This document shows, in pieces, positions 1 to 64,000 of a DNA stretch of 64,000 nucleotides. Source of the DNA: Archangiaceae bacterium. GTDB lineage: Bacteria > Myxococcota > Myxococcia > Myxococcales > Myxococcaceae. The stretch spans positions 1-64,000 of the forward strand of contig JAACJQ010000312.1 of the NCBI GenBank assembly GCA_016879935.1. Direction: 5' to 3'. The notes beneath the pieces were generated by a model. That model was given only the letters and a program-made list of their open reading frames with translations. It made no database searches and had not been told where the DNA came from. How positions within the stretch are numbered: position 1 is the stretch's first letter; each line of letters begins with the position of its first letter. The translations under genes were made by a program, and so were the position numbers.

Positions 1-303
1 AGCGAGCCTGAGGAGCGGCGGTCTTCATCACTGCCGACCCACCCGTGGCGACGTTGGCTCGCGAAGGCGGAGTCGAACTGCAAACGCAGAGACGACGCCG
101 ACAGTGAGTCTGGAGTCGGGTGGTTCGCTGCCCGAACTCCAGGCCGCTTGTCAGGAACCGGAGCGCTTCTGCTACAAAGGCGTCCGTCGCGTTCACGCGT
201 GACGCCCATGGTCCTCTGAGAACGAAACCCAAACCTGCGTGGCACCTGCTCCGGCTGGAGCCGCGCATCTGGCGTTCCTTCGTTGTCAGAAAGACCTTCC
301 CGT
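1..303. other. Region upstream of the ABC-F gene; no gene recognised
   Basis: About 300 bases precede the ABC-F start. Reading frames here are arginine-rich and look like composition artefacts, so I call no gene. The only structured element seen is a 23-base sequence at 56..78 that recurs at 54237..54259. Some ABC-F genes have long attenuating leaders, but I see no convincing leader peptide or terminator pair here. Confidence 0.4.
56..78 (-). repeat. tRNA 3'-end-like 23-bp repeat, copy 1
   Basis: This 23-base block matches 54237..54259 with one mismatch. Read on the minus strand it contains GTTCGACTCCGCC followed by TTCGCGAGCCA, which could be parsed as a T-loop, 3' T-stem, acceptor strand, discriminator G and CCA. 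The partner 5' strands of both stems are absent, so it is not a functional tRNA. A tRNA relic is an inference; a repeat of another origin is possible. Confidence 0.35.
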
Positions 304-1809
304 ATGTCATCGCTTCGAGTGCATCACCTGACCGGCGTCGTCGCTGGTCGAACGTTGTTCTCCGACGTCACGTTGCACCTCACGCCAGGCTGGACCGGGC
401 TCGTCGGACCCAACGGCGCGGGCAAGTCGACCTTCCTCTCGATGCTCGCGGGCACGGCGTCACCCGAGCAGGGGCACGTCGAGCGCATTCCGGCCGAGGC
501 GTCGGTGGTGCTCGTGCCGCAGCGAACCGAGCTGACGACGGAAGTGGAGTCATTCGCGAACGCCGATGATTCGCTCGCGGGGCGGTGGCGGTCTCGACTC
601 TCGCTGCACGGCCTCGAGCGGTGGAGCACGTTGTCATTCGGCGAGCAGAAGCGCTGGCAGTTGGGCGCGGCGTTGTGGCGCGAGCCAGACATTCTGTTGC
701 TCGACGAGCCGACGAATCACCTCGATGCGCAGGCCATCGACCTGGTGGTGTCGACGTTGTCGCGGCTGGATTCGGTGAATGTGCTCGTGGCGCACGACCG
801 CGCGGTGCTCGACCGGCTCACGACGAAGACGCTGCGGCTGCAGCACGGGCGCATCGAGCGGTGGGAAGGGAACTTCTCCGCGGCGCGCTCGCAGTGGCTG
901 GCGAAGGAGTCGGCGACACGCGACGAGTACGAGTCGCTCGGGCGTGAGGCGACGCGGCTCCAGCGTTCGTTGAGTGACGGCCGGCGGGAGCACTCGGCGG
1001 CGACGAAGCAGCGGTCCACTGGAGCGCGCATGAAGTCGAAGCACGACTCCGACGCGCGTGGGCTCCTTGCGAACTATCGAACGGAGCGCGCGCAGGGGCA
1101 TCTCTCGAGCACGGTGCGCCGGCTCGAAGGCCGCGTGAACGAGGTGCAGCAGGCGAAGGAGCGCGTCGACGTCGTCTTCGATGAAGCAGTGACGCTCGAG
1201 CTGCCGGGAGAGCGCTGCGGGCAGCCGGTCGTCGCGCGGTTGGAGCCGGGAGCGCGCTCCACACCTGATGGCCGGCTCCTGTTCACCCTGGAGGCGCCGT
1301 TCGAGGTGGCGAGAGATGCACGGCTCGCCATCACGGGTCCGAATGGGAGTGGAAAGACGACGCTCCTGAAGCTGATCAGCGCGGGTGCGACCGTTCCGCC
1401 CGAGCGTGTGCTGTTCATGCCGCAAGACCTGAGCGCCGATGACGGGCTGCACGACCTCGAGCGATTGCAGGAATTGCCGAGAGAGGCGCGTGGCCGGGTG
1501 CTGCAGTGGGTGCACGCGCTGGGCGTCGATCCCGATGGGCTTCTCGCGTCACGGGCTCCATCGGCGGGTGAGACGCGGCTCCTCCATCTCGCGCTCGGGC
1601 TCTCAGCGAGTCCATGGTTGGTGTTGCTCGACGAGCCGACGAATCACCTGTCGTTCGACCTCATCGAGCGATTGGAGCAGGCGCTCCAATCATTGCCATG
1701 TGCGTTGGTGATGGTGAGCCACGACGCGAGGCTGGTCGAGACGCTGGCGCGATCCACCTGGCGGTTGGGGAAGCGCCACCCGAACACGGCCCATGGGCGA
1801 GCAGGCTGA
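304..1809 (+). CDS. ABC-F family ATP-binding protein
   Basis: A soluble 501-residue protein with two ABC ATPase domains and no membrane segments. ABC-F proteins act on the ribosome as translation factors or as protectors against ribosome-targeting antibiotics. Domain 1 has Walker A GPNGAGKST (about 35-43), signature LSFGEQ (about 110) and Walker B LLLDEPTNHLD (about 131-141). Domain 2 has Walker A GPNGSGKTT (about 345), signature PSAGETR (about 420) and a second DEPTNHL. The charged linker between them (about 190-270) has the family's DSDAR-type motif. ATG 304 is preferred over an in-frame TTG at 283. The gene stands alone on this strand. Whether it gives drug resistance or serves housekeeping translation cannot be told from sequence. 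Confidence 0.9.
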   Translation: MSSLRVHHLTGVVAGRTLFSDVTLHLTPGWTGLVGPNGAGKSTFLSMLAGTASPEQGHVERIPAEASVVLVPQRTELTTEVESFANADDSLAGRWRSRLSLHGLERWSTLSFGEQKRWQLGAALWREPDILLLDEPTNHLDAQAIDLVVSTLSRLDSVNVLVAHDRAVLDRLTTKTLRLQHGRIERWEGNFSAARSQWLAKESATRDEYESLGREATRLQRSLSDGRREHSAATKQRSTGARMKSKHDSDARGLLANYRTERAQGHLSSTVRRLEGRVNEVQQAKERVDVVFDEAVTLELPGERCGQPVVARLEPGARSTPDGRLLFTLEAPFEVARDARLAITGPNGSGKTTLLKLISAGATVPPERVLFMPQDLSADDGLHDLERLQELPREARGRVLQWVHALGVDPDGLLASRAPSAGETRLLHLALGLSASPWLVLLDEPTNHLSFDLIERLEQALQSLPCALVMVSHDARLVETLARSTWRLGKRHPNTAHGRAG

Positions 1810-1882
1810 AGAACGTCGCCTCCGAAGCCTCGAGATGGTGCAGACCGATGGAACATGCCCCACCCGCGAACGGACGGCCGGA

Positions 1883-1912
1883 GGGGTGGGTGGCCCTTCG
1901 GGGCACCACCCT
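1883..1912. terminator. Hairpin between convergent genes, probable bidirectional terminator
   Basis: The left arm (1883-1896, GGGGTGGGTGGCCC) pairs with 1901-1911 (GGGCACCACCC) around a TTCG tetraloop, allowing two single-G bulges. It lies between the ends of the ABC-F gene and the minus-strand lipoprotein gene, where a shared terminator would be expected. There is no T-tract, so termination efficiency is uncertain. Confidence 0.5.
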
Positions 1913-2038
1913 CGGCCGAGCTGTCTTGAATGAGCGGTGAATGGAATCGCCACTGCGCAGATTCCGCCGTTCGGCGCAGTTCACTCGAGGCTTCGGAGTG
2001 CCCGACCACCGGCCCCGCGCTCACCCTCGAGCCTCTCT

Positions 2039-2479
2039 TCACTCCGCCGGCTGAACCTTCGCGTCGGTGGCCTTCGGCTCGTTCGCGCGCCGCGCGGCCT
2101 CTTCGTCGAGCGTCACCATCACCTCGAGCGGCCGACCCGACTCCGGCGTGAAGGCCAGCCGCACCTTCCGGTTGCGCTCCGCCGGTGGGCATTTCACCGG
2201 GAGTTCAACCACCACCAGCTTCTCAGGGTGCAGCCGCACCACGTTCTCTTCGACGGCAGCCGAGCCGGTGCACTGCACAGCACCCATCGCGTCGACCACC
2301 TGCCCCGTCATGGTGCCGGACACCGCGAGCGCCTCTCCATTCTTGTCACGCATCGACAGCACGACATGAATCGCGTCACCAGAGAGCGTCGCCTTCTCGA
2401 CCATCACGCTCACCGGCGTCGGCTTGCACGCAGCACAGGCGAGGCACATCGCCAGCAACCAACGACTCGAGGTGGACAT
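2039..2479 (-). CDS. Small exported lipoprotein, function unknown
   Basis: A 146-residue protein. The N-terminus (MSTSSRWLLAMCLACAACK) is a short lipoprotein-type signal with Cys at 12, 15 and 18. The mature part is hydrophilic, with two further cysteines and an acidic, Glu/Ala-rich tail. It looks like a single small beta-rich domain, and I recognise no family. It is the last gene of a minus-strand run, 12 bases after the methyltransferase-like gene, so the two may be co-transcribed. Confidence 0.7.
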   Translation of the reverse strand: MSTSSRWLLAMCLACAACKPTPVSVMVEKATLSGDAIHVVLSMRDKNGEALAVSGTMTGQVVDAMGAVQCTGSAAVEENVVRLHPEKLVVVELPVKCPPAERNRKVRLAFTPESGRPLEVMVTLDEEAARRANEPKATDAKVQPAE

Positions 2480-2491
2480 CAGTCGACGCTA

Positions 2492-3100
2492 TCAGCGTGA
2501 AAGCGCACCGAGCCGCGGAATGAGGAACGGCACCCGCTGCCGGTACTCGTCGTAGGACGGGCCGTGTCTGGCGCTGAGCTCGCGCTCCTCGAAGAACCAC
2601 AGATTGAACACGTGCGCTGGCACATAGAGCACGAGCGAGCCGAGCAGCAGCCAGGTCGACCCCACCAGCAGACTCACGCCGATGAACTGCAGGTACAGCC
2701 CCAGCGACATCGGGTTGCGCACGCGCTCGTAGACCTGACTCGCCACGACGCGCTCGGTCAGCTTGTACGCCATCATCCCCGAGCCCTGCGTCTTCAGGGC
2801 CCGCATCGACGACGACGAGAAGTACACGCCCACCAGCGTCATCGGCACGCCCAGCACCCACCGCGCGATGGGCCACGGCAACGATGGCAGCCCGAGCAGC
2901 TCGTCGAAGTGCGTCAGCCCCGGCCACACGAACCCCGCGAACGACGGCACGAAGAACGCGCCCCAGAAGAACGTGTGACTGATTCGGCTCAGCCGGTGCG
3001 CCGCCTCTTTCGTCGGCGTGCGACGAATGAGAATGCCAAGCACCAGCGTGGCCACGGTGAAGGCCACGATGCCCACGACCTGCGCGTAGATGGTGATCAT
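2492..3100 (-). CDS. Isoprenylcysteine carboxyl methyltransferase-like membrane protein
   Basis: A 202-residue integral membrane protein with about five hydrophobic segments. The C-terminal half carries the ICMT/PEMT-type pattern: VYERVRNPMSLGLYL (RNPM motif, about 125-140), a membrane hairpin, then FFEERELSARHGPSYDEYRQRV (Glu-Glu plus Tyr near the end). In this family these residues bind S-adenosylmethionine and the lipid substrate. Bacterial members methylate varied lipids or thiols, so the substrate is unknown. ATG 3100 is the natural start; no strong ribosome site is visible. Confidence 0.75.
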   Translation of the reverse strand: MITIYAQVVGIVAFTVATLVLGILIRRTPTKEAAHRLSRISHTFFWGAFFVPSFAGFVWPGLTHFDELLGLPSLPWPIARWVLGVPMTLVGVYFSSSSMRALKTQGSGMMAYKLTERVVASQVYERVRNPMSLGLYLQFIGVSLLVGSTWLLLGSLVLYVPAHVFNLWFFEERELSARHGPSYDEYRQRVPFLIPRLGALSR

Positions 3101-3187
3101 CGGAGCGGAAGCTCAGCAGAGCCGCCGCTCCAGCTGCACCACGCGCCCACAGATCAGCTCATGCAGGCGATGCGTCGTGCTTCGAGG

Positions 3188-4348
3188 TCAGAGCGGGCGC
3201 TCGTACACGCGCCACTTCTTGTAGATCTTCGCGCCCATGCGCTCGATGCCACGGTTGATGCCGTCGTTGTCTTCGAGCGTCCACGAGAGCTCGCCGCCCT
3301 CGTAGCCGGCCGCCTTGCCGCGCACCGAAATCTCCTCGTACAGCACGGCCGCGAGCGCTCCATACTTTCGCGACGCGCGGTAGTCGTGGTGCACGCCGAG
3401 CATGATGAGACGCGCACGCTTCGGGCGGTTGAACTTCAGCCGCCACAGCAGCTTGATGAGGTTGATGGGGTTCTTCATCAACTCACCGTTGAAGTCGCGG
3501 ATCAGCTCGTTGATGTCGGGAATGGCAAACAACATCGCGGCAGGTTTGCCATCGACCTCGGCGACGTACGCGATGCGCTCGTCGATGAACATCTTGTACT
3601 CGTTGGCGATGACCTCGAGCTCCATGTCCGTGAAGGGCGTGAAGTTCCAGTTGTTGCGCCAGGCCTCGTTGTAGATGTCCTTGATGATGCCCGCCTCACG
3701 GCGAATCTCACCCTTGTCCATCAGGCGAATCTTCACGTTGGGCAGCGCGCGCGTCTTGTCGGCCACCTTCTTGGTGAACTCGTCCATCGGCGTCTCGCGC
3801 CCGTACCACCACGCGTAGAAGTCCTTCGCCTTCGGGTAGCCCGCCGCGAGAACCAGCGCGTCCATGAAGGGGCGGTTCCAGGTGGTGCCAATCATCGACG
3901 GCGTGTCGAAGCCCTCGATGAGAATGCCGACCTCACCCTTCGAGTCGAGCGTGAAGGGGCCACGCAGCCGCACGCGGCCCTTCGAGCGGCCCCACGCCTC
4001 GGCCTTCTCGAACAACGCGCGCGCCACGGCCACGTCGTCGATGCACTCGAAGAACCCGAAGAAGGCCGTCTTCGGCTCGTCGGGCCACGTCTTGTCGTAG
4101 TCGAAGTCGACCTGCGCGCTGATGCGCCCCACGGGCTTGCCGTCGCGGTAGGCAATCCACGCGGCGAGCTCTCCGTGCGCGAGGAAGACGCTCTTCTTCG
4201 GGTCGAGCTGCTTGCGGTAGTCGTCCTTGAGCGGCGGAACCCAGTTCTTCTCGTTCGTCATGCCCAGCACCCAGGGCACGTCGATGAAGGCCTCGACGGC
4301 CTTCTTGTCACCGAGCGAGATGTCTCTGACTTCGACGGGAGCGGTCAT
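3188..4348 (-). CDS. GNAT-like acetyltransferase-fold protein
   Basis: A soluble protein of about 386 residues. It resembles the large two-lobe GNAT-like proteins that open with VEVRDISLGDKKAVEAFI and continue with a conserved FIDVPWVLGMTNEKNWVPPL-type segment. The middle (about 95-190) has FFGFFECIDD, and the C-terminal lobe contains RLIMLGVHHDYRASRKYGAL, like the acetyl-CoA loop region. ATG 4348 is preferred over an upstream in-frame start because GGAAGG lies six bases before it. The substrate is unknown. It lies in a minus-strand run but is separated from the VWA gene by about 95 bases. Confidence 0.7.
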   Translation of the reverse strand: MTAPVEVRDISLGDKKAVEAFIDVPWVLGMTNEKNWVPPLKDDYRKQLDPKKSVFLAHGELAAWIAYRDGKPVGRISAQVDFDYDKTWPDEPKTAFFGFFECIDDVAVARALFEKAEAWGRSKGRVRLRGPFTLDSKGEVGILIEGFDTPSMIGTTWNRPFMDALVLAAGYPKAKDFYAWWYGRETPMDEFTKKVADKTRALPNVKIRLMDKGEIRREAGIIKDIYNEAWRNNWNFTPFTDMELEVIANEYKMFIDERIAYVAEVDGKPAAMLFAIPDINELIRDFNGELMKNPINLIKLLWRLKFNRPKRARLIMLGVHHDYRASRKYGALAAVLYEEISVRGKAAGYEGGELSWTLEDNDGINRGIERMGAKIYKKWRVYERPL

Positions 4349-4443
4349 GACGCCTTCCGCTACCCGAAATCGCGCCGAAGTCACCGCGTTTTTCAGCTCG
4401 CCGCCCGGGCTTCACGTGTGCCCCGTTCGACTTCGCCCGCCTC

Positions 4444-5481
4444 TCACGGCCCGCAGAAGGTCGTGAACTCGTTCGTGTCGACGCTCGAGAGCGACAACAT
4501 GGCCGGCGTGCCCGGGTCGGCGAAGGTGCCCTGCCCCCGCGTCGCGAGCTGCGTCAGCAACCACGTGCCCATGGTGCGCGTGTCGGCGAACGAGGTGTTG
4601 CTGCCGAACAGGTCCTGGCAAATCGGCCCGCACGCCGCGAGGTTCGCGTCGTTCATCAACAGCCGCGTGAAGACGCGCACGTCACCCAGGCCGTACTGCG
4701 CGTCGAGCGCCAGCATGCCGTCGACGAGGCCGAAGAGCTGCGCGTTCTGGTTCAAGTCGCCGCCCGCCGTGAAGCCGGTGATGAAGTCGGGGTCGCTGGG
4801 CATCACGCTGTTGCAGTACGTGCCCGCTCCCAACGAGTCGGACCAGGTGAGCGCAGGGTTCGCCGCCGACGCATAGACGGCCAGCGAGTCGTTGGTGCTG
4901 CAGCGGGGGAACGGAATGCCCGTGCTCAGCACGACGACGACGTAGCGGCTGCGCGCCCGAATCGACGCTGGCGTGTTCTGCACGTCCTGCTCGATGAGCG
5001 TCTTCGTCGCCTCGAGCGCGCCCTGCAGGTTCGAGCCCTTCGCCAGGTTCGACTGGAGCGCTGCGACGCCGTTGGGCACGCCCAACGTCACCGGGGTGAA
5101 GGGAATCACCGTGGGGTTGGTGCCGTAGCCGACGATGGCCGCCGAGAGGTTGGTTCGCGTCGTGTTGTCGGAGAAGAAGCGCTGAATCGCTCCGATGCGA
5201 CCGGGCGTGGTGCCCGTGTTCGGCAGCGACGAGGCGACCTGCTCACAGAAGCCCGCCGCACCCTGCGAGCCCGGCGGGTCGACGACGCACATCGCTCCCG
5301 AGTTCTGCACCACGAAGACGACCCGCACCGGCCAGTTCGCGCGGTCCTGGAGCGGCGTGCACGGCGTGCCGGCGTCGGTCGTGGTGACGACCTCGGCGGG
5401 AAGGGTGGCGAAGACATCGCCCTGCGAGACGGGGTTGCAGGCAGCGATGACGGACACGGCAGCGAGGAGCAGGTGGCGCAT
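4444..5481 (-). CDS. VWA-like lipoprotein with degenerate MIDAS
   Basis: A lipoprotein of about 345 residues. MRHLLLAAVSVIAAC is a signal peptide with a lipobox ending at Cys15. The region VRVVFVVQNSGAM is the first strand of a von Willebrand A-like fold, but the usual D-x-S-x-S metal site is replaced by Q-N-S-G-A, so metal binding is doubtful. The later segment RSRYVVVVLSTGIPFP is a typical central VWA strand. Ten or so cysteines suggest disulfides after export. The start at 5481 gives the signal peptide at the N-terminus. It follows the 5514..6404 gene by 32 bases and probably belongs to the sigma/FecR operon. Confidence 0.65.
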   Translation of the reverse strand: MRHLLLAAVSVIAACNPVSQGDVFATLPAEVVTTTDAGTPCTPLQDRANWPVRVVFVVQNSGAMCVVDPPGSQGAAGFCEQVASSLPNTGTTPGRIGAIQRFFSDNTTRTNLSAAIVGYGTNPTVIPFTPVTLGVPNGVAALQSNLAKGSNLQGALEATKTLIEQDVQNTPASIRARSRYVVVVLSTGIPFPRCSTNDSLAVYASAANPALTWSDSLGAGTYCNSVMPSDPDFITGFTAGGDLNQNAQLFGLVDGMLALDAQYGLGDVRVFTRLLMNDANLAACGPICQDLFGSNTSFADTRTMGTWLLTQLATRGQGTFADPGTPAMLSLSSVDTNEFTTFCGP

Positions 5482-5513
5482 GCCGCGTTCATGCCTCGAC
5501 GTGAAAAAGTGGC

Positions 5514-6404
5514 TCACCAGCGAACTCCTGCGCCGAGCAGCGCGCTCACCCACAGCCCACCGACGGACGACACCGAGGCCCCATCGGCGCGCGCGTCGAG
5601 CCGCCAGATGGCCCAGTCGGCCTCGAGCGCGAAGGAGACGTCGACGGGGCCGATTCCGGCGGCGACTTCACCCAGCGCCGAGGGGCCACCGAGCGCGGCT
5701 GACAACGTTCGTCCCTGCACGGCCGCTGCGTCGTCGGGCGTGCCGATGAGCCGCGCCGCGCCACCACGAAACCCGGCGCCCCCACCGAGCAGAAACCGGC
5801 CGAGGTCGAGGTGCGCCATCACGAAGCCCGCTGCGCCGAGCACGTCTGCCGAGATGCGGCCGACCGAGGTGCGCACCGAGCCCGTCTCGGCACCCGCTTC
5901 GAGGCGAACCCCGAGCGGTCCGATGAGCCGCACGTGCGCCATCAACGCGCCGCCGCCGAGCAGGAGCGTGGCTCCCGGGAAGTAACGGGCGCTGCCGTGA
6001 GCACCGAGCCGAACGCGGGGCCGCCCGAGCTGCTCCACCACCGCGCGCGTCGAGGTCTCTGTCACCGGCGCTGCGCTCACCGTCGGCGTCGGGAGCAGCA
6101 ATTCACTCCAGCTCGCCTCCACCAACTCCACCAGGGCCAGCGCCGCGAAACGTTCGGGCGCCGCCGCGGTGAGGTCTTTCGTCTTCAGCGCGCGGAGCAG
6201 GGTCTTGTTGGTGAGCGGGTCGTCGACCTGCACCTCGAAGCGCTGCTCGGTGCACACGAGGCGCGCGACGACCCGCACGTCTTCGGGGCCGCGGTGCAGC
6301 TCGAGCTCGGCCAGCGCGCGCACCTTGTTCTCGTCGAGCAGACAGCCCGAGACCGTCACGTCGACCGGAGTGGCCGAGAGCAGCACCAACAACAGCGAGG
6401 TCAT
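5514..6404 (-). CDS. Exported protein of the sigma/FecR operon, function unknown
   Basis: A 296-residue protein starting with a short hydrophobic signal (MTSLLLVLLSATPVDV). The first 110 residues look like a small alpha/beta domain (LAELELHRGPEDVRVVARL). After a Pro/Thr linker, the rest alternates Gly-rich hydrophobic strands such as LLLGGGALMAHVRLIGPLGVRLEAGAE, which resemble outer-membrane beta-barrel or solute-binding strands. No named family is recognised. It sits between fecR (61-base gap) and the VWA-like lipoprotein, so it is probably a surface product of the same sigma-controlled unit. Confidence 0.6.
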   Translation of the reverse strand: MTSLLLVLLSATPVDVTVSGCLLDENKVRALAELELHRGPEDVRVVARLVCTEQRFEVQVDDPLTNKTLLRALKTKDLTAAAPERFAALALVELVEASWSELLLPTPTVSAAPVTETSTRAVVEQLGRPRVRLGAHGSARYFPGATLLLGGGALMAHVRLIGPLGVRLEAGAETGSVRTSVGRISADVLGAAGFVMAHLDLGRFLLGGGAGFRGGAARLIGTPDDAAAVQGRTLSAALGGPSALGEVAAGIGPVDVSFALEADWAIWRLDARADGASVSSVGGLWVSALLGAGVRW

Positions 6405-6447
6405 GGCATCACCACCGGGGCGCGAGGCGAACGGCTCCGCGCCGGAA

Positions 6448-6463
6448 CGAGCTGATCAGCTCG
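6448..6463. other. 16-bp perfect palindrome containing TGATCA
   Basis: CGAGCTGATCAGCTCG is perfectly self-complementary. It lies in the 61-base gap between fecR and the next gene of the same operon. It could be an RNA hairpin (intra-operon processing or attenuation) or a protein-binding site, and it is one of at least 26 TGATCA sites in the window. Confidence 0.5.
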
Positions 6464-6465
6464 CC

Positions 6466-7566
6466 TCACGGCAGCCCTCCGAAGTGCCGCACCGCGCGAA
6501 CCCGTGGGCTCGTCGGGTACCGCTGCACGAACAGCTCGGCGCGGGCTTTCACCTCGGGGCTCTGCGCTCGTGACAACGCCTCGACCTCCCGGGCCAGCGC
6601 GTCCTCCGCGAGCGGCGCCTCTGGAGCCAGCGACCGCGCGCGCTCGAAGGCTGCCGCCGCCTCCTTCGGCCGGCCGAGGTCGTCGAGCAACACGCGCCCC
6701 AGCGTGAACGCCGCCAAGGGCGCCCGCGGGTCCTTCGCGTGCGCCTCGAGCACCCGCCGAAGCGGCGCGAGGGCTTCTTCCGGGTGTCGGCTCAGGCGCG
6801 CGACGTCGGCCGCGAGCAACAGCTCCGCCGGCTCGTCACGCGGCGCGGGCGCCGTCTTCATCGCGCTCCACGCCGCGTCGAAGTCACCCGACTGCGCGAG
6901 CGCCGTCCATGTCGGCGCGCTCACCGTCTCCTTCGCGACCTCTTTGCGCTTCACCGGGCGGCGTGGAGGCTCGACGGGCTTCGGCTCGACCACCTCGGCG
7001 GGCTCGGGCAGCGGCTCCACCACCCGGGGCGGCTCCACCGGCGCGGGCACGACCTTCGGCGACTCGACGACCGGCTCGGGGAACCAGCCCGACGCGCCCG
7101 TCTCGAGCGTACGCACCGCGCCACGCGACGAGACGCGCACCACGCCGCGCTCCACCACCACGTGCACCCGCGCCTCGACCCGCTCGACGAGAAACCGCGT
7201 GCCCAGCACCTCGACCACCACCTCGCCCGCCTCGACCCGCACCATCTTGCGGTTCGGCGTCACGTCGAACCACGCGCCGTGCTGCTCGACTCGAAACCGC
7301 TCGAGCGTCGCGGTGCGCTCCAGGGTGACGACGTTCGCCTGGGCGAGCGGCTCGATGGTGACGACCGACGTCGCGGGCCGCAGCGAGAACGCCACCACGC
7401 CCAGCGCCAGCAGCGCCGCCGTCGCCACGGCCACGCGGCGCCGCCGATGGGTCTTCGCCCGCGCTGGCAGGCCCGCCCGCACGTGGGCCGAGCGCGCATC
7501 GTCCCAGCGCGGCTCGAAGCGCTCCCTGGCTTCGTTCAGGTGGTGCGCGAGGTCGTCACGCTTCAT
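6466..7566 (-). CDS. FecR-domain anti-sigma factor-like protein with TPR-like C-terminus
   Basis: A 366-residue protein. An N-terminal cytoplasmic segment rich in Arg and His is followed by one membrane helix (VAVATAALLALGVVAFSL, about 45-62). The FecR-type beta domain follows (about 75-165, including GAWFDVTPNRKMVRVEAGEVVVEVLGTRF). A Pro/Val/Glu-rich linker leads to a helical TPR-like region (about 225-360). FecR-domain proteins usually hold a cognate ECF sigma factor at the membrane. Its start overlaps the end of the sigma gene by 11 bases, so the two are translationally coupled. No TonB receptor lies nearby, so an iron-siderophore role should not be assumed. Confidence 0.85.
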   Translation of the reverse strand: MKRDDLAHHLNEARERFEPRWDDARSAHVRAGLPARAKTHRRRRVAVATAALLALGVVAFSLRPATSVVTIEPLAQANVVTLERTATLERFRVEQHGAWFDVTPNRKMVRVEAGEVVVEVLGTRFLVERVEARVHVVVERGVVRVSSRGAVRTLETGASGWFPEPVVESPKVVPAPVEPPRVVEPLPEPAEVVEPKPVEPPRRPVKRKEVAKETVSAPTWTALAQSGDFDAAWSAMKTAPAPRDEPAELLLAADVARLSRHPEEALAPLRRVLEAHAKDPRAPLAAFTLGRVLLDDLGRPKEAAAAFERARSLAPEAPLAEDALAREVEALSRAQSPEVKARAELFVQRYPTSPRVRAVRHFGGLP

Positions 7567-8080
7567 CGTCGGTCTCCGTCACCAGCCGCTGCACGGCAGC
7601 GATTCGTCGCTTGGCTGTCGCGAGCGAACACCCACACAAGCGCGCCACCTCGTCGAGGGGCTCGTTCTCGACGTACCGCAACGTCCACGCGAGGCGCTCG
7701 GCCGTCGGCGCGGCATCGAGGCGGCGGTACAGCTGCGCCATCAACGTCACCGTCTCGGGAGACGCGCCCGTCGACAGCAGCCGCTCGTCTGGCCCTTCGT
7801 CGAGGCCGAAGAAGCGCGCGAGCCGGCGCCGCCGCAGCACGCGCCCCGCCAGCCGCACCGTCACCGTCGCCAGCCACCCGCGCGCCTCGTGCTCGTTCGC
7901 CGAGCGCACCTTCGCCGCCGTCGCCGCGAGGAACACGTCCTGCACGAGGTCGTCGAGCCCGTCGTCACGGCCCAGCAACCGAAAGCCCAGCCGCGCGACG
8001 TACTTCGCGTAGCGCGCGTAGAGGTCAGCGCCCGCGAGCGGCGGCGGGTCGGCCAGGCGAAGGTGTGGTGCCGTCGACAT
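7556..8080 (-). CDS. ECF-type RNA polymerase sigma factor
   Basis: A 174-residue protein of normal ECF length. Region 2 spans about 20-90, with DDGLDDLVQDVFLAATAA recognising the -10 core and binding polymerase. Region 4 spans about 115-170, with a helix-turn-helix at EVARLCGCSLATAKRRIAAV. The downstream fecR overlaps its last codons, the standard arrangement for a sigma/membrane anti-sigma pair. It probably autoregulates the 8080-to-4444 operon. No clear autogenous promoter could be assigned by eye in the 84 bases upstream. Confidence 0.9.
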   Translation of the reverse strand: MSTAPHLRLADPPPLAGADLYARYAKYVARLGFRLLGRDDGLDDLVQDVFLAATAAKVRSANEHEARGWLATVTVRLAGRVLRRRRLARFFGLDEGPDERLLSTGASPETVTLMAQLYRRLDAAPTAERLAWTLRYVENEPLDEVARLCGCSLATAKRRIAAVQRLVTETDDEA

Positions 8081-8164
8081 GAAGGAGTCGCCCCTTCATG
8101 CCACGACCTCCCGAAGTGGCTCACGGAAGCAGAACACGCCGTCTTCTCGCAGCCTTCGCGAGCG

Positions 8165-9559
8165 TCACAGCGGGTCGAACTGCAGCGTCACGGCGGTGCG
8201 GGTCATGGGTGGCAGCGTGATGTCGGCGCTCCCGAGCGGGCCGGCCTGGTACGTCTCGACGACCGCCGTCAACGCGCCACAGCGGTCGGCGACGAGGGCT
8301 GATGGAGAACCGGTGAGTGTCACCGGCGCCTCCGGCCTGCCCCTCTCGTCCCACCGATAGAGCATCGCCACCGCGCCGCCCCAGTTCCCCGTGAGAATCG
8401 AGACGCGGCCCCACGCATCGACGGCGCTGAACTGGCCCGACGACGCAGTGCCGAGCGCCGCTCCACCACGGGTCACGCCCGAGGCGAGGTCGAGCTCCCA
8501 GAGAAAGGTGCTGCCAGCGCCCAGCTTCACGCCGTCGCCGAGGTCGAGGCCCGTGCAGTAGGAGCCGGTGACGAGCAGGCGCTCACCGTCGTGGCTGAGC
8601 CCGTTGGCCCCCGTCGAGCCCCAGCCGATGCAGCTGCCTTTGACGGTGCGCAGCCAGAGGAGCCGCCCTTCACGGTCGAACTTCACGACGAAGGCGCCCT
8701 CGGGCAGACCCGCGGTGACGACGGGCTGGCTGCCAACCCGAAGGGAGCCGAACTTTCCCGCGATGGCGACGCCTCCCGGCACGTCGAGCACCGCGCGAAC
8801 TGGCCCGAGCTGCACCGAGCCTGCGTTCAGCACCAGGTCCTGGTTCGACCACTGCACCGCGCCATCACTCGCGCGCACCGACTGCACGAGGGCGTTCGGG
8901 CCGAGGTTGGCGGTGACGAGGAAGTTGCCCTCCGAATCGACGGCGACCGGTCTGGCGGTGTCGGACGAAGCCGAGCCCACACTGCGCGCCCACAACAACT
9001 GGCCAGCCGGTGTGAAGCCCAGCAGGGCGACATCGGAGGCGCCGCCGCTCGTCAACACGCGGCCCTGCACCGTCAGCGTGCCCGTGAAGCTGCCGGCGAC
9101 GAGCAGCACGCCACGAGGGCTGACGGCGAGCTGAGCCACGTTCACGCCGGTGCTGAAGCGCGTCTCGACCGCGCCCGTCGCCGAGAGCTTCACCACCTGC
9201 ACACCTTCGAGCAGGCGCGTGCCGGCCAACGTCGCGTCGGGTGCGGCGGCCACCACCAGCCAGGTGCCGCCATCGGTCGCGCTGACGGCGAGCACACCGT
9301 TGTTTCCGCGGCTCGTCGTCACCGGCAGCACCCGCGCGGCGTCGGCGGTGAGCGGCGTGGCGGGAGCGACCGGGCCGAGCGCTTCGAGGGGCACCCGGCG
9401 GCGGGAGGGCGGCGCACAGGGGAGCGGCCTCGGCGCCGACTGCATCACCACCGCTCCGGCGTCGGTGGAGACCTCGGGCACCCCGGGCGCGACGAGCTCG
9501 AGGTCGGCCGGCGTTCGACCGCAGGCCGCCAGCGACAGCAGCAAGAGAGAGGTCCTCAT
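8165..9559 (-). CDS. Exported beta-propeller (SBBP-like) lipoprotein
   Basis: A lipoprotein of about 464 residues. MRTSLLLLSLAACG gives a signal peptide with the lipidated Cys at 13. The mature protein has repeats of the type GVLLVAGSFTGTLTVQG...VALLGFTPAGQLLWARSVG, spaced 45-60 residues apart, typical of SBBP-like propellers in myxobacterial surface proteins. The frame stays open upstream, but that stretch is low-complexity, so I start at 9559. It is transcribed divergently from the purine-catabolism operon. Confidence 0.7.
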   Translation of the reverse strand: MRTSLLLLSLAACGRTPADLELVAPGVPEVSTDAGAVVMQSAPRPLPCAPPSRRRVPLEALGPVAPATPLTADAARVLPVTTSRGNNGVLAVSATDGGTWLVVAAAPDATLAGTRLLEGVQVVKLSATGAVETRFSTGVNVAQLAVSPRGVLLVAGSFTGTLTVQGRVLTSGGASDVALLGFTPAGQLLWARSVGSASSDTARPVAVDSEGNFLVTANLGPNALVQSVRASDGAVQWSNQDLVLNAGSVQLGPVRAVLDVPGGVAIAGKFGSLRVGSQPVVTAGLPEGAFVVKFDREGRLLWLRTVKGSCIGWGSTGANGLSHDGERLLVTGSYCTGLDLGDGVKLGAGSTFLWELDLASGVTRGGAALGTASSGQFSAVDAWGRVSILTGNWGGAVAMLYRWDERGRPEAPVTLTGSPSALVADRCGALTAVVETYQAGPLGSADITLPPMTRTAVTLQFDPL

Positions 9560-9893
9560 TCGCGCGGGCGCGTGCAACCGGGAGGCCGCGCGGACGAACT
9601 CCCGCGACTGCTCGCGAGCGACGCGCCAGCGTGAACCTTCGCGAGAGCGGCCAGCGCTCCGAATCAGAGGGAGCTGATCATGCGCCTCGACGAGGGCGGA
9701 ATGGGTGCTCCGCGAGACGCGTCCGGCTGGGCGCGGCGCGTGAAGTGTCCAGGAGTTCGCAGGCCGCGGCCGACACCTGTCGGCCCCACGCGACAACCTC
9801 GACACCTCACGCCACCACGCTGGAGCGCTGGAGCCTGTACCCTCCGCGCGTCTGATGCTGCTGGCGGGCCGGTGATGCGGCAAGGTGCCGCCC
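9560..9893. other. Divergent intergenic region before the ureide operon
   Basis: About 330 bases separate the propeller lipoprotein from the allantoicase fusion gene. No plausible gene was seen on either strand. It holds one TGATCA (9674) and an 18-base palindrome at 9768..9785, and must contain promoters for both directions. No confident -35/-10 pair was found. Confidence 0.5.
9768..9785. promoter_or_regulatory. 18-bp palindrome, candidate operator for the ureide operon
   Basis: GGCCGACA-CC-TGTCGGCC has perfect 8-base arms. It lies about 110 bases upstream of the operon start, in the divergent promoter region. Its size and symmetry suit a dimeric repressor site, perhaps a urate- or ureide-responsive regulator, but no such regulator is encoded next to it. 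A hairpin in the leader RNA is the alternative. Confidence 0.45.
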
Positions 9894-11444
9894 ATGTCGA
9901 ACGCACCCGTGCCTGCTGACTTCGCCCACCTCGTCGACCTCGCCGCCGACCTGCTGGGCACCTTCGTTCTCTACGCCACCGACGACTACTTCGCCGAGAA
10001 GGAGAACCTGCTCAAACCGGGCCCCGCCGAGTGGCGCGAAGGCGCGTACACCGACAAGGGCAAGTGGATGGATGGCTGGGAGTCGCAGCGCAAGCGCGAG
10101 CCCGGGCACGACTTCGCCATCGTTCGCCTCGGCGCTCCGGGGCGCATTCACGGCGCGCTCGTCGACACCACGCACTTCAAGGGCAACGCGCCGCAAGAGG
10201 TGGCCCTCGAAGGCATCGTGGCACCACACACGGCGACCCCGGCTCAGCTGCTCGCCTCGAACGAGTGGTTCGAGGTGCTGCCCCGCCAGGCCGTGAAACC
10301 CGACTTCCAGAACGTGCTCAAGGCGAAGACGGCCTCGTCGCGCGTCACCCACGTGCGCCTGCGCATCTACCCCGACGGTGGCGTGGCCCGCCTGCGCGTC
10401 TACGGAGAGGTGGCCGCCGAGCCCCGCACCTTCTGGCGTCGTGGCAGCGTCGACCTCGCGGCGGTGGAGAACGGCGGCACCATCGCCGCGGTGAGCGACC
10501 AGTTCTTCGGGCCTCCGTCGAACCTGCTGCTCCCGGGTCGTGGCGTGAACATGGGTGATGGCTGGGAGACGAAGCGCCGTCGCACGCCGGGCAGCGACTG
10601 GTGCGTCATTCGCCTCGCCCGCCGCGGCGTCGTCGAGCGCATCGAGCTCGAGACCCACTTCTTCAAGGGCAACGCGCCGCAGGCCACGCTCATCGAGGCC
10701 GTCGACGAGGAGCAGCTCGGGCCCGAGGCCGTGCAGGCGATGCTGCGGGAGCCGAAGGGCTGGCAGACGCTGCTCGCGAAGACGCCGCTGGTGCAGCACA
10801 AGCGCCACCAGCTCGAGCCCGACCGGCCGATGACCGTCACCCACCTGCGCGTGCACATCTTCCCGCACGGTGGCGTGAACCGGCTGCGCGTGTTCGGCAC
10901 GTCGGTCGATTCGCCCGCCGAGCGTGACGTGCTCGCGCAGCTGAACGCACTCGACGCCGACGACGCCTCCGAGCTGTTCCTCTCGTGCTGTGGCGCGCGC
11001 GCGTGGGCCGAGACGATGTCGGCGCTGCGGCCGTTCGGCTCGCTCAAAGACCTCTTCGCCGCCGCTGAGAGCGTGTGGTGGAAGCTGGGCACCACCGCCT
11101 GGCTCGACGCGTTCGCCGCGCACCCGCGCATCGGCTCGAAGCAGAAGGGCAAGGCCCAGTCGGCGAAGTCGGCGAGCTGGTCGAAGGGCGAGCAGAAGAA
11201 GGTCGACGACGCCGACAAGGCCGTGCGCGCGCAGCTGGTGAAGGCGAACGAGGCCTACTTCAAGAAGTTCGGCTTCATCTTCATCGTCTTCGCCACGGGC
11301 AAGTCGGCTGGCGAGATGCTGGCCCTCCTCGAGGAGCGCCTGCCGCGCTCGAAGAAGGTCGAAATGGAGACGGCGGCCGTGGAGCAGATGAAGATTACGC
11401 GCCTTCGCCTCGAGAAGTGGCTGTCGGCCGAACTGGAGAAGTGA
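9894..11444 (+). CDS. Allantoicase fused to OHCU decarboxylase
   Basis: A 516-residue bifunctional enzyme of ureide breakdown. Residues 1-335 are allantoicase (allantoate to ureidoglycolate plus urea), built as two repeats. Each repeat has GWESQRKREPGHDFAIVRL- or GWETKRRRTPGSDWCVIRL-type strands and a THFKGNAPQ or THFFKGNAPQ motif. Residues about 340-515 are 2-oxo-4-hydroxy-4-carboxy-5-ureidoimidazoline decarboxylase, with AHPRIG (catalytic His), a WSKGEQ Glu and the GKSAGEMLALLEERL helix. The ATG at 9894 has CAAGG eight bases upstream. The hydroxyisourate hydrolase gene starts three bases after the stop. The two domains catalyse non-consecutive steps, separated by allantoinase. Confidence 0.92.
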   Translation: MSNAPVPADFAHLVDLAADLLGTFVLYATDDYFAEKENLLKPGPAEWREGAYTDKGKWMDGWESQRKREPGHDFAIVRLGAPGRIHGALVDTTHFKGNAPQEVALEGIVAPHTATPAQLLASNEWFEVLPRQAVKPDFQNVLKAKTASSRVTHVRLRIYPDGGVARLRVYGEVAAEPRTFWRRGSVDLAAVENGGTIAAVSDQFFGPPSNLLLPGRGVNMGDGWETKRRRTPGSDWCVIRLARRGVVERIELETHFFKGNAPQATLIEAVDEEQLGPEAVQAMLREPKGWQTLLAKTPLVQHKRHQLEPDRPMTVTHLRVHIFPHGGVNRLRVFGTSVDSPAERDVLAQLNALDADDASELFLSCCGARAWAETMSALRPFGSLKDLFAAAESVWWKLGTTAWLDAFAAHPRIGSKQKGKAQSAKSASWSKGEQKKVDDADKAVRAQLVKANEAYFKKFGFIFIVFATGKSAGEMLALLEERLPRSKKVEMETAAVEQMKITRLRLEKWLSAELEK

Positions 11445-11446
11445 CC

Positions 11447-11779
11447 ATGGGCATCTCGACACACATCCTCGACACGTCACGCGGCAAGCCGGCGAAGGGC
11501 GTGACGGTGCGGCTCGAGCAGGTCGTCGGCATGGCCACCACCGAGCTCGCGCAGGGCGTCACCAACGACGACGGGCGGGTCAAACCGCTGCTCGAGACGA
11601 TTCCCATGAAGGGCACGTTCCGCCTGCACTTCGAGGTGGCGCCGTACTTCAACGCGCTGGGCGTCGAGACGTTCTTCCCGTCGGTCTTCATCGACTTCGT
11701 GGTGAAGGACGTGAACGAGCACTACCACGTGCCCTTGTTGCTCAACCCCTTCGGGTACTCCACGTACCGGGGCTCGTGA
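11447..11779 (+). CDS. uraH: 5-hydroxyisourate hydrolase (transthyretin-like)
   Basis: A 110-residue transthyretin-fold enzyme that converts 5-hydroxyisourate to OHCU, the substrate of the decarboxylase encoded just upstream. It has the N-terminal STHILDTSRGKPA motif (catalytic His), a central Arg/Glu region and the diagnostic C-terminal YRGS. The ATG at 11447 follows the upstream stop by two bases, with GGAG upstream. The end overlaps the next gene through GTGA. Length and motifs are normal for a tetrameric cytoplasmic enzyme. Confidence 0.95.
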   Translation: MGISTHILDTSRGKPAKGVTVRLEQVVGMATTELAQGVTNDDGRVKPLLETIPMKGTFRLHFEVAPYFNALGVETFFPSVFIDFVVKDVNEHYHVPLLLNPFGYSTYRGS

Positions 11780-12270
11780 CGGTGAAGGTCGAGCCGCTGT
11801 CGGTCGAAGCCTTCGAGCCCTTCGGAGACGTCGTCTCTGCCGGCCTTCGCGCAGGCCTGTCGGCGAACCAGGGCACGGCGACGCGCTTCGACTGGTGCAC
11901 CGAGCTGGTGAACGCGCGAGCGCAGGCGAAGGCGAACGTGTCGGTGTTTCGCTCCGTCGCGAAGGCGCTGCCCTTCACGCTGAAGCTGCTCGAGCACCAC
12001 CCGTACTCGACGCAGGCCTTCTTGCCGATGGTGTGCACGCGGTACCTCGTGTGCGTCGCGCCGACGGTCGACGGAGGGCCCGACGTGCGTGGGCTGCGCG
12101 CGTTCCTCTGCCAGCCGGGCCAGGGCATCAACTACCGCGTCGGCGTGTGGCACCACCCCATCATCGCGCTCGAAGCCGACGCCGACTTCGTGATGGTCGC
12201 CTTCGAAGACGGCACGCGTGACGACTGTGTCGTGAAGACGCTCGACGCGCCGGTCGTCATCGAGCCGTGA
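11776..12270 (+). CDS. allA: Ureidoglycolate lyase
   Basis: A 164-residue AllA-family enzyme (ureidoglycolate to glyoxylate plus urea), the step after allantoicase. It begins VKVEPLSVEAFEPFGDVV and carries the core LEHHPYSTQAFLPM and the cupin-like GQGINYRVGVWHHPI, where the conserved histidines shape the active site. The GTG start lies inside the stop region of uraH (GTGA overlap), and its own stop overlaps the next GTG in the same way, so translation is coupled. Urease and malate-synthase-type genes are not in the window. Confidence 0.92.
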   Translation: MTVKVEPLSVEAFEPFGDVVSAGLRAGLSANQGTATRFDWCTELVNARAQAKANVSVFRSVAKALPFTLKLLEHHPYSTQAFLPMVCTRYLVCVAPTVDGGPDVRGLRAFLCQPGQGINYRVGVWHHPIIALEADADFVMVAFEDGTRDDCVVKTLDAPVVIEP

Positions 12271-13175
12271 CGGCGCCGACGATTGCCGAGCTCGAAGCGC
12301 GGGTGTTCGAGAACCCAGACGACGAGTTCGTGCGGCAGGTGGTGGGAGACGCGCTGCTCGAGCAGGGCGACCCACGGGGTGAGTTCATCGCGCTGCAGCT
12401 CGCCATCGCGCGCGGCGACTCCACCGTGGAGCAGCGGGAGCGGGCGCTCGCGCTGGAGCGAGAACACGGCGAGCGCTGGAGCACGGTTCGAGGCGCCGAG
12501 CAGGTCGAGCACCGCCGTGGATTTCCGTGGCTCGTGCGCACCCGCAAGCCGGCCGTTTCACCTGCGTGGGCGACGGTGGGCGAGCTGGTGCTGCTCGGCT
12601 CCGAGGCGCCCGGCCCCTTCTTGTCGACGTGCAGCGCGCTGCGCTCGCTCGAGCGGGTGCTGAACCTGGAGGGCGACGAGCTGCGCGAGGTGGCCACCTG
12701 GAAGACGCCGAGGCTGCGCGCCCTCGACCTGCGCTCGAACCTCGAGCCCCAGCACGCCTACTGGCTGGTGCAGGTACCGACGCTGCGAGAGCTCTCGATG
12801 AGCGCGACCGGCCCGGCCGAGCTCGTCTGGCTCGCCGCGCACCCACTGGCCGCACAGCTCGAGCTGGTGCGCCCGCGCGTCTCGTTCACCTCGAGCGGCG
12901 TCGACCTGCGCCCCATGAAGGAGACTCCCGCGCCCTTCGTCACCCGGCTCGAGTGCCTGCTCGGCTTCTCCCTCTCGGTGGAGGACGACACGCTGGTGGT
13001 GCACCTCAAGGCGAAGGCCCAGTTCGAAGACGTGGCGCAGGCGCTCGAGCCGACGCTGGCCGTCAACCTGCCGGCGGTGCTGAAGCGGCTCCGCGTCGTC
13101 GCACCAGACGGTGTGGTGGCCCCCAACGAGTTCCCCGCGTTGCTGGCGAAGCGCTTCGCGAAGTTCGTGGGCTGA
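12267..13175 (+). CDS. TIGR02996-domain protein
   Basis: A 302-residue protein whose first 60 residues fit the TIGR02996 repeat-companion domain: FENPDDEFVRQVVGDALLEQ, then GDPRGEFIALQLAIA. That domain is common in myxobacteria and planctomycetes, usually ahead of repeat regions. The middle (about 110-210) has degenerate leucine-rich-repeat-like stretches such as TPRLRALDLRSNLE and VPTLRELSMSATG. The GTG start overlaps the allA stop, so it is in the operon, although no link to ureide metabolism is evident. Function unknown. Confidence 0.75.
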   Translation: MTAPTIAELEARVFENPDDEFVRQVVGDALLEQGDPRGEFIALQLAIARGDSTVEQRERALALEREHGERWSTVRGAEQVEHRRGFPWLVRTRKPAVSPAWATVGELVLLGSEAPGPFLSTCSALRSLERVLNLEGDELREVATWKTPRLRALDLRSNLEPQHAYWLVQVPTLRELSMSATGPAELVWLAAHPLAAQLELVRPRVSFTSSGVDLRPMKETPAPFVTRLECLLGFSLSVEDDTLVVHLKAKAQFEDVAQALEPTLAVNLPAVLKRLRVVAPDGVVAPNEFPALLAKRFAKFVG

Positions 13176-13178
13176 AGT

Positions 13179-13649
13179 TCACCCACGAATGGGGAAGGAC
13201 GCGACGGCGAGCAACAGGGCGCCACCGACGAGCACGAGCGCCCCACCGGCGAGCGCGAGCGTGGCGACGGCCAGCCGAAACGCCAGCCGCGCCTTCGTGT
13301 CGACGTGCCGCGGTCTCCACGTCAGCACCACGACTCCGACCGCGAGCAGGAGCCCGACGACCGCGGCCAGCGTGACGAACTCCTCGGTGTGGCGCGTGAC
13401 GCGGTCGAGCACGGCGACCCAGCGTGGCGGCTGCGGCGGCTCGCACTCGGGGCGTGGCGGCGGCGGGGCTTCGTCTTCGGCCACGACGAGCGCGTCGTCA
13501 CAGCCGGCGGGCAGCGGCGCGGGCGACCACGAGTCGACTGCCGCGCGCGCTCCGAGGAGCGTCGTCGACGTCACCACCGGCACGACCCAGGCCAGGAGGA
13601 GCAACACGAAGGGCCGCCGGCCTGAAGGGTTGGAAGGTGAAGGCGTCAT
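13179..13649 (-). CDS. Small membrane protein after two AraC-type genes
   Basis: A 156-residue protein. One N-terminal membrane segment (FVLLLLAWVVPVVTSTTLL) is followed by a Pro-rich, acidic outer loop with two cysteines (about 50-75) and two further helices (VTLAAVVGLLLAVGVVVLTW and LALAGGALVLVGGALLLAVA). No family recognised. Its ATG overlaps the stop of the AraC-type gene by four bases (ATGA), so it is the third cistron of that unit and perhaps a target or partner of the regulators. Confidence 0.65.
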   Translation of the reverse strand: MTPSPSNPSGRRPFVLLLLAWVVPVVTSTTLLGARAAVDSWSPAPLPAGCDDALVVAEDEAPPPPRPECEPPQPPRWVAVLDRVTRHTEEFVTLAAVVGLLLAVGVVVLTWRPRHVDTKARLAFRLAVATLALAGGALVLVGGALLLAVASFPIRG

Positions 13650-14581
13650 TCGCGAGTCGTCATCGCTCCTTCGCGCGCCTCACGCGGGCTCACGCCGAAG
13701 GCCTTCTTGAAGTCGCGCGAGAAGTGGCTGGCGTCGTCGAAGCCCACCGAGCCCGAGACGTCGCTGATGGAGCGGTGCAGCTGCCCCGGGTCGCGCAACA
13801 CCAGCAGACACCGCTCGAGGCGCCGGCGCCGAATGAAGGCCGCGACGCCAAGCGGCTCCTCTTCGAACAAGCGGTACAGGTAGCGCCGCGAGAACCGGTG
13901 GTGTCGCGCGATGAGGTCGGGGCTCAACGCGGGGTCGTCGAGGTGGGCCTCGATGAACGCCTTCACCCGCGCGCGCTGGGTGTTGGCAGCCGAAGGGGAG
14001 TGGTCGAGGGAGCCGCCGAACGACATCACCATCAAGTCGAGCGCCTGCGTCGCGAGCAGGGCGGCGTTCGCGCCGAGCGCGTCACGCTGCGACTGGTTCG
14101 CGAGCTCCTGCAGGAAGGTGCTGGTGAGCGCGGCGACCCCGCGGTCGGCGTGAAGGCTCTTGCCAGTCACCGAGGAGGCGTTGGGCAGCCGCTCCATCAT
14201 GCGCGCGCGGTCGACGACGACGATGAGCTGCCGGAACGGGGTGAGGTAGTCGAAGCGGAACGGCGCGGCGCTGTCGCAGAGCACGAGGTCGCCGCGCTGC
14301 AGGCCCGAGGTGTTGTCCGACTGGGCGATGCGCGCCGTGCCCGAGACGGTGACGCCCACCGAGAACCAGGGCCGCTCCCAGCGCTTGATGTCGAGCGCGT
14401 TGCGTTCGAGCGCGAGCGGGTCGGCCCGAACGTCGATGAGCAGCAGGTCGCCCACCTGCGTCGTCTTCACGTCGGCCGCGAAGCCACGCTTCGTCGACTG
14501 CAACGCGCGCACGTCGCCGATGCCGAAGCGGCTGACGATTTCTTCGCGGAAGAAGCCGAACTCCTCGTCAGCACGCAACAT
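13646..14581 (-). CDS. AraC-family transcriptional regulator (second of two)
   Basis: A protein of about 311 residues, starting MLRADEEFGFFREEIV. The N-terminal 200 residues form an AraC-binding-domain-like sensor (GLQRGDLVLCDSAAPFRFDY). The C-terminal 100 residues carry two helix-turn-helix motifs, ending in SVGFDDASHFSRDFKKAFGVSPREAR. This matches the layout of AraC-ligand-binding-like family regulators. It overlaps the upstream AraC-type gene by 14 bases and the downstream membrane protein gene by four. The inducer is unknown. Confidence 0.88.
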   Translation of the reverse strand: MLRADEEFGFFREEIVSRFGIGDVRALQSTKRGFAADVKTTQVGDLLLIDVRADPLALERNALDIKRWERPWFSVGVTVSGTARIAQSDNTSGLQRGDLVLCDSAAPFRFDYLTPFRQLIVVVDRARMMERLPNASSVTGKSLHADRGVAALTSTFLQELANQSQRDALGANAALLATQALDLMVMSFGGSLDHSPSAANTQRARVKAFIEAHLDDPALSPDLIARHHRFSRRYLYRLFEEEPLGVAAFIRRRRLERCLLVLRDPGQLHRSISDVSGSVGFDDASHFSRDFKKAFGVSPREAREGAMTTRE

Positions 14582-15464
14582 CGAGGCACTCTCCTGCACG
14601 AATGGGCGCGGTCGCAAGGTGGGCCGAACGAGGCGCGTGGCCGACGTGACGCCGGTACCAGGCGCAGAAGTGCGAGGCCGTGGCGAAGCCGATGGAGTGC
14701 GCAATCCACTCCAGCTTGTGCGTCGCGTCGCTCAGCAGCGCGTGGGCCCGGTCGAGCCTCACCCGGTTCAGCTCGTCGCGAAACGAGCTGCCTTCGACGG
14801 TCAGCGCCCGCTGCAGCGCACGGGTCGAGCAGCCGAGGTGCTGGGCAGCACGCTGGAGCGTGGCGTCACGCAGGTGGTGCTCGAGGTGCGCGCGGAGCCG
14901 GGCTCGCACGGTGGGCGCGGCCGGCTCGAGGGTCGAGAGCAGCGCCTCGTCGTCTGCCAACCAGCGGCCAGCGGCGGGCGCGTCGACGAAGATGCGCTGG
15001 CGCACACGAACGCCACTGCGGGCCGCGAAGAGACCGCCGAGCGCGTTGCCTGACAGGTCGTCGGCCACCAGCACCGCGCGGCGCGCGAGCCCCGGCGTCT
15101 CGACGAGCAGCCGGTCGACGAGCACCTTCGCGTGAAGCAACGAGTCCATCGCGAGGTGCAGCCGCGTGACGTCGATGCAGACGCGAGCCGGCGTCCATGC
15201 GCCGAGCTGCGAGTGCACGTGCGAGAGCAGCCGCTCGTGCGACGCGTCGGTCACTGCACCGCTCACCACCACGCCGGCCAACGAGGTGTCGCTCCGCCAG
15301 ACGGCGCGCAGCGGTGAAGTCGAGAGCGTGGCCGGGTCTCCACGGTCGAACACGATGACGTTGTGCCATCGGCGCCCCGCTTCGTCTGGCCATGGCGTGC
15401 CAGACGAGTGGCCAGCGCGTGCACGGCGGCGCGCTCGCGACATCACGAGGCGCAGCGACGACAT
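14568..15464 (-). CDS. AraC-family transcriptional regulator (first of two)
   Basis: A 298-residue protein. The N-terminal part (about 30-190) does not resemble the common cupin sensor. It reads like an alpha/beta domain (SHVHSQLGAWTPARVCIDVTRLHLAMDSLLHAKVLVDRLL, then RRAVLVADD), perhaps a receiver-like or STAS-like fold. The C-terminal HTH pair is clear: LQRAAQHLGCSTRALQRAL, then SIGFATASHFCAWYRRHVGHAPRSAH. Two adjacent regulators of the same class in one operon suggest duplication with divergent sensors. Alternative in-frame starts exist within the first 10 residues. Confidence 0.85.
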   Translation of the reverse strand: MSSLRLVMSRARRRARAGHSSGTPWPDEAGRRWHNVIVFDRGDPATLSTSPLRAVWRSDTSLAGVVVSGAVTDASHERLLSHVHSQLGAWTPARVCIDVTRLHLAMDSLLHAKVLVDRLLVETPGLARRAVLVADDLSGNALGGLFAARSGVRVRQRIFVDAPAAGRWLADDEALLSTLEPAAPTVRARLRAHLEHHLRDATLQRAAQHLGCSTRALQRALTVEGSSFRDELNRVRLDRAHALLSDATHKLEWIAHSIGFATASHFCAWYRRHVGHAPRSAHLATAPIRAGECLDVAC

Positions 15465-15509
15465 GGGTTCGGCCGCGTGGCGACTGGCCGCGCGGTACCA
15501 CTCGCGCCC

Positions 15510-16649
15510 ATGAAGAACGCCATCACGTTCGCGCTCGTCGCGTTGTGGCTCGGTTGCCCGGGGCCCGGCCGGCCCGACGCAGGTTCGGCGGGTGGAGGGG
15601 TCGCGGCCACGGGGGGTGGCGTCGCGACGGCAGGCGGGGCCGCGGGAGGCGCCGCGGGGGGGAGCGTCACCGCAGGCGGCTCGGCCAGCGCAGGCGGTTC
15701 AGCCATCGACGCGGGGCCCATCACGCGCATCACGGGAGGGCTGCCGCCGTACGCGATTCGCGCGAACGGCGAGGTGTGGGGCATGGGCTCGATGCCGCTC
15801 GTGCAGTTCGACGGCGACCGGCCCATCGACCTGCAGGCCGACGTCGGCTTCATCCTGATGCGGGGCGATGGCGGGGTTGGCTACGTCGGAGTCGGCAGCG
15901 ACGGGGCGGGCTTCGCAGGCGCCGTGAAGGTGAGCGCTGGCGTGTTTCACGCGTGCGCCGTGATGGCCGACCGCGGCGTGAAATGCGTGAGCGACGTCGC
16001 TTCGAACCTGACCGGCGAGGTCGGCAACGGCACGAACCAGCCCTCGGTGATGGCGGCGCAGGTGACGGGTGTCTCCGCGGCGAAGGCGTTGTGGTTGGGC
16101 CTCCGGCGGAGCTGCGCGTTGCTGGTCGACGGCACCGTCGCCTGCTGGGGCAGCGAACCCGGCAACGGGCTCTCGGAGTCGAACGTCGCGGTGGCGGTCA
16201 CCGGCCTCACGGGCGTCACCTCCATCGACGGCAGCTGGAACATCACCTGCGCGCACCAGAGCGGTGGACGCACCTCGTGCTGGGGTGACGTCTACCACCT
16301 GCCCGTCGAGAGCGATGGCGGCAGCGACCACCTTTCGGCCAACGAGATGCCGAACCTCGCCGGGGCCATCGAGGTGAAGGGCGGCCGCGACCACGAGTGC
16401 GCCCTGTTCGAGAGCGGCGTCGTGAAGTGCTGGGGCATGCGCGGCGTCTCGTACAGCTATCAACTCGGCGTCGAGGCCCCGCAAGCGAGCATCGAGCCCA
16501 TCACCGTTCCGGGCATCACCGACGGCGTTCAGCTGTCGGTGGGAAGAGACCAGACCTGCGTGTTGCGGCGCTCGGGCGTCGTCACCTGCTGGGGCGCTTC
16601 GTGGAGCTCGGCCGGCTCGATTCTGCAGGACCAGGCGCCGTTGCCCTGA
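15510..16649 (+). CDS. RCC1-repeat lipoprotein
   Basis: A lipoprotein of about 379 residues. MKNAITFALVALWLGC is a lipoprotein signal, followed by a 50-residue Gly/Ala linker of the AGGGVAATGGG type. The rest is an RCC1-like propeller with repeated VSAGVFHACAVMADRGVKC, WLGLRRSCALLVDGTVACWG and SVGRDQTCVLRRSGVVTCWG units. Paired cysteines in each repeat suggest disulfides outside the cell. ATG 15510 places the signal at the N-terminus. The stop codon is part of a TGATCA site (16647). Confidence 0.8.
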   Translation: MKNAITFALVALWLGCPGPGRPDAGSAGGGVAATGGGVATAGGAAGGAAGGSVTAGGSASAGGSAIDAGPITRITGGLPPYAIRANGEVWGMGSMPLVQFDGDRPIDLQADVGFILMRGDGGVGYVGVGSDGAGFAGAVKVSAGVFHACAVMADRGVKCVSDVASNLTGEVGNGTNQPSVMAAQVTGVSAAKALWLGLRRSCALLVDGTVACWGSEPGNGLSESNVAVAVTGLTGVTSIDGSWNITCAHQSGGRTSCWGDVYHLPVESDGGSDHLSANEMPNLAGAIEVKGGRDHECALFESGVVKCWGMRGVSYSYQLGVEAPQASIEPITVPGITDGVQLSVGRDQTCVLRRSGVVTCWGASWSSAGSILQDQAPLP

Positions 16650-16671
16650 TCAACCAACCCCAAGGAGCTTC

Positions 16672-17157
16672 ATGAAGACCCTCGTCACCGTGTGTGTGTT
16701 GTCTCTGATTGTCACATCGTCGTCGTGCGCTCCTCCAGGTGAAGAGCTCAACGGAACCTGGAGCGTCGTCGGCGGCGGCTTCACGCCCACGCAGTCGCTC
16801 GAGATTCGCTACGTCTTCTCGGCGCGCTCGGGAGAGACGGGCGTGTACCGCGGCTCCATCATCTCGAAGGACACGAGCGATTCGTGTCAGACGACGACCA
16901 GCGCGACGGGTTCGTAGTCGGCGAGCTCCGACACGCTGACCCGAACCATCACGGGCGGCGACAGCGTGACCACCGGCTGCACCGACTCGAGCAAGAACGT
17001 GGCGATGAAGAGCGAGACCGTCGCCGACCTCAACTCGTTCGGCCTCATCTTCTCGGGAAGCTACGGCTGGGCGGTGAAGGGTGACGAGCTGACGCTCACC
17101 AAGCTCTCCGACGTGAAGCCAGAGGACAAGCCGTCGGTGATGAAGCGCGTGAAGTGA
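16672..17157 (+). pseudogene. Small lipoprotein gene interrupted by an in-frame TAG
   Basis: One frame runs from ATG 16672 to TGA 17155-17157 but is broken by TAG at 16915-16917 (codon 82 of 162). Before it lies a lipoprotein signal (MKTLVTVCVLSLIVTSSSC) and a lipocalin-like start (LNGTWSVVGGGFTPTQSLEIRYVFS). After it the same protein style continues (SASSDTLTRTITGGDSVTTGC, then LIFSGSYGWAVKGDELTLTKL). Codon composition stays coding-like on both sides. It is either a recent nonsense mutation or a base-call error. AAGGAG sits seven bases before the ATG. Confidence 0.75.
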
Positions 17158-17160
17158 TCA
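17155..17160. other. TGATCA supplying both stop codons of a convergent pair
   Basis: Plus-strand TGA (17155-17157) and minus-strand TGA (17160-17158) are the two halves of one TGATCA, so the converging genes abut with no spacer. The same layout occurs at 23228, 31112, 44045 and 46888. Confidence 0.95.
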
Positions 17161-19878
17161 GCCTTTTCGTTCAGCGCGCCGACGACGGGCCCGGGCGAGG
17201 AGCACCAAGACGCTGAACGACCACGGGCCAGCACCGGACTGGCAGTCGCAGCCGGCGCGGTAGTTCACGACGGTGGGCTGGGAGCCACCATCGCTCGGCG
17301 CTCCAGCACCCGCGTCGGAAGGTGGGGAGCCCGCGTCGGCGCGGCCCGCGTCGGGTTCGCCTGCATCGAGTTCGCCCGCGTCTTTCGCTCCAGCATCGGG
17401 CTCGACACCCGCATCGGGCTCGAAACCCGCATCGGAGACACCCGCATCGGTGACACCCGCATCGGTGACACCCGCATCGGTGACACCCGCATCGGTGACA
17501 CCCGCATCGGTGACACCTGCATCGGTGACACCTGCATCGGTGACACCTGCATCGGCGACGACACCTGCATCGGCGACGACGCCTCCATCGCCGACGACGC
17601 CAGCATCGCCGACGACACCTGCATCGGCCACGACACCTGCATCGCCGACGACGCCAGCATCAACGACAGCGCCTGCATCGAGTTCGGGAATCCCGCTATC
17701 GAACGGAAAGATGAGCGGCCGGCAAACTCTCGCGTTGTTGCAGAACCCCGACTGGCACTGCCACGACCACTCGCACGGCGCGCCGATGCCTCGGCTCTCG
17801 ATGACCGAGCGGGTGGTCGCGGCTCCGGCGTCGGGGTCGTATCGACCGAACACCCACGTCAGCGTGTCTGGCCCGACGGCGAGGCCGGCGCCGTTGGTGA
17901 ACGAGCCACCCGACACGACGGTCTGCGACGAAGCGTTGACCACGCCACCATCGACCGTGAGGTACAGCGTGACGACAGCCGAGGTCGCGCGAGAAGAGGC
18001 GACGACGGCAGCTCCACCGGGCACCTCGATGACGCTGCCCACATCCCACTCGCCGGTCAGCACGCGGGTCTCGGCGCTCGCCGTGAGGCCGTCCACGCGG
18101 CGCACGAAGACGTCGTACGCATCGGTGTACACGACGAGAAACCCACCCGACTCGTCGCTCACCACGAACGGGTCGACCGAGACCGTCGGCGAGATGAGAA
18201 CGCCTGCGTCGTCGAGTGCGACGAGGTCGCTGGTCAACCGGGTCGCATACACCTGCTGGGCGGGGTTGATGATGGCCAGCCCGAAGCCGCCGTCTCTCGA
18301 CATCGCCAACCTGGGGCGGTCGGGCTTCGGCGAGTTGGCTCCGAAGAGCAGCCGTTGGGTGAACGCGCCCGACGCTTCCTGGCGCAGCGCCCACGCCTCT
18401 TCGTCGGTGGGCGTCTGCTGAACGCCCACCACCACCACTCGGCCGGTGCGGTCGGTCGTCACCGTTCCCGAGGTCAAGAAGCGCGGGAGGGGGAGCGCCG
18501 GGCTCCAGCTCCCCGTCACGTCGAGCCGACGCAGCTCATCTCCCGTCAGCAGCGCCGCGCCCGTGCCGCCCAGACTGGTGATGGAGGGCACCTCGAAGCG
18601 CGACGAGATCGTCACCACATCAGGGCTACCGGCATGCCCGCCGTCGGAGAAGACGCGCCACGCCACCGACTCGGCCTCGGTCGAGGTGAGTCGTTGCCAG
18701 ACGGCCACTGCGCCGCCGTTGACTGGAGCGACCTGCGCGAAGCGATGGCCCGCGCGGCTGCGGTGGAGCTGTGCGGGCGTACCCAACGGCGCCAGCGCCA
18801 ACGATGCCGGCTGCGCCACCACGCCTGCGTTGTAGGTCGACCAGAGCAGCAGCGTGGCCTGCGCCGTCGGTGCGTACGAGGCCACGGTCACCCGGCTGAC
18901 GCCGCTCGCGACTCTGCCCAACCCGGTGAAGCCGCCATCGGTCGATACCCTCCACCCCAGCCCCTGCCCGTCGGTCTGCGTCGCGGTGACGGCGAACATT
19001 CCGTCGCCGAGGTCGACCAGCGCCAGGTTGTCGGTCGGCGTCGCGCCGGCATCGAGCGCGACGGGCCGAATGCCCTGTTGCTCGAACGGCTGCATCAGCA
19101 CGGCCGTCGAGCCGCCATCAGACAGGCGGTACGCGACCCGCCCCTGCCCGTTGGCGTTGAAGGCGAGCCCGTCGAGGTCGACTCGCGTTGGAGCCACCAC
19201 CAGCGGTGGCAGCGCCGTCACCGAGAGAACGCCCGCCACGTTCACCACCCTCGCCTCGGCCAGCGTCGTGCCTTCGACCCAGCTCACCGCCATTGGCGAG
19301 GTGGGGTTCATCGCGTCGGTCAGCGCGCCTCGAACGGGGCTCGCGTAACGCAATTGGTCGGGCCCGAGCGGGACCGAGAGGAGCGGCGTGGCCGGCTGCT
19401 GTACGAGCCACGCGCGGGGCTGAGTGGCCTCGACCGTGACGAAGTAGCCATTGCTCGTCGCGGTGACGCCGGGCGCCCGGCCCTGGCCAAGGTTGCGCGG
19501 CACGAGGGTGGCGGGGTCGAACGTGCCATCGGCGCGAACGACGCGCAGAAACGTCTCGCCATCCATCTCCCACGCCACGACCCACGCGCTCATCGCGGGC
19601 ACCCACGCCACCGAAGGGTCTCGCCCGAACGGCGCCGAGAGGAGCAACCCCTCGGGGTCGTCGACGTTGCCTCCCGGCTGCACGCGCGCGCCGTAGATGC
19701 TCGGCTTGTCGATGCCCATGCGGCCGTACGACACCCAGACCACGAGCGCGCTCACGAGGGGAGGCGCGACGGCCGCGGTGACGTCGTAGGTCTGACCGGG
19801 TGCGACGACGCGGGCTCCGGGCGGCTCGAACGGAAGTTCGGGAGAAACAGCGAGCGCGAGGAGGAGCACACCGACCAC
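17158..19878 (-). CDS. Large surface protein with Asp-Ala-Gly tandem repeats and MYXO-CTERM-like anchor
   Basis: About 906 residues if GTG 19878 is the start: GAGG lies four bases upstream, and the upstream frame is arginine-rich non-coding. MVGVLLLALAVSPELPF is a signal peptide. Residues about 20-690 form a propeller-like region of repeated strands (FAVTATQTDGQGLGWRVSTDGG). A Cys-rich patch follows (CEWSWQCQSGFCNNARVC). Then comes a tail of about 130 residues of D-A-G-V-x repeats. The end (GCDCQSGAGPW, hydrophobic SFSVLVLLAR, then RARRRR) matches a MYXO-CTERM sorting signal: a Cys motif, a short membrane segment and an Arg cluster. In Myxococcota such signals are processed for surface display. 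A short 15-base period makes the tail prone to length change. Confidence 0.8.
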   Translation of the reverse strand: MVGVLLLALAVSPELPFEPPGARVVAPGQTYDVTAAVAPPLVSALVVWVSYGRMGIDKPSIYGARVQPGGNVDDPEGLLLSAPFGRDPSVAWVPAMSAWVVAWEMDGETFLRVVRADGTFDPATLVPRNLGQGRAPGVTATSNGYFVTVEATQPRAWLVQQPATPLLSVPLGPDQLRYASPVRGALTDAMNPTSPMAVSWVEGTTLAEARVVNVAGVLSVTALPPLVVAPTRVDLDGLAFNANGQGRVAYRLSDGGSTAVLMQPFEQQGIRPVALDAGATPTDNLALVDLGDGMFAVTATQTDGQGLGWRVSTDGGFTGLGRVASGVSRVTVASYAPTAQATLLLWSTYNAGVVAQPASLALAPLGTPAQLHRSRAGHRFAQVAPVNGGAVAVWQRLTSTEAESVAWRVFSDGGHAGSPDVVTISSRFEVPSITSLGGTGAALLTGDELRRLDVTGSWSPALPLPRFLTSGTVTTDRTGRVVVVGVQQTPTDEEAWALRQEASGAFTQRLLFGANSPKPDRPRLAMSRDGGFGLAIINPAQQVYATRLTSDLVALDDAGVLISPTVSVDPFVVSDESGGFLVVYTDAYDVFVRRVDGLTASAETRVLTGEWDVGSVIEVPGGAAVVASSRATSAVVTLYLTVDGGVVNASSQTVVSGGSFTNGAGLAVGPDTLTWVFGRYDPDAGAATTRSVIESRGIGAPCEWSWQCQSGFCNNARVCRPLIFPFDSGIPELDAGAVVDAGVVGDAGVVADAGVVGDAGVVGDGGVVADAGVVADAGVTDAGVTDAGVTDAGVTDAGVTDAGVTDAGVTDAGVSDAGFEPDAGVEPDAGAKDAGELDAGEPDAGRADAGSPPSDAGAGAPSDGGSQPTVVNYRAGCDCQSGAGPWSFSVLVLLARARRRRAERKG
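17436..17555. repeat. 15-bp minisatellite in the Asp-Ala-Gly tail
   Basis: About eight near-identical copies of the 15-mer GCATCGGTGACACCC run head to tail, differing mainly by C/T at one position. On the minus strand each encodes T-D-A-G-V. Looser units with 15- and 18-base spacing extend the array on both sides (about 17390-17690). Because the unit is a multiple of three, slippage would change tail length without a frameshift. Confidence 0.9.
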
Positions 19879-19953
19879 GCCTCGAGCGTAGACGAAGCCG
19901 CCTCTTGATCCACCAGACACGCCCACCACGAGCCGTGGCAGACTGGCCGACAC

Positions 19954-20361
19954 GTGCGCGCGCTCTTCTTCACTCTGCTCATCGGCTGTACCTCGAGCGG
20001 CGTCATCGTGACGCGGCAGGCCTCGGGCGCGCTGATGACGGTCGACCTCGAGCAGCTCCCGACCTCGGAGCCCGAACGAAACGAGCGCATCACCGCGCTG
20101 GCGGCGCAGGCCTGCGGGAGCGAAGCCGCACACGTGACGAGCCAGAAGCTCGCGACGCGCGACGACGTGCAGCTCGACCTCGACCGCGTCGTCACCTCGG
20201 TGCAGCGGAGACCCGCGACGTCGGCGTGGGCGGCGGCGCCTTCGGGCCAGACCGTGCTCAACGCGCGCAGCACGATTCAGCCGACGCCGCCTGCGAGAGA
20301 CGAACGCGCCACGCACGTCGCGGTGCCAGTGATGGAAGTGGTGGTGGTGTGCGGCGGGTGA
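19954..20361 (+). CDS. Small lipoprotein, function unknown
   Basis: A 135-residue protein from GTG 19954: VRALFFTLLIGC is a short signal with lipidation at Cys12. The mature part has ITALAAQACGSEAAHVTSQK, a segment seen in small myxobacterial envelope proteins, and ends in VPVMEVVVVCGG. I recognise no family. Its stop overlaps the GTG of the flavoprotein gene (GTGA), so the two are made together; the lipoprotein might help the flavoprotein at the membrane. Confidence 0.65.
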   Translation: MRALFFTLLIGCTSSGVIVTRQASGALMTVDLEQLPTSEPERNERITALAAQACGSEAAHVTSQKLATRDDVQLDLDRVVTSVQRRPATSAWAAAPSGQTVLNARSTIQPTPPARDERATHVAVPVMEVVVVCGG

Positions 20362-22022
20362 AGCAGCAGCTCGTCGGGCGCAGAGACCTGCTCGTCTCGT
20401 TTCTCGGGCTGGCCGCCGCGAACGCAGCCTGCCGCAAAGGCGCCTCCACGCCGCGCGACATTCCGACCACGCTCGTCGACCGGGTGCACGAGGCGGGGCA
20501 TTTGCTGCGGCACGCCCCTCCCGCCCTGGCGACGAGCGACGCACGCGTCGTCGATTGTCTCGTCGTTGGTGGTGGCGCGGCAGGGCTCTCGGCTGCGTGG
20601 CGTCTGAAGGGCGGCGGGCTCGACGACGTGCTGGTGGTCGAGGTCGACGACGTCGTCGGAGGCACGGCGAAGTCGGGTGAGAACGCCGTCTCGAAGTTTC
20701 CGTGGGGCGCGCACTACCTGCCGGCGCCGCTGTCGACGAAGGGCCCGGTGCCGCGGCTGCTGCGCGAGTTCGGCGTGCTCACCGGGGTCGATGACGCAGG
20801 GGCTCCGACGTACGACGAAGCCGCGCTCATTCACGAACCTGAGGAGCGGCTCTACTACCGCGGCGCCTGGTACGAGGGCCTCTACCTGCGCGCGGGCGCA
20901 TCGGCCGACGACCTCGCGCAGCTGGCGCGCTTCGACTCGATGATGGACGCGTTCGCCGCCGCGAAAGACGCGAAGGGCCGCAAGGCGTTCGCGGTGCCCA
21001 TCGAGCTCGGCAGCGACGACGCGGAGTGGACCTCGCTCGACCGCCTCAGCATGGCGGAGTGGATGGCGCAGCAGGGCTTCACCTCGAAGCGGCTGGCGTG
21101 GCTCGTCGACTACGCGTGCCGTGACGACTACGGCGCGACCGCGCGTGACACCTCGGCGTGGGCCGGCCTCTGGTACTTCTGTGCGCGCCAGAGCGGCATC
21201 GAGAAGAACGAGGGCTTCTTGAGCTGGCCCGAAGGAAATGGGCGGCTCGTCGCTGAGCTCGCGAAGGCAGTCGACGCGTCACGGCTGCAGCGCTCGACGC
21301 TGGTGCACACGCTCGAGCAGGTGCCCGACTCCACCGACTGGTACGCGCACGCACTCGACGCCACGACCAAGGCGCCGCTGCGGCTGCGGGCGAAGCAGGT
21401 GGTGCTCGCGACGCCGCGCTTCGTGGCGGCCCGGCTCATCGCGGCCTGGCGAAAGGAGCGCCCTTCGTTTCTCGACGCCTTCCACACCGGCCCATGGACG
21501 GTGGCGAACCTCACGTTGAGCGCGAAGCCGTACAGCCGCGGCTTTCCCCTCGCGTGGGACAACGTGCTGCACGAGTCACGCAGCCTCGGCTACGTGGTGG
21601 CCACGCATCAGGCGCTGCGCGCGAACGCGAAGGGCCCGACGGTGTTGACCTGGTACTACCCGCACGACGGCAGCGACGTGGTGGCCGAGCGCAAGAAGCT
21701 GTTCTCGACGACAGCCGACGACTGGCGAACGCTGGTGCTGAGCGACCTGAAGCCCGCGCACGTGCGCCTCGAGGAGCAGGTGCAGTCCATCGAGGTGATG
21801 CGCTGGGGCCACGCGATGATTCGGCCGGTGCCGGGGTTCGTGTGGGGTGAAGCGCGGCGCGCGGCACAGGCGTCGTTGGGCACGTCGCTGCACTTCGCGC
21901 ATTCGGACCTGGGTGGGCTGGCGTTGTTCGAAGAGGCGAACTGGCACGGCGTGCGCGCGGCGGAGCAGGTGCTCGCGGGCCTCCAGCGCTCGTCGACGTC
22001 GTGGCTCGACGCCGAGGGTTGA
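20358..22022 (+). CDS. Tat-exported FAD-dependent amine oxidase/desaturase-like protein
   Basis: A 554-residue flavoprotein from GTG 20358. The N-terminus VGRRDLLVSFLGLAAANAAC has the twin Arg and hydrophobic stretch of a Tat signal and ends in a lipobox-like ANAAC, suggesting folded export and lipid anchoring. Residues about 70-105 are a dinucleotide-binding fold (DCLVVGGGAAGLSAAWRL, then VVEVDDVVGG). The middle and C-terminus resemble amine oxidase or phytoene-desaturase-like FAD proteins, with a late FAD contact near FAHSDLGGLALFEEANWHG. The substrate is unknown. It overlaps the lipoprotein gene and is followed after 83 bases by a hydrolase gene. Confidence 0.85.
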   Translation: MKQQLVGRRDLLVSFLGLAAANAACRKGASTPRDIPTTLVDRVHEAGHLLRHAPPALATSDARVVDCLVVGGGAAGLSAAWRLKGGGLDDVLVVEVDDVVGGTAKSGENAVSKFPWGAHYLPAPLSTKGPVPRLLREFGVLTGVDDAGAPTYDEAALIHEPEERLYYRGAWYEGLYLRAGASADDLAQLARFDSMMDAFAAAKDAKGRKAFAVPIELGSDDAEWTSLDRLSMAEWMAQQGFTSKRLAWLVDYACRDDYGATARDTSAWAGLWYFCARQSGIEKNEGFLSWPEGNGRLVAELAKAVDASRLQRSTLVHTLEQVPDSTDWYAHALDATTKAPLRLRAKQVVLATPRFVAARLIAAWRKERPSFLDAFHTGPWTVANLTLSAKPYSRGFPLAWDNVLHESRSLGYVVATHQALRANAKGPTVLTWYYPHDGSDVVAERKKLFSTTADDWRTLVLSDLKPAHVRLEEQVQSIEVMRWGHAMIRPVPGFVWGEARRAAQASLGTSLHFAHSDLGGLALFEEANWHGVRAAEQVLAGLQRSSTSWLDAEG

Positions 22023-22105
22023 TCAGAAGCCAGGGTCATCGACGCCGACAGGCGCCCAGAGCGGTGACGCTCGACTCGTTCGAGTGATGGGTCGACAGTG
22101 CGCGC

Positions 22106-23230
22106 ATGGCGTTCCTCTTCGGGCGCGGCAAGCAGGTGATTCCTCCGCCGAGCGGCGAACACGCCATCGGCACCATGCGGTTCGACGTGAAGGCGCAGTC
22201 GCGCACCGTTCCCGTACAGGCCTGGTACCCCGCACGACCGACGACCGAGCCGACCGAGCCGTATCTCGACGACGTGGTGCGCGCCGCGCTGGCCGACTTC
22301 ACGCGCGTGCCGAAGTTCCTGCTGCCGCAGAACCCGTCGTACAGCCGGGTGAACGCGCCGGCCGAGAGCGGCCGCTTCCCGGTGCTGCTCTTCAACCATG
22401 GCTTCGGGTCGTTCCAGAAGCAGAGCAGCTCGTTGATGGAAGAGCTCGCGAGCCACGGCTTCGTGGTGCTGAGCGTCGGCCACCCCGGGGAGTCGCTGGT
22501 GGTGCAGCTCTCCGACGGCTCGAGCGTTCGTCACGACGCGAAGCACCCGGCGTGGGTGGCAATCACCGCGGGCCTGAAGGCGCTCGAGCAGAACCTGCGC
22601 GAGGTGGAGCCGCTGCTGGCCGAAGCGCGCAACGCGAAGGACCTGGCGGGCTTCACGGTGGCGATGAAGGGCGTGGCAGCGCATCGCAGCTACGCCGTGT
22701 TGTTGCCGCTCATCACGCAGTGGTGTGACGACACGAAGGCCGTGCTCGAGCAGCTCGCCAGCACGCCGCTCGGAGCGGTCGTCGATGCTTCCCGCGTCGG
22801 CGCGTTCGGTCACTCGCTGGGCGGCATGGTGGCGGGCCGGCTCGCGATGACGGACGAGCGCGTTCGCGCGGGCATGAACTTCGACGGCGCGCAGCTGCTC
22901 CAGGGCGATGCGACGCCGTTGCGGGTGCCTTTCTGCTTTCTGTACGCAGACACCTCGAAGTCGGGCAACGCCACCGTGCGCACCGAAGGAATGAACGACG
23001 CGCTGCTCGGCGCTGGAGGTATCGGCGCGGTGCTGCGCGGGTCGATGCACCTCAACTTCACCGACATGAACAACCTGTCGATGATGGCGCGGGCGCTGGG
23101 CTCCATCGACCGGGGAGAGATGGCTCGCGTGCTGCGCGCGGCGACCGTCGGGTTCTTCGAGCACCACCTGAACGGAACGCCACTGAGCGGTTTCACGCCG
23201 TCGGCCACGCTCGTCGTCACGAAAGGCTGA
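22106..23230 (+). CDS. Alpha/beta hydrolase, PAF-acetylhydrolase/dienelactone hydrolase-like
   Basis: A 374-residue serine hydrolase. The first strand region is RTVPVQAWYPARP, the oxyanion region FPVLLFNHGFGSFQKQ, and the nucleophile elbow GAFGHSLGGMVAG (Ser in GHSLGG). A helical insert lies between about 140 and 215. The catalytic Asp is probably in MNFDGAQLL or later, and the His in GSMHLNFTD. No signal peptide is seen, so it is probably cytoplasmic. The fold matches platelet-activating-factor acetylhydrolase II-like enzymes; the true ester substrate cannot be inferred. It converges exactly on the next gene at TGATCA 23228. Confidence 0.82.
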   Translation: MAFLFGRGKQVIPPPSGEHAIGTMRFDVKAQSRTVPVQAWYPARPTTEPTEPYLDDVVRAALADFTRVPKFLLPQNPSYSRVNAPAESGRFPVLLFNHGFGSFQKQSSSLMEELASHGFVVLSVGHPGESLVVQLSDGSSVRHDAKHPAWVAITAGLKALEQNLREVEPLLAEARNAKDLAGFTVAMKGVAAHRSYAVLLPLITQWCDDTKAVLEQLASTPLGAVVDASRVGAFGHSLGGMVAGRLAMTDERVRAGMNFDGAQLLQGDATPLRVPFCFLYADTSKSGNATVRTEGMNDALLGAGGIGAVLRGSMHLNFTDMNNLSMMARALGSIDRGEMARVLRAATVGFFEHHLNGTPLSGFTPSATLVVTKG

Positions 23231-25510
23231 TCAACGCACGACGACGTCGAGGCTCGCGGGTGTCGTGTCGACGCGCAGCTGATCATCTGCAGCGCGTACC
23301 TCGAGGTGGTGTGAGCCCTTCGCGAGGCCGTTCAGCTCGAGCGTCGAGTTCTTCAGCTCGACGAGGTTCCAGCGCGCGCCATCGACGCGCACCTCGGCGA
23401 CGGGAGCGCCTTTCACCTCGAGCATCAGCTTCGCGCCTTCCTGCTGCGGAGCGCCGAGTGTCGTCTCTGGAAACCGGTCGGCATCGACCAGCACCACGAC
23501 CTCGTCAGCACGAACGAGCACGTCGTGGTGCTTCGAATCGAAGCGCGCGGTGACGATGCCATCGAGCGCGACACCCGCCCGACGCAGCCTGCACACGCCG
23601 TTGCGGCCGACCATCAGGCCCTCGCGGGTCGAGAACCACTCGCGCCCATCGACACCCTGCGCGAGGCCTGGGGCTCCCTTGCACGCGACGCCCGAGGGCA
23701 GCGGCGGCAGGCTCGTGTCCGGCGAGGCGCTCCACTTCGTGCCATTCCACGTCCACAGCATGTTGCGCCCGAGGTGATTCACCTGCACACGCAGCTGGCC
23801 TTCGGCGTCGACGGTGGGCGCAGTCCAGAAGCTCGAGCTCGGGCCGCCGGTGATCTCCGCCGCCGTCCACGAGCGGCGCGTTCCGTCACGCAGCGCGCAC
23901 GTGAGCTTGCCGTTCGGGTCCTTCATGCAGCGCATGCCGTCTTTCGTGACGGCGATGAGCGCGTCGGCGTCGAGCCCGTGAAATGGCGTCGCCCGGTCGA
24001 GCCCGGCCGAGAGCGCGGCGCCGGCGTTCGCGTGAATCGTCCACGTGCCCTTGCCGAAGCGCGCGACGGCGGGGCCCTGATCAGAGAAGCCACGAGACGG
24101 CTGCGGAACGACCCAGACGTCGTCCTCGTCGGCGATGATGGTGCTGGCCGAGGTGAACGCGTCGCGCAGCGGGCTCGGAGGACGCCGCACCTCGATGGCC
24201 ACTCCCGTCCACTCTTTCAGCGCGAGCGGCTCGACGCCCTCGAGCCAGAACAGCCGGTCATCGGCAGACCAGGTGAAGGCGCGGCCCTGCAGGGGAAAGC
24301 GCAGCAAGCCGGGGATGGGCCGTGTGATGGGTTCGAACACGGGCATTCGGAACGTGCCCTGGCTGCGGTCGGTGACGAGCAGCACGGTTCGCTTCGCTGC
24401 GACGCGTGAGATGAACAGGCCAGTGATGTCGGCGGTCGCGAGCCCGGCAGCCCAGTCGACGAGCTCGGGCGTGGCGCCTCCGAAGTGCCACAGCGGCCCT
24501 TCCTGCGTCGCGAGCCACGCGTGCTCGACCCCATCGGGCGCCTTCGCCGAGACGAACGCCGCGTGCCGCGCGAAGAGCCCGACCTGCCCGCCCACGCCGT
24601 CGAGCACCAGGTGAAAGCCCGCGCCGTCGTCGCGAAAGAGCTGTCCTTCACGTTGTCGAAACCCGCGCTGCGCCAGCGCCCACGTGGCGCCGCTGCGGTG
24701 GAGCGAGAGAATGTCTTGCGGCGTCTGGTCTTTCAGCGGCGGAAACGGCTCGGGCGTGACGGTGCGTCGGACGAGGTCGAGCCGGTAGAGCGCCGACTGT
24801 GCCGAGAGCAACACGTGCCGTTCGAAGGGAAGCACTGCGCGGGTGACGGCGTCGGGCAGCCCCGGCGAGCTCCACGGCGTGAACGTGCCCTTCGACAGCT
24901 GGAGCAGGCCGGGCAGCACGTACGAGTTGCTCGAGCCCGTCGACCAGAACCACATCGAGCCGTTGCGCTCGAAGGCCTGCACGCGGCCGCAATACACCTG
25001 CCCTGCAGAGGCGTCGGTCTCGCAACACCCGTTCGCGCTGAGGGCGCGGCACACGGGCTTCACCTTCGCCTCGGGCATCACGAGCCACGCGGGGTCGAGC
25101 ACCGAGGTCGTCACGGTGCCGCTGCGCGCGATGCTGATCAGCCGCCGCGTGGCGCCAGTGATCCACACCGCGCCGTCGCGCTGCACCGTCAACGAGGGCT
25201 CGCCCGGCGGCGGCGTGGGCATCGTCGCGACGCGGCCTGACTCCTTCTGACCATGACGCCACAGCTCGGAGCCCTCACGCGTCTTCCACAACGCGACCAC
25301 GCCGCGCTCGCCATCGACGCTCACCCCGACCGCCTCACCCGTCGTCGGCCCGTCGAGCGCGCGCCAGCCATCGTCGAAACGCGCGACCTTGCCATCACGA
25401 ATCGCCCAGATGGCGCCGTCGTCGGTCTGCACCGCGCTGGTGATGGGGCGCTGGTCGATTCGGCTCACGGGAGCCTGTGCGAGGACGGAGCAGAGGACGA
25501 GCGCGAGCAT
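23231..25510 (-). CDS. Large exported propeller-like protein
   Basis: A 759-residue protein. MLALVLCSVLAQAP is a signal peptide. The body has repeated GAIWAIRDGKVARFDDGWR, GAVWITGATRRLISIARSG and QTPQDILSLHRSGATWALAQ units, like the ligand-sensing propellers of hybrid sensors or BNR-type repeats, but no kinase is attached. The last 90 residues form a beta-sandwich-like domain (GAPVAEVRVDGARWNLVELKN, then KGSHHLEVRAADDQL). A few clustered cysteines (CRALSANGCCETDASAGQVYC) suggest a disulfide knot. Function unknown; probably cell surface or periplasm. Confidence 0.7.
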   Translation of the reverse strand: MLALVLCSVLAQAPVSRIDQRPITSAVQTDDGAIWAIRDGKVARFDDGWRALDGPTTGEAVGVSVDGERGVVALWKTREGSELWRHGQKESGRVATMPTPPPGEPSLTVQRDGAVWITGATRRLISIARSGTVTTSVLDPAWLVMPEAKVKPVCRALSANGCCETDASAGQVYCGRVQAFERNGSMWFWSTGSSNSYVLPGLLQLSKGTFTPWSSPGLPDAVTRAVLPFERHVLLSAQSALYRLDLVRRTVTPEPFPPLKDQTPQDILSLHRSGATWALAQRGFRQREGQLFRDDGAGFHLVLDGVGGQVGLFARHAAFVSAKAPDGVEHAWLATQEGPLWHFGGATPELVDWAAGLATADITGLFISRVAAKRTVLLVTDRSQGTFRMPVFEPITRPIPGLLRFPLQGRAFTWSADDRLFWLEGVEPLALKEWTGVAIEVRRPPSPLRDAFTSASTIIADEDDVWVVPQPSRGFSDQGPAVARFGKGTWTIHANAGAALSAGLDRATPFHGLDADALIAVTKDGMRCMKDPNGKLTCALRDGTRRSWTAAEITGGPSSSFWTAPTVDAEGQLRVQVNHLGRNMLWTWNGTKWSASPDTSLPPLPSGVACKGAPGLAQGVDGREWFSTREGLMVGRNGVCRLRRAGVALDGIVTARFDSKHHDVLVRADEVVVLVDADRFPETTLGAPQQEGAKLMLEVKGAPVAEVRVDGARWNLVELKNSTLELNGLAKGSHHLEVRAADDQLRVDTTPASLDVVVR

Positions 25511-25564
25511 GGGCAGAAGTGTTCCACAGACACGTCTGCCCGACGGGAGGTTCCGCCACGCGGC

Positions 25565-25951
25565 TCAGGCCGCTTCGCGTGCGCCCTTCGACTTGAGGAA
25601 CTCGGCGAGCTCGCGATCGACATGGCCGATGTGCTCGACCCACCACTGCTCGAGGAAGCGATGCATCGTGCGCGTCAGCACCGGGCTGCCATTCAGCGCC
25701 GGAGCGAGCAGCCCTGCAAACCGCTTGCGGTAGGCGTCGTGCGCGGCGACGTGCGCATCGCGGCCCGGGTAGCCGTACGCCTCCATGATCGACTCTTCGA
25801 CGATGAAGTGCCGCTCGGCGTAGGCCTGACAGCCGGCGATGACGCCCGTGCTGTTGCCACCCGTGCCGAGCAGGTTGATCAACTCGAGCAAGGACCGGTG
25901 TTGGTAGTCCATGACGGGAACACCGAGCACCGTCGTCGTGAGGTCGATCAT
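25565..25951 (-). CDS. Bacteriohemerythrin
   Basis: A 128-residue four-helix protein that binds O2 through a di-iron site. The ligand pattern is complete: DYQHRSL (His), ERHFIVEESI (HxxxE), HVAAHDAY (HxxxH) and HIGHVDRE (HxxxxD). I start at ATG 25951; the open frame continues to 26053, but the extra residues are outside the fold. It is divergent from the AAA ATPase gene, and a 14-base palindrome lies between them. Likely roles are oxygen sensing or storage. Confidence 0.9.
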   Translation of the reverse strand: MIDLTTTVLGVPVMDYQHRSLLELINLLGTGGNSTGVIAGCQAYAERHFIVEESIMEAYGYPGRDAHVAAHDAYRKRFAGLLAPALNGSPVLTRTMHRFLEQWWVEHIGHVDRELAEFLKSKGAREAA

Positions 25952-25997
25952 GTTCCAAAAGTGTCGGCAGGCCCGCCCGGCTTCAACCCAAACAGGC

Positions 25998-26011
25998 GTC
26001 AGAAATCTGAC
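25998..26011. promoter_or_regulatory. 14-bp palindrome between hemerythrin and AAA ATPase genes
   Basis: GTCAGA-AA-TCTGAC has perfect six-base arms and sits 47 bases from the hemerythrin start and about 80 bases from the ATPase start. The position suits an operator controlling either or both genes. No regulator gene is adjacent. Confidence 0.4.
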
Positions 26012-26092
26012 CTCAACGGAGCCTCGACGCGCGGGGCGTTGCGGCACCTTCATCTGTCAGGCCACGATGCCGCGCCTCGTCCCGGAGCCCGC

Positions 26093-27325
26093 GTGATCGA
26101 CCTCTTCCACGACCTGCAGTCCATTCAGCCACACGCCGTTCGCACCTTCGTCACCCAGCGCCTCTCGGACCGCTTCCCGGGCAAGAGCGTGGCCGTGACC
26201 GACGACGGCAGCTTCGACGTCGAGAACTGGGCCCACCACACGAAGCGGGTGACGCTCGAGCACCCGTCACCATCGACGGTGGTGCGGCTGGTGCACGACG
26301 AGGGGTGGTCGCTGGTCGCGGGTCACACACGCTTCGCGTGGAAGGGCCAGCAGCTCGAGGTCGTCTCGGTCACGGTGCCACGCGGCTTCGAGGAGCAGCG
26401 GCTGACGTGGGTGGTGTCGAACACGCTCGGCGACTTCTCGGCGCTCTTCCCCGAGGTGGTCGCCTTCAACCGCGAGGTGCACGGTGAGGTGCTGGTGTTC
26501 GCGGCGGGGTGCTTCTCGAAAGACGCGACGCTCCAGCGCGCCATCGAGGCCACGCGCTTCGATGACCTCGTGCTGACGCCGACACTCGCGCAGTCGCTGC
26601 AGAGCGACGTGAGGCAATTCCTGGCGAGCCGCGAGGTGTACGAGCGCGCGGGCGCGGTGTGGAAGCGCGGCATTCTGCTGCTGGGTCCGCCGGGCAACGG
26701 AAAGACGCACGCCATCAAGGGGCTGATCCGCGAGGCCGCGCTGCCGTGTCTGTACGTGAAGTCGTTCACCGGTCGGTACACCGAGCCGGCCGACGCGATT
26801 CCGAAGGTGTTCGCGCGCGCCCGCCAGCTCGCGCCGTGCGTGGTGGTGCTCGAAGACCTCGACGCGCTCATCGACGACGAGAACCGCAGCTTCCTGTTGA
26901 ACGAGCTCGACGGCTTCGCGGCGATCACCGGCATCATCACCATCGCGAGCTCGAATCACCCCGAGCGCCTCGACCCGAGCCTCATTCACCGCCCCAGCCG
27001 CTTCGACCGCAAGTACCGCTTCGAGCTGCCCGACCTCGTGCTGCGGCGGCAGTACCTCGACCGGTGGGCGCAGCGAGTGCCTGAAGGCGTCTCTGAAGCG
27101 TCGCTCGCGCAGGCGGCGCAGGAGTCGGACGACTTCACCTTCGCGTACCTCAAGGAGCTCACGCTCTCGACGCAGATGCAGTGGGCGAGTGAGCAGCAGC
27201 GCAGGTCCGTGGGTGAAGTGTTGCTGACGGTGCTCACGGGGCTGCGAGCAGAGATTGCCGCCGTGGCCGCGAACCCGCCGCCAGAGCCCCAACCGAAGCC
27301 CCGGCACCGGTTCCCCTACGCATGA
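26093..27325 (+). CDS. AAA-family ATPase (BCS1-like)
   Basis: A 410-residue ATPase from GTG 26093, with GGAG six bases upstream. Residues 1-165 are an unrecognised N-terminal domain (VAVTDDGSFDVENWAHHTKRV). Residues about 180-370 are one AAA module: Walker A LLGPPGNGKTH, Walker B VVVLEDLDALID, sensor 1 IITIASSNHPERLD and Arg finger region RPSRFDRKY. The LNELDG motif and SNHPERLDPSL run resemble BCS1-type ATPases that remodel folded proteins. Its stop overlaps the start of the DJ-1/PfpI gene (ATGA). The client is unknown. Confidence 0.88.
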   Translation: MIDLFHDLQSIQPHAVRTFVTQRLSDRFPGKSVAVTDDGSFDVENWAHHTKRVTLEHPSPSTVVRLVHDEGWSLVAGHTRFAWKGQQLEVVSVTVPRGFEEQRLTWVVSNTLGDFSALFPEVVAFNREVHGEVLVFAAGCFSKDATLQRAIEATRFDDLVLTPTLAQSLQSDVRQFLASREVYERAGAVWKRGILLLGPPGNGKTHAIKGLIREAALPCLYVKSFTGRYTEPADAIPKVFARARQLAPCVVVLEDLDALIDDENRSFLLNELDGFAAITGIITIASSNHPERLDPSLIHRPSRFDRKYRFELPDLVLRRQYLDRWAQRVPEGVSEASLAQAAQESDDFTFAYLKELTLSTQMQWASEQQRRSVGEVLLTVLTGLRAEIAAVAANPPPEPQPKPRHRFPYA

Positions 27326-27999
27326 GCGCGCTCCGCATCGGCTTCGTGTTGTTCCCCAACCTCACGCAGCTCGACTTCACCGGGCCGCTGCAGGTGCTGC
27401 ACCGCATGCCGGGCGCGACGACGGTGCTCGCTGCGAAGACCCGCGCGCCGGTGCCGTCGGACTGTGGGCTCGACCTGCTCCCGACGACGACCTTCGCCGA
27501 GTGTGGGCCGCTCGATCTGCTCTGCGTGCCTGGCGGGTTCGGCGTCGATGGCGCCATCGAAGATGACGAGACCTTGTCGTTCGTGCGCGAGCAGGGTTCA
27601 CGCGCGACGTACGTGACGAGCGTGTGCACGGGGGCGTTCGTGCTCGGCGCCGCAGGGTTGCTGCAGGGGAAACGGGCGACGACGCACTGGGCGTACCATC
27701 ACCTGTTGCCCCGCGTGGGAGCGACACCCGTGAAAGCGCGCGTGGTGCGTGATGGCAACACGTTCACGGGCGGCGGTGTGACGGCCGGCATCGACTTCGC
27801 GCTGAGGGTGGTGGCCGAGCTCGCGGGTGAAGCAGCGGCGCGCTCCATTCAACTGGCCATCGAGTACGACCCGGCGCCGCCGTTCGATGGTGGCTCTCCC
27901 GAGCGGGCGTTGGCCGAGACGACCGAGGCCGTGCGCGGGCGGTTCGCGAAACGGTTGGCGGCGTTCGACCTGCTGCTTGCCAAAGCTCGTCGCGACTAA
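27322..27999 (+). CDS. DJ-1/PfpI family protein, isonitrile hydratase-like
   Basis: A 225-residue class I glutamine-amidotransferase-like protein. It begins IGFVLFPNLTQLDFTGPLQVL, typical of the isonitrile hydratase and AraC-linked subfamily. The nucleophile elbow is TSVCTGAFVLGAAGLL (Cys about 103), followed by RATTHWAYHHLL, matching the conserved His region. Known members hydrate isonitriles or act as glyoxalase-like or chaperone proteins; the substrate cannot be told. The start overlaps the ATPase stop, so they form an operon. The low-GC insertion begins right after its stop codon. Confidence 0.85.
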   Translation: MSALRIGFVLFPNLTQLDFTGPLQVLHRMPGATTVLAAKTRAPVPSDCGLDLLPTTTFAECGPLDLLCVPGGFGVDGAIEDDETLSFVREQGSRATYVTSVCTGAFVLGAAGLLQGKRATTHWAYHHLLPRVGATPVKARVVRDGNTFTGGGVTAGIDFALRVVAELAGEAAARSIQLAIEYDPAPPFDGGSPERALAETTEAVRGRFAKRLAAFDLLLAKARRD

Positions 28000-29344
28000 C
28001 GAGTCGTGGACGTTGGAAGCCAAGACTAATCAGTCAAATACTGCTACCATCCATAAACCGCAAACACTGGAGGCTTCATGGAATCACAGGCAGAACCAAT
28101 TCAGGACAAGCCGGCCAGCATCATCGACTCAGTTAGAGACCCAAAGAACATCGCAACAGCCGGTGTTATTTGCTACACATTGGGCTTCCTGATCGAATCA
28201 GTATTTTACACATCGCTTGGGATTGCTAGTCTGGAGTTTGCGCGAACAAAGTACATTGTGACGGGGGCTCTCTTCCTCTTGTACTTTCTAGCGTTCTTCT
28301 ATCCCTTTTACGCAACCTGGCGATTCGTCGTAGACAAGGCAAAGCGATTTTCTGATTTGCTACTGTATTATCCGCTATTTGCCATCCCGATTGCCCTTGT
28401 GTGGACCGCTGTCGTTTCTGGACTCTCCTCAGTCGGAAGCGTTCGCCCTTTTGACAGGCCAGTAGGCGTTGGCCCGACGCTGGACTGGAGCGAGATTGCC
28501 TGGGATGGAGGCAAGCGTCTGTTTTCCGCAGTTGCATTAACCGCACTTGTACTCTTGGGCTTGCTCGGCTTCTTCTTGCTGGCAGACCTCGTCAGGCGAA
28601 TTCGCCGAATACCGCTATCAAAGACGAGATGGGCTGAACGAGCGGGCGGAGTTCGCGGTATCGCCACCACAACCTTCACTACCTACTTCTTTCTCGGACT
28701 ATTCGGCTTCTTCTCTGGCATCTCGTCCAAGACAGTCAACTCGTTTCTTCCAGGCGCCCGCGTGTCTGTTCTCACGTTCTCGGTCGATGATGAATGGCGT
28801 GTCTACTGGCTCTCCCCTCTCCTGGTTGGCTTTGCAGCATATGCGCTTTTGGCGAGCATCATCTGGTTCACCTTGTCGAACTCCGAGACCAACCCACCCA
28901 ACAGTGTTATTGAGCCCGGCTCTCGGATTGCTGCGGTCTCTAACTATGTTGGAGGCTGGATAAGAACGCTGTTTGTTGGATCGGTCGCGAAGGCGCTCGT
29001 TCCTGTGCTCGTGGTGCCCTACGCGACGCTTGTTTTTCCCACTTTGCCGCCTCAACTCGGTGGCGGCAGGCCTGTACTCGCGAACATCTCCTTCAAGCAG
29101 CCGATAGCCGCGCTTGATGGCGGACAATCACTTGAGGCCGATGTGCTGGTTCGTGGTCCAAACATTATTTTCCTAACTCGCGAAGTTCAACCAACAGTCG
29201 TTGAGGTTCCAGCCGCATCCATTGATTCGATTCGATACGTTGGCAAGCAACGGTTTGCTGAACCCACAACAGATGGTGGCAACGGAACGGCCACAGCTGT
29301 TGATGGCGGCGTCTTCTCCGAAAGCACAGCCACCTCATCGAGCC
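28000..29344. mobile_element. Low-GC insertion carrying one gene
   Basis: Base composition drops sharply between the DJ-1 stop (27999) and the next signal peptide (29345). A/T-rich codons such as AAT, ATT and GTT, rare elsewhere in the window, become common, then the GC-rich style resumes. The block holds a single complete gene. No transposase, integrase or inverted repeat was seen, and no clear target duplication could be identified by eye, so it is called horizontally acquired DNA rather than a defined element. Confidence 0.7.
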
Positions 29345-29409
29345 ATGTTCAAACGGATGATTCGGGTACTCGTCCTGGTTCTGAGTCAGTCGACCAGCGT
29401 GTTCGCTGA
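28078..29409 (+). CDS. Multi-spanning membrane protein of foreign composition
   Basis: A 443-residue protein with about seven membrane segments: near 25-50, 60-82, 95-120, 150-175, 195-220, 240-262 and 295-320. A soluble C-terminal domain follows (about 335-400), with LEADVLVRGPNIIFLTREVQ and EVPAASIDSIRYVGKQR. GGAGG lies six bases before the ATG. The last 22 residues are Ser/Thr/Asp-rich and are read from DNA that in another frame encodes the next gene's signal peptide, so the native C-terminus was probably lost at the insertion boundary. I recognise no family. Lone foreign membrane genes are sometimes defence or toxin genes, but nothing here proves it. Confidence 0.75.
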   Translation: MESQAEPIQDKPASIIDSVRDPKNIATAGVICYTLGFLIESVFYTSLGIASLEFARTKYIVTGALFLLYFLAFFYPFYATWRFVVDKAKRFSDLLLYYPLFAIPIALVWTAVVSGLSSVGSVRPFDRPVGVGPTLDWSEIAWDGGKRLFSAVALTALVLLGLLGFFLLADLVRRIRRIPLSKTRWAERAGGVRGIATTTFTTYFFLGLFGFFSGISSKTVNSFLPGARVSVLTFSVDDEWRVYWLSPLLVGFAAYALLASIIWFTLSNSETNPPNSVIEPGSRIAAVSNYVGGWIRTLFVGSVAKALVPVLVVPYATLVFPTLPPQLGGGRPVLANISFKQPIAALDGGQSLEADVLVRGPNIIFLTREVQPTVVEVPAASIDSIRYVGKQRFAEPTTDGGNGTATAVDGGVFSESTATSSSHVQTDDSGTRPGSESVDQRVR

Positions 29410-29863
29410 AGAAGACAGCTGCACGATTTCGGCCGACGCCGTTGCGCCGCAGCTCGACACGAAGAAGCTGCCGAAGGGCGCGAAGGTGGTGTCGTCGGAG
29501 AAGAAGGACCGCACCTCTCGAGAGGTGTTGCGCTTCGCTGACGGGCTCGAGGCCACGGTGCAGGTGGGCGGCTGCGCGCATCTGGGCATCTCGTTGGAGG
29601 TGCGCTCGAAGGCGGCTGTCTCGCCGAGGCTGACGCCGGTGCAGGGCATCGCGTTGATCAAGAAGGTGTTCGCGAAGCTGCCGTTGAAGGCGCAGCCGGT
29701 CATGCAGCCGAAGCTGTTCCTCGACGCGCTCGCGGCGCTGAAGACGACGCCGACGACGTTCCCGGTCGAGCTCTCGTGCGGGGAGTTCACGACCTGCGAG
29801 CTGAAGCTCGACACCGACGGCGCCGAGCCGGCGTTGATCATCTGGTACAGCTTCGCCCTGTGA
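29345..29863 (+). CDS. Exported protein, function unknown, overlapped by the foreign gene
   Basis: A 172-residue protein. MFKRMIRVLVLVLSQSTSVFA is a good signal peptide with cleavage before EED; an alternative ATG lies at 29357. The mature part is Lys-rich, with four or five cysteines (DSCTISA, GGCAHLG, LSCGEFTTCELK) in a probable disulfide-bonded domain, and ends IIWYSFAL. No family recognised. Its first 65 bases overlap the 3' end of the low-GC membrane gene in a different frame, and its usual upstream control region seems replaced by the insertion. Confidence 0.65.
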   Translation: MFKRMIRVLVLVLSQSTSVFAEEDSCTISADAVAPQLDTKKLPKGAKVVSSEKKDRTSREVLRFADGLEATVQVGGCAHLGISLEVRSKAAVSPRLTPVQGIALIKKVFAKLPLKAQPVMQPKLFLDALAALKTTPTTFPVELSCGEFTTCELKLDTDGAEPALIIWYSFAL

Positions 29864-29874
29864 AGCGCTGTCCT

Positions 29875-29917
29875 CCAGGGGGAGACACGGGCCTGCGCGC
29901 GCCCGCTCCCCGCCTGG
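29875..29917. terminator. GC-rich hairpin downstream of the 29345 gene
   Basis: CCAGGGGGAG (29875-29884) pairs with CTCCCCGCCTGG (29906-29917), allowing a two-base bulge, and an inner GGGC/GCCC pair extends the stem. It lies 12 bases after the stop codon. There is no T-run, so it is a probable transcript-end structure rather than a classical intrinsic terminator. Confidence 0.4.
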
Positions 29918-29986
29918 CCGACGACGAGAAAGAACGCTGACTTCGGGCGCGAAGCTGCGGGCACGCGCGTTGCGATGGCTCCGCGC

Positions 29987-31114
29987 ATGAACCGAATGCT
30001 CTGGAGTGCGGTGACCCTACTCGCCGCGTGTGGCGTGTCTGAAGCACACCTCGGCGGCGACGACGACTCGATGAGCGAGAGCGCGCTCGGGCTGTCGAAG
30101 AAGGTTCTCGGAGACACCACCTGTGCCGTCGGCGCCAGCGACTGCAACGTCTGCGTGAACGACGTCTTCGGCACGGTGGACCGCGGCTTCGGTGGCCGCT
30201 TCGTGTGGAGCACCGGCCGCTGGGACTTCACCTGGGAGCGTCAGTACCCGCCCTCGAACGCGAAGCCGATTGGCGTCTTCCACGACGGCGTCGCGCTCAT
30301 CGAAGGGCCCGAGCACCACGTGCAGGGCTTCGTGCACACGAACTCGGCCGACGTGCCGTTCATGGTCACGCACAGCGACGACACGAAGGGTGGCATCGGC
30401 CGCATCGACAAGAACCACAAGCTCGCGACGCTGCTTCGCAGCAACGACAACCACCCCTCGGGTGGCCAGGTGCTGGGTGACTCGTTCCTCTTCGCCGAGG
30501 CCGCGACGTTGCGCGTGGTGACCGTGACGGGCGCCGAGCGGAGCCAGCTGTTCCCGTTGCCGAAGCCCACGTGGGCGAAGGCCGGCCAGGGCCTCTCGGG
30601 AGGTGGTGTCGGCGCGGTGAAGCTGCAAGACGGCCGAACGCTCGTCATCTCGTCGACGCCCGGTGGAGACGCCACTGGCACGCGCCGCACGCTCTTCTTC
30701 ACGAAGGCCGGCGCGCTCACGGCCACGGCTCCGTTCACGCTGCTCGCCGAGACCGAGTACGCGCAGCCCGCGGGGTGGAAGGGCGATTACCAACGCTCCG
30801 AGAACCTGTCGGTCATCACCGAGTGCGGCACCGGCACCATCTTCACGCTGCACGCGACGGGCGACCGCGAAATGTACGGCCGTGGCTACTTTCGGCTCTC
30901 ACGCGTCGACACGGTGAACGGCCTGCCGAAGCTCACGACGGTGAAGGCGTACAACATGGACCAGAGTATCTGGGACTGCCACCTGCGCAGCTCGGGCACG
31001 GCGTGGGCACGCGCTGATCATTCGCTTGGCATCGCCTGCCACGAGTGGCTCGCACGCCGCGGCATCTTCGGGTGGAACGACGACGGCGACTTCTCCTTCC
31101 GCACGGCGAGATGA
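29987..31114 (+). CDS. Lipoprotein, function unknown
   Basis: A lipoprotein of about 375 residues. MNRMLWSAVTLLAACG is the signal, lipidated at the Cys after LLAA; in-frame ATGs at 29975 and 29996 are alternatives. The mature protein begins with an acidic DDDSMSESA stretch and a CAVGASDCNVC cysteine group. The main domain has propeller-like strands (HVQGFVHTNSADVPFMVTHSDD, FLFAEAATLRVVTVTG, GTGTIFTLHATGDREMYG). No enzyme motif is recognised. It ends at TGATCA 31112, shared with the WGR-LRR gene. Confidence 0.65.
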   Translation: MNRMLWSAVTLLAACGVSEAHLGGDDDSMSESALGLSKKVLGDTTCAVGASDCNVCVNDVFGTVDRGFGGRFVWSTGRWDFTWERQYPPSNAKPIGVFHDGVALIEGPEHHVQGFVHTNSADVPFMVTHSDDTKGGIGRIDKNHKLATLLRSNDNHPSGGQVLGDSFLFAEAATLRVVTVTGAERSQLFPLPKPTWAKAGQGLSGGGVGAVKLQDGRTLVISSTPGGDATGTRRTLFFTKAGALTATAPFTLLAETEYAQPAGWKGDYQRSENLSVITECGTGTIFTLHATGDREMYGRGYFRLSRVDTVNGLPKLTTVKAYNMDQSIWDCHLRSSGTAWARADHSLGIACHEWLARRGIFGWNDDGDFSFRTAR

Positions 31115-32707
31115 TCAGCCCCAGCCGCAACCGCGCCAGCGCTTGTCTTTCGAGAACACGCGAAACGCGAGCGCGCGCAACACGAAGCCGCCGACCCCGA
31201 AGGCCACCTGGTCTTGCTGCGGGAACCGGTTCTTCGGGTCGAGCCTGCCTTCGTGACTGAAGAACACGATGCCCGGCTCGCCGAGCTTGTTCTTCTTCTG
31301 GCGGTCGAACACGAACCAGTTCTGCCCGGCGTTGCAGAAGCCCTCGAAGCGCTCCTCGTCTTCACCGTCCCACTCGAGGTCGGCGCCCGGCCCCACATTC
31401 GGCCCATCGACACCGGGGCGGCTCGCGTCGACGTGCACCGAGGCGCCGCACTTCGTCATCACCTGCACGAGCGACGCAGGGCCCGTCGCCTTCTTCGCCG
31501 GAGCCGTGAGCTCGAGCGCAATCACCGCGTCGTCATCGGCGTCGAACTTCAGCGTCGTCACCTTGCCCGTGCGCACCTCTCGCAGCTTCTCGAGCAGCGC
31601 GGTGAGCAATGCACGGCACTCCGGCGTCGTCGCCAGCACCTCGAGGCGCTTCTTCAACTCGGGCGTGAGCGTCGGCTTCGTGGCTGCCTTGACGCGGAAG
31701 TCCTTCGTCTCGAGCTGGTCGAGCGCGCTCAACGGCGACGTGTCGGTGACCGGGTTTCCCTCGAGGTACATCGTCTTCACGTTGACGAGCCCGCGCAGGG
31801 GCGACACGTCTTTCACCTTGTTGCCCTTGAGGCCGACGAAACGCAGGCCCACGTGCTTCGCGAGCGGCGAGACGTCTTCAATCTGGTTGCCGGGCACCTG
31901 CAGGTACGTGAGCCCCGAGTGCTTCGCGAGCGGCGCCAGCGACGTGAGGCGATGGTTCGGCAGGAAGAGCGACTTCAGCTTCGGCAGGTTCTCGAGCGGC
32001 GACAGGTCTGACACCGCGCCGTTCGCGATGGTCACCTCTTGCAGCGTGCGCACCGACTTCAGCGGCGCGAGCGAATCGACGCGCGGGCCACGCAGCTCGA
32101 CCTTCTCGAGCTTCGGCAACGACGACGCGAACGCGAGGTCGACCGGGCGCTTCGTGGTGCCTTCGAGCTTCACGTGCACGAGCGACTTCACCTCGGCGAG
32201 CGGGCGCAGGTCGGTCTTGTCGGTGATGCCCACCTCGAGCACCTTCACGTTGGGCAGCAGTGGAATCCACGTGAGGTCGGTGATGGGCGTCCATACGGCC
32301 GCACGCAGAAAGCCCGACTCGCGCACGTCGGCTTCGACGTCGGCCCAGTCGGGCAGCGAGTTCGGGTCTTCGGGCGAGAGGTCGGTCTTGCCGAGCAGCT
32401 TGCGCAGCGCCGCGTCCTTCTCGAGGCGGGTGAGGAACGGCGTCATCTTCACCTTCGGCGGCTTCGGCTCGGCCTTCGGCGCCGCGGCTGGAGCGGCCGT
32501 CGTCGTCTCGACGTAGCCCTTCTTCGTCTTCTGCTTGATGAGAATGGCCTCGAAGAGCGCCGCCGCTTCTGGCGACGAGTACGCCTTCACCGTCGTCTGG
32601 CCGTTCGCGCCGAGCTTGCCGTAGCGCGTGTGCAGCGCCGCGCCTTCACACCAGACTTCCCAGAACTTGTTGGAGCTGCCCTCGGAGAACTCGAATCGTC
32701 GTGCCAT
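31115..32707 (-). CDS. WGR-domain protein with leucine-rich repeats
   Basis: A 530-residue cytoplasmic protein. Residues 1-70 are a WGR domain (FEFSEGSSNKFWEVWCEGAALHTRYGKLG), a fold found in PARP1 and in bacterial DNA- or nucleic-acid-linked proteins. An Ala/Pro/Lys linker follows. Residues about 140-345 are six to eight leucine-rich repeats of about 22 residues (LAKHSGLTYLQVPGNQIEDV). The C-terminal 150 residues form a further domain (ADLEWDGEDEERFEGFC, then GIVFFSHEGRLDPKNRF) that resembles a SMI1/KNR4-type or immunity-like module, but this is uncertain. Binding function is likely; no catalytic motif is seen. Confidence 0.8.
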   Translation of the reverse strand: MARRFEFSEGSSNKFWEVWCEGAALHTRYGKLGANGQTTVKAYSSPEAAALFEAILIKQKTKKGYVETTTAAPAAAPKAEPKPPKVKMTPFLTRLEKDAALRKLLGKTDLSPEDPNSLPDWADVEADVRESGFLRAAVWTPITDLTWIPLLPNVKVLEVGITDKTDLRPLAEVKSLVHVKLEGTTKRPVDLAFASSLPKLEKVELRGPRVDSLAPLKSVRTLQEVTIANGAVSDLSPLENLPKLKSLFLPNHRLTSLAPLAKHSGLTYLQVPGNQIEDVSPLAKHVGLRFVGLKGNKVKDVSPLRGLVNVKTMYLEGNPVTDTSPLSALDQLETKDFRVKAATKPTLTPELKKRLEVLATTPECRALLTALLEKLREVRTGKVTTLKFDADDDAVIALELTAPAKKATGPASLVQVMTKCGASVHVDASRPGVDGPNVGPGADLEWDGEDEERFEGFCNAGQNWFVFDRQKKNKLGEPGIVFFSHEGRLDPKNRFPQQDQVAFGVGGFVLRALAFRVFSKDKRWRGCGWG

Positions 32708-32729
32708 GGCGGCGAACCCTACAGCGCGC

Positions 32730-34772
32730 TCAGGGTTCCGTCGGCGACATCGTGCTCTGCGGCTGGCGGGTCATGCGCGTGACGAAGTCGTTGGCGTTGA
32801 CGTTGGTGTCGCTGCCGTTCCCTGCGTTCTCATCGGAGCCGCCCGCGCCCATCGACGTGCTCGTGGAGGCGGCGTTCGCTTTTCGCTCGAGGCTCGCGGC
32901 GGAGTACGGCGACGACGCGCCCCACGGCCCTGCGACGGTGCTGGCGCCTTCTCCGAACATCGCGCCCGTGCCGTAACCGACCGCGTCGCCGACGAGCGGG
33001 TCGCCTGCGGGCGTCGACGTCGTCGCTCCTGGCAGCACGAGCCGCACCTGCGCGTTCGCGTTCGCCAGGCCCATGGCCTTCGGGTTGTTCGTCGTACTGC
33101 GCGCCACGAAGTCGGCCGCGGGCGTGCCCGTGTAGCCAGTCGCGGTGCCCGACCCGATGAGGAAGTACCCGTGCGCGCGAATCGTCACGCTGGTGCCTGA
33201 GAGCACGTTCACCGTCGACCAGCCCGTCGCCGTCGGCCCACGCGACTGCAGCGCCCAGCCCACGAGCGACACGTCTTCGGCGCCCGGGTTGTAGAGCTCG
33301 ACGAACTCGTCATCGGCGCCGTTGGGTCCCGCGGCCGCCAGCTCGCTGATGACCAGGTCGCAGACATCGCCGCGCGCGTCGCCGTCGGTGTTCGTCTGGT
33401 TCGCGTTCGGGAGCGTCGGACAGTTGTCGCAAGCGTCTCCCTTGCCATCATTGTCACCGTCGGCCTGCGTCAGATTGGCAAGGGTTGGACAATTGTCGCA
33501 GGCGTCACCCTTGCCATCCATGTCGCCATCTTCCTGATTCGGGTTGGGCGTCGCGACGCAGACATCACAGACATCGCCGACACCATCCATGTCGCCGTCG
33601 ACCTGCGTCGGGTTGCCCACGAGCCGGCAGTTGTCACAGGCGTCGCCGAGGCCGTCGCCGTCACCATCGGCCTGCGTCGCGTTCGCGATGACGCGGCAGT
33701 TGTCGACCGCGTTCAGCACGCCGTCGTTGTCGGCGTCGGAGTCGCACACGTCACCCAGCCCATCACGGTCGCCGTCGGCCTGCGTGGGGTTCGCAGCGGT
33801 GGGGCAGTTGTCGCACGCGTCACCTTTGCCATCGCCGTCGGTGTCGGTCTGCGGCGCGCTCGCCAGCGCAGGGCAGGTGTCACAGACGTCGCCGACACCG
33901 TCGCCATCGCCGTCTTCCTGGCCCGGGTTGCTGCGCGCCGCACAGTTGTCGCACGGGCTCGCCACGCCGTCGGAGTCGGGGTCCTCCTGTGAGGCGGTGC
34001 ACTCCGCCATGGTGCCATCGGCGCTGCACGAGGTAACACCGCAGCCCATGCCCGAGGGCAGCGTGCAGCGAACGCCCAGCCCCGTCACGTCGGCCTGCCC
34101 GCAGGCGCCGCAGTTGTTGCGATTGGGGCCGCCGCAGAACGAGGTGATGCCGCTCGACGCGCACTGCAGCGTGCCGGAGCAGCCGCCCGCCGTGCAGGTC
34201 GCTCCGAGGCTGCTGACGTCGGGCCGGTTGCAGACGCCGCAGTTGTTCTTCGGCGCGCCGAGACACGTCGCCGCGGTGCCACCATCGACAGGACACACCG
34301 TGGTGCCCATGCAGCCGTTCGCCGCGACGCATGACTGGTTCAACCCCGCGACGTCGGGCGCATCACAGACGCCGCAGTTGTTCGCCGGGCGGCTGTTGCA
34401 GCGCACCGCTTCACGGCCCGCACACACCCAGGTGCCACACGGCTCGCAGCCGGCGTCGGGCTGATTCGTCAGCGCCGAGCAACCGCCACACGCATTGGTG
34501 ACGCCTTCGTCGACGAGGCCATCACAGTCGTCGTCTTCACCGTTGCAGGTCTCGATTTCAGGCACCTCGGCGCCGACGCACGTGCCCAGGCGACCCATCG
34601 ACGTGCAGGTCGCGAGCCCGGCTTTGCAGTGGCCGACGCCCAGACCGGCATCGGCCGGGTAGCAGGCGACCGTGTCTCCGGGGCTGCAGGCCGTTCCTCC
34701 GGCGGGAGCGCACGCCACCGCACCGAGCACGAGGCTCATCGCGAGGCAGGAGGCGCCGAACCGGAACGGCAT
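32730..34772 (-). CDS. Cys-rich lipoprotein with MopE-like motif, TSP type-3 repeats and lamin-tail domain
   Basis: About 680 residues. The signal is [21 protein letters not shown]. Residues about 50-75 hold [17 protein letters not shown], the MopE-like metal-binding motif. Residues about 100-260 are Cys-rich repeats (NNCGVC, then DVSSLGATC). Residues about 270-480 are around nine thrombospondin type-3 repeats ([15 protein letters not shown]), which bind calcium. Residues about 485-600 are a lamin-tail domain ([25 protein letters not shown]). The tail is Ser/Asn-rich. It is probably a calcium-stabilised surface protein. The start at 34772 places the signal at the N-terminus. Confidence 0.85.
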
Positions 34773-34840
34773 GAGAGGGGTTTGCCCGAGTCCGCCGGTG
34801 GAGCGCAAGCCGATGAGCGCCGGTCACGCCGTTGTCACCC

Positions 34841-34858
34841 GTGTGAAGACGTGTGAAG
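34841..34858. promoter_or_regulatory. Direct repeat of GTGTGAAG with 10-base period
   Basis: GTGTGAAG occurs at 34841-34848 and again at 34851-34858, one helical turn apart, between the divergent lipoprotein and metallo-beta-lactamase genes. This spacing suits two protein subunits on one DNA face. The same octamer forms part of the palindrome at 47843..47858. Confidence 0.35.
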
Positions 34859-34897
34859 CGTCGAGCGAACCGCCGTGCCGGACGCTACACAGCGGCC

Positions 34898-35977
34898 ATG
34901 CCCCACCCCCGCGTCCTCGGCAGCAAGGCTCATGGTGCGCGTCTCGAGCGCGTTCAGGCCTCGAAGCGCTTCAAAGACGGCGTCTTCACCAACACGAAGA
35001 AGGTGTCGCCCGGGCTCAAGGGCAACCCGCTCCCGCTGCTGGGCGAGTACTTCTTCTCGAGCACGCAGCGCGAACCCCGCGGCGTCTTCCCCGTGCTCGA
35101 CCCGCGGCCGACCTGGCAGACGCGCGCCGAGACGGGCCTGCGTGTGACGTGGCTCGGGCACAGCACGCTGCTGCTCGAAGTCGACGGCGTGAAGGTGCTG
35201 ACCGACCCTGTCTTCGGTGACCGCGCGTCTCCTCTCGGCTTCGCGGGCCCGAAGCGGTTTCACAAGACGCCCGTGCGCTTCGACGAGCTGCCCGAGCTCG
35301 ACGCGGTGTTGATCAGCCACGACCACTACGACCACCTCTGCCTGCCGACGATGACCGAGCTGGCGAAGTCGAAGGTGCCCATCGTCACCTCGCTCGGCGT
35401 GGGCGCGCACCTCGAGTCGTGGGGCGTCGCGGCAGAGCGCATCACCGAGCTCGACTGGGGCGACGTCGCCCCCGTGAAGGACCTGCGGCTCACCGCGACG
35501 CCGGCGCAGCACTTCTCAGGGCGTGGCGTGGGCGACCGCAACACGACCTCGTGGGCGAGCTTCGTGCTCGAGAACGGCAAGCACCGCGTCTTCTTCTCGG
35601 GCGACACGGGCCTCACCGAAGAGTTCCGCGACATCGGGCAGCGCTTCGGCAAGTTCGACCTCGCGATGTTCGAGGTCGGCGCGTTTCACGAGCAGTGGGG
35701 CGACATTCACCTCGGGCCGCACAACGCGCTCAAGGCGTGGGAGCTGCTCGGCTCGGGCACCTTCCTTCCGATTCACTGGGGCACCTTCAACCTCGCGCTG
35801 CACGCGTGGGACGAGCCGGCCGAGACGCTCGCCAGCCTGGTGCAGGAGCGTGGCGTGCCCATGGTGACGCCGCGCCTCGGAGCGCCCATCGAGCCGTCGC
35901 GCGTCGAGCGCTTCGACCCGTGGTGGCGCGAGGTGGCCGACTCGAGCGCCGCGAAGCGCCTCGTGCCCGCGACCTGA
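34898..35977 (+). CDS. Metallo-beta-lactamase-fold hydrolase (NAPE-PLD/UlaG-like)
   Basis: A 359-residue cytoplasmic hydrolase. It has the N-terminal helix and strand LRVTWLGHSTLLLEVDGVKVLTDPVF, the metal motif ISHDHYDH (HxHxDH), then ATPAQHFSGRG (third His), FFSGDTG (bridging Asp) and LPIHWGTF (last His). This set is typical of the NAPE-phospholipase-D-like branch, which cleaves phosphodiesters or lactones. The start at 34898 is favoured because an upstream in-frame ATG adds only an Arg-rich stretch. Confidence 0.85.
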   Translation: MPHPRVLGSKAHGARLERVQASKRFKDGVFTNTKKVSPGLKGNPLPLLGEYFFSSTQREPRGVFPVLDPRPTWQTRAETGLRVTWLGHSTLLLEVDGVKVLTDPVFGDRASPLGFAGPKRFHKTPVRFDELPELDAVLISHDHYDHLCLPTMTELAKSKVPIVTSLGVGAHLESWGVAAERITELDWGDVAPVKDLRLTATPAQHFSGRGVGDRNTTSWASFVLENGKHRVFFSGDTGLTEEFRDIGQRFGKFDLAMFEVGAFHEQWGDIHLGPHNALKAWELLGSGTFLPIHWGTFNLALHAWDEPAETLASLVQERGVPMVTPRLGAPIEPSRVERFDPWWREVADSSAAKRLVPAT

Positions 35978-36032
35978 CTTTCGCCGAAGTCGAAATACAG
36001 TTCGCCGCATCGACCCGACACACCGCACCGAT

Positions 36033-37886
36033 GTGGATGGTTGGCGCGGCGTGGCGGTCACGCTCGTCGTGCTCTTTCACGCCTGGCCCTCGCTGCTGCC
36101 GGGCGGCTTCGTCGGCGTCGACGTCTTCTTCGTCATCTCGGGCTTCGTCGTCGCGCGCATGGTGGCGGCGCAGCTCGAGCGCGGCTCCTTCGGGGTGAAG
36201 GCGTTCTTCCTGCGGCGGGTGAACCGGCTCGCGCCCGCGATGTTGCTCATGCTCGTCTCGACGCTGGTGGCCTCGGCGCTGATTCTCTCGCCGACGTTGC
36301 TCGCGCAGGTCGTCGCCTCTGCAGCGGGAGCGCTCACGCTGGTGGCCAACCTCGTCTTCGCGATGCAGGCCGGGTACTTCGACCAGCTCGCCGACGTGAA
36401 GCCGCTGCTCCACTGCTGGTCGCTCGCGGTCGAGGAGCAGTTCTATCTGGCGGTGCCGCTCGCCGTGCTCCTCGGGAAGCGGCTGAGCCCGCGGGTGAAC
36501 GACGTGTTGCTCGTGTTCTGCTTCGCGCTCTCCTTCGGTGCGAGCGTGTGGCTCACCTCGACGTCGCCCCAGTGGGCGTACCTGGTGCCCACGACACGAG
36601 CGTGGGAGCTGCTCGAAGGCGTCCTCCTCGCTCGAGCGGGTGAGCGCGCGACACCGTCATCACGCTGGCTGCGGGAGGTGCTGAGCGTCGCGGGCCTGCT
36701 GCTCATCCTGGGCGCTGCCATCGGCTTCGACCGCACCACCGTCTTCCCCGGCGCATGGGCCGCGCTGCCCGTCGGTGGAACGGTGCTGGTGCTCGCGACC
36801 GGTCCACGCACGGTGCTCGCCTCGCTCGTGAGCCGCCGCGTGGTGGTCGGGCTCGGGTTGATCAGCTACCCGCTCTACCTCTGGCACTGGCCTGCCCTGA
36901 CGCTGGGCCGGCTCGCCCTGCCCGTCGACCAGCACGCCGTGGGCACGCCGCTGTTGGTGGCGCTCTCGCTGGTGCTGTCGGTCGTCACCTGGCGCTTCGT
37001 CGAGCGGCCGGTGCGTCAGAGGCAGTCGCGCACCATCGCCCTCGCGCTCGTGGGCACGGCGGCAGCGCTTGCGGTCGCGCTCACCACCGTGCAGCTGAAG
37101 TTCACGCCAGACGATTGGGCGTTCTGGAACCCCGTCGCCGCGAAGGTGGCGCGCTTCGAAGCGAACTACCCCTACGAAGGCGACGCGAAGTTCGGCACCT
37201 GCTGGCTGGTCGACGAACGAAAGCCTGCGCTCCCCCAGTGCATCGAGCTCGAGCCACCCGAGCTTCCCCTCGTGATGGTGTGGGGTGACTCGCACGCGGC
37301 GAGGCTCACGGCGGGGCTTCGCGCGCTGCAGGCCGAAGCCACGCGACCCGTCTTCCGTCTCGGGCAGCGCACGCGCTCGAGCTGCCCGCCGCTGTTCGGC
37401 GTCGGCTCCGACATCTGCGTCGAGGCGAACGAGGCAGTGCTCGTCGAGCTGCGAAGGGTGCAGCCCACGGTGCTCATTCTCGACGCGCGGTGGCGGCTGT
37501 ACCCGAACCAGACGCTGCTCCGGGAGTCGCTGGTGAAGCTGCGCGCCGCGTTGCCACGAACCGCCGTCGTCGTAGTGGGGCCCGTGCCCGAGTGGCGCGT
37601 GACGCTCCCGTGGGTGCTGTCGATGCGCGTGCATGGCGACACCATTCCCGAACGGTCGATGCCCATCGGCCTGCCCGAGCAGCGCGAGCTCGACCGCCTC
37701 ATCGCCGAGACCGTGACCTCGACCCACACCCGCTTCGTCTCGGCCATCGACGAGCTCTGCACGTCTTCGGGTGACTGCCTCGTGAAGCTCGCCGACGAGC
37801 CGCTGATGCTCACCTCGTGGGACTACGGGCACCTCACGACGCCCGCGGCCCGGCTCATCGGCGTGCGCCTGCTCAGCGAGTGGTGA
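36033..37886 (+). CDS. OafA/YrhL-type acyltransferase with SGNH domain
   Basis: About 617 residues. The first 340 are an acyltransferase-3 membrane domain of about ten helices, with the diagnostic FHAWPSLLPGGFVGVDVFFVISGF and SLAVEEQFYL motifs. The C-terminal 250 residues are a periplasmic SGNH domain with VWGDSHAARL (GDS nucleophile). Such proteins move acyl groups onto cell-surface sugars. The first usable start, GTG 36033, cuts into the conserved DGWRG motif; the open frame continues upstream (about eight coding-like residues) with no start codon. The true start may therefore be non-canonical or altered. Confidence 0.85.
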   Translation: MDGWRGVAVTLVVLFHAWPSLLPGGFVGVDVFFVISGFVVARMVAAQLERGSFGVKAFFLRRVNRLAPAMLLMLVSTLVASALILSPTLLAQVVASAAGALTLVANLVFAMQAGYFDQLADVKPLLHCWSLAVEEQFYLAVPLAVLLGKRLSPRVNDVLLVFCFALSFGASVWLTSTSPQWAYLVPTTRAWELLEGVLLARAGERATPSSRWLREVLSVAGLLLILGAAIGFDRTTVFPGAWAALPVGGTVLVLATGPRTVLASLVSRRVVVGLGLISYPLYLWHWPALTLGRLALPVDQHAVGTPLLVALSLVLSVVTWRFVERPVRQRQSRTIALALVGTAAALAVALTTVQLKFTPDDWAFWNPVAAKVARFEANYPYEGDAKFGTCWLVDERKPALPQCIELEPPELPLVMVWGDSHAARLTAGLRALQAEATRPVFRLGQRTRSSCPPLFGVGSDICVEANEAVLVELRRVQPTVLILDARWRLYPNQTLLRESLVKLRAALPRTAVVVVGPVPEWRVTLPWVLSMRVHGDTIPERSMPIGLPEQRELDRLIAETVTSTHTRFVSAIDELCTSSGDCLVKLADEPLMLTSWDYGHLTTPAARLIGVRLLSEW

Positions 37887-38013
37887 GCGGTGATTCACCA
37901 TCTCCCTCAGGCTGCCACCCTCCGCCGACAGCCCTGAATGGTCGTTTTTCACCATCGAGAGGCGACTTGTGACCATGGTCACGGCGGCGGCTGCGCACTA
38001 CTTCTCACGCACC

Positions 38014-38853
38014 ATGAAAACACTGCTCGCTGCGCTGCTCTTCGCCGTTCCCGCTTTCGCTGCTCCGCTCAAGGTGACGCCCATCGTCGGCTCACCGCAG
38101 GGCTTCTTCGTCACCTCGACGCTCGTGACCGGTGACAAGGAGGCGCTCGTCATCGACCCCGCCTTCACGCTCGCCGATGCGCATCGGGTCGCTGCTGCCG
38201 TGCTCGACTCGGGCAAGAATCTCACCACCATCTTCGTGACGCACGGGCACCCCGACCACTACTTCGGTGCCGTCGTGCTGAAGGCGGCCTTCCCGCAGGC
38301 GAAGCTCGTCGCGAGGCCCGAGACCATCAAAGACATCGAGAAGTCGTGGAAGGGCAAGGTCGCGCAGTGGGGCCCGATGTACGGCGCGAACCTGACCGAC
38401 GCTCCGGTGATTCCCGAGGCGCTCTCGGGAGACTCGCTCACCGTCGACGGCGAGACGCTCACGCTGCACGGCGGCGTGCAGGGCGACGACGGGCACAACA
38501 CGTACGTGTGGATTCCCTCGGCGAAGGCGGTCGTGGCGGGCGACACCCTCTACAGCGGCGTGCACGTGTGGACTGCCGAGACGAAGGCCGCGAACCGCAC
38601 CGCGTGGCTCGCGACGCTCGACGCCATCGAGAAGCTCAAGCCCGAGCTCGTCATCGCCGGCCACAAGGTGCCCGACGCGAAGGATGATGTGTCGGCCATC
38701 ACCTTCACGCGCGACTACTTGAAGGCGTTCGACGTCGCCGTGAAGGGCTCGAAGACGGCGGCCGAGGCGCTCGAGAAGGTGAAGGCGAAGTACCCTTCTG
38801 CCGCGCTCGACGTCATCGCGCGCATCGGCACCGAAGCGCAGTACGCGAAGTGA
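38014..38853 (+). CDS. Exported metallo-beta-lactamase-fold hydrolase
   Basis: About 279 residues. MKTLLAALLFAVPAFAAP is a clear signal peptide, so the enzyme is periplasmic or secreted. The metal site is FVTHGHPDHYFG (HxHxDH), followed by GVQGDDGHNTYV (His), VAGDTLYSG (Asp) and VIAGHKVP (His). It resembles the class of secreted MBL-fold lactonase or hydrolase enzymes; the substrate is unknown. ATG 38014 places the signal at the N-terminus. It is followed after six bases by an AraC-type regulator that may respond to its substrate. Confidence 0.85.
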   Translation: MKTLLAALLFAVPAFAAPLKVTPIVGSPQGFFVTSTLVTGDKEALVIDPAFTLADAHRVAAAVLDSGKNLTTIFVTHGHPDHYFGAVVLKAAFPQAKLVARPETIKDIEKSWKGKVAQWGPMYGANLTDAPVIPEALSGDSLTVDGETLTLHGGVQGDDGHNTYVWIPSAKAVVAGDTLYSGVHVWTAETKAANRTAWLATLDAIEKLKPELVIAGHKVPDAKDDVSAITFTRDYLKAFDVAVKGSKTAAEALEKVKAKYPSAALDVIARIGTEAQYAK

Positions 38854-38859
38854 GGCGTG

Positions 38860-39726
38860 ATGGGTGACGTCGTCGAGCTGGGGTTTCGCAGCAGCGTTCG
38901 CCCGGGGCTGGGCTTCGAGGTGATGCGGTTCTCGGAGCTCCGGCGGCGTACGCTCACCCACGCGCTCGACGGCCTCACCCGCCCGCAGTTTCACCTGGTG
39001 GCGGCCTGTCTCACCGGGCGCACGCGGCATCGGGTCGACTTCGAGCGGCACCTGCTGCGCCCTCGCGACCTCGTCTTCGTCGCGCCCGGCCGCGTGCAGG
39101 GCTTCGACCCGACGCCGGGGCTCGAGCTGTCGCTGCTGCTCTTCACGCCCGAGTTCCTGCAGCTCTCGGCGGATCCACGGTTGGTCGACCCGCTCCGCGG
39201 AGCGCGCGTGTTGTCGCCGTTCTGGAAGACGCCGGTGCTGAACGTACCGAAGGCGCTGTGGCCCGACGTGACGGGGCTGATCAGCCAGCTCGAGCGCGAG
39301 TACGCACGGCCGGCCGATGGCGTTCAGACGGCGGTGCTCTCGTCACTCCTTCGGGCGTTGCTGCTGCAGCTCGAGCGGCTCGTGACGAACGCCGAGGGCG
39401 CGTCGACGGCGCCACCTGCGCTCGAGCGGTTCCGGGAGACGCTGGAGCAGGGCCTCGAGACGAGCCGCTCGGTCGAGCACTACGCCAGGCTCGCGAAGGT
39501 GACGCCGAGAACGTTGAACCGGTTGACGCTCCGGCACCTCGGCGTGGGCGCGAAGCAGACCATCGACACGCGCGTGGTGCTCGAGCTCAAACGCCTGCTC
39601 GCCTACAGCGACCTCTCGGTGAAGGAGCTCTCGGCCCGCTTCGGCTTCGACGAGCCGACGAACCTGGTGAAGTTCTTCAAGCGGCACACCGGCACGACAC
39701 CGCAGCGGTTTCGCGACGCGCGCTGA
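38860..39726 (+). CDS. AraC-family transcriptional regulator
   Basis: About 288 residues. The N-terminal half is a cupin-like sensor (FHLVAACLTGRTRHRVDFERHLLRPRDLVFV). The C-terminal half is an HTH_18 pair: HYARLAKVTPRTLNRLTLRHLG, then LSVKELSARFGFDEPTNLVKFFKRHTGTTPQRFR. GTG 38857 and ATG 38860 are both possible; GAGG sits just upstream. It follows the exported MBL hydrolase gene by six bases, suggesting it controls that gene or is co-expressed with it. The 3' end recurs in degenerate form downstream (39692..39918). Confidence 0.88.
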   Translation: MGDVVELGFRSSVRPGLGFEVMRFSELRRRTLTHALDGLTRPQFHLVAACLTGRTRHRVDFERHLLRPRDLVFVAPGRVQGFDPTPGLELSLLLFTPEFLQLSADPRLVDPLRGARVLSPFWKTPVLNVPKALWPDVTGLISQLEREYARPADGVQTAVLSSLLRALLLQLERLVTNAEGASTAPPALERFRETLEQGLETSRSVEHYARLAKVTPRTLNRLTLRHLGVGAKQTIDTRVVLELKRLLAYSDLSVKELSARFGFDEPTNLVKFFKRHTGTTPQRFRDAR

Positions 39727-39918
39727 GCAGGAGCTCCGGCCTCGACGAGCCGTGCAGCGCAAGGACACCGCAGCGCACCTCGTGACGTTCGCGCACCATG
39801 CCACAGCGATTCCGCGGCGTGCGCTGAGCAGGCGCTCTGCGGCAGCTCGCGACGTTCTTCGAGCGGCACCACGCCACGGCAATTTCCTGAGGCGCGCCGA
39901 GCGCAGACGTCCCAGCAA
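39692..39918 (+). repeat. Degenerate tandem echoes of the AraC gene 3' end
   Basis: The last 44 bases around the AraC stop (39692-39735) recur at 39794-39837 with nine mismatches (80% identity, no gaps). The second copy still reads T-M-P-Q-R-F-R-G-V-R-stop against T-T-P-Q-R-F-R-D-A-R-stop, and several differences are synonymous. A third copy near 39857-39910 starts GTTCTTCGAGCGGCACC, matching the gene's GTTCTTCAAGCGGCACA. A fragment GACACCGCAGCG (about 39764) is a further partial copy. The gap 39727-39970 holds no intact gene. Confidence 0.7.
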
Positions 39919-39970
39919 GAAGCGACGGCTCTGCGTCGGCCTTGTTCGAGCCAGGAATGGCGTCTGCCAC

Positions 39971-40702
39971 TCAGAGCTTCGAGAAGTACTCGACGACGGT
40001 CTGCTTGAACTCCGGCCTGCTGTAACCGTCGGCCTGCCGCGTCTCGAGCATCTTCACGAGCGCCGCCGCCGCGTCGTCTGCGCTCTGCGCATTCGGCAAC
40101 GCCCGCGAATCGACGCCACCGTGGAGCGCATTCTTTCCGAAGTCGGTCGCCACCACGCCGGGCGAGAAGAGCGACACCGTGATGCCGGGGTGCGTGGGCG
40201 CCAACTCGGCGCGCAGGTTGGCCGTGAGCGCGTTCAAGAAGTGCTTCGCGCCGCTGTACGCCGAGCGCTGCGCCGCGAAGGGCACGCGCCCCAGCATCGA
40301 CGAGACGTTGACGAGGTGGCCCGCGTTGCGCGCCTTGAAGTGCGGCAACACCGCCTGCATGCCGTAGAGCGCGCTCTTCACGTTCACCGTCATCATCTCG
40401 TCGACGTCGGCGTCGCTCAGCTCCGACGGCATTCGCGAGATGCCGCGGCCCACGTTGTTCACCCACACGTCGATGCGGCCGTGCTGCGCGAGCGCCGTGG
40501 CGACGACCCGCTCGACGTCACTGCGGCGGGTGACGTCGGCGACGATGGTCTGCGCTCCACCACCCGCGAGGCTCACCGACGAGAGCGCCTCGGCCCGCCG
40601 CGCCACCAGCACCGGCCGCGCTCCCTTCGCGAACACCTGCTTCGCCAACGCCTCCCCGATGCCTGCGCTCGCGCCCGTGATGACGATGACCTGGTCGTTC
40701 AT
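39971..40702 (-). CDS. Short-chain dehydrogenase/reductase
   Basis: A 243-residue classical SDR using NAD(P). It has the cofactor motif TGASAGIG (about 9-16), an acidic ADVTRRSD turn, the NNVG motif after strand 4, the catalytic Ser in VNVSSMLG and YSGAK (YxxxK). The C-terminal HPGITVSLFSPGVVATDFG is typical of the PG motif region. The substrate is unknown. It is divergent from the zinc-ribbon membrane protein gene, with about 87 bases between them. Confidence 0.92.
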   Translation of the reverse strand: MNDQVIVITGASAGIGEALAKQVFAKGARPVLVARRAEALSSVSLAGGGAQTIVADVTRRSDVERVVATALAQHGRIDVWVNNVGRGISRMPSELSDADVDEMMTVNVKSALYGMQAVLPHFKARNAGHLVNVSSMLGRVPFAAQRSAYSGAKHFLNALTANLRAELAPTHPGITVSLFSPGVVATDFGKNALHGGVDSRALPNAQSADDAAAALVKMLETRQADGYSRPEFKQTVVEYFSKL

Positions 40703-40789
40703 GGCGCGCGTTGTACGTCATCACCCACGCTCATGCCGGGGCACTTCGGGCGATGAAGTCGAAGACGTTGTGGTGCTACAGCCGCGCGC

Positions 40790-41167
40790 GTGCCGACCCG
40801 AAACGTGCCCGTGCGGTTGAGTCTGGGCTCCGAGCAGCCCACGCAGGCCACCGTCGTCATCGCCGACTGGACGATGCTCGAGCGCCTGCGCCGCGGCGCG
40901 ATGGTGCTGGGCCTCGCGTGGGGCGCCGCCGGCTTCAGCATCGTGATTCCAGTCCTGCACTTCGTGCTCCCGCCGATTCTGCTGCTGTTGGGGCCCATTC
41001 TCTGCGTGTGGCGGGTGCTGACACGCTCGTCGTTCAAGGAGGGCACCGGCCCCTGCCCGCGCTGCAAGCCGGAGCGGACGATGACGATGGGCGGCAAGGT
41101 CGAGCCCGAGACGAACGTCTTCTGCGACGGCTGCGGCAATCAACTCACGCTCAAGTTGCAAAGTTGA
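40790..41167 (+). CDS. Small membrane protein with zinc-ribbon-like tail
   Basis: A 125-residue protein from GTG 40790. A hydrophilic N-terminus precedes two close membrane segments (AMVLGLAWGAAGFSIVIPVL and LPPILLLLGPILCVW). The C-terminal 50 residues carry CPRC and CDGC pairs about 25 residues apart, a zinc-ribbon or rubredoxin-like knuckle. The role is unknown; such proteins may act as small membrane-bound metal or nucleic-acid adaptors. Just after the stop a short sequence of the gene end is repeated (41156-41192). Confidence 0.7.
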   Translation: MPTRNVPVRLSLGSEQPTQATVVIADWTMLERLRRGAMVLGLAWGAAGFSIVIPVLHFVLPPILLLLGPILCVWRVLTRSSFKEGTGPCPRCKPERTMTMGGKVEPETNVFCDGCGNQLTLKLQS

Positions 41168-41266
41168 AAGGTCGGCTTTGCAGGTTTGAAAGAGGGCCCC
41201 AGTCGCGGTCGCGCGTCAGGCACACGGCCTTTCGCCGCCGCGGGCTGAGCGCTATTTCGTGTGGTG

Positions 41267-42703
41267 ATGCGACTGGGCGTGTTGGGTGAAGCGGGGCTGA
41301 AGTTGCTGCAGCTGGGTGGAGTCGACGTGGCCGAGGGCGCTTGCGACGCCCGGGTCTGCTCGGTGGCCGAGCTGCTCGAGTCTCCACATGGCGTCGCCGG
41401 CGTGGTGGTGGTGGCGACCGAGGCGCCCGTGACGGTGGGCCTCGCTGCGCGCCTGTTCCGGCTGGGAGCGCACGCCATCGGTCCCGCGACGGCGCTGCGG
41501 GCGCTGGAGCGAGTCCCCACGACGACGTCTCTGGCCGACCGCTTCCTCGCGTGGGCCTCGGCGGGACGACTCTCCGGCCTCGTGAAGGTGCTCGCGAACA
41601 CCCCACTCGAAGGCGTCGCGCTGTTCGATGGCGGCGCTCTCCGCGCTGCCACCTTCTGCGGCCTGCACGGCGCCGCCGCGCTCGACGAGATGCTGGCCAT
41701 CGAAGACACCGAGCCGACGCTGGAGTCGACGCGCGACGCCGACGCGGGCCAGCGCATGACGGTGGTGCTCGCCGAAGACGACCAGTCGCTCAACTCGTTG
41801 CTGTCGCGCGTGCTCGAGAGCGCCGGCTATCGCGTGCTGAGCGCCGAGAACGGGCTCGAGGCGTTGACGCTGGTGCAGCGCTTCCCCACCGACATCGTCG
41901 TCTCCGACATCGACATGCCGCGCCTCGACGGCTGGGGCCTCCTACGCACGCTGCGGAGCGACCCGAACACCCGTGAGATTCCCGTCGTGCTGCTCTCGGC
42001 CTACGAAGACGCCGTCGGCACGCTGAAGGCCGCGAAGGCCGGCGCGCGCGCGTACCTGAAGAAGTCGGGCCGCTCGCGTGAGGTGCTCGACACGGTGAGC
42101 ATTCTGGTGACGCCACGCCGCACGGTGAAGCAGGCGGTGCTGAAGGAGCGCGACTTCGAGGTGGTGCTGCCGGCTGTCGGCGCGCAGTGGGTGCTCTCGC
42201 AGCTGGCCGAGTTCGAAGCGACGGGCACGCTCGAGCTGGAAGACGAGCTCGGCCGCTACGAAGTCACCGTCTCGAAAGGCGCGCTCGCCAGCGCCATCGC
42301 CCAGAACGGCAGCCTGCGCGTCGACGGCACTGCCGCGCTCGAGGCCCTCGTCACCAGCCGCGGCACCGGCACCTTCTCGTTCCGCCCGGCGCTGGCCGAC
42401 CCGAGCGCCCCGTCGGTCTTCACCGCGCTCGAAGACGTGCAGCGTGGGCTCTTGCGCTTCGGCGCCGACCGCGCGCGCGAGCTGCTCGAGTCTCCCCGGC
42501 GCCTGCGGCTCAACCACGAGCTCTCACACCTCTACCGTCGCGCCGCGTCGTCGGCCGAGCTGCGCATCATCAAGGCCCTCGAGGAGCGTCACCCGACCCT
42601 TGGAGAACTCGCCTCACGCGCCGAGGTCGACGAGCGGCAGGCGGAGCGGATTCTGCTCGAGCTGCTCAAGCGCGGCATCGCTGAAGAAGACATCAGGCAG
42701 TGA
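41267..42703 (+). CDS. Response regulator with C-terminal DUF4388/PATAN-like domain
   Basis: About 478 residues. Residues 1-155 form an unrecognised domain, perhaps a degenerate receiver plus a PATAN-like piece (SGLVKVLANTPLEGVALFDGG). Residues about 160-285 are a receiver: acidic pair LAEDDQ, phospho-acceptor VVSDIDMPRLDG, switch LLSAYED and Lys in AYLKKS. Residues about 300-375 are DUF4388-like (LAEFEATGTLELEDELGRYEVTVSKGAL). A helical C-terminus follows (LGELASRAEVDERQAERILLELL), winged-helix-like. GTG 41261 and GTG 41264 are alternative starts. Its 3' end recurs downstream. Confidence 0.82.
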   Translation: MRLGVLGEAGLKLLQLGGVDVAEGACDARVCSVAELLESPHGVAGVVVVATEAPVTVGLAARLFRLGAHAIGPATALRALERVPTTTSLADRFLAWASAGRLSGLVKVLANTPLEGVALFDGGALRAATFCGLHGAAALDEMLAIEDTEPTLESTRDADAGQRMTVVLAEDDQSLNSLLSRVLESAGYRVLSAENGLEALTLVQRFPTDIVVSDIDMPRLDGWGLLRTLRSDPNTREIPVVLLSAYEDAVGTLKAAKAGARAYLKKSGRSREVLDTVSILVTPRRTVKQAVLKERDFEVVLPAVGAQWVLSQLAEFEATGTLELEDELGRYEVTVSKGALASAIAQNGSLRVDGTAALEALVTSRGTGTFSFRPALADPSAPSVFTALEDVQRGLLRFGADRARELLESPRRLRLNHELSHLYRRAASSAELRIIKALEERHPTLGELASRAEVDERQAERILLELLKRGIAEEDIRQ

Positions 42704-42910
42704 GCAGCACCGGCGGACGCTGACGTCGTTGTTCACTCGTTGAGGTGCGGTCGCCGAAGAAGACTTCGAGCAGCGTCGCCCTACGGACGCTGACGTCATG
42801 CACCGAGCCTGGCGCAACTCGCGAGGCTGGGCTTCAGCCGCGACGGGCGCGGGTGTGCGTGAAGCGGTCGCGCGTCGCGCTGCGGGCGCAGAAGACGTCG
42901 GGCAGTGTCA
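42672..42910 (+). repeat. Degenerate tandem echoes of the response-regulator gene 3' end
   Basis: TCGCTGAAGAAGAC in the last codons (42678-42691) returns as TCGCCGAAGAAGAC at 42751-42764, and the block CGGACGCTGACGTC just after the stop (42714-42727) returns unchanged at 42784-42797. The two matches are offset by 73 and 70 bases, so one unit has lost three bases. A third copy near 42888-42910 has AGAAGACGTCGGGCAGTG against the gene's AGAAGACATCAGGCAGTG. No intact gene occupies 42704-42936. Confidence 0.7.
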
Positions 42911-42936
42911 TCGGCACGCCGAAGCCAGAGCTCCAT

Positions 42937-43593
42937 TCACCCCGGGCGCGAGGCCCCGGCACGTTCGACCGCATCGAGCCACGCCTGCACCAGAAACCGA
43001 AAGTCATCTTCGGCCTTGGTCCGCACGAACTCGACGCCGAGCGCGGCCAGGTGGGGAAAGTGCTCGGCTGGGAACTGGTTCGGGTCGTACTGGTCCCACG
43101 TCTCTTGCGCCTGCTCACGCGTCTCGACGAGGCCGCGGGTGTGCGTCAGCACGAAGCCAAAACAGAAGGCAATCATGCTGCGCTGCGCGCTCACCTGGTG
43201 CGTGGGCGAGAGGCCGGCTTCAGCCAGCGCGCCGATGAGCTGGTCGAGCCCGAGCAGCACTCGCGCGTCTCTGGGCTGCGCCGTCTCGGCGGCCAGCACG
43301 CCCACCAGCGCGGGGTGCGCCAGTAGCGCCTGGTAGAGCCCGACCGCGATGCCCTCGGCCCGCTGCCGCCACGGCTTCGTCAGGTCGGGTGGCGGAATCG
43401 TCGAGAGCGCGAGGTCGGCGAGGGCCGACAGCAGGTCCTGCTTGTCGGTGACGTGGTGGTACAGCGACATCGCCTCGACCTTGAGCGCGCTGGCGAGCCG
43501 CCGCATCGAGAGGCCCTCGAGCCCTTCGTCGTCGAGCAGCTTCATCGCCTTCTCGAGAATGAGCGCCCGCGTCAGGGGCTTTCGTTTCTTCAT
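42937..43593 (-). CDS. TetR-family transcriptional repressor
   Basis: A 218-residue repressor. Residues 1-55 are the TetR HTH (LILEKAMKLLDDEGLEGLSMRRLASALKVEAMSLYHHV). The rest is a helical ligand domain of the TetR C-terminal type (HPALVGVLAAETAQPRDARVLLGL). It is transcribed divergently from the small lipoprotein gene at 43679; two symmetrical operator-like elements lie in the 85-base gap, so it probably represses both itself and that gene. Confidence 0.9.
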   Translation of the reverse strand: MKKRKPLTRALILEKAMKLLDDEGLEGLSMRRLASALKVEAMSLYHHVTDKQDLLSALADLALSTIPPPDLTKPWRQRAEGIAVGLYQALLAHPALVGVLAAETAQPRDARVLLGLDQLIGALAEAGLSPTHQVSAQRSMIAFCFGFVLTHTRGLVETREQAQETWDQYDPNQFPAEHFPHLAALGVEFVRTKAEDDFRFLVQAWLDAVERAGASRPG

Positions 43594-43610
43594 CGCGTAC
43601 GCACCACCAG

Positions 43611-43655
43611 TTGACTTACGGCGTAAGTCGCCTTACCCTTACAGCGTAAGGCGAC
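43611..43655. promoter_or_regulatory. Promoter with two TetR operator-like elements
   Basis: Element 1 is GACTTACG-G-CGTAAGTC (43613-43629). Element 2 is GTCGCCTTAC-N9-GTAAGGCGAC (43627-43636 and 43646-43655), with an inner CTTACAGCGTAAG. Both share the core CTTACRGCGTAAG, with centres 23 bases apart. A plus-strand promoter fits inside: TTGACT (43611-43616), 17-base spacer, TACCCT (43634-43639). The elements therefore cover the -35 and the region after the -10 of the lipoprotein gene. Confidence 0.75.
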
Positions 43656-43678
43656 AATCACAGAGCCAGGAGGCCGCC

Positions 43679-44047
43679 ATGAACATACTCAAGTCGCTGA
43701 CCGCTGCATCGCTGATGATCCTCATCGGGTGCGCGTCGAACCCCGACATCAACAGAGAGATGCAGGCCATCAACCAGGCGCTGCAGAAGGCACAGGCAGC
43801 CACCGACTTCGACACGTTCTCCACGCACGCGCAGGTGTTCGAGGAGCACGTCCGCGCGGCCGCCTCGAAGGCGTACTCGGGCTCCGACGCAGGGGCGCGC
43901 ACCTACGAGGCCGGCATGGGCGAGCTCACCGTTGCGCTCACGGCCCTCGATGCCGCGCTGGCCGCGAAAGACCTCGAGGCCGGCAAAGCGGCGCTCGAGC
44001 AGTGCGTCGCCCTGCGCAAGAAGTACCACCTGAAGCTGGGCGTCTGA
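43679..44047 (+). CDS. Small helical lipoprotein, cytochrome b562/c'-like but without a heme motif
   Basis: A 122-residue protein with an AGGAGG ribosome site five bases upstream. MNILKSLTAASLMILIGC is a lipoprotein signal. The mature 105 residues are four amphipathic helices ending AAKDLEAGKAALEQCVALRKKYHLKLG. This closely recalls the end of cytochrome c'/b562-type bundles, but the CxxCH heme motif is absent (CVALRKKYH). It may be a heme-free or non-covalent relative. It is controlled by the divergent TetR, judging from the operators. It shares TGATCA 44045 with the next gene. Confidence 0.75.
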   Translation: MNILKSLTAASLMILIGCASNPDINREMQAINQALQKAQAATDFDTFSTHAQVFEEHVRAAASKAYSGSDAGARTYEAGMGELTVALTALDAALAAKDLEAGKAALEQCVALRKKYHLKLGV

Positions 44048-44833
44048 TCAGCGCGCGCAGAACCCGCCACGGCAGAACAGGCCACCGCTGCAGTCGATGC
44101 TGCTCGAGCAGGGAGCGCCGCCGCCACCGTTGCCCATGCACACGCGCCCGCCGCTCCAGTCTTTGCAGAACTCGCCGAACGCACAGTCGAGGCTCGAGCG
44201 GCAATTGCTGCTGCCGACGACGACGATGGTCGACCGGTTGCGCTGCATCGACTGCAACAGGAGCGCATCGGCCGCCTGCTGCTGGGCCTGCGCCGACTGC
44301 TTCTGCGCTTCGACGGCCTGTCGCTGCACGCCCATCTCTTCGGCGTGGTGACGCTCGCTCTGCGCGAGCTGCTGCTGCGTCGAGAGGTATTGCAGACACG
44401 AGGCCTTCGTCGCGGGGTCGGTGCCTTCGACGATGACGGCGCGCTGGCAGGCCTTGAGCGTCGCGCGGTTGCGTGCGGCCTCGAGCTGCCCGGGTGAGAG
44501 CAGCGCGTCGATGGTGTGGGGGCCGACGGGCTCCTGCGCCGTCATGAACTTCGCGCGCAGCGCTCGCCAGCCCGCCGCCTCGTTCGTCTCGACGACGTCG
44601 AACGAGAAGCTGCCCTGCTCAGGGCCGGTCTCGGCGGTCTTCACCAGCGCCGCTCTCCAGAGTTCGTCGCGCGAAAAGTCGCCCTGGCAGGTGACGTCGG
44701 TGATGCGCACGGCGGGAATCGAGACGGCGCAGCTCGGTGCGCGCGGGGTCGACGGGCCACGCACGATGCGCCGCGTGGTGGGCTGGCAGCCGACGAAGAC
44801 GACGACGGCGAGGAGCAACGACGCGCGCTTCAT
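44048..44833 (-). CDS. Cys-rich lipoprotein with coiled-coil segment
   Basis: About 261 residues. MKRASLLLAVVVFVGC is a lipoprotein signal, with an alternative start six residues upstream. An N-terminal domain (about 25-130) contains CAVSIPAVRITDVTCQGDFSRDELW. A Gln/Ala-rich helix follows (QLAQSERHHAEEMGVQRQAVEAQKQSAQAQQQA), probably coiled coil. The C-terminal 50 residues hold two six-Cys modules (LDCAFGEFCKDW, then CSSSIDCSGGLFC), like small EB or Dickkopf-type knots. Its ATG overlaps the stop of the upstream gene (ATGA), so they form an operon. Confidence 0.7.
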   Translation of the reverse strand: MKRASLLLAVVVFVGCQPTTRRIVRGPSTPRAPSCAVSIPAVRITDVTCQGDFSRDELWRAALVKTAETGPEQGSFSFDVVETNEAAGWRALRAKFMTAQEPVGPHTIDALLSPGQLEAARNRATLKACQRAVIVEGTDPATKASCLQYLSTQQQLAQSERHHAEEMGVQRQAVEAQKQSAQAQQQAADALLLQSMQRNRSTIVVVGSSNCRSSLDCAFGEFCKDWSGGRVCMGNGGGGAPCSSSIDCSGGLFCRGGFCAR

Positions 44834-45279
44834 GGGCACCCCGTCACGCACTTCGTCTGTTGCTTGTCACACGACTGGCGGCACGACGCGGCGATGGCGG
44901 TGCCACAGCGCGTCTTCACACACTGGTTGAACGAGACCATGCACTGCCGGCGGCACTCTCCGTTCGCGACGACGTCGGTGCCGGGCGCAGGGCCCTTCGG
45001 CAGCGGGGGCAACGTCTCGAGCGGCGGCATCGGAGGCGGCGCGTCGGCCGGGGCAGGCGCAGGTGGAGCGGGCTCCGTCACAGGAGCGGGCGTCGTGGTG
45101 CAGAGCGACGCAGGCACCGGCCACACCGCCCACGTGCGGCCGTCACACTTGAACAGCCGCGGCGCCTGCGGGGTGCCGAAGTCGTACAGCACGCCCGTGA
45201 GCTCCTTCGTGCACGGCGGCGCCTGCTGCGCGAACACGTTCAACGAGGCGAGCGTTCCGGCCAACACGAGGAGGCGCAT
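44830..45279 (-). CDS. Exported Pro-rich, Cys-rich protein
   Basis: A protein of about 149 residues. MRLLVLAGTLASLNVFAQ is a signal peptide cleaved near Ala17. A short beta-rich part (CTKELTGVLYDFGTPQAPRLFKC) is followed by a Pro/Ala linker of about 45 residues, then a compact six-Cys module (CRRQCMVSFNQCVKTRC, then CRQSCDKQQTKCVTGC). It probably spans the periplasm or cell wall through the proline linker. Function unknown. It is co-transcribed with the Cys-rich lipoprotein through an ATGA overlap. Confidence 0.65.
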   Translation of the reverse strand: MRLLVLAGTLASLNVFAQQAPPCTKELTGVLYDFGTPQAPRLFKCDGRTWAVWPVPASLCTTTPAPVTEPAPPAPAPADAPPPMPPLETLPPLPKGPAPGTDVVANGECRRQCMVSFNQCVKTRCGTAIAASCRQSCDKQQTKCVTGCP

Positions 45280-45414
45280 CGGGGCGGTGTAGCGAGCGGG
45301 GCAGAAAGGCGTCAACCGGTGAGTCATGCTCCGTCATTGGAGCGGGGCCGGCCTTTCCGTCACGGTCGGCGAAAGCTGGCGCACCCGCTCGCCCGGCAGC
45401 AGGCTGGCCCCTCG

Positions 45415-46890
45415 ATGTTCAGTGTGTGGACCTGGATGCACGTGTTGGCCGCCACCTCGACGGTGGTCGTCGTCGCGCTCGCGTTGTCGCGCCACGCGAA
45501 CCCCACCTTCCGCCTGCCGCTGGTGCTGCTCGCGGTCGACCAGTTCGTCTGGAACGCGGCCTCGGTCGCCGGAGAGCTGACCCGAGACCCGTCGTACAAA
45601 TGGGTCGGCGCCGTCGTCACGCCCGTCTTCCCGGCGCTCCTGCTCCACTACGCGCTCGCCTTCACCGGCCGGCTTCGCAAGCTGCGGCGCCTGCTCGTGG
45701 TGACGTACGTCGTCTACGCGGCCGAAGCGGTGCTGGTCATCGTCGACTCGCAGAGCGACGCCTTCAACCTCGGGCTGGGCGAACACGCGCTCATCTCGGC
45801 CGTCACCAGCGTGCCCGTCGCGTGCCTCGGCATCTGGTTGTTCTGGTCGCACCTGCGCGAGGTCGTCGGCGAGTCGGAGCGTCAACGCACCTGGCTCTTC
45901 GTCATCGCGCTGCTCGTCTCGGTGCCGTTGATGTTGACCGACCTGTTCAACGACATGGGCGCCCCGGTGCCTCCGCTCGCGACGGCCGGCAGCACGGTGC
46001 TCAACAGCCTGCTCATCGCCATCACCCTCGGCGTGTCGACCGCCTCGAAGCGACAGCAACTCGGCCAGGCGATGTTGTTCGCGCTCTTCGTGGTGGTCGT
46101 CTTCCTCACGCTGTTCGGCGCCCTGCGCGACCACCAGGGCGTGCTGGTGCTGGCCATCTCGGGCTTCACGCTCGGGCTCGGCGCAGCCGCGCGGCTGGCG
46201 TGGCAGGTGTTGGCGAGACGAAGAGAGGGGCTCGAGCGCTTCGCGACGCTGGGCCGCTTCTCGGCGCAGATGGCGCACGACCTCAAGAACCCGCTCGCCG
46301 CCGCACGTGGAGCGGCCGAGCTGCTCGAAGGCGAACTCCGCGCGTTGCAGAAAGAAGACCTCACCCACTTCTCGGCGCTGCTCGTGCAGCAGCTCGACCG
46401 CCTCACGCACATCATCGACCGCTACCAGCGCCTCTCGCGCATGGAGCTCGAGCGCCAGTCGATGGACCTGAACGAGCTGGTGACGAAGGTGCTGTCGCTG
46501 CAGTCGTTCGCCGGCGCGAGCAGCGTGACGGTGACCTCGACCCTCGAGCCGAACCTGCCGGTGGTGCAGCTCGACCCCGAGCTCGTGTCGTCGGTCGTCG
46601 AGAACCTGGTGAAGAACGCGTTCGAGGCAATGCCGAGCGGAGGCTCCATCACCATCGCCACGGCGCGCGCGGGCGAGCACCTCTCGCTCTCGGTCACCGA
46701 CACCGGCCACGGCATGGATCCCCGCACGCGCGAGCAGGCCTTCGAGCTGTTCTTCACCACCAAGGCCACGGGCAGCGGGCTGGGCCTCGCGTTCGTGAAG
46801 CAGATTGCGCGCGCCCACGGCGGAGACGTTCGCCTCGAGTCGCGTGAAGGTCAGGGCACGCGCGTCGAGCTGCTGCTGCCAGTGAGCTGA
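45415..46890 (+). CDS. Sensor histidine kinase with 7TM-type N-terminus
   Basis: A 491-residue membrane kinase. Residues 1-235 hold seven to eight membrane helices of the HisKA_7TM type, starting MFSVWTWMHVLAAT. HisKA follows (about 275-340), with phospho-acceptor FSAQMAHDLKNPLAAARG. HATPase has N-box VVENLVKNAFEAMP, G1 DTGHGM, F-box ELFFTT and G2 GSGLGL. ATG 45415 begins the coding-like region; the frame is open upstream but Arg-rich. The likely partner is the NtrC-type regulator at 47898, separated by a gene on the other strand. Confidence 0.9.
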   Translation: MFSVWTWMHVLAATSTVVVVALALSRHANPTFRLPLVLLAVDQFVWNAASVAGELTRDPSYKWVGAVVTPVFPALLLHYALAFTGRLRKLRRLLVVTYVVYAAEAVLVIVDSQSDAFNLGLGEHALISAVTSVPVACLGIWLFWSHLREVVGESERQRTWLFVIALLVSVPLMLTDLFNDMGAPVPPLATAGSTVLNSLLIAITLGVSTASKRQQLGQAMLFALFVVVVFLTLFGALRDHQGVLVLAISGFTLGLGAAARLAWQVLARRREGLERFATLGRFSAQMAHDLKNPLAAARGAAELLEGELRALQKEDLTHFSALLVQQLDRLTHIIDRYQRLSRMELERQSMDLNELVTKVLSLQSFAGASSVTVTSTLEPNLPVVQLDPELVSSVVENLVKNAFEAMPSGGSITIATARAGEHLSLSVTDTGHGMDPRTREQAFELFFTTKATGSGLGLAFVKQIARAHGGDVRLESREGQGTRVELLLPVS

Positions 46891-47820
46891 TCAGCCCTTC
46901 TTCGACTTCGCCTTCTCGGCCAGCACGTGCAGGGTCTTCTGCCAGTTCACCGCGACGAACGCGCCGGCAGGCCCGAACGAGACCCGCGTACCCGAAGGGC
47001 TGCCCGGCAACTCGAAGCGCTGCACCTTGCCCGAGGGCAGCGCGATGACGAAGGCCTCGGCCTTGTCACCCTTGCAGCTGCTCGCGAGCACCTGGTCGCC
47101 GAAGGCCTCGAACGAGTCGATTCTGGGCAGGGTGGCGAGCTTCTTCGTCTTGCCCGTCTTCGCGTCGACCAGCCCCAGCACGTCCTCCTCGGTCGACTTC
47201 CACGTGGTGCTGATCAACGACGCGTCGTCTCGCCATCGCGCCGAGCCCGCCTCGAACGAGACGAACTTCGGCTTCTCGGCAGGCCGCACGCGCCACTCGT
47301 TCTTCGGAAACTCGAAGAGGAACTGCGACCCCGAGGGGCTGAGCTCGAAGTGGCGCTCGGTGCCGATGCGGTCGAGCACCTTGCCAGCGAGCGACAGCAC
47401 CAGCGTCTCTGGCGTCCCCATGACGAAGACCCGCTCACCGTCCGGGTGCACGCGCACGCCCCAGGGCTTGTCCAGCTTCAGCTCGAAGCTCGAGACGACG
47501 GCCCTGGTGGTGGGGTCGATGAACTCCACGCTCGGTTTCCTGCCGCCGTTGCGGTCGGTGCCACCACGCAGCACCACCAACCGCGAGCCGTCGGGCGTGA
47601 AGTGGGCAGCCTCGATGACGAGCGCGGCGTCGGGCTCCGAGCCCTTGCCGGGCAGAATCGACATCGGCAGCTCGTGCGCGACCGGCTTCTTGCCGCTCAC
47701 CTCGACCAGCACCGCCGGGCCCGAACGGTCGACCCGGAAGACGTGGGTGGCGCTCTGCGTGAGCTGGGCGAGCGAGCCGGCACCGCGGGGCAACGAGATG
47801 CGCTGGAGCTGAAGGGCCAT
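46891..47820 (-). CDS. Propeller-like cytoplasmic protein between kinase and regulator
   Basis: A 309-residue protein without signal peptide. Its strands repeat as in WD40 or YncE-like propellers: AALVIEAAHFTPDGSRLVVL, KPWGVRVHPDGERVFVMGTP, ERHFELSPSGSQFLFEF, GDQVLASSCKGDKAEAFVI and SFGPAGAFVAVNWQ. No catalytic motif. It sits convergently against the histidine kinase (shared TGATCA 46888) and divergently from the NtrC-type gene, so it may be a target or modulator of that system, but this rests on position alone. Confidence 0.6.
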   Translation of the reverse strand: MALQLQRISLPRGAGSLAQLTQSATHVFRVDRSGPAVLVEVSGKKPVAHELPMSILPGKGSEPDAALVIEAAHFTPDGSRLVVLRGGTDRNGGRKPSVEFIDPTTRAVVSSFELKLDKPWGVRVHPDGERVFVMGTPETLVLSLAGKVLDRIGTERHFELSPSGSQFLFEFPKNEWRVRPAEKPKFVSFEAGSARWRDDASLISTTWKSTEEDVLGLVDAKTGKTKKLATLPRIDSFEAFGDQVLASSCKGDKAEAFVIALPSGKVQRFELPGSPSGTRVSFGPAGAFVAVNWQKTLHVLAEKAKSKKG

Positions 47821-47842
47821 ACGCCTTCAGACACCCAACGAG

Positions 47843-47858
47843 CACTTCGTGTGAAGTG
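47843..47858. promoter_or_regulatory. 16-bp palindrome between propeller gene and NtrC-type gene
   Basis: CACTTC-GTGT-GAAGTG has perfect six-base arms and lies 23 bases from the minus-strand start and 40 bases from the plus-strand start. It may be an operator or an RNA hairpin. It contains GTGTGAAG, the octamer directly repeated at 34841-34858. Confidence 0.4.
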
Positions 47859-47897
47859 AAGACGTGAGCGTCGACACGCGAGGCGGGCTGCACTCTG

Positions 47898-49274
47898 ATG
47901 CGCCGCATGGCTGAATCGCAGGCAAGCGTGCTGGTGGTCGACGACGACGTGGCGGTGGGCTCGGTGCTCGCGGCGCTCCTCAAGCAAGACGGGTTCGAGG
48001 CCACCTTCGTTCCCAACGCCCAGGTGGCGCTCGCGACGCTCGAGAAGCGGCCGTTCGACCTCGTCATGTCAGACGTGCGCATGCCGGGCATGGATGGGTT
48101 TCAGCTGCTCGCCACCCTGAAGCGGCTGATGCCCGAGGTGCCGGTGGTGCTGCTCACCGCGCACGGCACCGTGGCCATGGCCGTCGACGCGATGAAGGCC
48201 GGCGCCGCCGACTTCGTGATGAAGCCGTTCGCGAAAGACGAGGTGCTCTTCTGCGCGCGCAAGGCGCTGGGCTTGTCGAAGGCTCCACGTGAAGCACCGC
48301 CTGCGCAGGCGATGGCCGACGGCATGGTGGGCCGCTCGAAGGCCCTCGACGAGGTGAAGGCGCTCATCGCGAAGGCGGGGCAGAGCTCGGCGACGGTGTT
48401 GATTCTCGGCGAGACGGGCACCGGGAAGGAGCTGGCCGCCCGCGCGATTCACGCCCGCTCGACCCGCGCGAAGGAGCCCTTCGTTCGTCTCACCGGCGGC
48501 GCGATTCCCGACACGCTCTTCGAGTCGGAGCTGTTCGGCTACGAGAAGGGCGCGTTCACCGGCGCCGTGAACCGCAAGCCCGGCCGCGTCGAGCTCGCGA
48601 AGGGCGGCACGCTCTTTCTCGACGAGGTCGGTGAGCTGTCGATGCCGATTCAGGTGAAGCTGCTGCGCCTCATTCAGGAGCGCGAGTTCGAGCGCGTGGG
48701 CGGCACCGAGACGCTGAAGGCCGACGTGCGCTTCGTGGCGGCGACGCACCGCCCGCTCGAGCAGATGGTGCGTGAGGGCAGCTTCCGCGAAGACCTCTTC
48801 TATCGGTTGAACGTCATACCCATCGTGTTGCCGCCGCTGCGGGAGCGGGCAGACGACATCGAAGCGCTGGCGCTGCACTTCGTCTCGACGCTCGGCGCGA
48901 CGCATGGGCGGCCGAAGGCGTCGCTGGCTCCCGAGGCGGCGAAGCTGCTGGCCGCCCAGCCGTGGCCGGGCAACGTGCGCCAGCTGCAGAACTTCCTCGA
49001 GCGGCTCGTGGTGCTCTCGTCGAGCGACGCGCTCTCGGCGGAGGACGTGCAACGTGAGCTGCAACGCGCAGGCGCTCCGGCGGCGACGGTGACTTCGGCC
49101 CCTGAGGCTTCGGGTGGTCTGCTCGATGACCGCCGCAAAGACGCCGAGCGACAGGCCGTGCAAGACGCGCTCGACCAGGCGAAGGGCAACCGTGCGCTGG
49201 CGGCCCGGCTCCTCGGCGTCAGCCGGCGCACGCTCTATTACAAGCTCGAGTCGCTCGGCCTGAAGGAAGCCTGA
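47898..49274 (+). CDS. NtrC-family sigma-54-dependent response regulator
   Basis: A 458-residue activator. The receiver (about 5-125) has VVDDDVAVG, phospho-acceptor [15 protein letters not shown] switch and Lys in MKPF. The AAA+ domain (about 145-370) has Walker A GETGTGKE, the sigma-54 contact GAFTGA in [13 protein letters not shown], Walker [11 protein letters not shown] and [12 protein letters not shown] Fis-type HTH (about 430-455) ends the protein ([20 protein letters not shown]). All catalytic residues are intact. ATG 47907 is an alternative start. It probably pairs with the 7TM kinase at 45415. Confidence 0.95.
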
Positions 49275-49342
49275 ACCCGAACGTGCCCGCGCAAAACGCC
49301 GACGCATCGATTCGTCCTCAGGTCGTGCCCTCGTTCGTTTCG

Positions 49343-51265
49343 ATGTCTCGACTTCGTTGGACCATGGCGTTCGTTGCTTTGACGGTGGGCTGCACGTGCG
49401 GCGGCGGCACGACCCGCGTGCGGCCGGAGATCGAAGTGCAGCCCGGCTCCATCGACTTCGGCACGGTGGCGCTCGGAGGCTCCACGACGAGAAAGGTGAC
49501 CGTCTTCAGTCGTGGCACGGTCGCGCTCACGATTCAGTCGGCGAGCGTTCAGGGTGATGCGGCGTTCACGGCGAGCGGGCCTGCCATGCGCAACCTCTCG
49601 CCTTCGACGTCCACGGAGGTCGAGGTGACCTTCCGGCCGGGAACGCTCGGGCCGAGGTCTGCGCGGCTGATCATCACCAGCGACGCCGTGAACGCTCCAG
49701 AGGTGTTGGTGTCGCTCGTCGGTGATTCGCTGCCGAGCGGAACGGGCGGAGGCAGCGCAGGTGGAATGGCTGGCGGATCTGCTGGTGGCGTTGCAGGCGG
49801 AACCGCTGGCGGATCAGCAGGTGGCTCCGCTGGTGGAACAGCTGGCGGAACGGGTGGCGGATCAGCCGGTGGATCCGCGGGTGGAATGGCTGGATCAGCC
49901 GGTGGCTCCGCGGGTGGAACGGCCGGTGGATCAGGTGGCGGATCCGCTGGCGGCACCTCCGTCGACTCAGGCATCGACGCTGGAGCGGACGCGGGCATCG
50001 ACGCAGGCATCGGTGGCGCCGACGCGGGAGTCGATGCCGGCTGCAGTCTGCTCCTCTGCGGTCGAGCGCACGCGGGCGTCACCTGCGCGGTCGCCACCCA
50101 GGGCACCATTGGTCCGTTCGGCGGAACGTGGGCCACGAGTCTCTTCAACGACGCGACGGGCTGGAACACGGTCAGCACCGGCCGCACCGTGACCTTCGGA
50201 GACGTCGACGGCGATGGACGCGGCGACGCGTGTGGTCGTGGCACGCTCGGCGTCAACTGCGCGCTCAACTCCGGCACGACGTTCGGCGCGATGCAGCTGT
50301 GGGCGCCCGAGTTCTCCGACGCCATCGGTTGGGGCGCGGCTGCCCGCTACTACTCCACGATTCAGCTCGCCGACCCGAACGGAGACGGCAGGAAAGACGT
50401 CTGCGGCCGCAGCGATGCAGGCGTGGTGTGCGCGCTCGGCGACGCAGGCGTCTGGCGCTCGACGAGCTTCAACGACGCCACCTCGTGGGGAGACCCGCGC
50501 TACTTCGCGAACGTTCAGTTCGTCGACGTCACGGGCGATGGCAAGGCCGACGCTTGCGGGCGCGGCATCTTCGGCATCTCGTGCTCGAGCTCCACGGGTT
50601 CGGGCTTCGGGGTCTACACGTCGTGGACGACGGAGTTCAGCGACGCGCTCAGCTGGGGCACGAACGCGGCGCTGTACCAGACGGTTCACTTCCCCGACGT
50701 GAACGGTGACGGCAAAGCCGACGTCTGCGGGCGCGGCACGCTGGGCATCATCTGTGCGTTGTCAGACGGCACGCGCTTCCTCTCCTCATCGCAGTGGTCG
50801 ACCGACTTCTCCGACGCCGCAGGGTGGACGCAGCGCTCGCAGTTCTCGACGATTCAGTTCCCCGACCTCGACGGCGATGGAAAGGCCGACGTCTGCGGGC
50901 GCGCGGCGGCGGGCCTGTTGTGCGCGATGTCAGACGGCACGCACTTCGTGTCACCGACGGCGACGCAGCTCTTCAGCGACGCGACTGGCTGGGGCGCCTC
51001 ACCTTCGACCTCGGTGACGATTCAGTTCGCCGACCTCGACGGAGACGGACAGCTCGACGTCTGCGGTCGCGGCACCGTGGGCGTCTTCTGCGCGCTCCGT
51101 CAGCAGGGAACGTTCGGCTCGCTGTTCCTCACGCAGGCGCTCGCGACGGACACGAACGGTTGGGCCGACGACACGGTGTACCCGACGCTCCGCTTCGTTT
51201 CGAACGGGCCGCGCTCGTGTCGTCTGGGGCCGTCTGCGACGCCCGCAGCACGCGTTGGCCCGTGA
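49343..51265 (+). CDS. FG-GAP/VCBS-repeat lipoprotein with Gly-rich linker
   Basis: About 640 residues. MSRLRWTMAFVALTVGC is a lipoprotein signal. Residues about 30-130 are an ASH/choice-of-anchor-like beta domain (GSIDFGTVALGGSTTRKVTVF). Residues about 132-210 are a GGSAGG-type linker, then Asp-Ala-Gly repeats. Residues about 235-620 form repeats of about 55 residues of the FG-GAP type, each with a calcium-loop-like core (FGDVDGDGRGDACGRGTLGVNC, FPDLDGDGKADVCGRAAAG) and paired cysteines. It is a probable surface propeller in which the linker projects the domain away from the membrane. Start 49343 fits the signal. Confidence 0.85.
   Translation: MSRLRWTMAFVALTVGCTCGGGTTRVRPEIEVQPGSIDFGTVALGGSTTRKVTVFSRGTVALTIQSASVQGDAAFTASGPAMRNLSPSTSTEVEVTFRPGTLGPRSARLIITSDAVNAPEVLVSLVGDSLPSGTGGGSAGGMAGGSAGGVAGGTAGGSAGGSAGGTAGGTGGGSAGGSAGGMAGSAGGSAGGTAGGSGGGSAGGTSVDSGIDAGADAGIDAGIGGADAGVDAGCSLLLCGRAHAGVTCAVATQGTIGPFGGTWATSLFNDATGWNTVSTGRTVTFGDVDGDGRGDACGRGTLGVNCALNSGTTFGAMQLWAPEFSDAIGWGAAARYYSTIQLADPNGDGRKDVCGRSDAGVVCALGDAGVWRSTSFNDATSWGDPRYFANVQFVDVTGDGKADACGRGIFGISCSSSTGSGFGVYTSWTTEFSDALSWGTNAALYQTVHFPDVNGDGKADVCGRGTLGIICALSDGTRFLSSSQWSTDFSDAAGWTQRSQFSTIQFPDLDGDGKADVCGRAAAGLLCAMSDGTHFVSPTATQLFSDATGWGASPSTSVTIQFADLDGDGQLDVCGRGTVGVFCALRQQGTFGSLFLTQALATDTNGWADDTVYPTLRFVSNGPRSCRLGPSATPAARVGP
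49740..49959 (+). repeat. Gly-rich imperfect nucleotide repeat encoding the GGSAGG linker
   Basis: Short units of the GGTGGATCAGCAGGTGG type repeat imperfectly, encoding G-G-S-A-G-G or G-G-M/T/V-A-G-G. The unit is in phase with codons. Unit boundaries drift, unlike the near-exact minisatellite at 17436. Confidence 0.85.
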
Positions 51266-51409
51266 GCGTCATGCCGGTTGCCGCGCGCGTCTGGATTTTC
51301 GAGGATGCGCGCCATGAGCCCGGGCCTGACGACACGCGTGCCGATGCTGTCGAACCCGCATCGAGTGCCGTTGCAGTCGGTCGACCCGTCGCGGCCGTGT
51401 GGTGGGCGC

Positions 51410-51955
51410 ATGAAGGGGTTCGGGTTGCTGCACCTCATCGAGCACGCCAACCAGGTGTACGGGCCGGAGTCTCTCGTCGGCTGGGCTGAGGCCCTTCCCG
51501 CGCCGCTCAAGCAGTACTCGAAGACGGCGGGCCTCACCTCGGTGGGCTGGCTGCCGCTCGAGCTGTACTTCTCGGCCATCGAGTACCTCATCAAGACGCA
51601 CCACGGTGGCGACCTGCGCAAGGCCATCGAGTTCGGCCACGCGATGGCGACGCGCGACATCGGAGCCTTCTTCCGCGCCGCGATGAAGTTCGCGACCGCT
51701 CCCACGGTGTTCTCGCTGTCGGGCCGCTTCTGGCGCACGTACTTCGACTTCGGCTCGCTGGTGATGACGACGAAGAACCCGCCCACCGCCGATGCCGAGC
51801 TGCGTGACTGGCCGCTGATGGCCGAGGTCGCGTACTACGAGCTCGCCGGCAGCTTCGTGGCGTGGCTCGAGGCGTCGAAGGCGTCGAACGTGCGGCTCTC
51901 TCGCCTCGAGCTGACGTCGGCGTCCGTCCTCTCGTTACGCCTCGAGTGGAGCTGA
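51410..51955 (+). CDS. DUF2378/TIGR02265-like protein
   Basis: A protein of about 181 residues. Its length and pattern match the myxobacterial paralogous DUF2378 family: MKGFGLLHLIEHANQVYGPESLVGWAEAL, then SVGWLPLELYFSAIEYLIKTHHGGD, and a long central helix region IEFGHAMATRDIGAFFRAAMKF. It lacks signal peptide or membrane helix. ATG 51410 has GGTGGG upstream; earlier in-frame starts add an unconserved-looking stretch. It converges on and overlaps the HDAC-like gene by 21 bases. Function unknown. Confidence 0.65.
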   Translation: MKGFGLLHLIEHANQVYGPESLVGWAEALPAPLKQYSKTAGLTSVGWLPLELYFSAIEYLIKTHHGGDLRKAIEFGHAMATRDIGAFFRAAMKFATAPTVFSLSGRFWRTYFDFGSLVMTTKNPPTADAELRDWPLMAEVAYYELAGSFVAWLEASKASNVRLSRLELTSASVLSLRLEWS

Positions 51956-52828
51956 CGCCGCGGCGGCGCGAATCGTCTCGCGGTGCAGTGACACGAGGCC
52001 TCCGCGGTCGAGCCGCTTCGACAGGTAGCCACCCGCGAGCACGAACGCGACGGGCAGCGCATGCACGCGGCACCAGTCGAAGACCAGGCGCTCCCGCTCC
52101 GCGAGGACTGGCTGCTTCAGGCCTGGCAGGCCCTGGTCGCTCAGCTCGCACGGGTCCATGCCTGCATTGTACAGACAGAGGTCGAATGAGCCGGCGTCGT
52201 CGAGCAGTGAGAGTTCGCGCTCGATGGTTGCGGCGTAGGTCAGTGGGTTCGTGACGAGCACGTTCTTCCAACGCCGCGAGCTGAAGCGGTCGAAGTCGTA
52301 TGTGCAGACGTCGATCGAGGTGAATGCCTCGTCACCAGACAGCAGCGACCAGGTTCCGCCACCGCCATGTGCATCGAAGTCGAGAATCAAGACCCGCTCC
52401 GCGCCCGTAGCGAGGGCAGCCCGGCCCGCGAGCGCGAGCCCATTGAACGTGCAGAAGCCAGCGCCCGTGTCGACGCGCGCGTGATGAAGCCCGCTGCTCA
52501 ACGAGCCCGCGACGCTATGGTGCTTCAACGCATGCAACGCCGCTGCGACGGCGCCACTGCTCGACGCGAGCGCAGCACTCCACAACGCGTCACACCACTC
52601 GAAGCCCTGTGCCTCGGCCAGCCAGCGAGGCTTTCCGGTGCGAATCGCGTCGACGTATGCCCGATCGTGGACGTCGAGCAGCGCATCTTCGTTGAGCAAC
52701 GCTGGCGCGAGCACTTCAACGTCAGTGATGGGCCGACGCTCGAGTGACGCCGCAATCCACCCCGCCTTCTGAAGCGTCTCGTATTGCGAGCCTCCGACGC
52801 AGTACTCGGCAGAGAAGAAGACCTTCAT
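51935..52828 (-). CDS. Histone-deacetylase-family deacetylase
   Basis: A 297-residue zinc-dependent deacetylase fold. Key pieces are SGLHHARVDTGAGFCTFNGLALA (His pair and the F-N motif), VLILDFDAHGGGGTW (D-x-D-A-H metal site), LCLYNAGMDPCE (second metal Asp) and AGGYLSKRL (catalytic Tyr). Bacterial relatives deacetylate polyamines, acetoin-pathway or protein lysines; the substrate here is unknown. GAGG lies six bases before the ATG. It starts seven bases after the coiled-coil gene, so the two form an operon. Confidence 0.88.
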   Translation of the reverse strand: MKVFFSAEYCVGGSQYETLQKAGWIAASLERRPITDVEVLAPALLNEDALLDVHDRAYVDAIRTGKPRWLAEAQGFEWCDALWSAALASSSGAVAAALHALKHHSVAGSLSSGLHHARVDTGAGFCTFNGLALAGRAALATGAERVLILDFDAHGGGGTWSLLSGDEAFTSIDVCTYDFDRFSSRRWKNVLVTNPLTYAATIERELSLLDDAGSFDLCLYNAGMDPCELSDQGLPGLKQPVLAERERLVFDWCRVHALPVAFVLAGGYLSKRLDRGGLVSLHRETIRAAAASAPLEA

Positions 52829-52835
52829 GGCCGCC

Positions 52836-53237
52836 TCAGAAGTCGAGGTACTCGAGCTCGGCGAACGAGAGCTCGTGGGCCCTGCCCGGCTCGATGTTGC
52901 GCGTGAGCAGCCCGAGCGTTCGCGCCTGGGCGCGCTCTGATTCGACCTGCTGTGACTCCTTCGTCAGCGCAGTCGCGACACCCGCTGGAACGTCTCTGAT
53001 GGGAGCGACGTAGGCCGGCCTGCGGTAATCCGCCTCGCTCTGCTCCTGCGCCAGCGCGAACAGGTCTGCGGCGCCGAGGCGATGCTGCTCGCAGAGCTTC
53101 GTGATGCGAGCTTCCCGTTCGGCAATCTTCGCCTTCAACGTCTCGATCTTGATCAGCGCCTTCGCCGCGATCTCATGTCCCGGCTTGGTGAAGGTGATTT
53201 CGTCGAACATCCGCTCCAGCTGAACCGTGTGTGCCAT
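52836..53237 (-). CDS. Small coiled-coil protein upstream of the deacetylase
   Basis: A 133-residue cytoplasmic protein with AGGAGG five bases before the ATG. Residues 20-55 are a heptad-like helix (EIAAKALIKIETLKAKIAEREARITKLCEQ). The middle has QSEADYRRPAYVAPIRDV and the end is acidic (ELSFAELEYLDF). No family recognised. Tight linkage to the deacetylase suggests a partner, substrate or anchoring role; that is an inference from position only. Confidence 0.65.
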   Translation of the reverse strand: MAHTVQLERMFDEITFTKPGHEIAAKALIKIETLKAKIAEREARITKLCEQHRLGAADLFALAQEQSEADYRRPAYVAPIRDVPAGVATALTKESQQVESERAQARTLGLLTRNIEPGRAHELSFAELEYLDF

Positions 53238-53308
53238 CGAGGCCTCCTGCCCGGCTGACGGAGCGCCGCGCTGGCGACTGACCGCCGACTCACGGAGGAT
53301 GCGCGCGC

Positions 53309-53932
53309 ATGACGACGCTGCGACTGGTGGCGATGGCCGACACCCATGGCAAACACCACCGCCTCGAGGTGCCAGCCGGAGACGTGCTCATTCACGCCGG
53401 CGACCTCACGTCTCGCGGCACGCGCCCGCAGCTCGAAGAAGTCACGCGCTGGCTTCGCTCGCTGCCACACCGCCACAAGGTCGTCATCGCCGGCAACCAC
53501 GACTTCTTCGTGCAGGAGAAGCCCGCCGAGGCGCGCGCACTCTTCGACGGCCTCACGTACCTCGAAGACGAAGAGACCACCGTCGACGGCCTGCGCATCT
53601 GGGGCAGCCCCTGGCAGCCGTGGTTCCACGACTGGGCCTTCAACCTGCAACGCGGCCCCGACCTCGACGCGAAGTGGAGACTGATTCCCTCCGGCGTTCA
53701 CGTGCTGGTGACGCACGGGCCTCCGAAGGACCTCGGCGACCGCTGCTGGGACGGCCGCCGCGTCGGGTGTGAAGACCTGCTCCGCCATCTCGGCCGCGTG
53801 AAACCAAAGGTGCACCTCTTCGGCCACATTCACGAAGACCGCGGCGAGTGGCCGCTCGGCCCCACGCGCGTCATCAACTGCTCCACGAGCGACTGCGAGC
53901 TGCCCTGCACCGTCGTCGACGTCGAGGTCTGA
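53309..53932 (+). CDS. Metallophosphoesterase
   Basis: A 207-residue calcineurin-like phosphoesterase with the full motif series: MADTHGKH (DxH), IHAGDLTSRG (GD), VVIAGNHDFF (GNHD), LVTHGPP (H) and HLFGHIHEDRG (GHxH). It is short, with no extra domain, like cytoplasmic phosphodiesterases with broad activity. The substrate is unknown. It is separated from the divergent coiled-coil/deacetylase unit by about 70 bases. Confidence 0.93.
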   Translation: MTTLRLVAMADTHGKHHRLEVPAGDVLIHAGDLTSRGTRPQLEEVTRWLRSLPHRHKVVIAGNHDFFVQEKPAEARALFDGLTYLEDEETTVDGLRIWGSPWQPWFHDWAFNLQRGPDLDAKWRLIPSGVHVLVTHGPPKDLGDRCWDGRRVGCEDLLRHLGRVKPKVHLFGHIHEDRGEWPLGPTRVINCSTSDCELPCTVVDVEV

Positions 53933-53972
53933 AGCGCGTGCGTCGGCCCGGCACAAGTGGCACGGTTCGGCC

Positions 53973-54218
53973 ATGAGCACTGAAGAAGAACTCCGCAAAG
54001 AACTCGAGAAGCTGAAGGCCGAGAACGAGGCGCTCAAGAACCGTGGCGCCAAGGGCATCTCGATGAAGGTGTCCGAGAAGGGCGCCGTCAGCATCTACGG
54101 CATGGGTCGCTTCCCGGTGACGCTCTACCAGGAGCAGTGGACCAAGCTGCTCGACATGGCCGACGACATTCGCGCCTTCATCAAGGACAACGAGGCGAAG
54201 CTGAAGAAGAAGGAGTGA
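53973..54218 (+). CDS. Small conserved-looking cytoplasmic protein
   Basis: An 81-residue protein. Residues 1-25 are a coiled-coil helix rich in Glu/Lys (EEELRKELEKLKAENEALKN). The centre, GISMKVSEKGAVSIYGMGRFPVTLYQEQW, is a beta hairpin with a helix, resembling the small DNA-associated or signalling domain seen in many myxobacterial genomes. The tail is Lys-rich. Strong coding bias and its position between other genes support it as real. Function unknown. Confidence 0.7.
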   Translation: MSTEEELRKELEKLKAENEALKNRGAKGISMKVSEKGAVSIYGMGRFPVTLYQEQWTKLLDMADDIRAFIKDNEAKLKKKE

Positions 54219-54236
54219 GACGAAGCCGGGAGCGTG

Positions 54237-54259
54237 GGCTCGCGAAGGCGGACTCGAAC
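54237..54259 (-). repeat. tRNA 3'-end-like 23-bp repeat, copy 2
   Basis: Second copy of the 56..78 sequence, differing at one base. Read on the minus strand it gives GTTCGAGTCCGCCTTCGCGAGCC. No matching 5' tRNA part is adjacent. It lies directly ahead of the DUF2878 gene. Confidence 0.35.
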
Positions 54260-54270
54260 GGGAGAATCGG

Positions 54271-54783
54271 GTGACGGCCGCGCGCAAGTGGCTGCACGTC
54301 GCGGGCATGCAGGGCGCGTGGTTCGCTGCCGCGCTGCTCGCGAGCACCCCGTGGCACCTCCTCGGAGCCGCCGCCAACGCGCTCGTCTTTCTCGCGCACG
54401 CCGCCACCTCGGGCGCGCTTCGGCGGGAGCTCGTTCGTGGTGGGGCCGCGGTGACGCTCGGCCTCGGCGTCGAGACCATCAACCAACACGTGGGCGGAGT
54501 CGAAGCACAGCACGCGACGGTGCTCCCCGCCCTGTGGCTGCTCTCGTTGTGGCCCGTGTTCGCGAGCGCGATGCGACGCGGAAATTCCCTGGAGTGGTTG
54601 CTCCCACGCCTTCCCCTCGCGGCCGTACTCGGCGCCCTCGCCGGCCCATTGAGCTACTCGGGCGGCGCCCGCCTCGGTGCGCTCCACCTCGATGGCACGC
54701 GCAGCCTCGTCACCATCGGCGTCTGCTGGGCCGTCGCGATGCCTGCGCTCGCCCTGCTGGCGCGGCGCCTGGAGCCCTCGTGA
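54271..54783 (+). CDS. DUF2878-like membrane protein
   Basis: A 170-residue protein with five membrane helices: about 15-30, 32-48, 55-70, 85-105 and 115-165 in two passes. Start GTG 54271 has GGAG seven bases upstream. The order of segments and the GPLSYSGGARLGAL motif match the DUF2878 family, whose function is unknown. Its stop overlaps the next GTG (GTGA), so it is translationally coupled to the exported protein downstream. Confidence 0.75.
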   Translation: MTAARKWLHVAGMQGAWFAAALLASTPWHLLGAAANALVFLAHAATSGALRRELVRGGAAVTLGLGVETINQHVGGVEAQHATVLPALWLLSLWPVFASAMRRGNSLEWLLPRLPLAAVLGALAGPLSYSGGARLGALHLDGTRSLVTIGVCWAVAMPALALLARRLEPS

Positions 54784-55505
54784 GTGCTCGTCTTCGTCAC
54801 CCGCTGCATCTGCCCCTCGTGGGACTCGTGCTCATGATGCTCGCGAACACTGCCAACGCGGCGGCGCCAACGCTCACGCTGCAGCTGAAGTCCGACGGCG
54901 TGCTCACGAGCGCGGTGGCCATCAGCGTCGTCGTCGCCAATCGCTCCGCCGCGCCAATCACCATCGAAGACCCGCGCGCCTCGACCCACGCCAGCGTGCA
55001 CGTCGTCGACCTCGACACGCACGAAGACCACTCGTTCTCGATGGGCCAGAACGCCACCACCGACCTCGGCCACGGGCAGTTCGCGCTGGTCGTGCCCGTC
55101 GTGAAGCCGGTGACGCTGGCAGCAGGTCGTTCGCTCGAGGTGCGCGTCGACGCGAACGAGCGCCTCTTCCTTCACCCGGGAACGTTCGACGTCTTCTTCT
55201 CGCTCGGCGACCTTCAGTCGAACCACGTGGCGCTGACGGTGCGCTTCACCGAGCAGAGCCTCGAGCGGCTGCTCGCCCTCGCCGCCGACGCGAAGGCCTC
55301 GTACGCCCGCCGCGAGTGGGCGGTGGAGCTGCTCAAACGCGTGAAGCGCGACTTCGCCCTGACGCTGCCCGCGCCCGAGGCCACCGAGCAGGAGCGCGCA
55401 CCGCTCGAGACCGCCAACCGCGCTGCCATCGAGTCACTGCGCCAGTGGGTCGCCGCCCAACCACCGGCCGAACTCGCCAGACAGCTGCGCACCCTCACCC
55501 GCTGA
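54780..55505 (+). CDS. Exported beta-sandwich protein, function unknown
   Basis: A 241-residue protein. GTG 54780 overlaps the DUF2878 stop. The N-terminus ([22 protein letters not shown]) is a signal peptide. Residues 30-160 are an immunoglobulin-like or CARDB-like beta domain ([32 protein letters not shown], then [25 protein letters not shown]). The last 70 residues are helical ([26 protein letters not shown]). No family recognised. It overlaps the hybrid kinase gene by 11 bases at its 3' end. Confidence 0.65.
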
Positions 55506-58494
55506 GCACGCGCTGCAGCACCGCGTAGAGCGCGTCGATGTCGATGGGCTTGGCGACGTGCTCGACCATGCCCACCGCCAGCGTGCGCGCGCGGTCTTCG
55601 GGCATCGCGTTCGCCGTCATCGCGATGATGGGCGGGCACCGCGCGCCGAGCCGCTCCCGCACGATGCGCGTCGCCTCGAGCCCGTCCATCTCGGGCATCT
55701 GCACGTCCATCAGCACCACCTCGAAGTCGGCGTCGGGCGCCGTCAACGCAGCCACCGCCTGGTGCCCATTCTCTGCGACCGCCACCACCATGCGCGCCTT
55801 CTGCAACAGCGTGCGCCCGAGCAGCTGGTTCACCTTGTTGTCTTCGACCAGCAGCACCCGGCGCCCCGCCAGCGCGGCCGGCACCGCTCGCGTCTTCGTC
55901 GACTGCTCCTTCGCCATCACCTCGCGCAGCGCCTCGGTCGACGGGGTGCGCAACGGCCACCGGAAGCTGAACGTCGAGCCGGCCCCCGGCGTCGACTCGA
56001 GCGCGAGCGACCCTTCCATCAACTGCGCCAGCTGCCGGCTGATGGCGAGGCCGAGGCCCGTGCCGCCGTAGCGTCGCGTCGTCGAGGCGTCGGCCTGCAT
56101 GAAGGACTCGAAGAGCCGGCCCGCCTGCTCCGCCGAGATGCCGATGCCGGTGTCACGCACGCGCATCACCAGCCGCTCCTCCTCCTGCTCCACCACCACG
56201 TCGACGCGCCCGCTCTGGGTGAACTTGAGCGCGTTCGACAGCAGGTTCGACATCACCTGCCGCACCCGCAGCGGGTCGCCGACGATGAACTCGGGCAGCT
56301 CGGGAGAGACCGACATACCCAGGTGCAGCCCACGCGACTCGGCGGCCGGCTCGAAGGTGTCGTGCAGGTCTCGCAGGAGCGCGCGCAGTCGAAACGGCGC
56401 CGACTCGATGACCAGCTTGCCCGCTTCGATTTTCGAGAAGTCGAGAATGTCGTTGATGAGCTCGACGAGGCTCGTGCCAGAGCGGTGAATGAGCTCGAGG
56501 TACTCCTTGAGCCGGGCGCCGTGCTCTTCGTCGAGGCCCAACCGCGCCAGCCCGATGACGGCGTTGAGCGGCGTTCGAATCTCGTGCGACATGTTCGCGA
56601 GGAACTGGCTCTTGAGCTCGTTCGCCGTCTTCGCGGCGCGGGACGCCTCGGCGAGCGACGCCTGCGCCTGCTGAATCGCCGTCACGTCTCGCGCCGTCGC
56701 CAGCACCCGCCCACTCACCGTCGCGGCCGGCAGCTCGGTGCCGTTGAACAGGAGCGCGCGCCGGCCTGCTCCGTCGCTGCGGGGCTCGAGCGGCCAGTCG
56801 GTCACCTGCCCCTTCGTGCGCACCTGCTCGAAGAAGGCCCGCGCCGACTCGGGCTCGGTGAAGAGCGTGTGAAACGGCGCGCTCATCAACTCGTCGCGGG
56901 TGCGGTGCAGCAGCTGCTCGGTGGCGCGGTTGACGTCGGTGATGCGACCCGCGGCGTCGAGCGTCACCAACGGGTCGAGGTTCGCCTCGACGAGGCTGCG
57001 GGTGTACGCCGATTCGGCGGCGAGCCGGTCTTCGGCGACGCGGCGATGGGTGATGTCGAGCGCCGCCGCGACGATGGTGTCGGCGTCGATGGCGAAGCTG
57101 GCGCTGCGAAACCACTGCCCGGTGCGGGCCACGAAGGCCTCGAGAATGAGCGGGTGGCCAGCGAGCGTCTCGTCGCTGTGCGCGAGGTGCTCCCGCATCA
57201 CGCCCTCCGAGCCCTGCTCGCGAAGGGGCTGCCCGATGAACTTCTCGAAGGCGGCCCCGAAGCTCCGCCGGCCCTCGGCGTTCGACGCACGCAACACCCA
57301 GTCGACGACGTGGCCGTGCTCGTCGCGCGTCACCGTGAAGACCGACAGCGCTTCGCCGAGGTTCTCGAAGAGGGTGCGGTACCGAAGCTCGCTCGCCCGC
57401 AGCGCCGCGTCGGCTTCGTCCCGCTCGCGCTCGGCGGCCACCTGCGCGCTGATGTCGCGCCCCACCAGCAGCCACCCGCCCTCGGGGTCGCCCCGGCCCA
57501 ATGGCACCATCGACACGTCGAGCTCGACCCAGCCGTCGGCGCGCCGGAGCCGCGCGCGAAACCGCACCGCCTGCCGCTCGAGGAGCCGCGGTCTCGCGTC
57601 ACGCCACGAGGTGTCGGGCAGCTCCAACTCGAAGCACGCGAAGAAGTCGCGCCCCACCACCTGCTCACGCGACACGCCCGTCATCGCCTCGGCCCGCCCC
57701 GTGAACTCGGTGATGAGGAAGGCGTCGGTGGTGACGACGACGGCGTCGTCCATCGAGGTGACGAGGCTGGCGAGCAGCCGCTGGTCGCGCTCGAGCCGCC
57801 GCTTGGCGGTGAGGTCGGTGACGAGGCTGTGTGTGTAGCAGTGGTCGCCGATGCGAAACGGCCGGGCGCTCACCTCGACGGGAAACTCCGAGCCGTCACG
57901 CCGCCGGTGCTGCGTCTCGAACTGAACACGCTGCTCGAGCGCGCGTGAGAGCTGCTCGTGCAAACCCGGAAGCGACGACGGCGCGCGCAGGTCGCGAATG
58001 TTGAGGCGCAGCATTTCGTCGCGGCGGTAACGGTACACTTCACACGCGCGGTCGTTGACGCTGACGAGCTCGCCGCCCGCCCCGATGACGAGCTCGAGCT
58101 CGACCATGCGTTGGCCGAGGTCGGTGAGGCGCGCGTCGTCGAGCGCCCGCGCCTCGTCCCGCTCGTCCTCCACCAGCCTCACGACGCCGGTGATGCCGAC
58201 GGGAAGACCCGTCTCGCTTCGCGCCAGCGTCAGGTCGGTCGAGACCATGAGCCGCCGCCCGTCTTTGCGAACGCGCACGGCCTCGACGCTCAGCGCCTCG
58301 CGGTCACGGAGCGCGTCGACCACCACCTGAAAGTCGGCGGCGGCGACCCAGGGCGAGACCAGCTCGTACACCCGCCGGCCCACCGCTTCGTCGCGCGACC
58401 AGCCATAGAGCGCTTCGGCGCCCCTCGACCACTCGAGCACGCGGTGGTCGAAGCCAACCGTGATGATGGCGTCGACGGAGGGCGAAGCAGTCAT
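55495..58494 (-). CDS. Hybrid sensor histidine kinase with five PAS domains and a receiver
   Basis: A 999-residue cytoplasmic kinase with no membrane helix. Five PAS-type sensors run to about residue 620 (for example [42 protein letters not shown]). HisKA has the phospho-acceptor [18 protein letters not shown] (His about 634). HATPase has [15 protein letters not shown] and GGTGLGLAI. The C-terminal receiver (about 875-995) has [19 protein letters not shown] and Lys in AKPID. It is a phosphorelay hub that passes phosphate to an unlinked phosphotransfer protein. No partner gene is adjacent. Confidence 0.93.
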
Positions 58495-58595
58495 CCCGAG
58501 GTGGATCGTAACGGCCCCGGTTCAGCTGGCCGCACCTCATGGGACCTCGGGCGGCCCTCATTCGAGCCGCCGACATGACCTGCGACAAGTGTGGG

Positions 58596-59291
58596 CTACT
58601 TCAGGCCCACGAAGAGCGTCTGCACATCGTCGTCTTCGTCCAGCTCCTGCAAGAACTCGTCGACCTCGGCGCGGTGCTCGGGCGCGACGGTGACGGGGTT
58701 CTTCGCGCGCCAGACGAGGGCGGCCGACTCCACCTTCCACCCGGCTGACTCGAGCGCCTTGCGAACGGCGTCGAGGTCGGTGGGCGCCGTGTAGAAGTGC
58801 GTGACGCCTTCTTCTCCGGGCTCGAGGTCTTGCGCGCCAGCTTCGATGGCGACGGTCTCGGCGTCGGCGCCAGCAGGGCCGGTCGCGTCGATGGCGCCGA
58901 GACGGTCGAAGTCCCACGACACGGCGCCGGTCGCCGCAATCTGCCCGAGGCGGAAACACTGGCGCACGTTGGCGGCCGTGCGCGTGCGGTTGTCGGTGAG
59001 GCACTCGACGATGACGGGCACCCGGTGCGGGCCGAAGCCTTCGTAGGTGACGAGCTCGTAGGTGACGGTCTCGTCGAGCAGGCCGGCGCCCTTCTTGATG
59101 ACACGCTCGAGCGTGTCTTTCGTCATGTTCACCTTCTTCGCGTACTCGATGGCGAGCCGCAGTCGCGCGTTGCTCGACGGGTCAGCGCCGGCCTTCGCCG
59201 CGATGAGCACTTCCTTCGCGGCCTTGCTCAGCAGCTTCGCCTTCGCCTTCGAGTTGGCCTCGCGGCCCTTCTGCTTCCATTGCGCGCCCAT
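58596..59291 (-). CDS. yebC: YebC/PmpR-family protein
   Basis: A 231-residue protein with the complete family pattern: MGAQWKQKGREANSKAKAKLLSKAAKEV (N-terminal helices, here starting GAQWKQK rather than the usual GHSKW), SSNARLRLAIEYAKKVNMTKDTLERVIKKG, then YELVTYEGFGPHRVPVIVECLTDNRTRTAANVR. YebC proteins act as translation factors for proline-rich stretches or as transcriptional regulators. An inverted repeat lies just upstream. The gene is a single cistron here. Confidence 0.92.
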   Translation of the reverse strand: MGAQWKQKGREANSKAKAKLLSKAAKEVLIAAKAGADPSSNARLRLAIEYAKKVNMTKDTLERVIKKGAGLLDETVTYELVTYEGFGPHRVPVIVECLTDNRTRTAANVRQCFRLGQIAATGAVSWDFDRLGAIDATGPAGADAETVAIEAGAQDLEPGEEGVTHFYTAPTDLDAVRKALESAGWKVESAALVWRAKNPVTVAPEHRAEVDEFLQELDEDDDVQTLFVGLK

Positions 59292-59303
59292 GCGGGTGGA
59301 TTA

Positions 59304-59342
59304 CTCCGTGCGATTTCCGCGAGTCGATTTTTCTGCACGGAG
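59304..59342. promoter_or_regulatory. Inverted repeat between yebC and the 59369 gene
   Basis: CTCCGTGC (59304-59311) and GCACGGAG (59335-59342) are perfect eight-base arms separated by 23 bases, inside the 77-base divergent gap. A dimeric protein could bind the arms, or the transcript could fold. CGATTT occurs twice in the loop. Confidence 0.45.
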
Positions 59343-59368
59343 CGGCAGTTCGGGGTGTCTACGCCGCC

Positions 59369-59884
59369 ATGCCCCTCTCAGCCGTCTCAGACCATGTCGG
59401 GAAGCTCACCATCGTGCAGGTCCTCGGCGACGCCGAAGCCTTCGTCTTCGACTTCGCGAAGTTGTCACCGCAGCGCCAGACCGAGCTCGTCACCCATCAC
59501 CTCGCGGCGTTCGACGCGCGAAAGCAGGGTGAAGGCAAAGCGGGCTGGGTCTCGGAGTTCGTTCCTTTCGCGCTCCTGGGCCACTCGATGCCGCCGGCGA
59601 TTCTGGGCCGCGTCGACTTGAGCGCTCCGCACGAAGGCGTGCTGCTGTGCCACCTGAAGACGGGAGCCCTGCTCTACGCGCCGTCGAAGGCCGACGAGAA
59701 GCTGGTGCTGATGGGCACGGGCCCCGACATGCTCGAGCCGAGGGAGTCGTTCCTCTCCGACGTCTTCGACCCGAACGCGCAGAGCTATGCGTACGAGGTC
59801 GACCGCAGCGAGTGCGAGGGCTTCACGGTGGGCGAAATCGAGACGTTGATGACGATGGCCGGCGGAGAGCTGACGCTCATCTGA
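59369..59884 (+). CDS. Hypothetical cytoplasmic protein
   Basis: A 171-residue protein starting MPLSAVSDHVGKLTIVQVL. It has no signal peptide or membrane segment. It looks like one alpha/beta domain, with VLLCHLKTGALLYAPSKADEKLVLMG and FTVGEIETLMTMAGGELTLI at the end. The Asp/Glu content is moderate, and there is one DRSECEG cysteine. No family recognised. It is divergent from yebC. Confidence 0.6.
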   Translation: MPLSAVSDHVGKLTIVQVLGDAEAFVFDFAKLSPQRQTELVTHHLAAFDARKQGEGKAGWVSEFVPFALLGHSMPPAILGRVDLSAPHEGVLLCHLKTGALLYAPSKADEKLVLMGTGPDMLEPRESFLSDVFDPNAQSYAYEVDRSECEGFTVGEIETLMTMAGGELTLI

Positions 59885-59931
59885 TGGTCGATTTCATGAA
59901 GCTCGTCTGAGCTCACGGCACCAGCGGCGGC

Positions 59932-61289
59932 ATGCGTTCTCTTCTGTGCATATTGTTGCTGCTGCTGTCGGGGTGCTGGTCTCCCCTGCTCTCGGTCGAC
60001 GACGACCTGCTGCCGGTGAACCGCGTGCGCGATGCGGGCGGGGCGGGTGGTGGTGGTGCGGCGATGACGGCCGGTGGGAGCGCGATGGGTGGAGGCTCCG
60101 TCACGCCTGCCTCCGACGGTGGCACGCCCTTCGGCGCCTCCGCGGTGATTGCGCCCGTCGCAGGCCCGCTGCCGGAAGCGTGCAACACGAGTCGTGACTC
60201 GCTCGAGGCCCGGCTGCGCGCGGGCATTTCACTCGACGCCGGGTGCGGCAACGGGTGCCTGTACGAGGTGACGCAGACCTCGGCGCGTGGCGCTCGGGCC
60301 TGGGCCCCTCGGCCGAAGTCCTCTGGTTCCCCGTCGAAGGCGGGCTCGGGCCCGATTTCGTCGTCTTCACCTCGTACCGCACCGACACGCCTCGCCGACG
60401 GTTGGTGGCGAAGGCACTGCGCGGCGACGGGCTTTTCGAGCTGCAGCCCGTGGGCCCGGGGAACGTCTCGGTGAGCGGCACCTGGTTTCAGGGCGCGTTC
60501 CACTACGTGGTGACGGAGTGGGCGCCGATGGCCAACGCGCCGCGCACCTCGACGTTGCGCGTATGGAGTCCGTCGAGGGTGGGCGGCGCCGAGGTCGTCG
60601 CGGCGCTCCCCACACCACTCACGGCTGGCTTCGGCATCAACTCCCTCACGGCGTCGGCCTACCTGCTCGCGTTGGAAGATGGGCTCTATCGAGTGCCGTT
60701 GTTCGGCGAGAACCGTGAGGCCACTCGCATCATCTCGGTGCGCGACGTGACGGCGTTGACGGTCACCGACACAGGCCCGTTCGCGTACGCGACGCGGAGC
60801 GCCGACGGCAGCCGCTCCGTCGTCTCGGGCGACTTCGGCGCGATGGTGCAGACACGCGTGCTGACGACCGAGCTCGGCGCGAAGACCCTGGGCGTGCTCG
60901 ACTTCGACCGGCTGGTCTCACTCGACGAATACGGCGTGTGGGTGCTCGACCGGCAGGGCCGCGCGACGCCGACGCTGCTCTACGGCCAGCGCAACTACGT
61001 GCAGGGGCACCGAATGGTGTCGGGCCTCGTGGTCGAGCCCTTCAACGGCAGCCGCGTGTGGGTCGGAGAAATCTGCCACTTCGACGCCGACGCACCGGGG
61101 TTCGGCACCGTGAAGCTCGAGCTGCCCTCGCGTCCTGGCGCGATGCCGTCGAGTCCCGGCGAGGCATCATGGGTGACGGGAACGTCGGAGTGGCCGTGGA
61201 GAACGCCGGTGCTCGACGCCGCACCCTGGGACCGGCAGGAGCGCAGCGGTCTCTTCGGCGCGTTTCTCGTGAGGGTCATCGGCCCCTGA
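59932..61289 (+). pseudogene. Lipoprotein gene with a one-base frameshift near 60280
   Basis: Two frames join into one protein. The first (from ATG 59932) gives a lipoprotein signal (MRSLLCILLLLLSGCW), an AGGAGGGGAAMTAGG-type linker and a domain start to about 60290. The second frame continues the domain (AWRSGLGPSAEVLWFPVEGG, then repeated propeller strands such as VWVLDRQGRATPTLLYGQ) to 61289. Moving between them needs the loss of one base between about 60262 and 60300. Coding bias is kept on both sides. The cause is either a recent mutation or a read error. The fused protein would be about 450 residues. Confidence 0.75.
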
Positions 61290-61932
61290 GGCGCTCGACA
61301 GCCTTCTCATCCCCCAGCGCGCGCAGCATCGCCACGTCTTCAATCTGGTACGTCCTGATGTGCGCGTGCTCGGGCAGCCGGGGGTTTCCCGAGACCTCGA
61401 TGACGGCGGTGACGACCTCGGGCTTCTTCGAGGCGACCGCGAAGTGAAGCGCGAGCGTCGCTGCCCCGAGGCTCAGCCCTTCGGGAAGGGTGGCGGCCCG
61501 TACGTCGCGCTCCGAGCCCTTCTTCGCCGCGATGACGAACTGCACCTCGGCGAGGCAGGCGGCGGTGGGAGCAGGTGCCTTCGCCTTCGTGAGCAGCGCC
61601 TCGGACTCAGGACTGTACAGGCGGGCCGCACAGCGCAGATTCCAACCATCGGGAAACCCGGCGGCGTTCTCTTCTGACGCCACATCAGCCTTGAACTCGA
61701 GCAGCACCGCCACCACCTTCGGGTGGCCCTTCAAGATCGCGAGCGACAGCGGAGAATTGGCGTAGCGGTGAAGACGGTTGGCGTCGCCGCGGCCAGCCTT
61801 CAGCTCGAGTCGAACGGTCGCCGCGTCACCCCGGTCGATGGCGCGCTGAAACGCTTCATCGGGCTGGACGATGTACGGCGTCTCAGCGGCCGCCGTGAAC
61901 GCCGCCAGCAGCAACACCATCGAACGCTTCAT
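61276..61932 (-). CDS. Exported ankyrin-repeat protein
   Basis: A 218-residue protein. MKRSMVLLLAAFTAAAETP is a signal peptide. Ankyrin-like repeats follow: DEAFQRAIDRGDAATVRLELKAGRGDANRL, NSPLSLAILKGHPKVVAVLLEFKADV and LALHFAVASKKPEVVTAVIEVSG. Two cysteines in the middle break the pattern. It probably binds a partner in the periplasm. It overlaps the broken lipoprotein gene by 14 bases at its 3' end, and its start overlaps the upstream propeller gene by four. Confidence 0.75.
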   Translation of the reverse strand: MKRSMVLLLAAFTAAAETPYIVQPDEAFQRAIDRGDAATVRLELKAGRGDANRLHRYANSPLSLAILKGHPKVVAVLLEFKADVASEENAAGFPDGWNLRCAARLYSPESEALLTKAKAPAPTAACLAEVQFVIAAKKGSERDVRAATLPEGLSLGAATLALHFAVASKKPEVVTAVIEVSGNPRLPEHAHIRTYQIEDVAMLRALGDEKAVERLRGR

Positions 61933-63596
61933 GGCGTCCTCCTGAGCGCGGTGTCGTCACCCACCAGCCAGACGGTCGAGCCGACGCTCGTGCCAGCGAC
62001 GGCCTCTCCGGGCAACCGCACGACGGTGAAGGTCTGGCCATTCCACTCACGGGCGGTGGGGCTGCCGTTGAGCAGGAGCACGCCCTGTGGCGTGGGCACG
62101 ATGTCGTCGGCGTAGACCTCGTCGACTCGCTCCCAGCCCTTGTCGGTGAGCCGCTCGACGGCCCCGCCCGCACCCCAGAGGACTCCGCCTCCGAAGCCGA
62201 TGGACTTGAACCAGAAAGGCGCCGGCAGCCGGCTCACGGCGCCGCCCTCGACCACCAGCAACTCACCCTTCTGCAGCTCGACGTCGTCGCCGCTGGTCGT
62301 CAGCGCCCAGACCTTGGTGGCGTTACCGGTGATGGCCACTCCGCCAAGCCCGAGCGACAGCTTCGCCAATTCCTCCCATTTCGAACCATTCCAATGACGG
62401 AGCACGGAACTCCCAAAGACATACACGTCGTTCGGCCCGCGACCCCAGATGTGCTTGACCTTCACGTCTGCAGGGGTCATCGCTTTCCATGTCTTGCCAT
62501 CGAACCGCCAGGCCCTCCCATCGGCAACGACCCAGACATCGGAGGGCGACGAGGCCCAGAGCGCGAGCCGTTCGCGGTCGTCGAGCTTTCCGGGAAAAGC
62601 GTCTTCGCGGGTCCACCGCTCGTTCGAGAACGAGAACAGGCCGGCATTCGAGAGCGCCCACGCGTGGCCATCAGCGGTCGCAGCGGCGGCGAGGAGGTAT
62701 GGCATGCGCAGGGTGGGCCTCGGCGGAGACGCGGCACCCTTGAACCACTCCGCGGAGCCGTGACGGCCGGTCAGCAACACCTCGTCGAGGGAGCGCGCCG
62801 CGCCTCCCAGCGTCTCGGGGTCGACCTGGCCTATCGGCTGGAACACACCCTTCCGCCACAGATGGAGCGAGTTGCCCGAGAGCAACACGGGCCCGAAGGC
62901 CGACTCGAGCAGACTGGGCCGCTCGGGCGCTTTGATGGCTTTGCAGCCCTCTCGTGTACAAGACAAGACGCTGTCGTCGGTCGAGACCCAGGCGACCTTG
63001 TCGACACAGACGATTCTCCCGACCTCCATGTGAAATGGTTGGCGGAGCACCCGAACGTCGGTACCGTTCCAGTGATGCAGAATGACACCTGGTGAGCCTC
63101 TGACGAGCGCCCAGGCGTCGTCGGGTCCACACGAGGCCGCGTCGATGGCGTACCCGCCGGTGCCAAATGTCGCCGCGGCTCCAGTCAGTGGCTTGAGCGA
63201 GCCGCCTTCGACCTGGAGCGGCTTCGGGCCGAGCACCCAGAGCGCGCCGGGCCGTGGTTGCACGATGCCACCGAAGAAGCCCTGTCGAGGTGACTCGAGC
63301 GGCATCGAATGCCACGCGCCGTCGAAGTGCAGCACGCTCTCGTTGCCGACGGCCCAGACGTCACGTGGCCCGAGCGCGAGCACCCAGTGCAGCCGGTCGT
63401 TGGAGTTGGTGCTCGTCGTCGTCCACGCCTTGCCGTCCCAGTGCCGAGCGACGCCGTTCTCGCCCACCACCCACGCGTCGTCGCTCGCGACGATGGCCGC
63501 GTTCAGCAGCACGCCCGTCGTCGGCGACCCGTTGGTATTGCAGAACGTGTTGGGTGGGCAGACACCAGACACCACGAGCAGCAGGACGTGGAGCAT
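61929..63596 (-). CDS. Exported propeller-type lipoprotein
   Basis: A 555-residue protein. MLHVLLLVVSGVC is a short signal with a lipobox-like end. The mature part is built of repeats such as DAWVVGENGVARHWDGKAW, DVWAVGNESVLHFDGAWH, DVWVVADGRAWRFDGKTW and DVYVFGSSVLRHWNGSKW, each about 45 residues, the myxobacterial W-D-G propeller type. Scattered cysteines lie in the first 30 residues. It is probably a surface-exposed adhesin or sensor. Its stop overlaps the ankyrin gene's ATG (ATGA), so the two are co-expressed. Confidence 0.75.
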   Translation of the reverse strand: MLHVLLLVVSGVCPPNTFCNTNGSPTTGVLLNAAIVASDDAWVVGENGVARHWDGKAWTTTSTNSNDRLHWVLALGPRDVWAVGNESVLHFDGAWHSMPLESPRQGFFGGIVQPRPGALWVLGPKPLQVEGGSLKPLTGAAATFGTGGYAIDAASCGPDDAWALVRGSPGVILHHWNGTDVRVLRQPFHMEVGRIVCVDKVAWVSTDDSVLSCTREGCKAIKAPERPSLLESAFGPVLLSGNSLHLWRKGVFQPIGQVDPETLGGAARSLDEVLLTGRHGSAEWFKGAASPPRPTLRMPYLLAAAATADGHAWALSNAGLFSFSNERWTREDAFPGKLDDRERLALWASSPSDVWVVADGRAWRFDGKTWKAMTPADVKVKHIWGRGPNDVYVFGSSVLRHWNGSKWEELAKLSLGLGGVAITGNATKVWALTTSGDDVELQKGELLVVEGGAVSRLPAPFWFKSIGFGGGVLWGAGGAVERLTDKGWERVDEVYADDIVPTPQGVLLLNGSPTAREWNGQTFTVVRLPGEAVAGTSVGSTVWLVGDDTALRRTP

Positions 63597-63662
63597 GGCG
63601 TCAGTTTACCGCCAGTTCATCAGCGCCTGGCGAAGGGAGTGGATGCGGTCAGATGGAAGCGA

Positions 63663-64000
63663 TCAGAGCTTCTTGATCAGGTCGTCGAGGTGCTCGAGCT
63701 CGATGCCTTCGACCTTCGCGACCAGCTTCTGCTTCGAGTCGATGAGCAGCACGGTGCCGCCATAGAAGCGCGATCTCCAGCCGCCGACGACCTTCACCAG
63801 TTGGTTGTACTCGACCGGGTTCTCGGGCGGGCTGAGCGAGTACACGTCGTATGGAAGCTCGTGCGACTGACGGAAGCGCTCGGCGTCGGCCACGTTGGCA
63901 AAGAGAATCGCGGCGAAGGTGGCCTTCGCTTCATTCGCTTCGTGACGCTCCCTGAGCAGCTGCAGAGACTTCTCGCTGAGCGGGTCTCCAGGAATGATCA
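63663..64000 (-). CDS. Thioredoxin-like protein, 5' end outside the window
   Basis: At least 112 residues are open to the window edge; a GTG at 63893 is internal and not needed. The visible part reads RERHEANEAKATFAAILFANVADAERF, then HELPYDVYSLSPPENPVEYNQ and ends GGTVLLIDSKQKLVAKVEGIELEHLDDLIKKL. The last portion resembles the beta-hairpin and final helix of a redoxin or thioredoxin fold. The catalytic CxxC region would lie outside the window, so activity cannot be judged. Confidence 0.6.
   Translation of the reverse strand, partial: IIPGDPLSEKSLQLLRERHEANEAKATFAAILFANVADAERFRQSHELPYDVYSLSPPENPVEYNQLVKVVGGWRSRFYGGTVLLIDSKQKLVAKVEGIELEHLDDLIKKL

Follow-up and report, generated by a model that had tools for sequence, protein, structure and literature searches.

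Several described systems can be compared with short direct repeats at the end of a bacterial gene. The MIRU repeats of mycobacteria are direct repeats of tens of nucleotides, some of which overlap stop codons, and they constitute one dispersed family. Shufflon-type silent 3′ cassettes are alternative gene ends located downstream of a gene. The partial tandem duplications and non-coding minisatellites of prokaryotes are head-to-tail arrays at a single locus, with units ranging from tens of nucleotides to approximately 200 nt. In PMC6749651, the satellites of some species are described as mutually unrelated and scattered over the genome, and a repeat length divisible by three is taken to indicate a coding array; the term “stop codon” is absent from its main text. 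PMC8161180 has zero occurrences of “stop codon”, “overlap”, “intergenic” and “52 bp”. No report of tandem arrays straddling bacterial stop codons was found among the titles and abstract openings listed, and PMC3298695 contains the phrase “overlapping the stop codon”.

Here we analyzed a locus in a 64,000-nt stretch of DNA from an Archangiaceae bacterium (contig JAACJQ010000312.1), hereafter the window, in which the end of an AraC-family regulator gene recurs downstream of its own stop codon. The copies very probably belong to the partial tandem duplications of prokaryotes, with which they share the head-to-tail order, the single locus and the unit size. Unlike the MIRU repeats, the unit has no strong second site in its own genome, where a search with 39638–39920 gave a next match of 23 nt at E 0.008 (best 40 of 218 candidates scored); a dispersed, MIRU-like family was hence set aside, as the same unit was not seen at many loci among them. 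Unlike the prokaryote satellites of PMC6749651, the unit has decayed strongly and spans a stop codon.

Repeat Units at the AraC Gene End

The AraC gene carries a C-terminal AraC helix-turn-helix domain (PF12833, 69.6 bits against a cut-off of 33.6) and is paired with an upstream metallo-beta-lactamase-fold gene, a pairing also seen in a relative (orthologous locus L006). The features of the locus are as follows.

37969–38853, + strand: metallo-beta-lactamase-fold gene, upstream partner of the AraC gene (Lactamase_B, 2.7e-24)
38857–39726, + strand: AraC-family regulator gene, open frame of 289 aa, likely source of the duplicated end (HTH_18, 2.8e-19; AraC_binding, 1.8e-5)
39638–39736, + strand: unit 1, the AraC gene from approximately codon 261 through its stop, with the next 10 nt of flank (self-comparison)
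39727–39970: intergenic stretch of 244 nt, flanked by the convergent AraC and SDR genes and containing units 2 and 3
39733–39837, + strand: unit 2, a decayed second copy (90% over the first 20 nt, 80% over the last 45 nt)
39838–39900, + strand: unit 3, a weaker third copy with NLVKFFKRH and TTPxxF parts, its stop lost (score 37)
39971–40702, − strand: short-chain dehydrogenase (SDR) gene, convergent to the AraC gene (adh_short, 1e-48)

A sequence-only reading had claimed that the last 44 bases around the stop recur about 100 bases on at 80% identity, and had proposed a third, weaker copy. Both claims were borne out, the second less securely. The 45 nt at 39692–39736, comprising the last 35 nt of the AraC gene with its stop and 10 nt beyond, were repeated directly at 39793–39837 with a lag of 101, at 80% and without gaps, and self-comparison placed a third member in register at 39866–39910 (62%). 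The repeat also extends upstream of this match. The FGFDEP codons at 39638–39657, which that reading had not included, recur at 39733–39752 (90% over 20 nt), and downstream matches to the NLVKFF part at 39660 lie at 39775 and 39842. The middle part, 39638–39691, on its own recurs downstream with a score of 28, which none of 1000 shuffles reached. Since pieces of the approximately 55 nt before the 45-nt match recur in the same order, the unit size was evaluated as approximately 100 nt. Units 1 and 2 agree at both ends, and between its two conserved parts unit 2 carries approximately 20 additional nt and lacks 14 nt relative to unit 1. In unit 3 the first ~18 nt are absent, and it carries indels besides its lost stop. 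All copies lie on the same strand, head-to-tail and in order, with the coding tail and the post-stop flank repeated together.

The direct repeat downstream of the AraC stop is real, and copy 2 is above chance. Gapped local alignment of the gene end (39607–39740) with 39741–39970 gave a score of 46, which was matched by none of 2000 dinucleotide shuffles (maximum 36) and by none of 2492 pieces of 230 nt from elsewhere in the window, both strands included (maximum 33); self-alignment against shuffled sequence, the check named in the sequence-only reading, thus came out in favor of the repeat. Copy 2 alone (39741–39838) scored 45 (0 of 2000 shuffles, maximum 41; 0 of 2499 window pieces). The score of 37 for copy 3 alone was equaled by one of 2000 shuffles (maximum 38) and by none of 2499 window pieces (maximum 33). 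A null of 20,000 pairs, in which the end of one gene was aligned with the downstream DNA of another in the same genome, had a maximum of 42. Tandem Repeats Finder called no array at the AraC/SDR locus, even at a score of 30. When the window was scanned against itself without gaps (lags 20–400, score ≥34), 50 hits were obtained, mostly in long repeat tracts elsewhere. These tracts lie at 17422–17680, 33357–33983, 34076–34383, 49737–49970 and 50299–51094, all in called genes, and the arrays at 17541–17680 and 49774–49953 repeat every 54 and 48 nt, respectively.

Copy 2 translates as TMPQRFRGVR-stop, as compared with TTPQRFRDAR-stop in the AraC gene. The earlier description of this copy as T-x-P-Q-R-F-R-x-x-R-stop hence stands, but its description of the changes as synonymous does not, as over 33 nt four codons differ synonymously and three replace the residue, with the differences falling on third (five), second (three) and first (zero) codon positions. 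The in-register translation of copy 3 is TTPRQF, which is a common form among AraC-family proteins. Because the changes could not be polarized, we infer, rather than observe, that such partial codon conservation is what would be expected if the gene itself changed mostly at third positions after the duplication.

Comparison with Other AraC Genes and Relatives

The host AraC gene scored 45 to copy 2 and 37 to copy 3, above all 62 other AraC-type loci from its own genome and relatives (some of them the same gene twice), whose best scores were 30 and 32, respectively. As a control, the upstream lactamase-fold gene scored 25 against the downstream stretch, with 324 of 1000 shuffles as good. The SDR gene was rejected as a source of the copies, its + strand scoring 21 against 39737–39970 with 949 of 1000 shuffles as good. 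Against a source in the gene end alone, the AraC body (38857–39637) also aligned to the sequence past the stop, with a score of 37 (2 of 1000 shuffles as good). This match pairs 39001–39052 with 39814–39870, crossing the boundary between copies 2 and 3 and lying out of gene order, and its bases mostly align to the gene tail too; because of it, unit 3 is less secure and is not uniquely assigned.

One orthologous locus was found (L006, with L035 taken as the same contig from their common length of 41,136 bases; G010, a metagenome-assembled genome of the same family), in which the AraC protein is 63% identical and the metallo-beta-lactamase-fold protein 77% identical over residues 35–294. The AraC stop there ends at 5855 and is followed, at 5867, by an ATG lying in a frame that extends to 6694. 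The AraC gene is single at this locus, where neither a second AraC reading frame nor a tail copy was seen (echo score 20 against both the next 250 nt and the next 600 nt), and the AraC tails of six further relatives gave echo scores of 14–22. The sequence-only reading had suggested searching relatives for intact tandem AraC paralogues, and none were seen at this locus; with a single orthologous locus to compare, the event can be neither dated nor polarized. Matches to the AraC protein at E 1e-15 were present in at least 3 of 96 family genomes including its own, one in each (often with 25 candidates scored), and the other AraC matches in its own genome were 25–33% identical, with a best E of 1.6e-5.

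A DNA search with 39638–39990 in 92 family genomes (best ≤7 candidates each) gave matches at E ≤0.01 in at least 44 of the 92, including its own. The orthologue matched at E 3.2e-9, and the matches apart from this one and the genome itself were taken as chance; one of them was in G093 (E 7.4e-5). A match in G064 (80% over 54 nt, E 4.6e-5) was set aside, as by eye it lies in a long stretch with no visible AraC features. The second own-genome AraC gene, L104, was also rejected, since its echo score of 35 compares with a 99.9% point of 34–35 in the null and its match stops before the stop codon. An AraC helix-turn-helix fragment with an internal TGA, perhaps a decayed AraC gene, was observed at L123 (G000:C379:5323-5529).

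Stop-Straddling Arrays Elsewhere in the Genome

Other gene ends were examined in 81 stretches of this genome totaling 1,597,119 bases, window included, or approximately one-sixth of the genome; the 80 further stretches are contigs drawn from earlier searches of this analysis and hence not a random sample. Genes were called crudely, as ORFs of at least ~80 codons scored by GC3 minus GC2, and 303 ends with ≥120 nt of free downstream DNA, from 1314 called genes, entered a 3′ scan. Six of the 303 scored ≥36, and five reached 45. The clear stop-straddlers were the AraC locus, L084 and L159. L086 was set aside because its ORF is composed of repeats, and L150 and L152 were not counted because their matches end before the stop. 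Tandem Repeats Finder revealed a fourth stop-straddler, L087, which was not among the matches listed in the 3′ scan. On the 5′ side, six of 336 scored ≥36 and five reached 45, several of which resemble internal repeats of genes whose start was misplaced.

Relative to the end of the stop, the L084 repeats cover −35 to +71 at lag 150 and −35 to +11 at lag 82, those of L159 cover −37 to +22 at lags 113 and 169 and −34 to +22 at lag 57, and that of L087 covers −79 to +25 at lag 121. L084 (G000:C266, approximately 10126–10402, minus strand) consists of four head-to-tail units with lags of 82, 68 and 82, the first being the gene’s own end; the units start within the final 35 nt of that gene, and each has a perfect or imperfect palindrome GTGAATCGATTCAC near the stop. 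L159 (G000:C310, 15571–15800) contains approximately four copies of 56–57-nt units with 93–94% matches, and its array begins in what by eye is the hydrophobic C-terminal tail of a Ser/Thr kinase-like protein. L087 (G000:C119, 15353–15583) is a 121-nt tandem duplication with 94–97% matches across the end of a called gene, extending as far as the called start of the gene that follows it on this strand. The arrays at L066 and L080 touch the stop by 4 nt.

The Tandem Repeats Finder periods of L084, L159 and L087 are 82, 56 and 121, none of which is divisible by three. Among 42 arrays with a period ≥30 and a score ≥100, 31 lay wholly in called genes, and all 31 had periods in multiples of three; so did four of the remaining 11, including L066 (108 nt). 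The L084, L159 and L087 arrays are younger than the AraC copies. Under permissive settings, 31 of 2080 arrays straddled a called 3′ end as compared with 36 straddling a called 5′ end, so that no preference for stops is apparent. Because the gene is left intact, stop-straddling duplications are tolerated, and this sufficiently explains the survival of the arrays. It is improbable that a common process in this Myxococcaceae lineage repeatedly seeds tandem amplification at gene 3′ ends, duplicating 55–120 nt across stops; if it did, the AraC copies would be an old case of it, with three younger cases known in 1.6 Mb.

Origin of the Copies

The copies very probably represent a partial tandem duplication of the AraC gene’s own end that has since decayed. 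A stretch of approximately 100 nt, from the last helix-turn-helix to 10 nt past the AraC stop, would have been duplicated head-to-tail, probably twice, and we infer replication slippage or recombination between short repeats as the mechanism. Such an event would have cost nothing, since the first unit still completes the AraC gene, while the extra units would sit in untranslated DNA, presumably without function, and decay by substitutions and indels. The indels needed to align unit 2 with unit 1, the weakness of unit 3, the match of the gene body and the lack of a Tandem Repeats Finder call count against this reading.

The sequence-only reading had offered either repeated copying of gene ends or tandem paralogues that had lost their bodies and survived as remnants. 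The former is supported, as head-to-tail copying of approximately 100 nt, and the latter is unlikely. Two whole tandem AraC paralogues that once lay downstream and left only their ends would account for a copy 2 that still reads as an AraC end with four synonymous codon changes, for the in-register TTPRQF of copy 3 and for the weak match of the gene body. However, no collinear body remnant lies between the tails, the sole match being out of order; the copies start within the gene and include the post-stop flank, and this reading requires two deletions that both stopped within one region of the gene. The distant AraC matches in the same genome, the one-apiece close matches across the family and the single AraC gene of the orthologous locus also argue against former paralogues, as do the younger arrays described above, whose units are plainly gene-end fragments. 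The comparisons at the AraC locus and the orthologue without a copy hence favor duplication of the gene’s own end.

Two functional readings are less probable still. A functional RNA or terminator element made of the repeats, though in keeping with their position between convergent gene ends and with one weak terminator-like site on the minus strand (39938–39923; shuffles mean 0.2), is very improbable: that site lies outside the copies, 39727–39970 does not fold more strongly than expected (z −0.41, with 74 of 200 shuffles folding equally well), and no Rfam family reached its gathering score in 38800–40800, where one match, at 40297–40500, was far below it. It is hardly conceivable that the downstream ends are silent 3′ cassettes kept for recombinational swapping of the regulator’s C-terminus. 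Like shufflon cassettes, they are extra gene ends located 3′ of the gene, and copy 2 has an open end with different residues, but the repeats are short, diverged and decayed, copy 3 has indels and no stop, and no recombinase family was matched at E 0.001 among the 11 neighboring proteins scanned (34.8–46.9 kb; two of them match nothing).

The AraC copies are thus most likely an old, ordinary partial tandem duplication in decay, and no function was found for them. The locus documents the decay of a harmless gene-end duplication into intergenic DNA, which by itself means little. Four stop-straddling arrays in about one-sixth of the genome could, however, help to trace how tandem duplications decay, and their pattern could be used to test whether gene 3′ ends merely tolerate duplications or also attract them.
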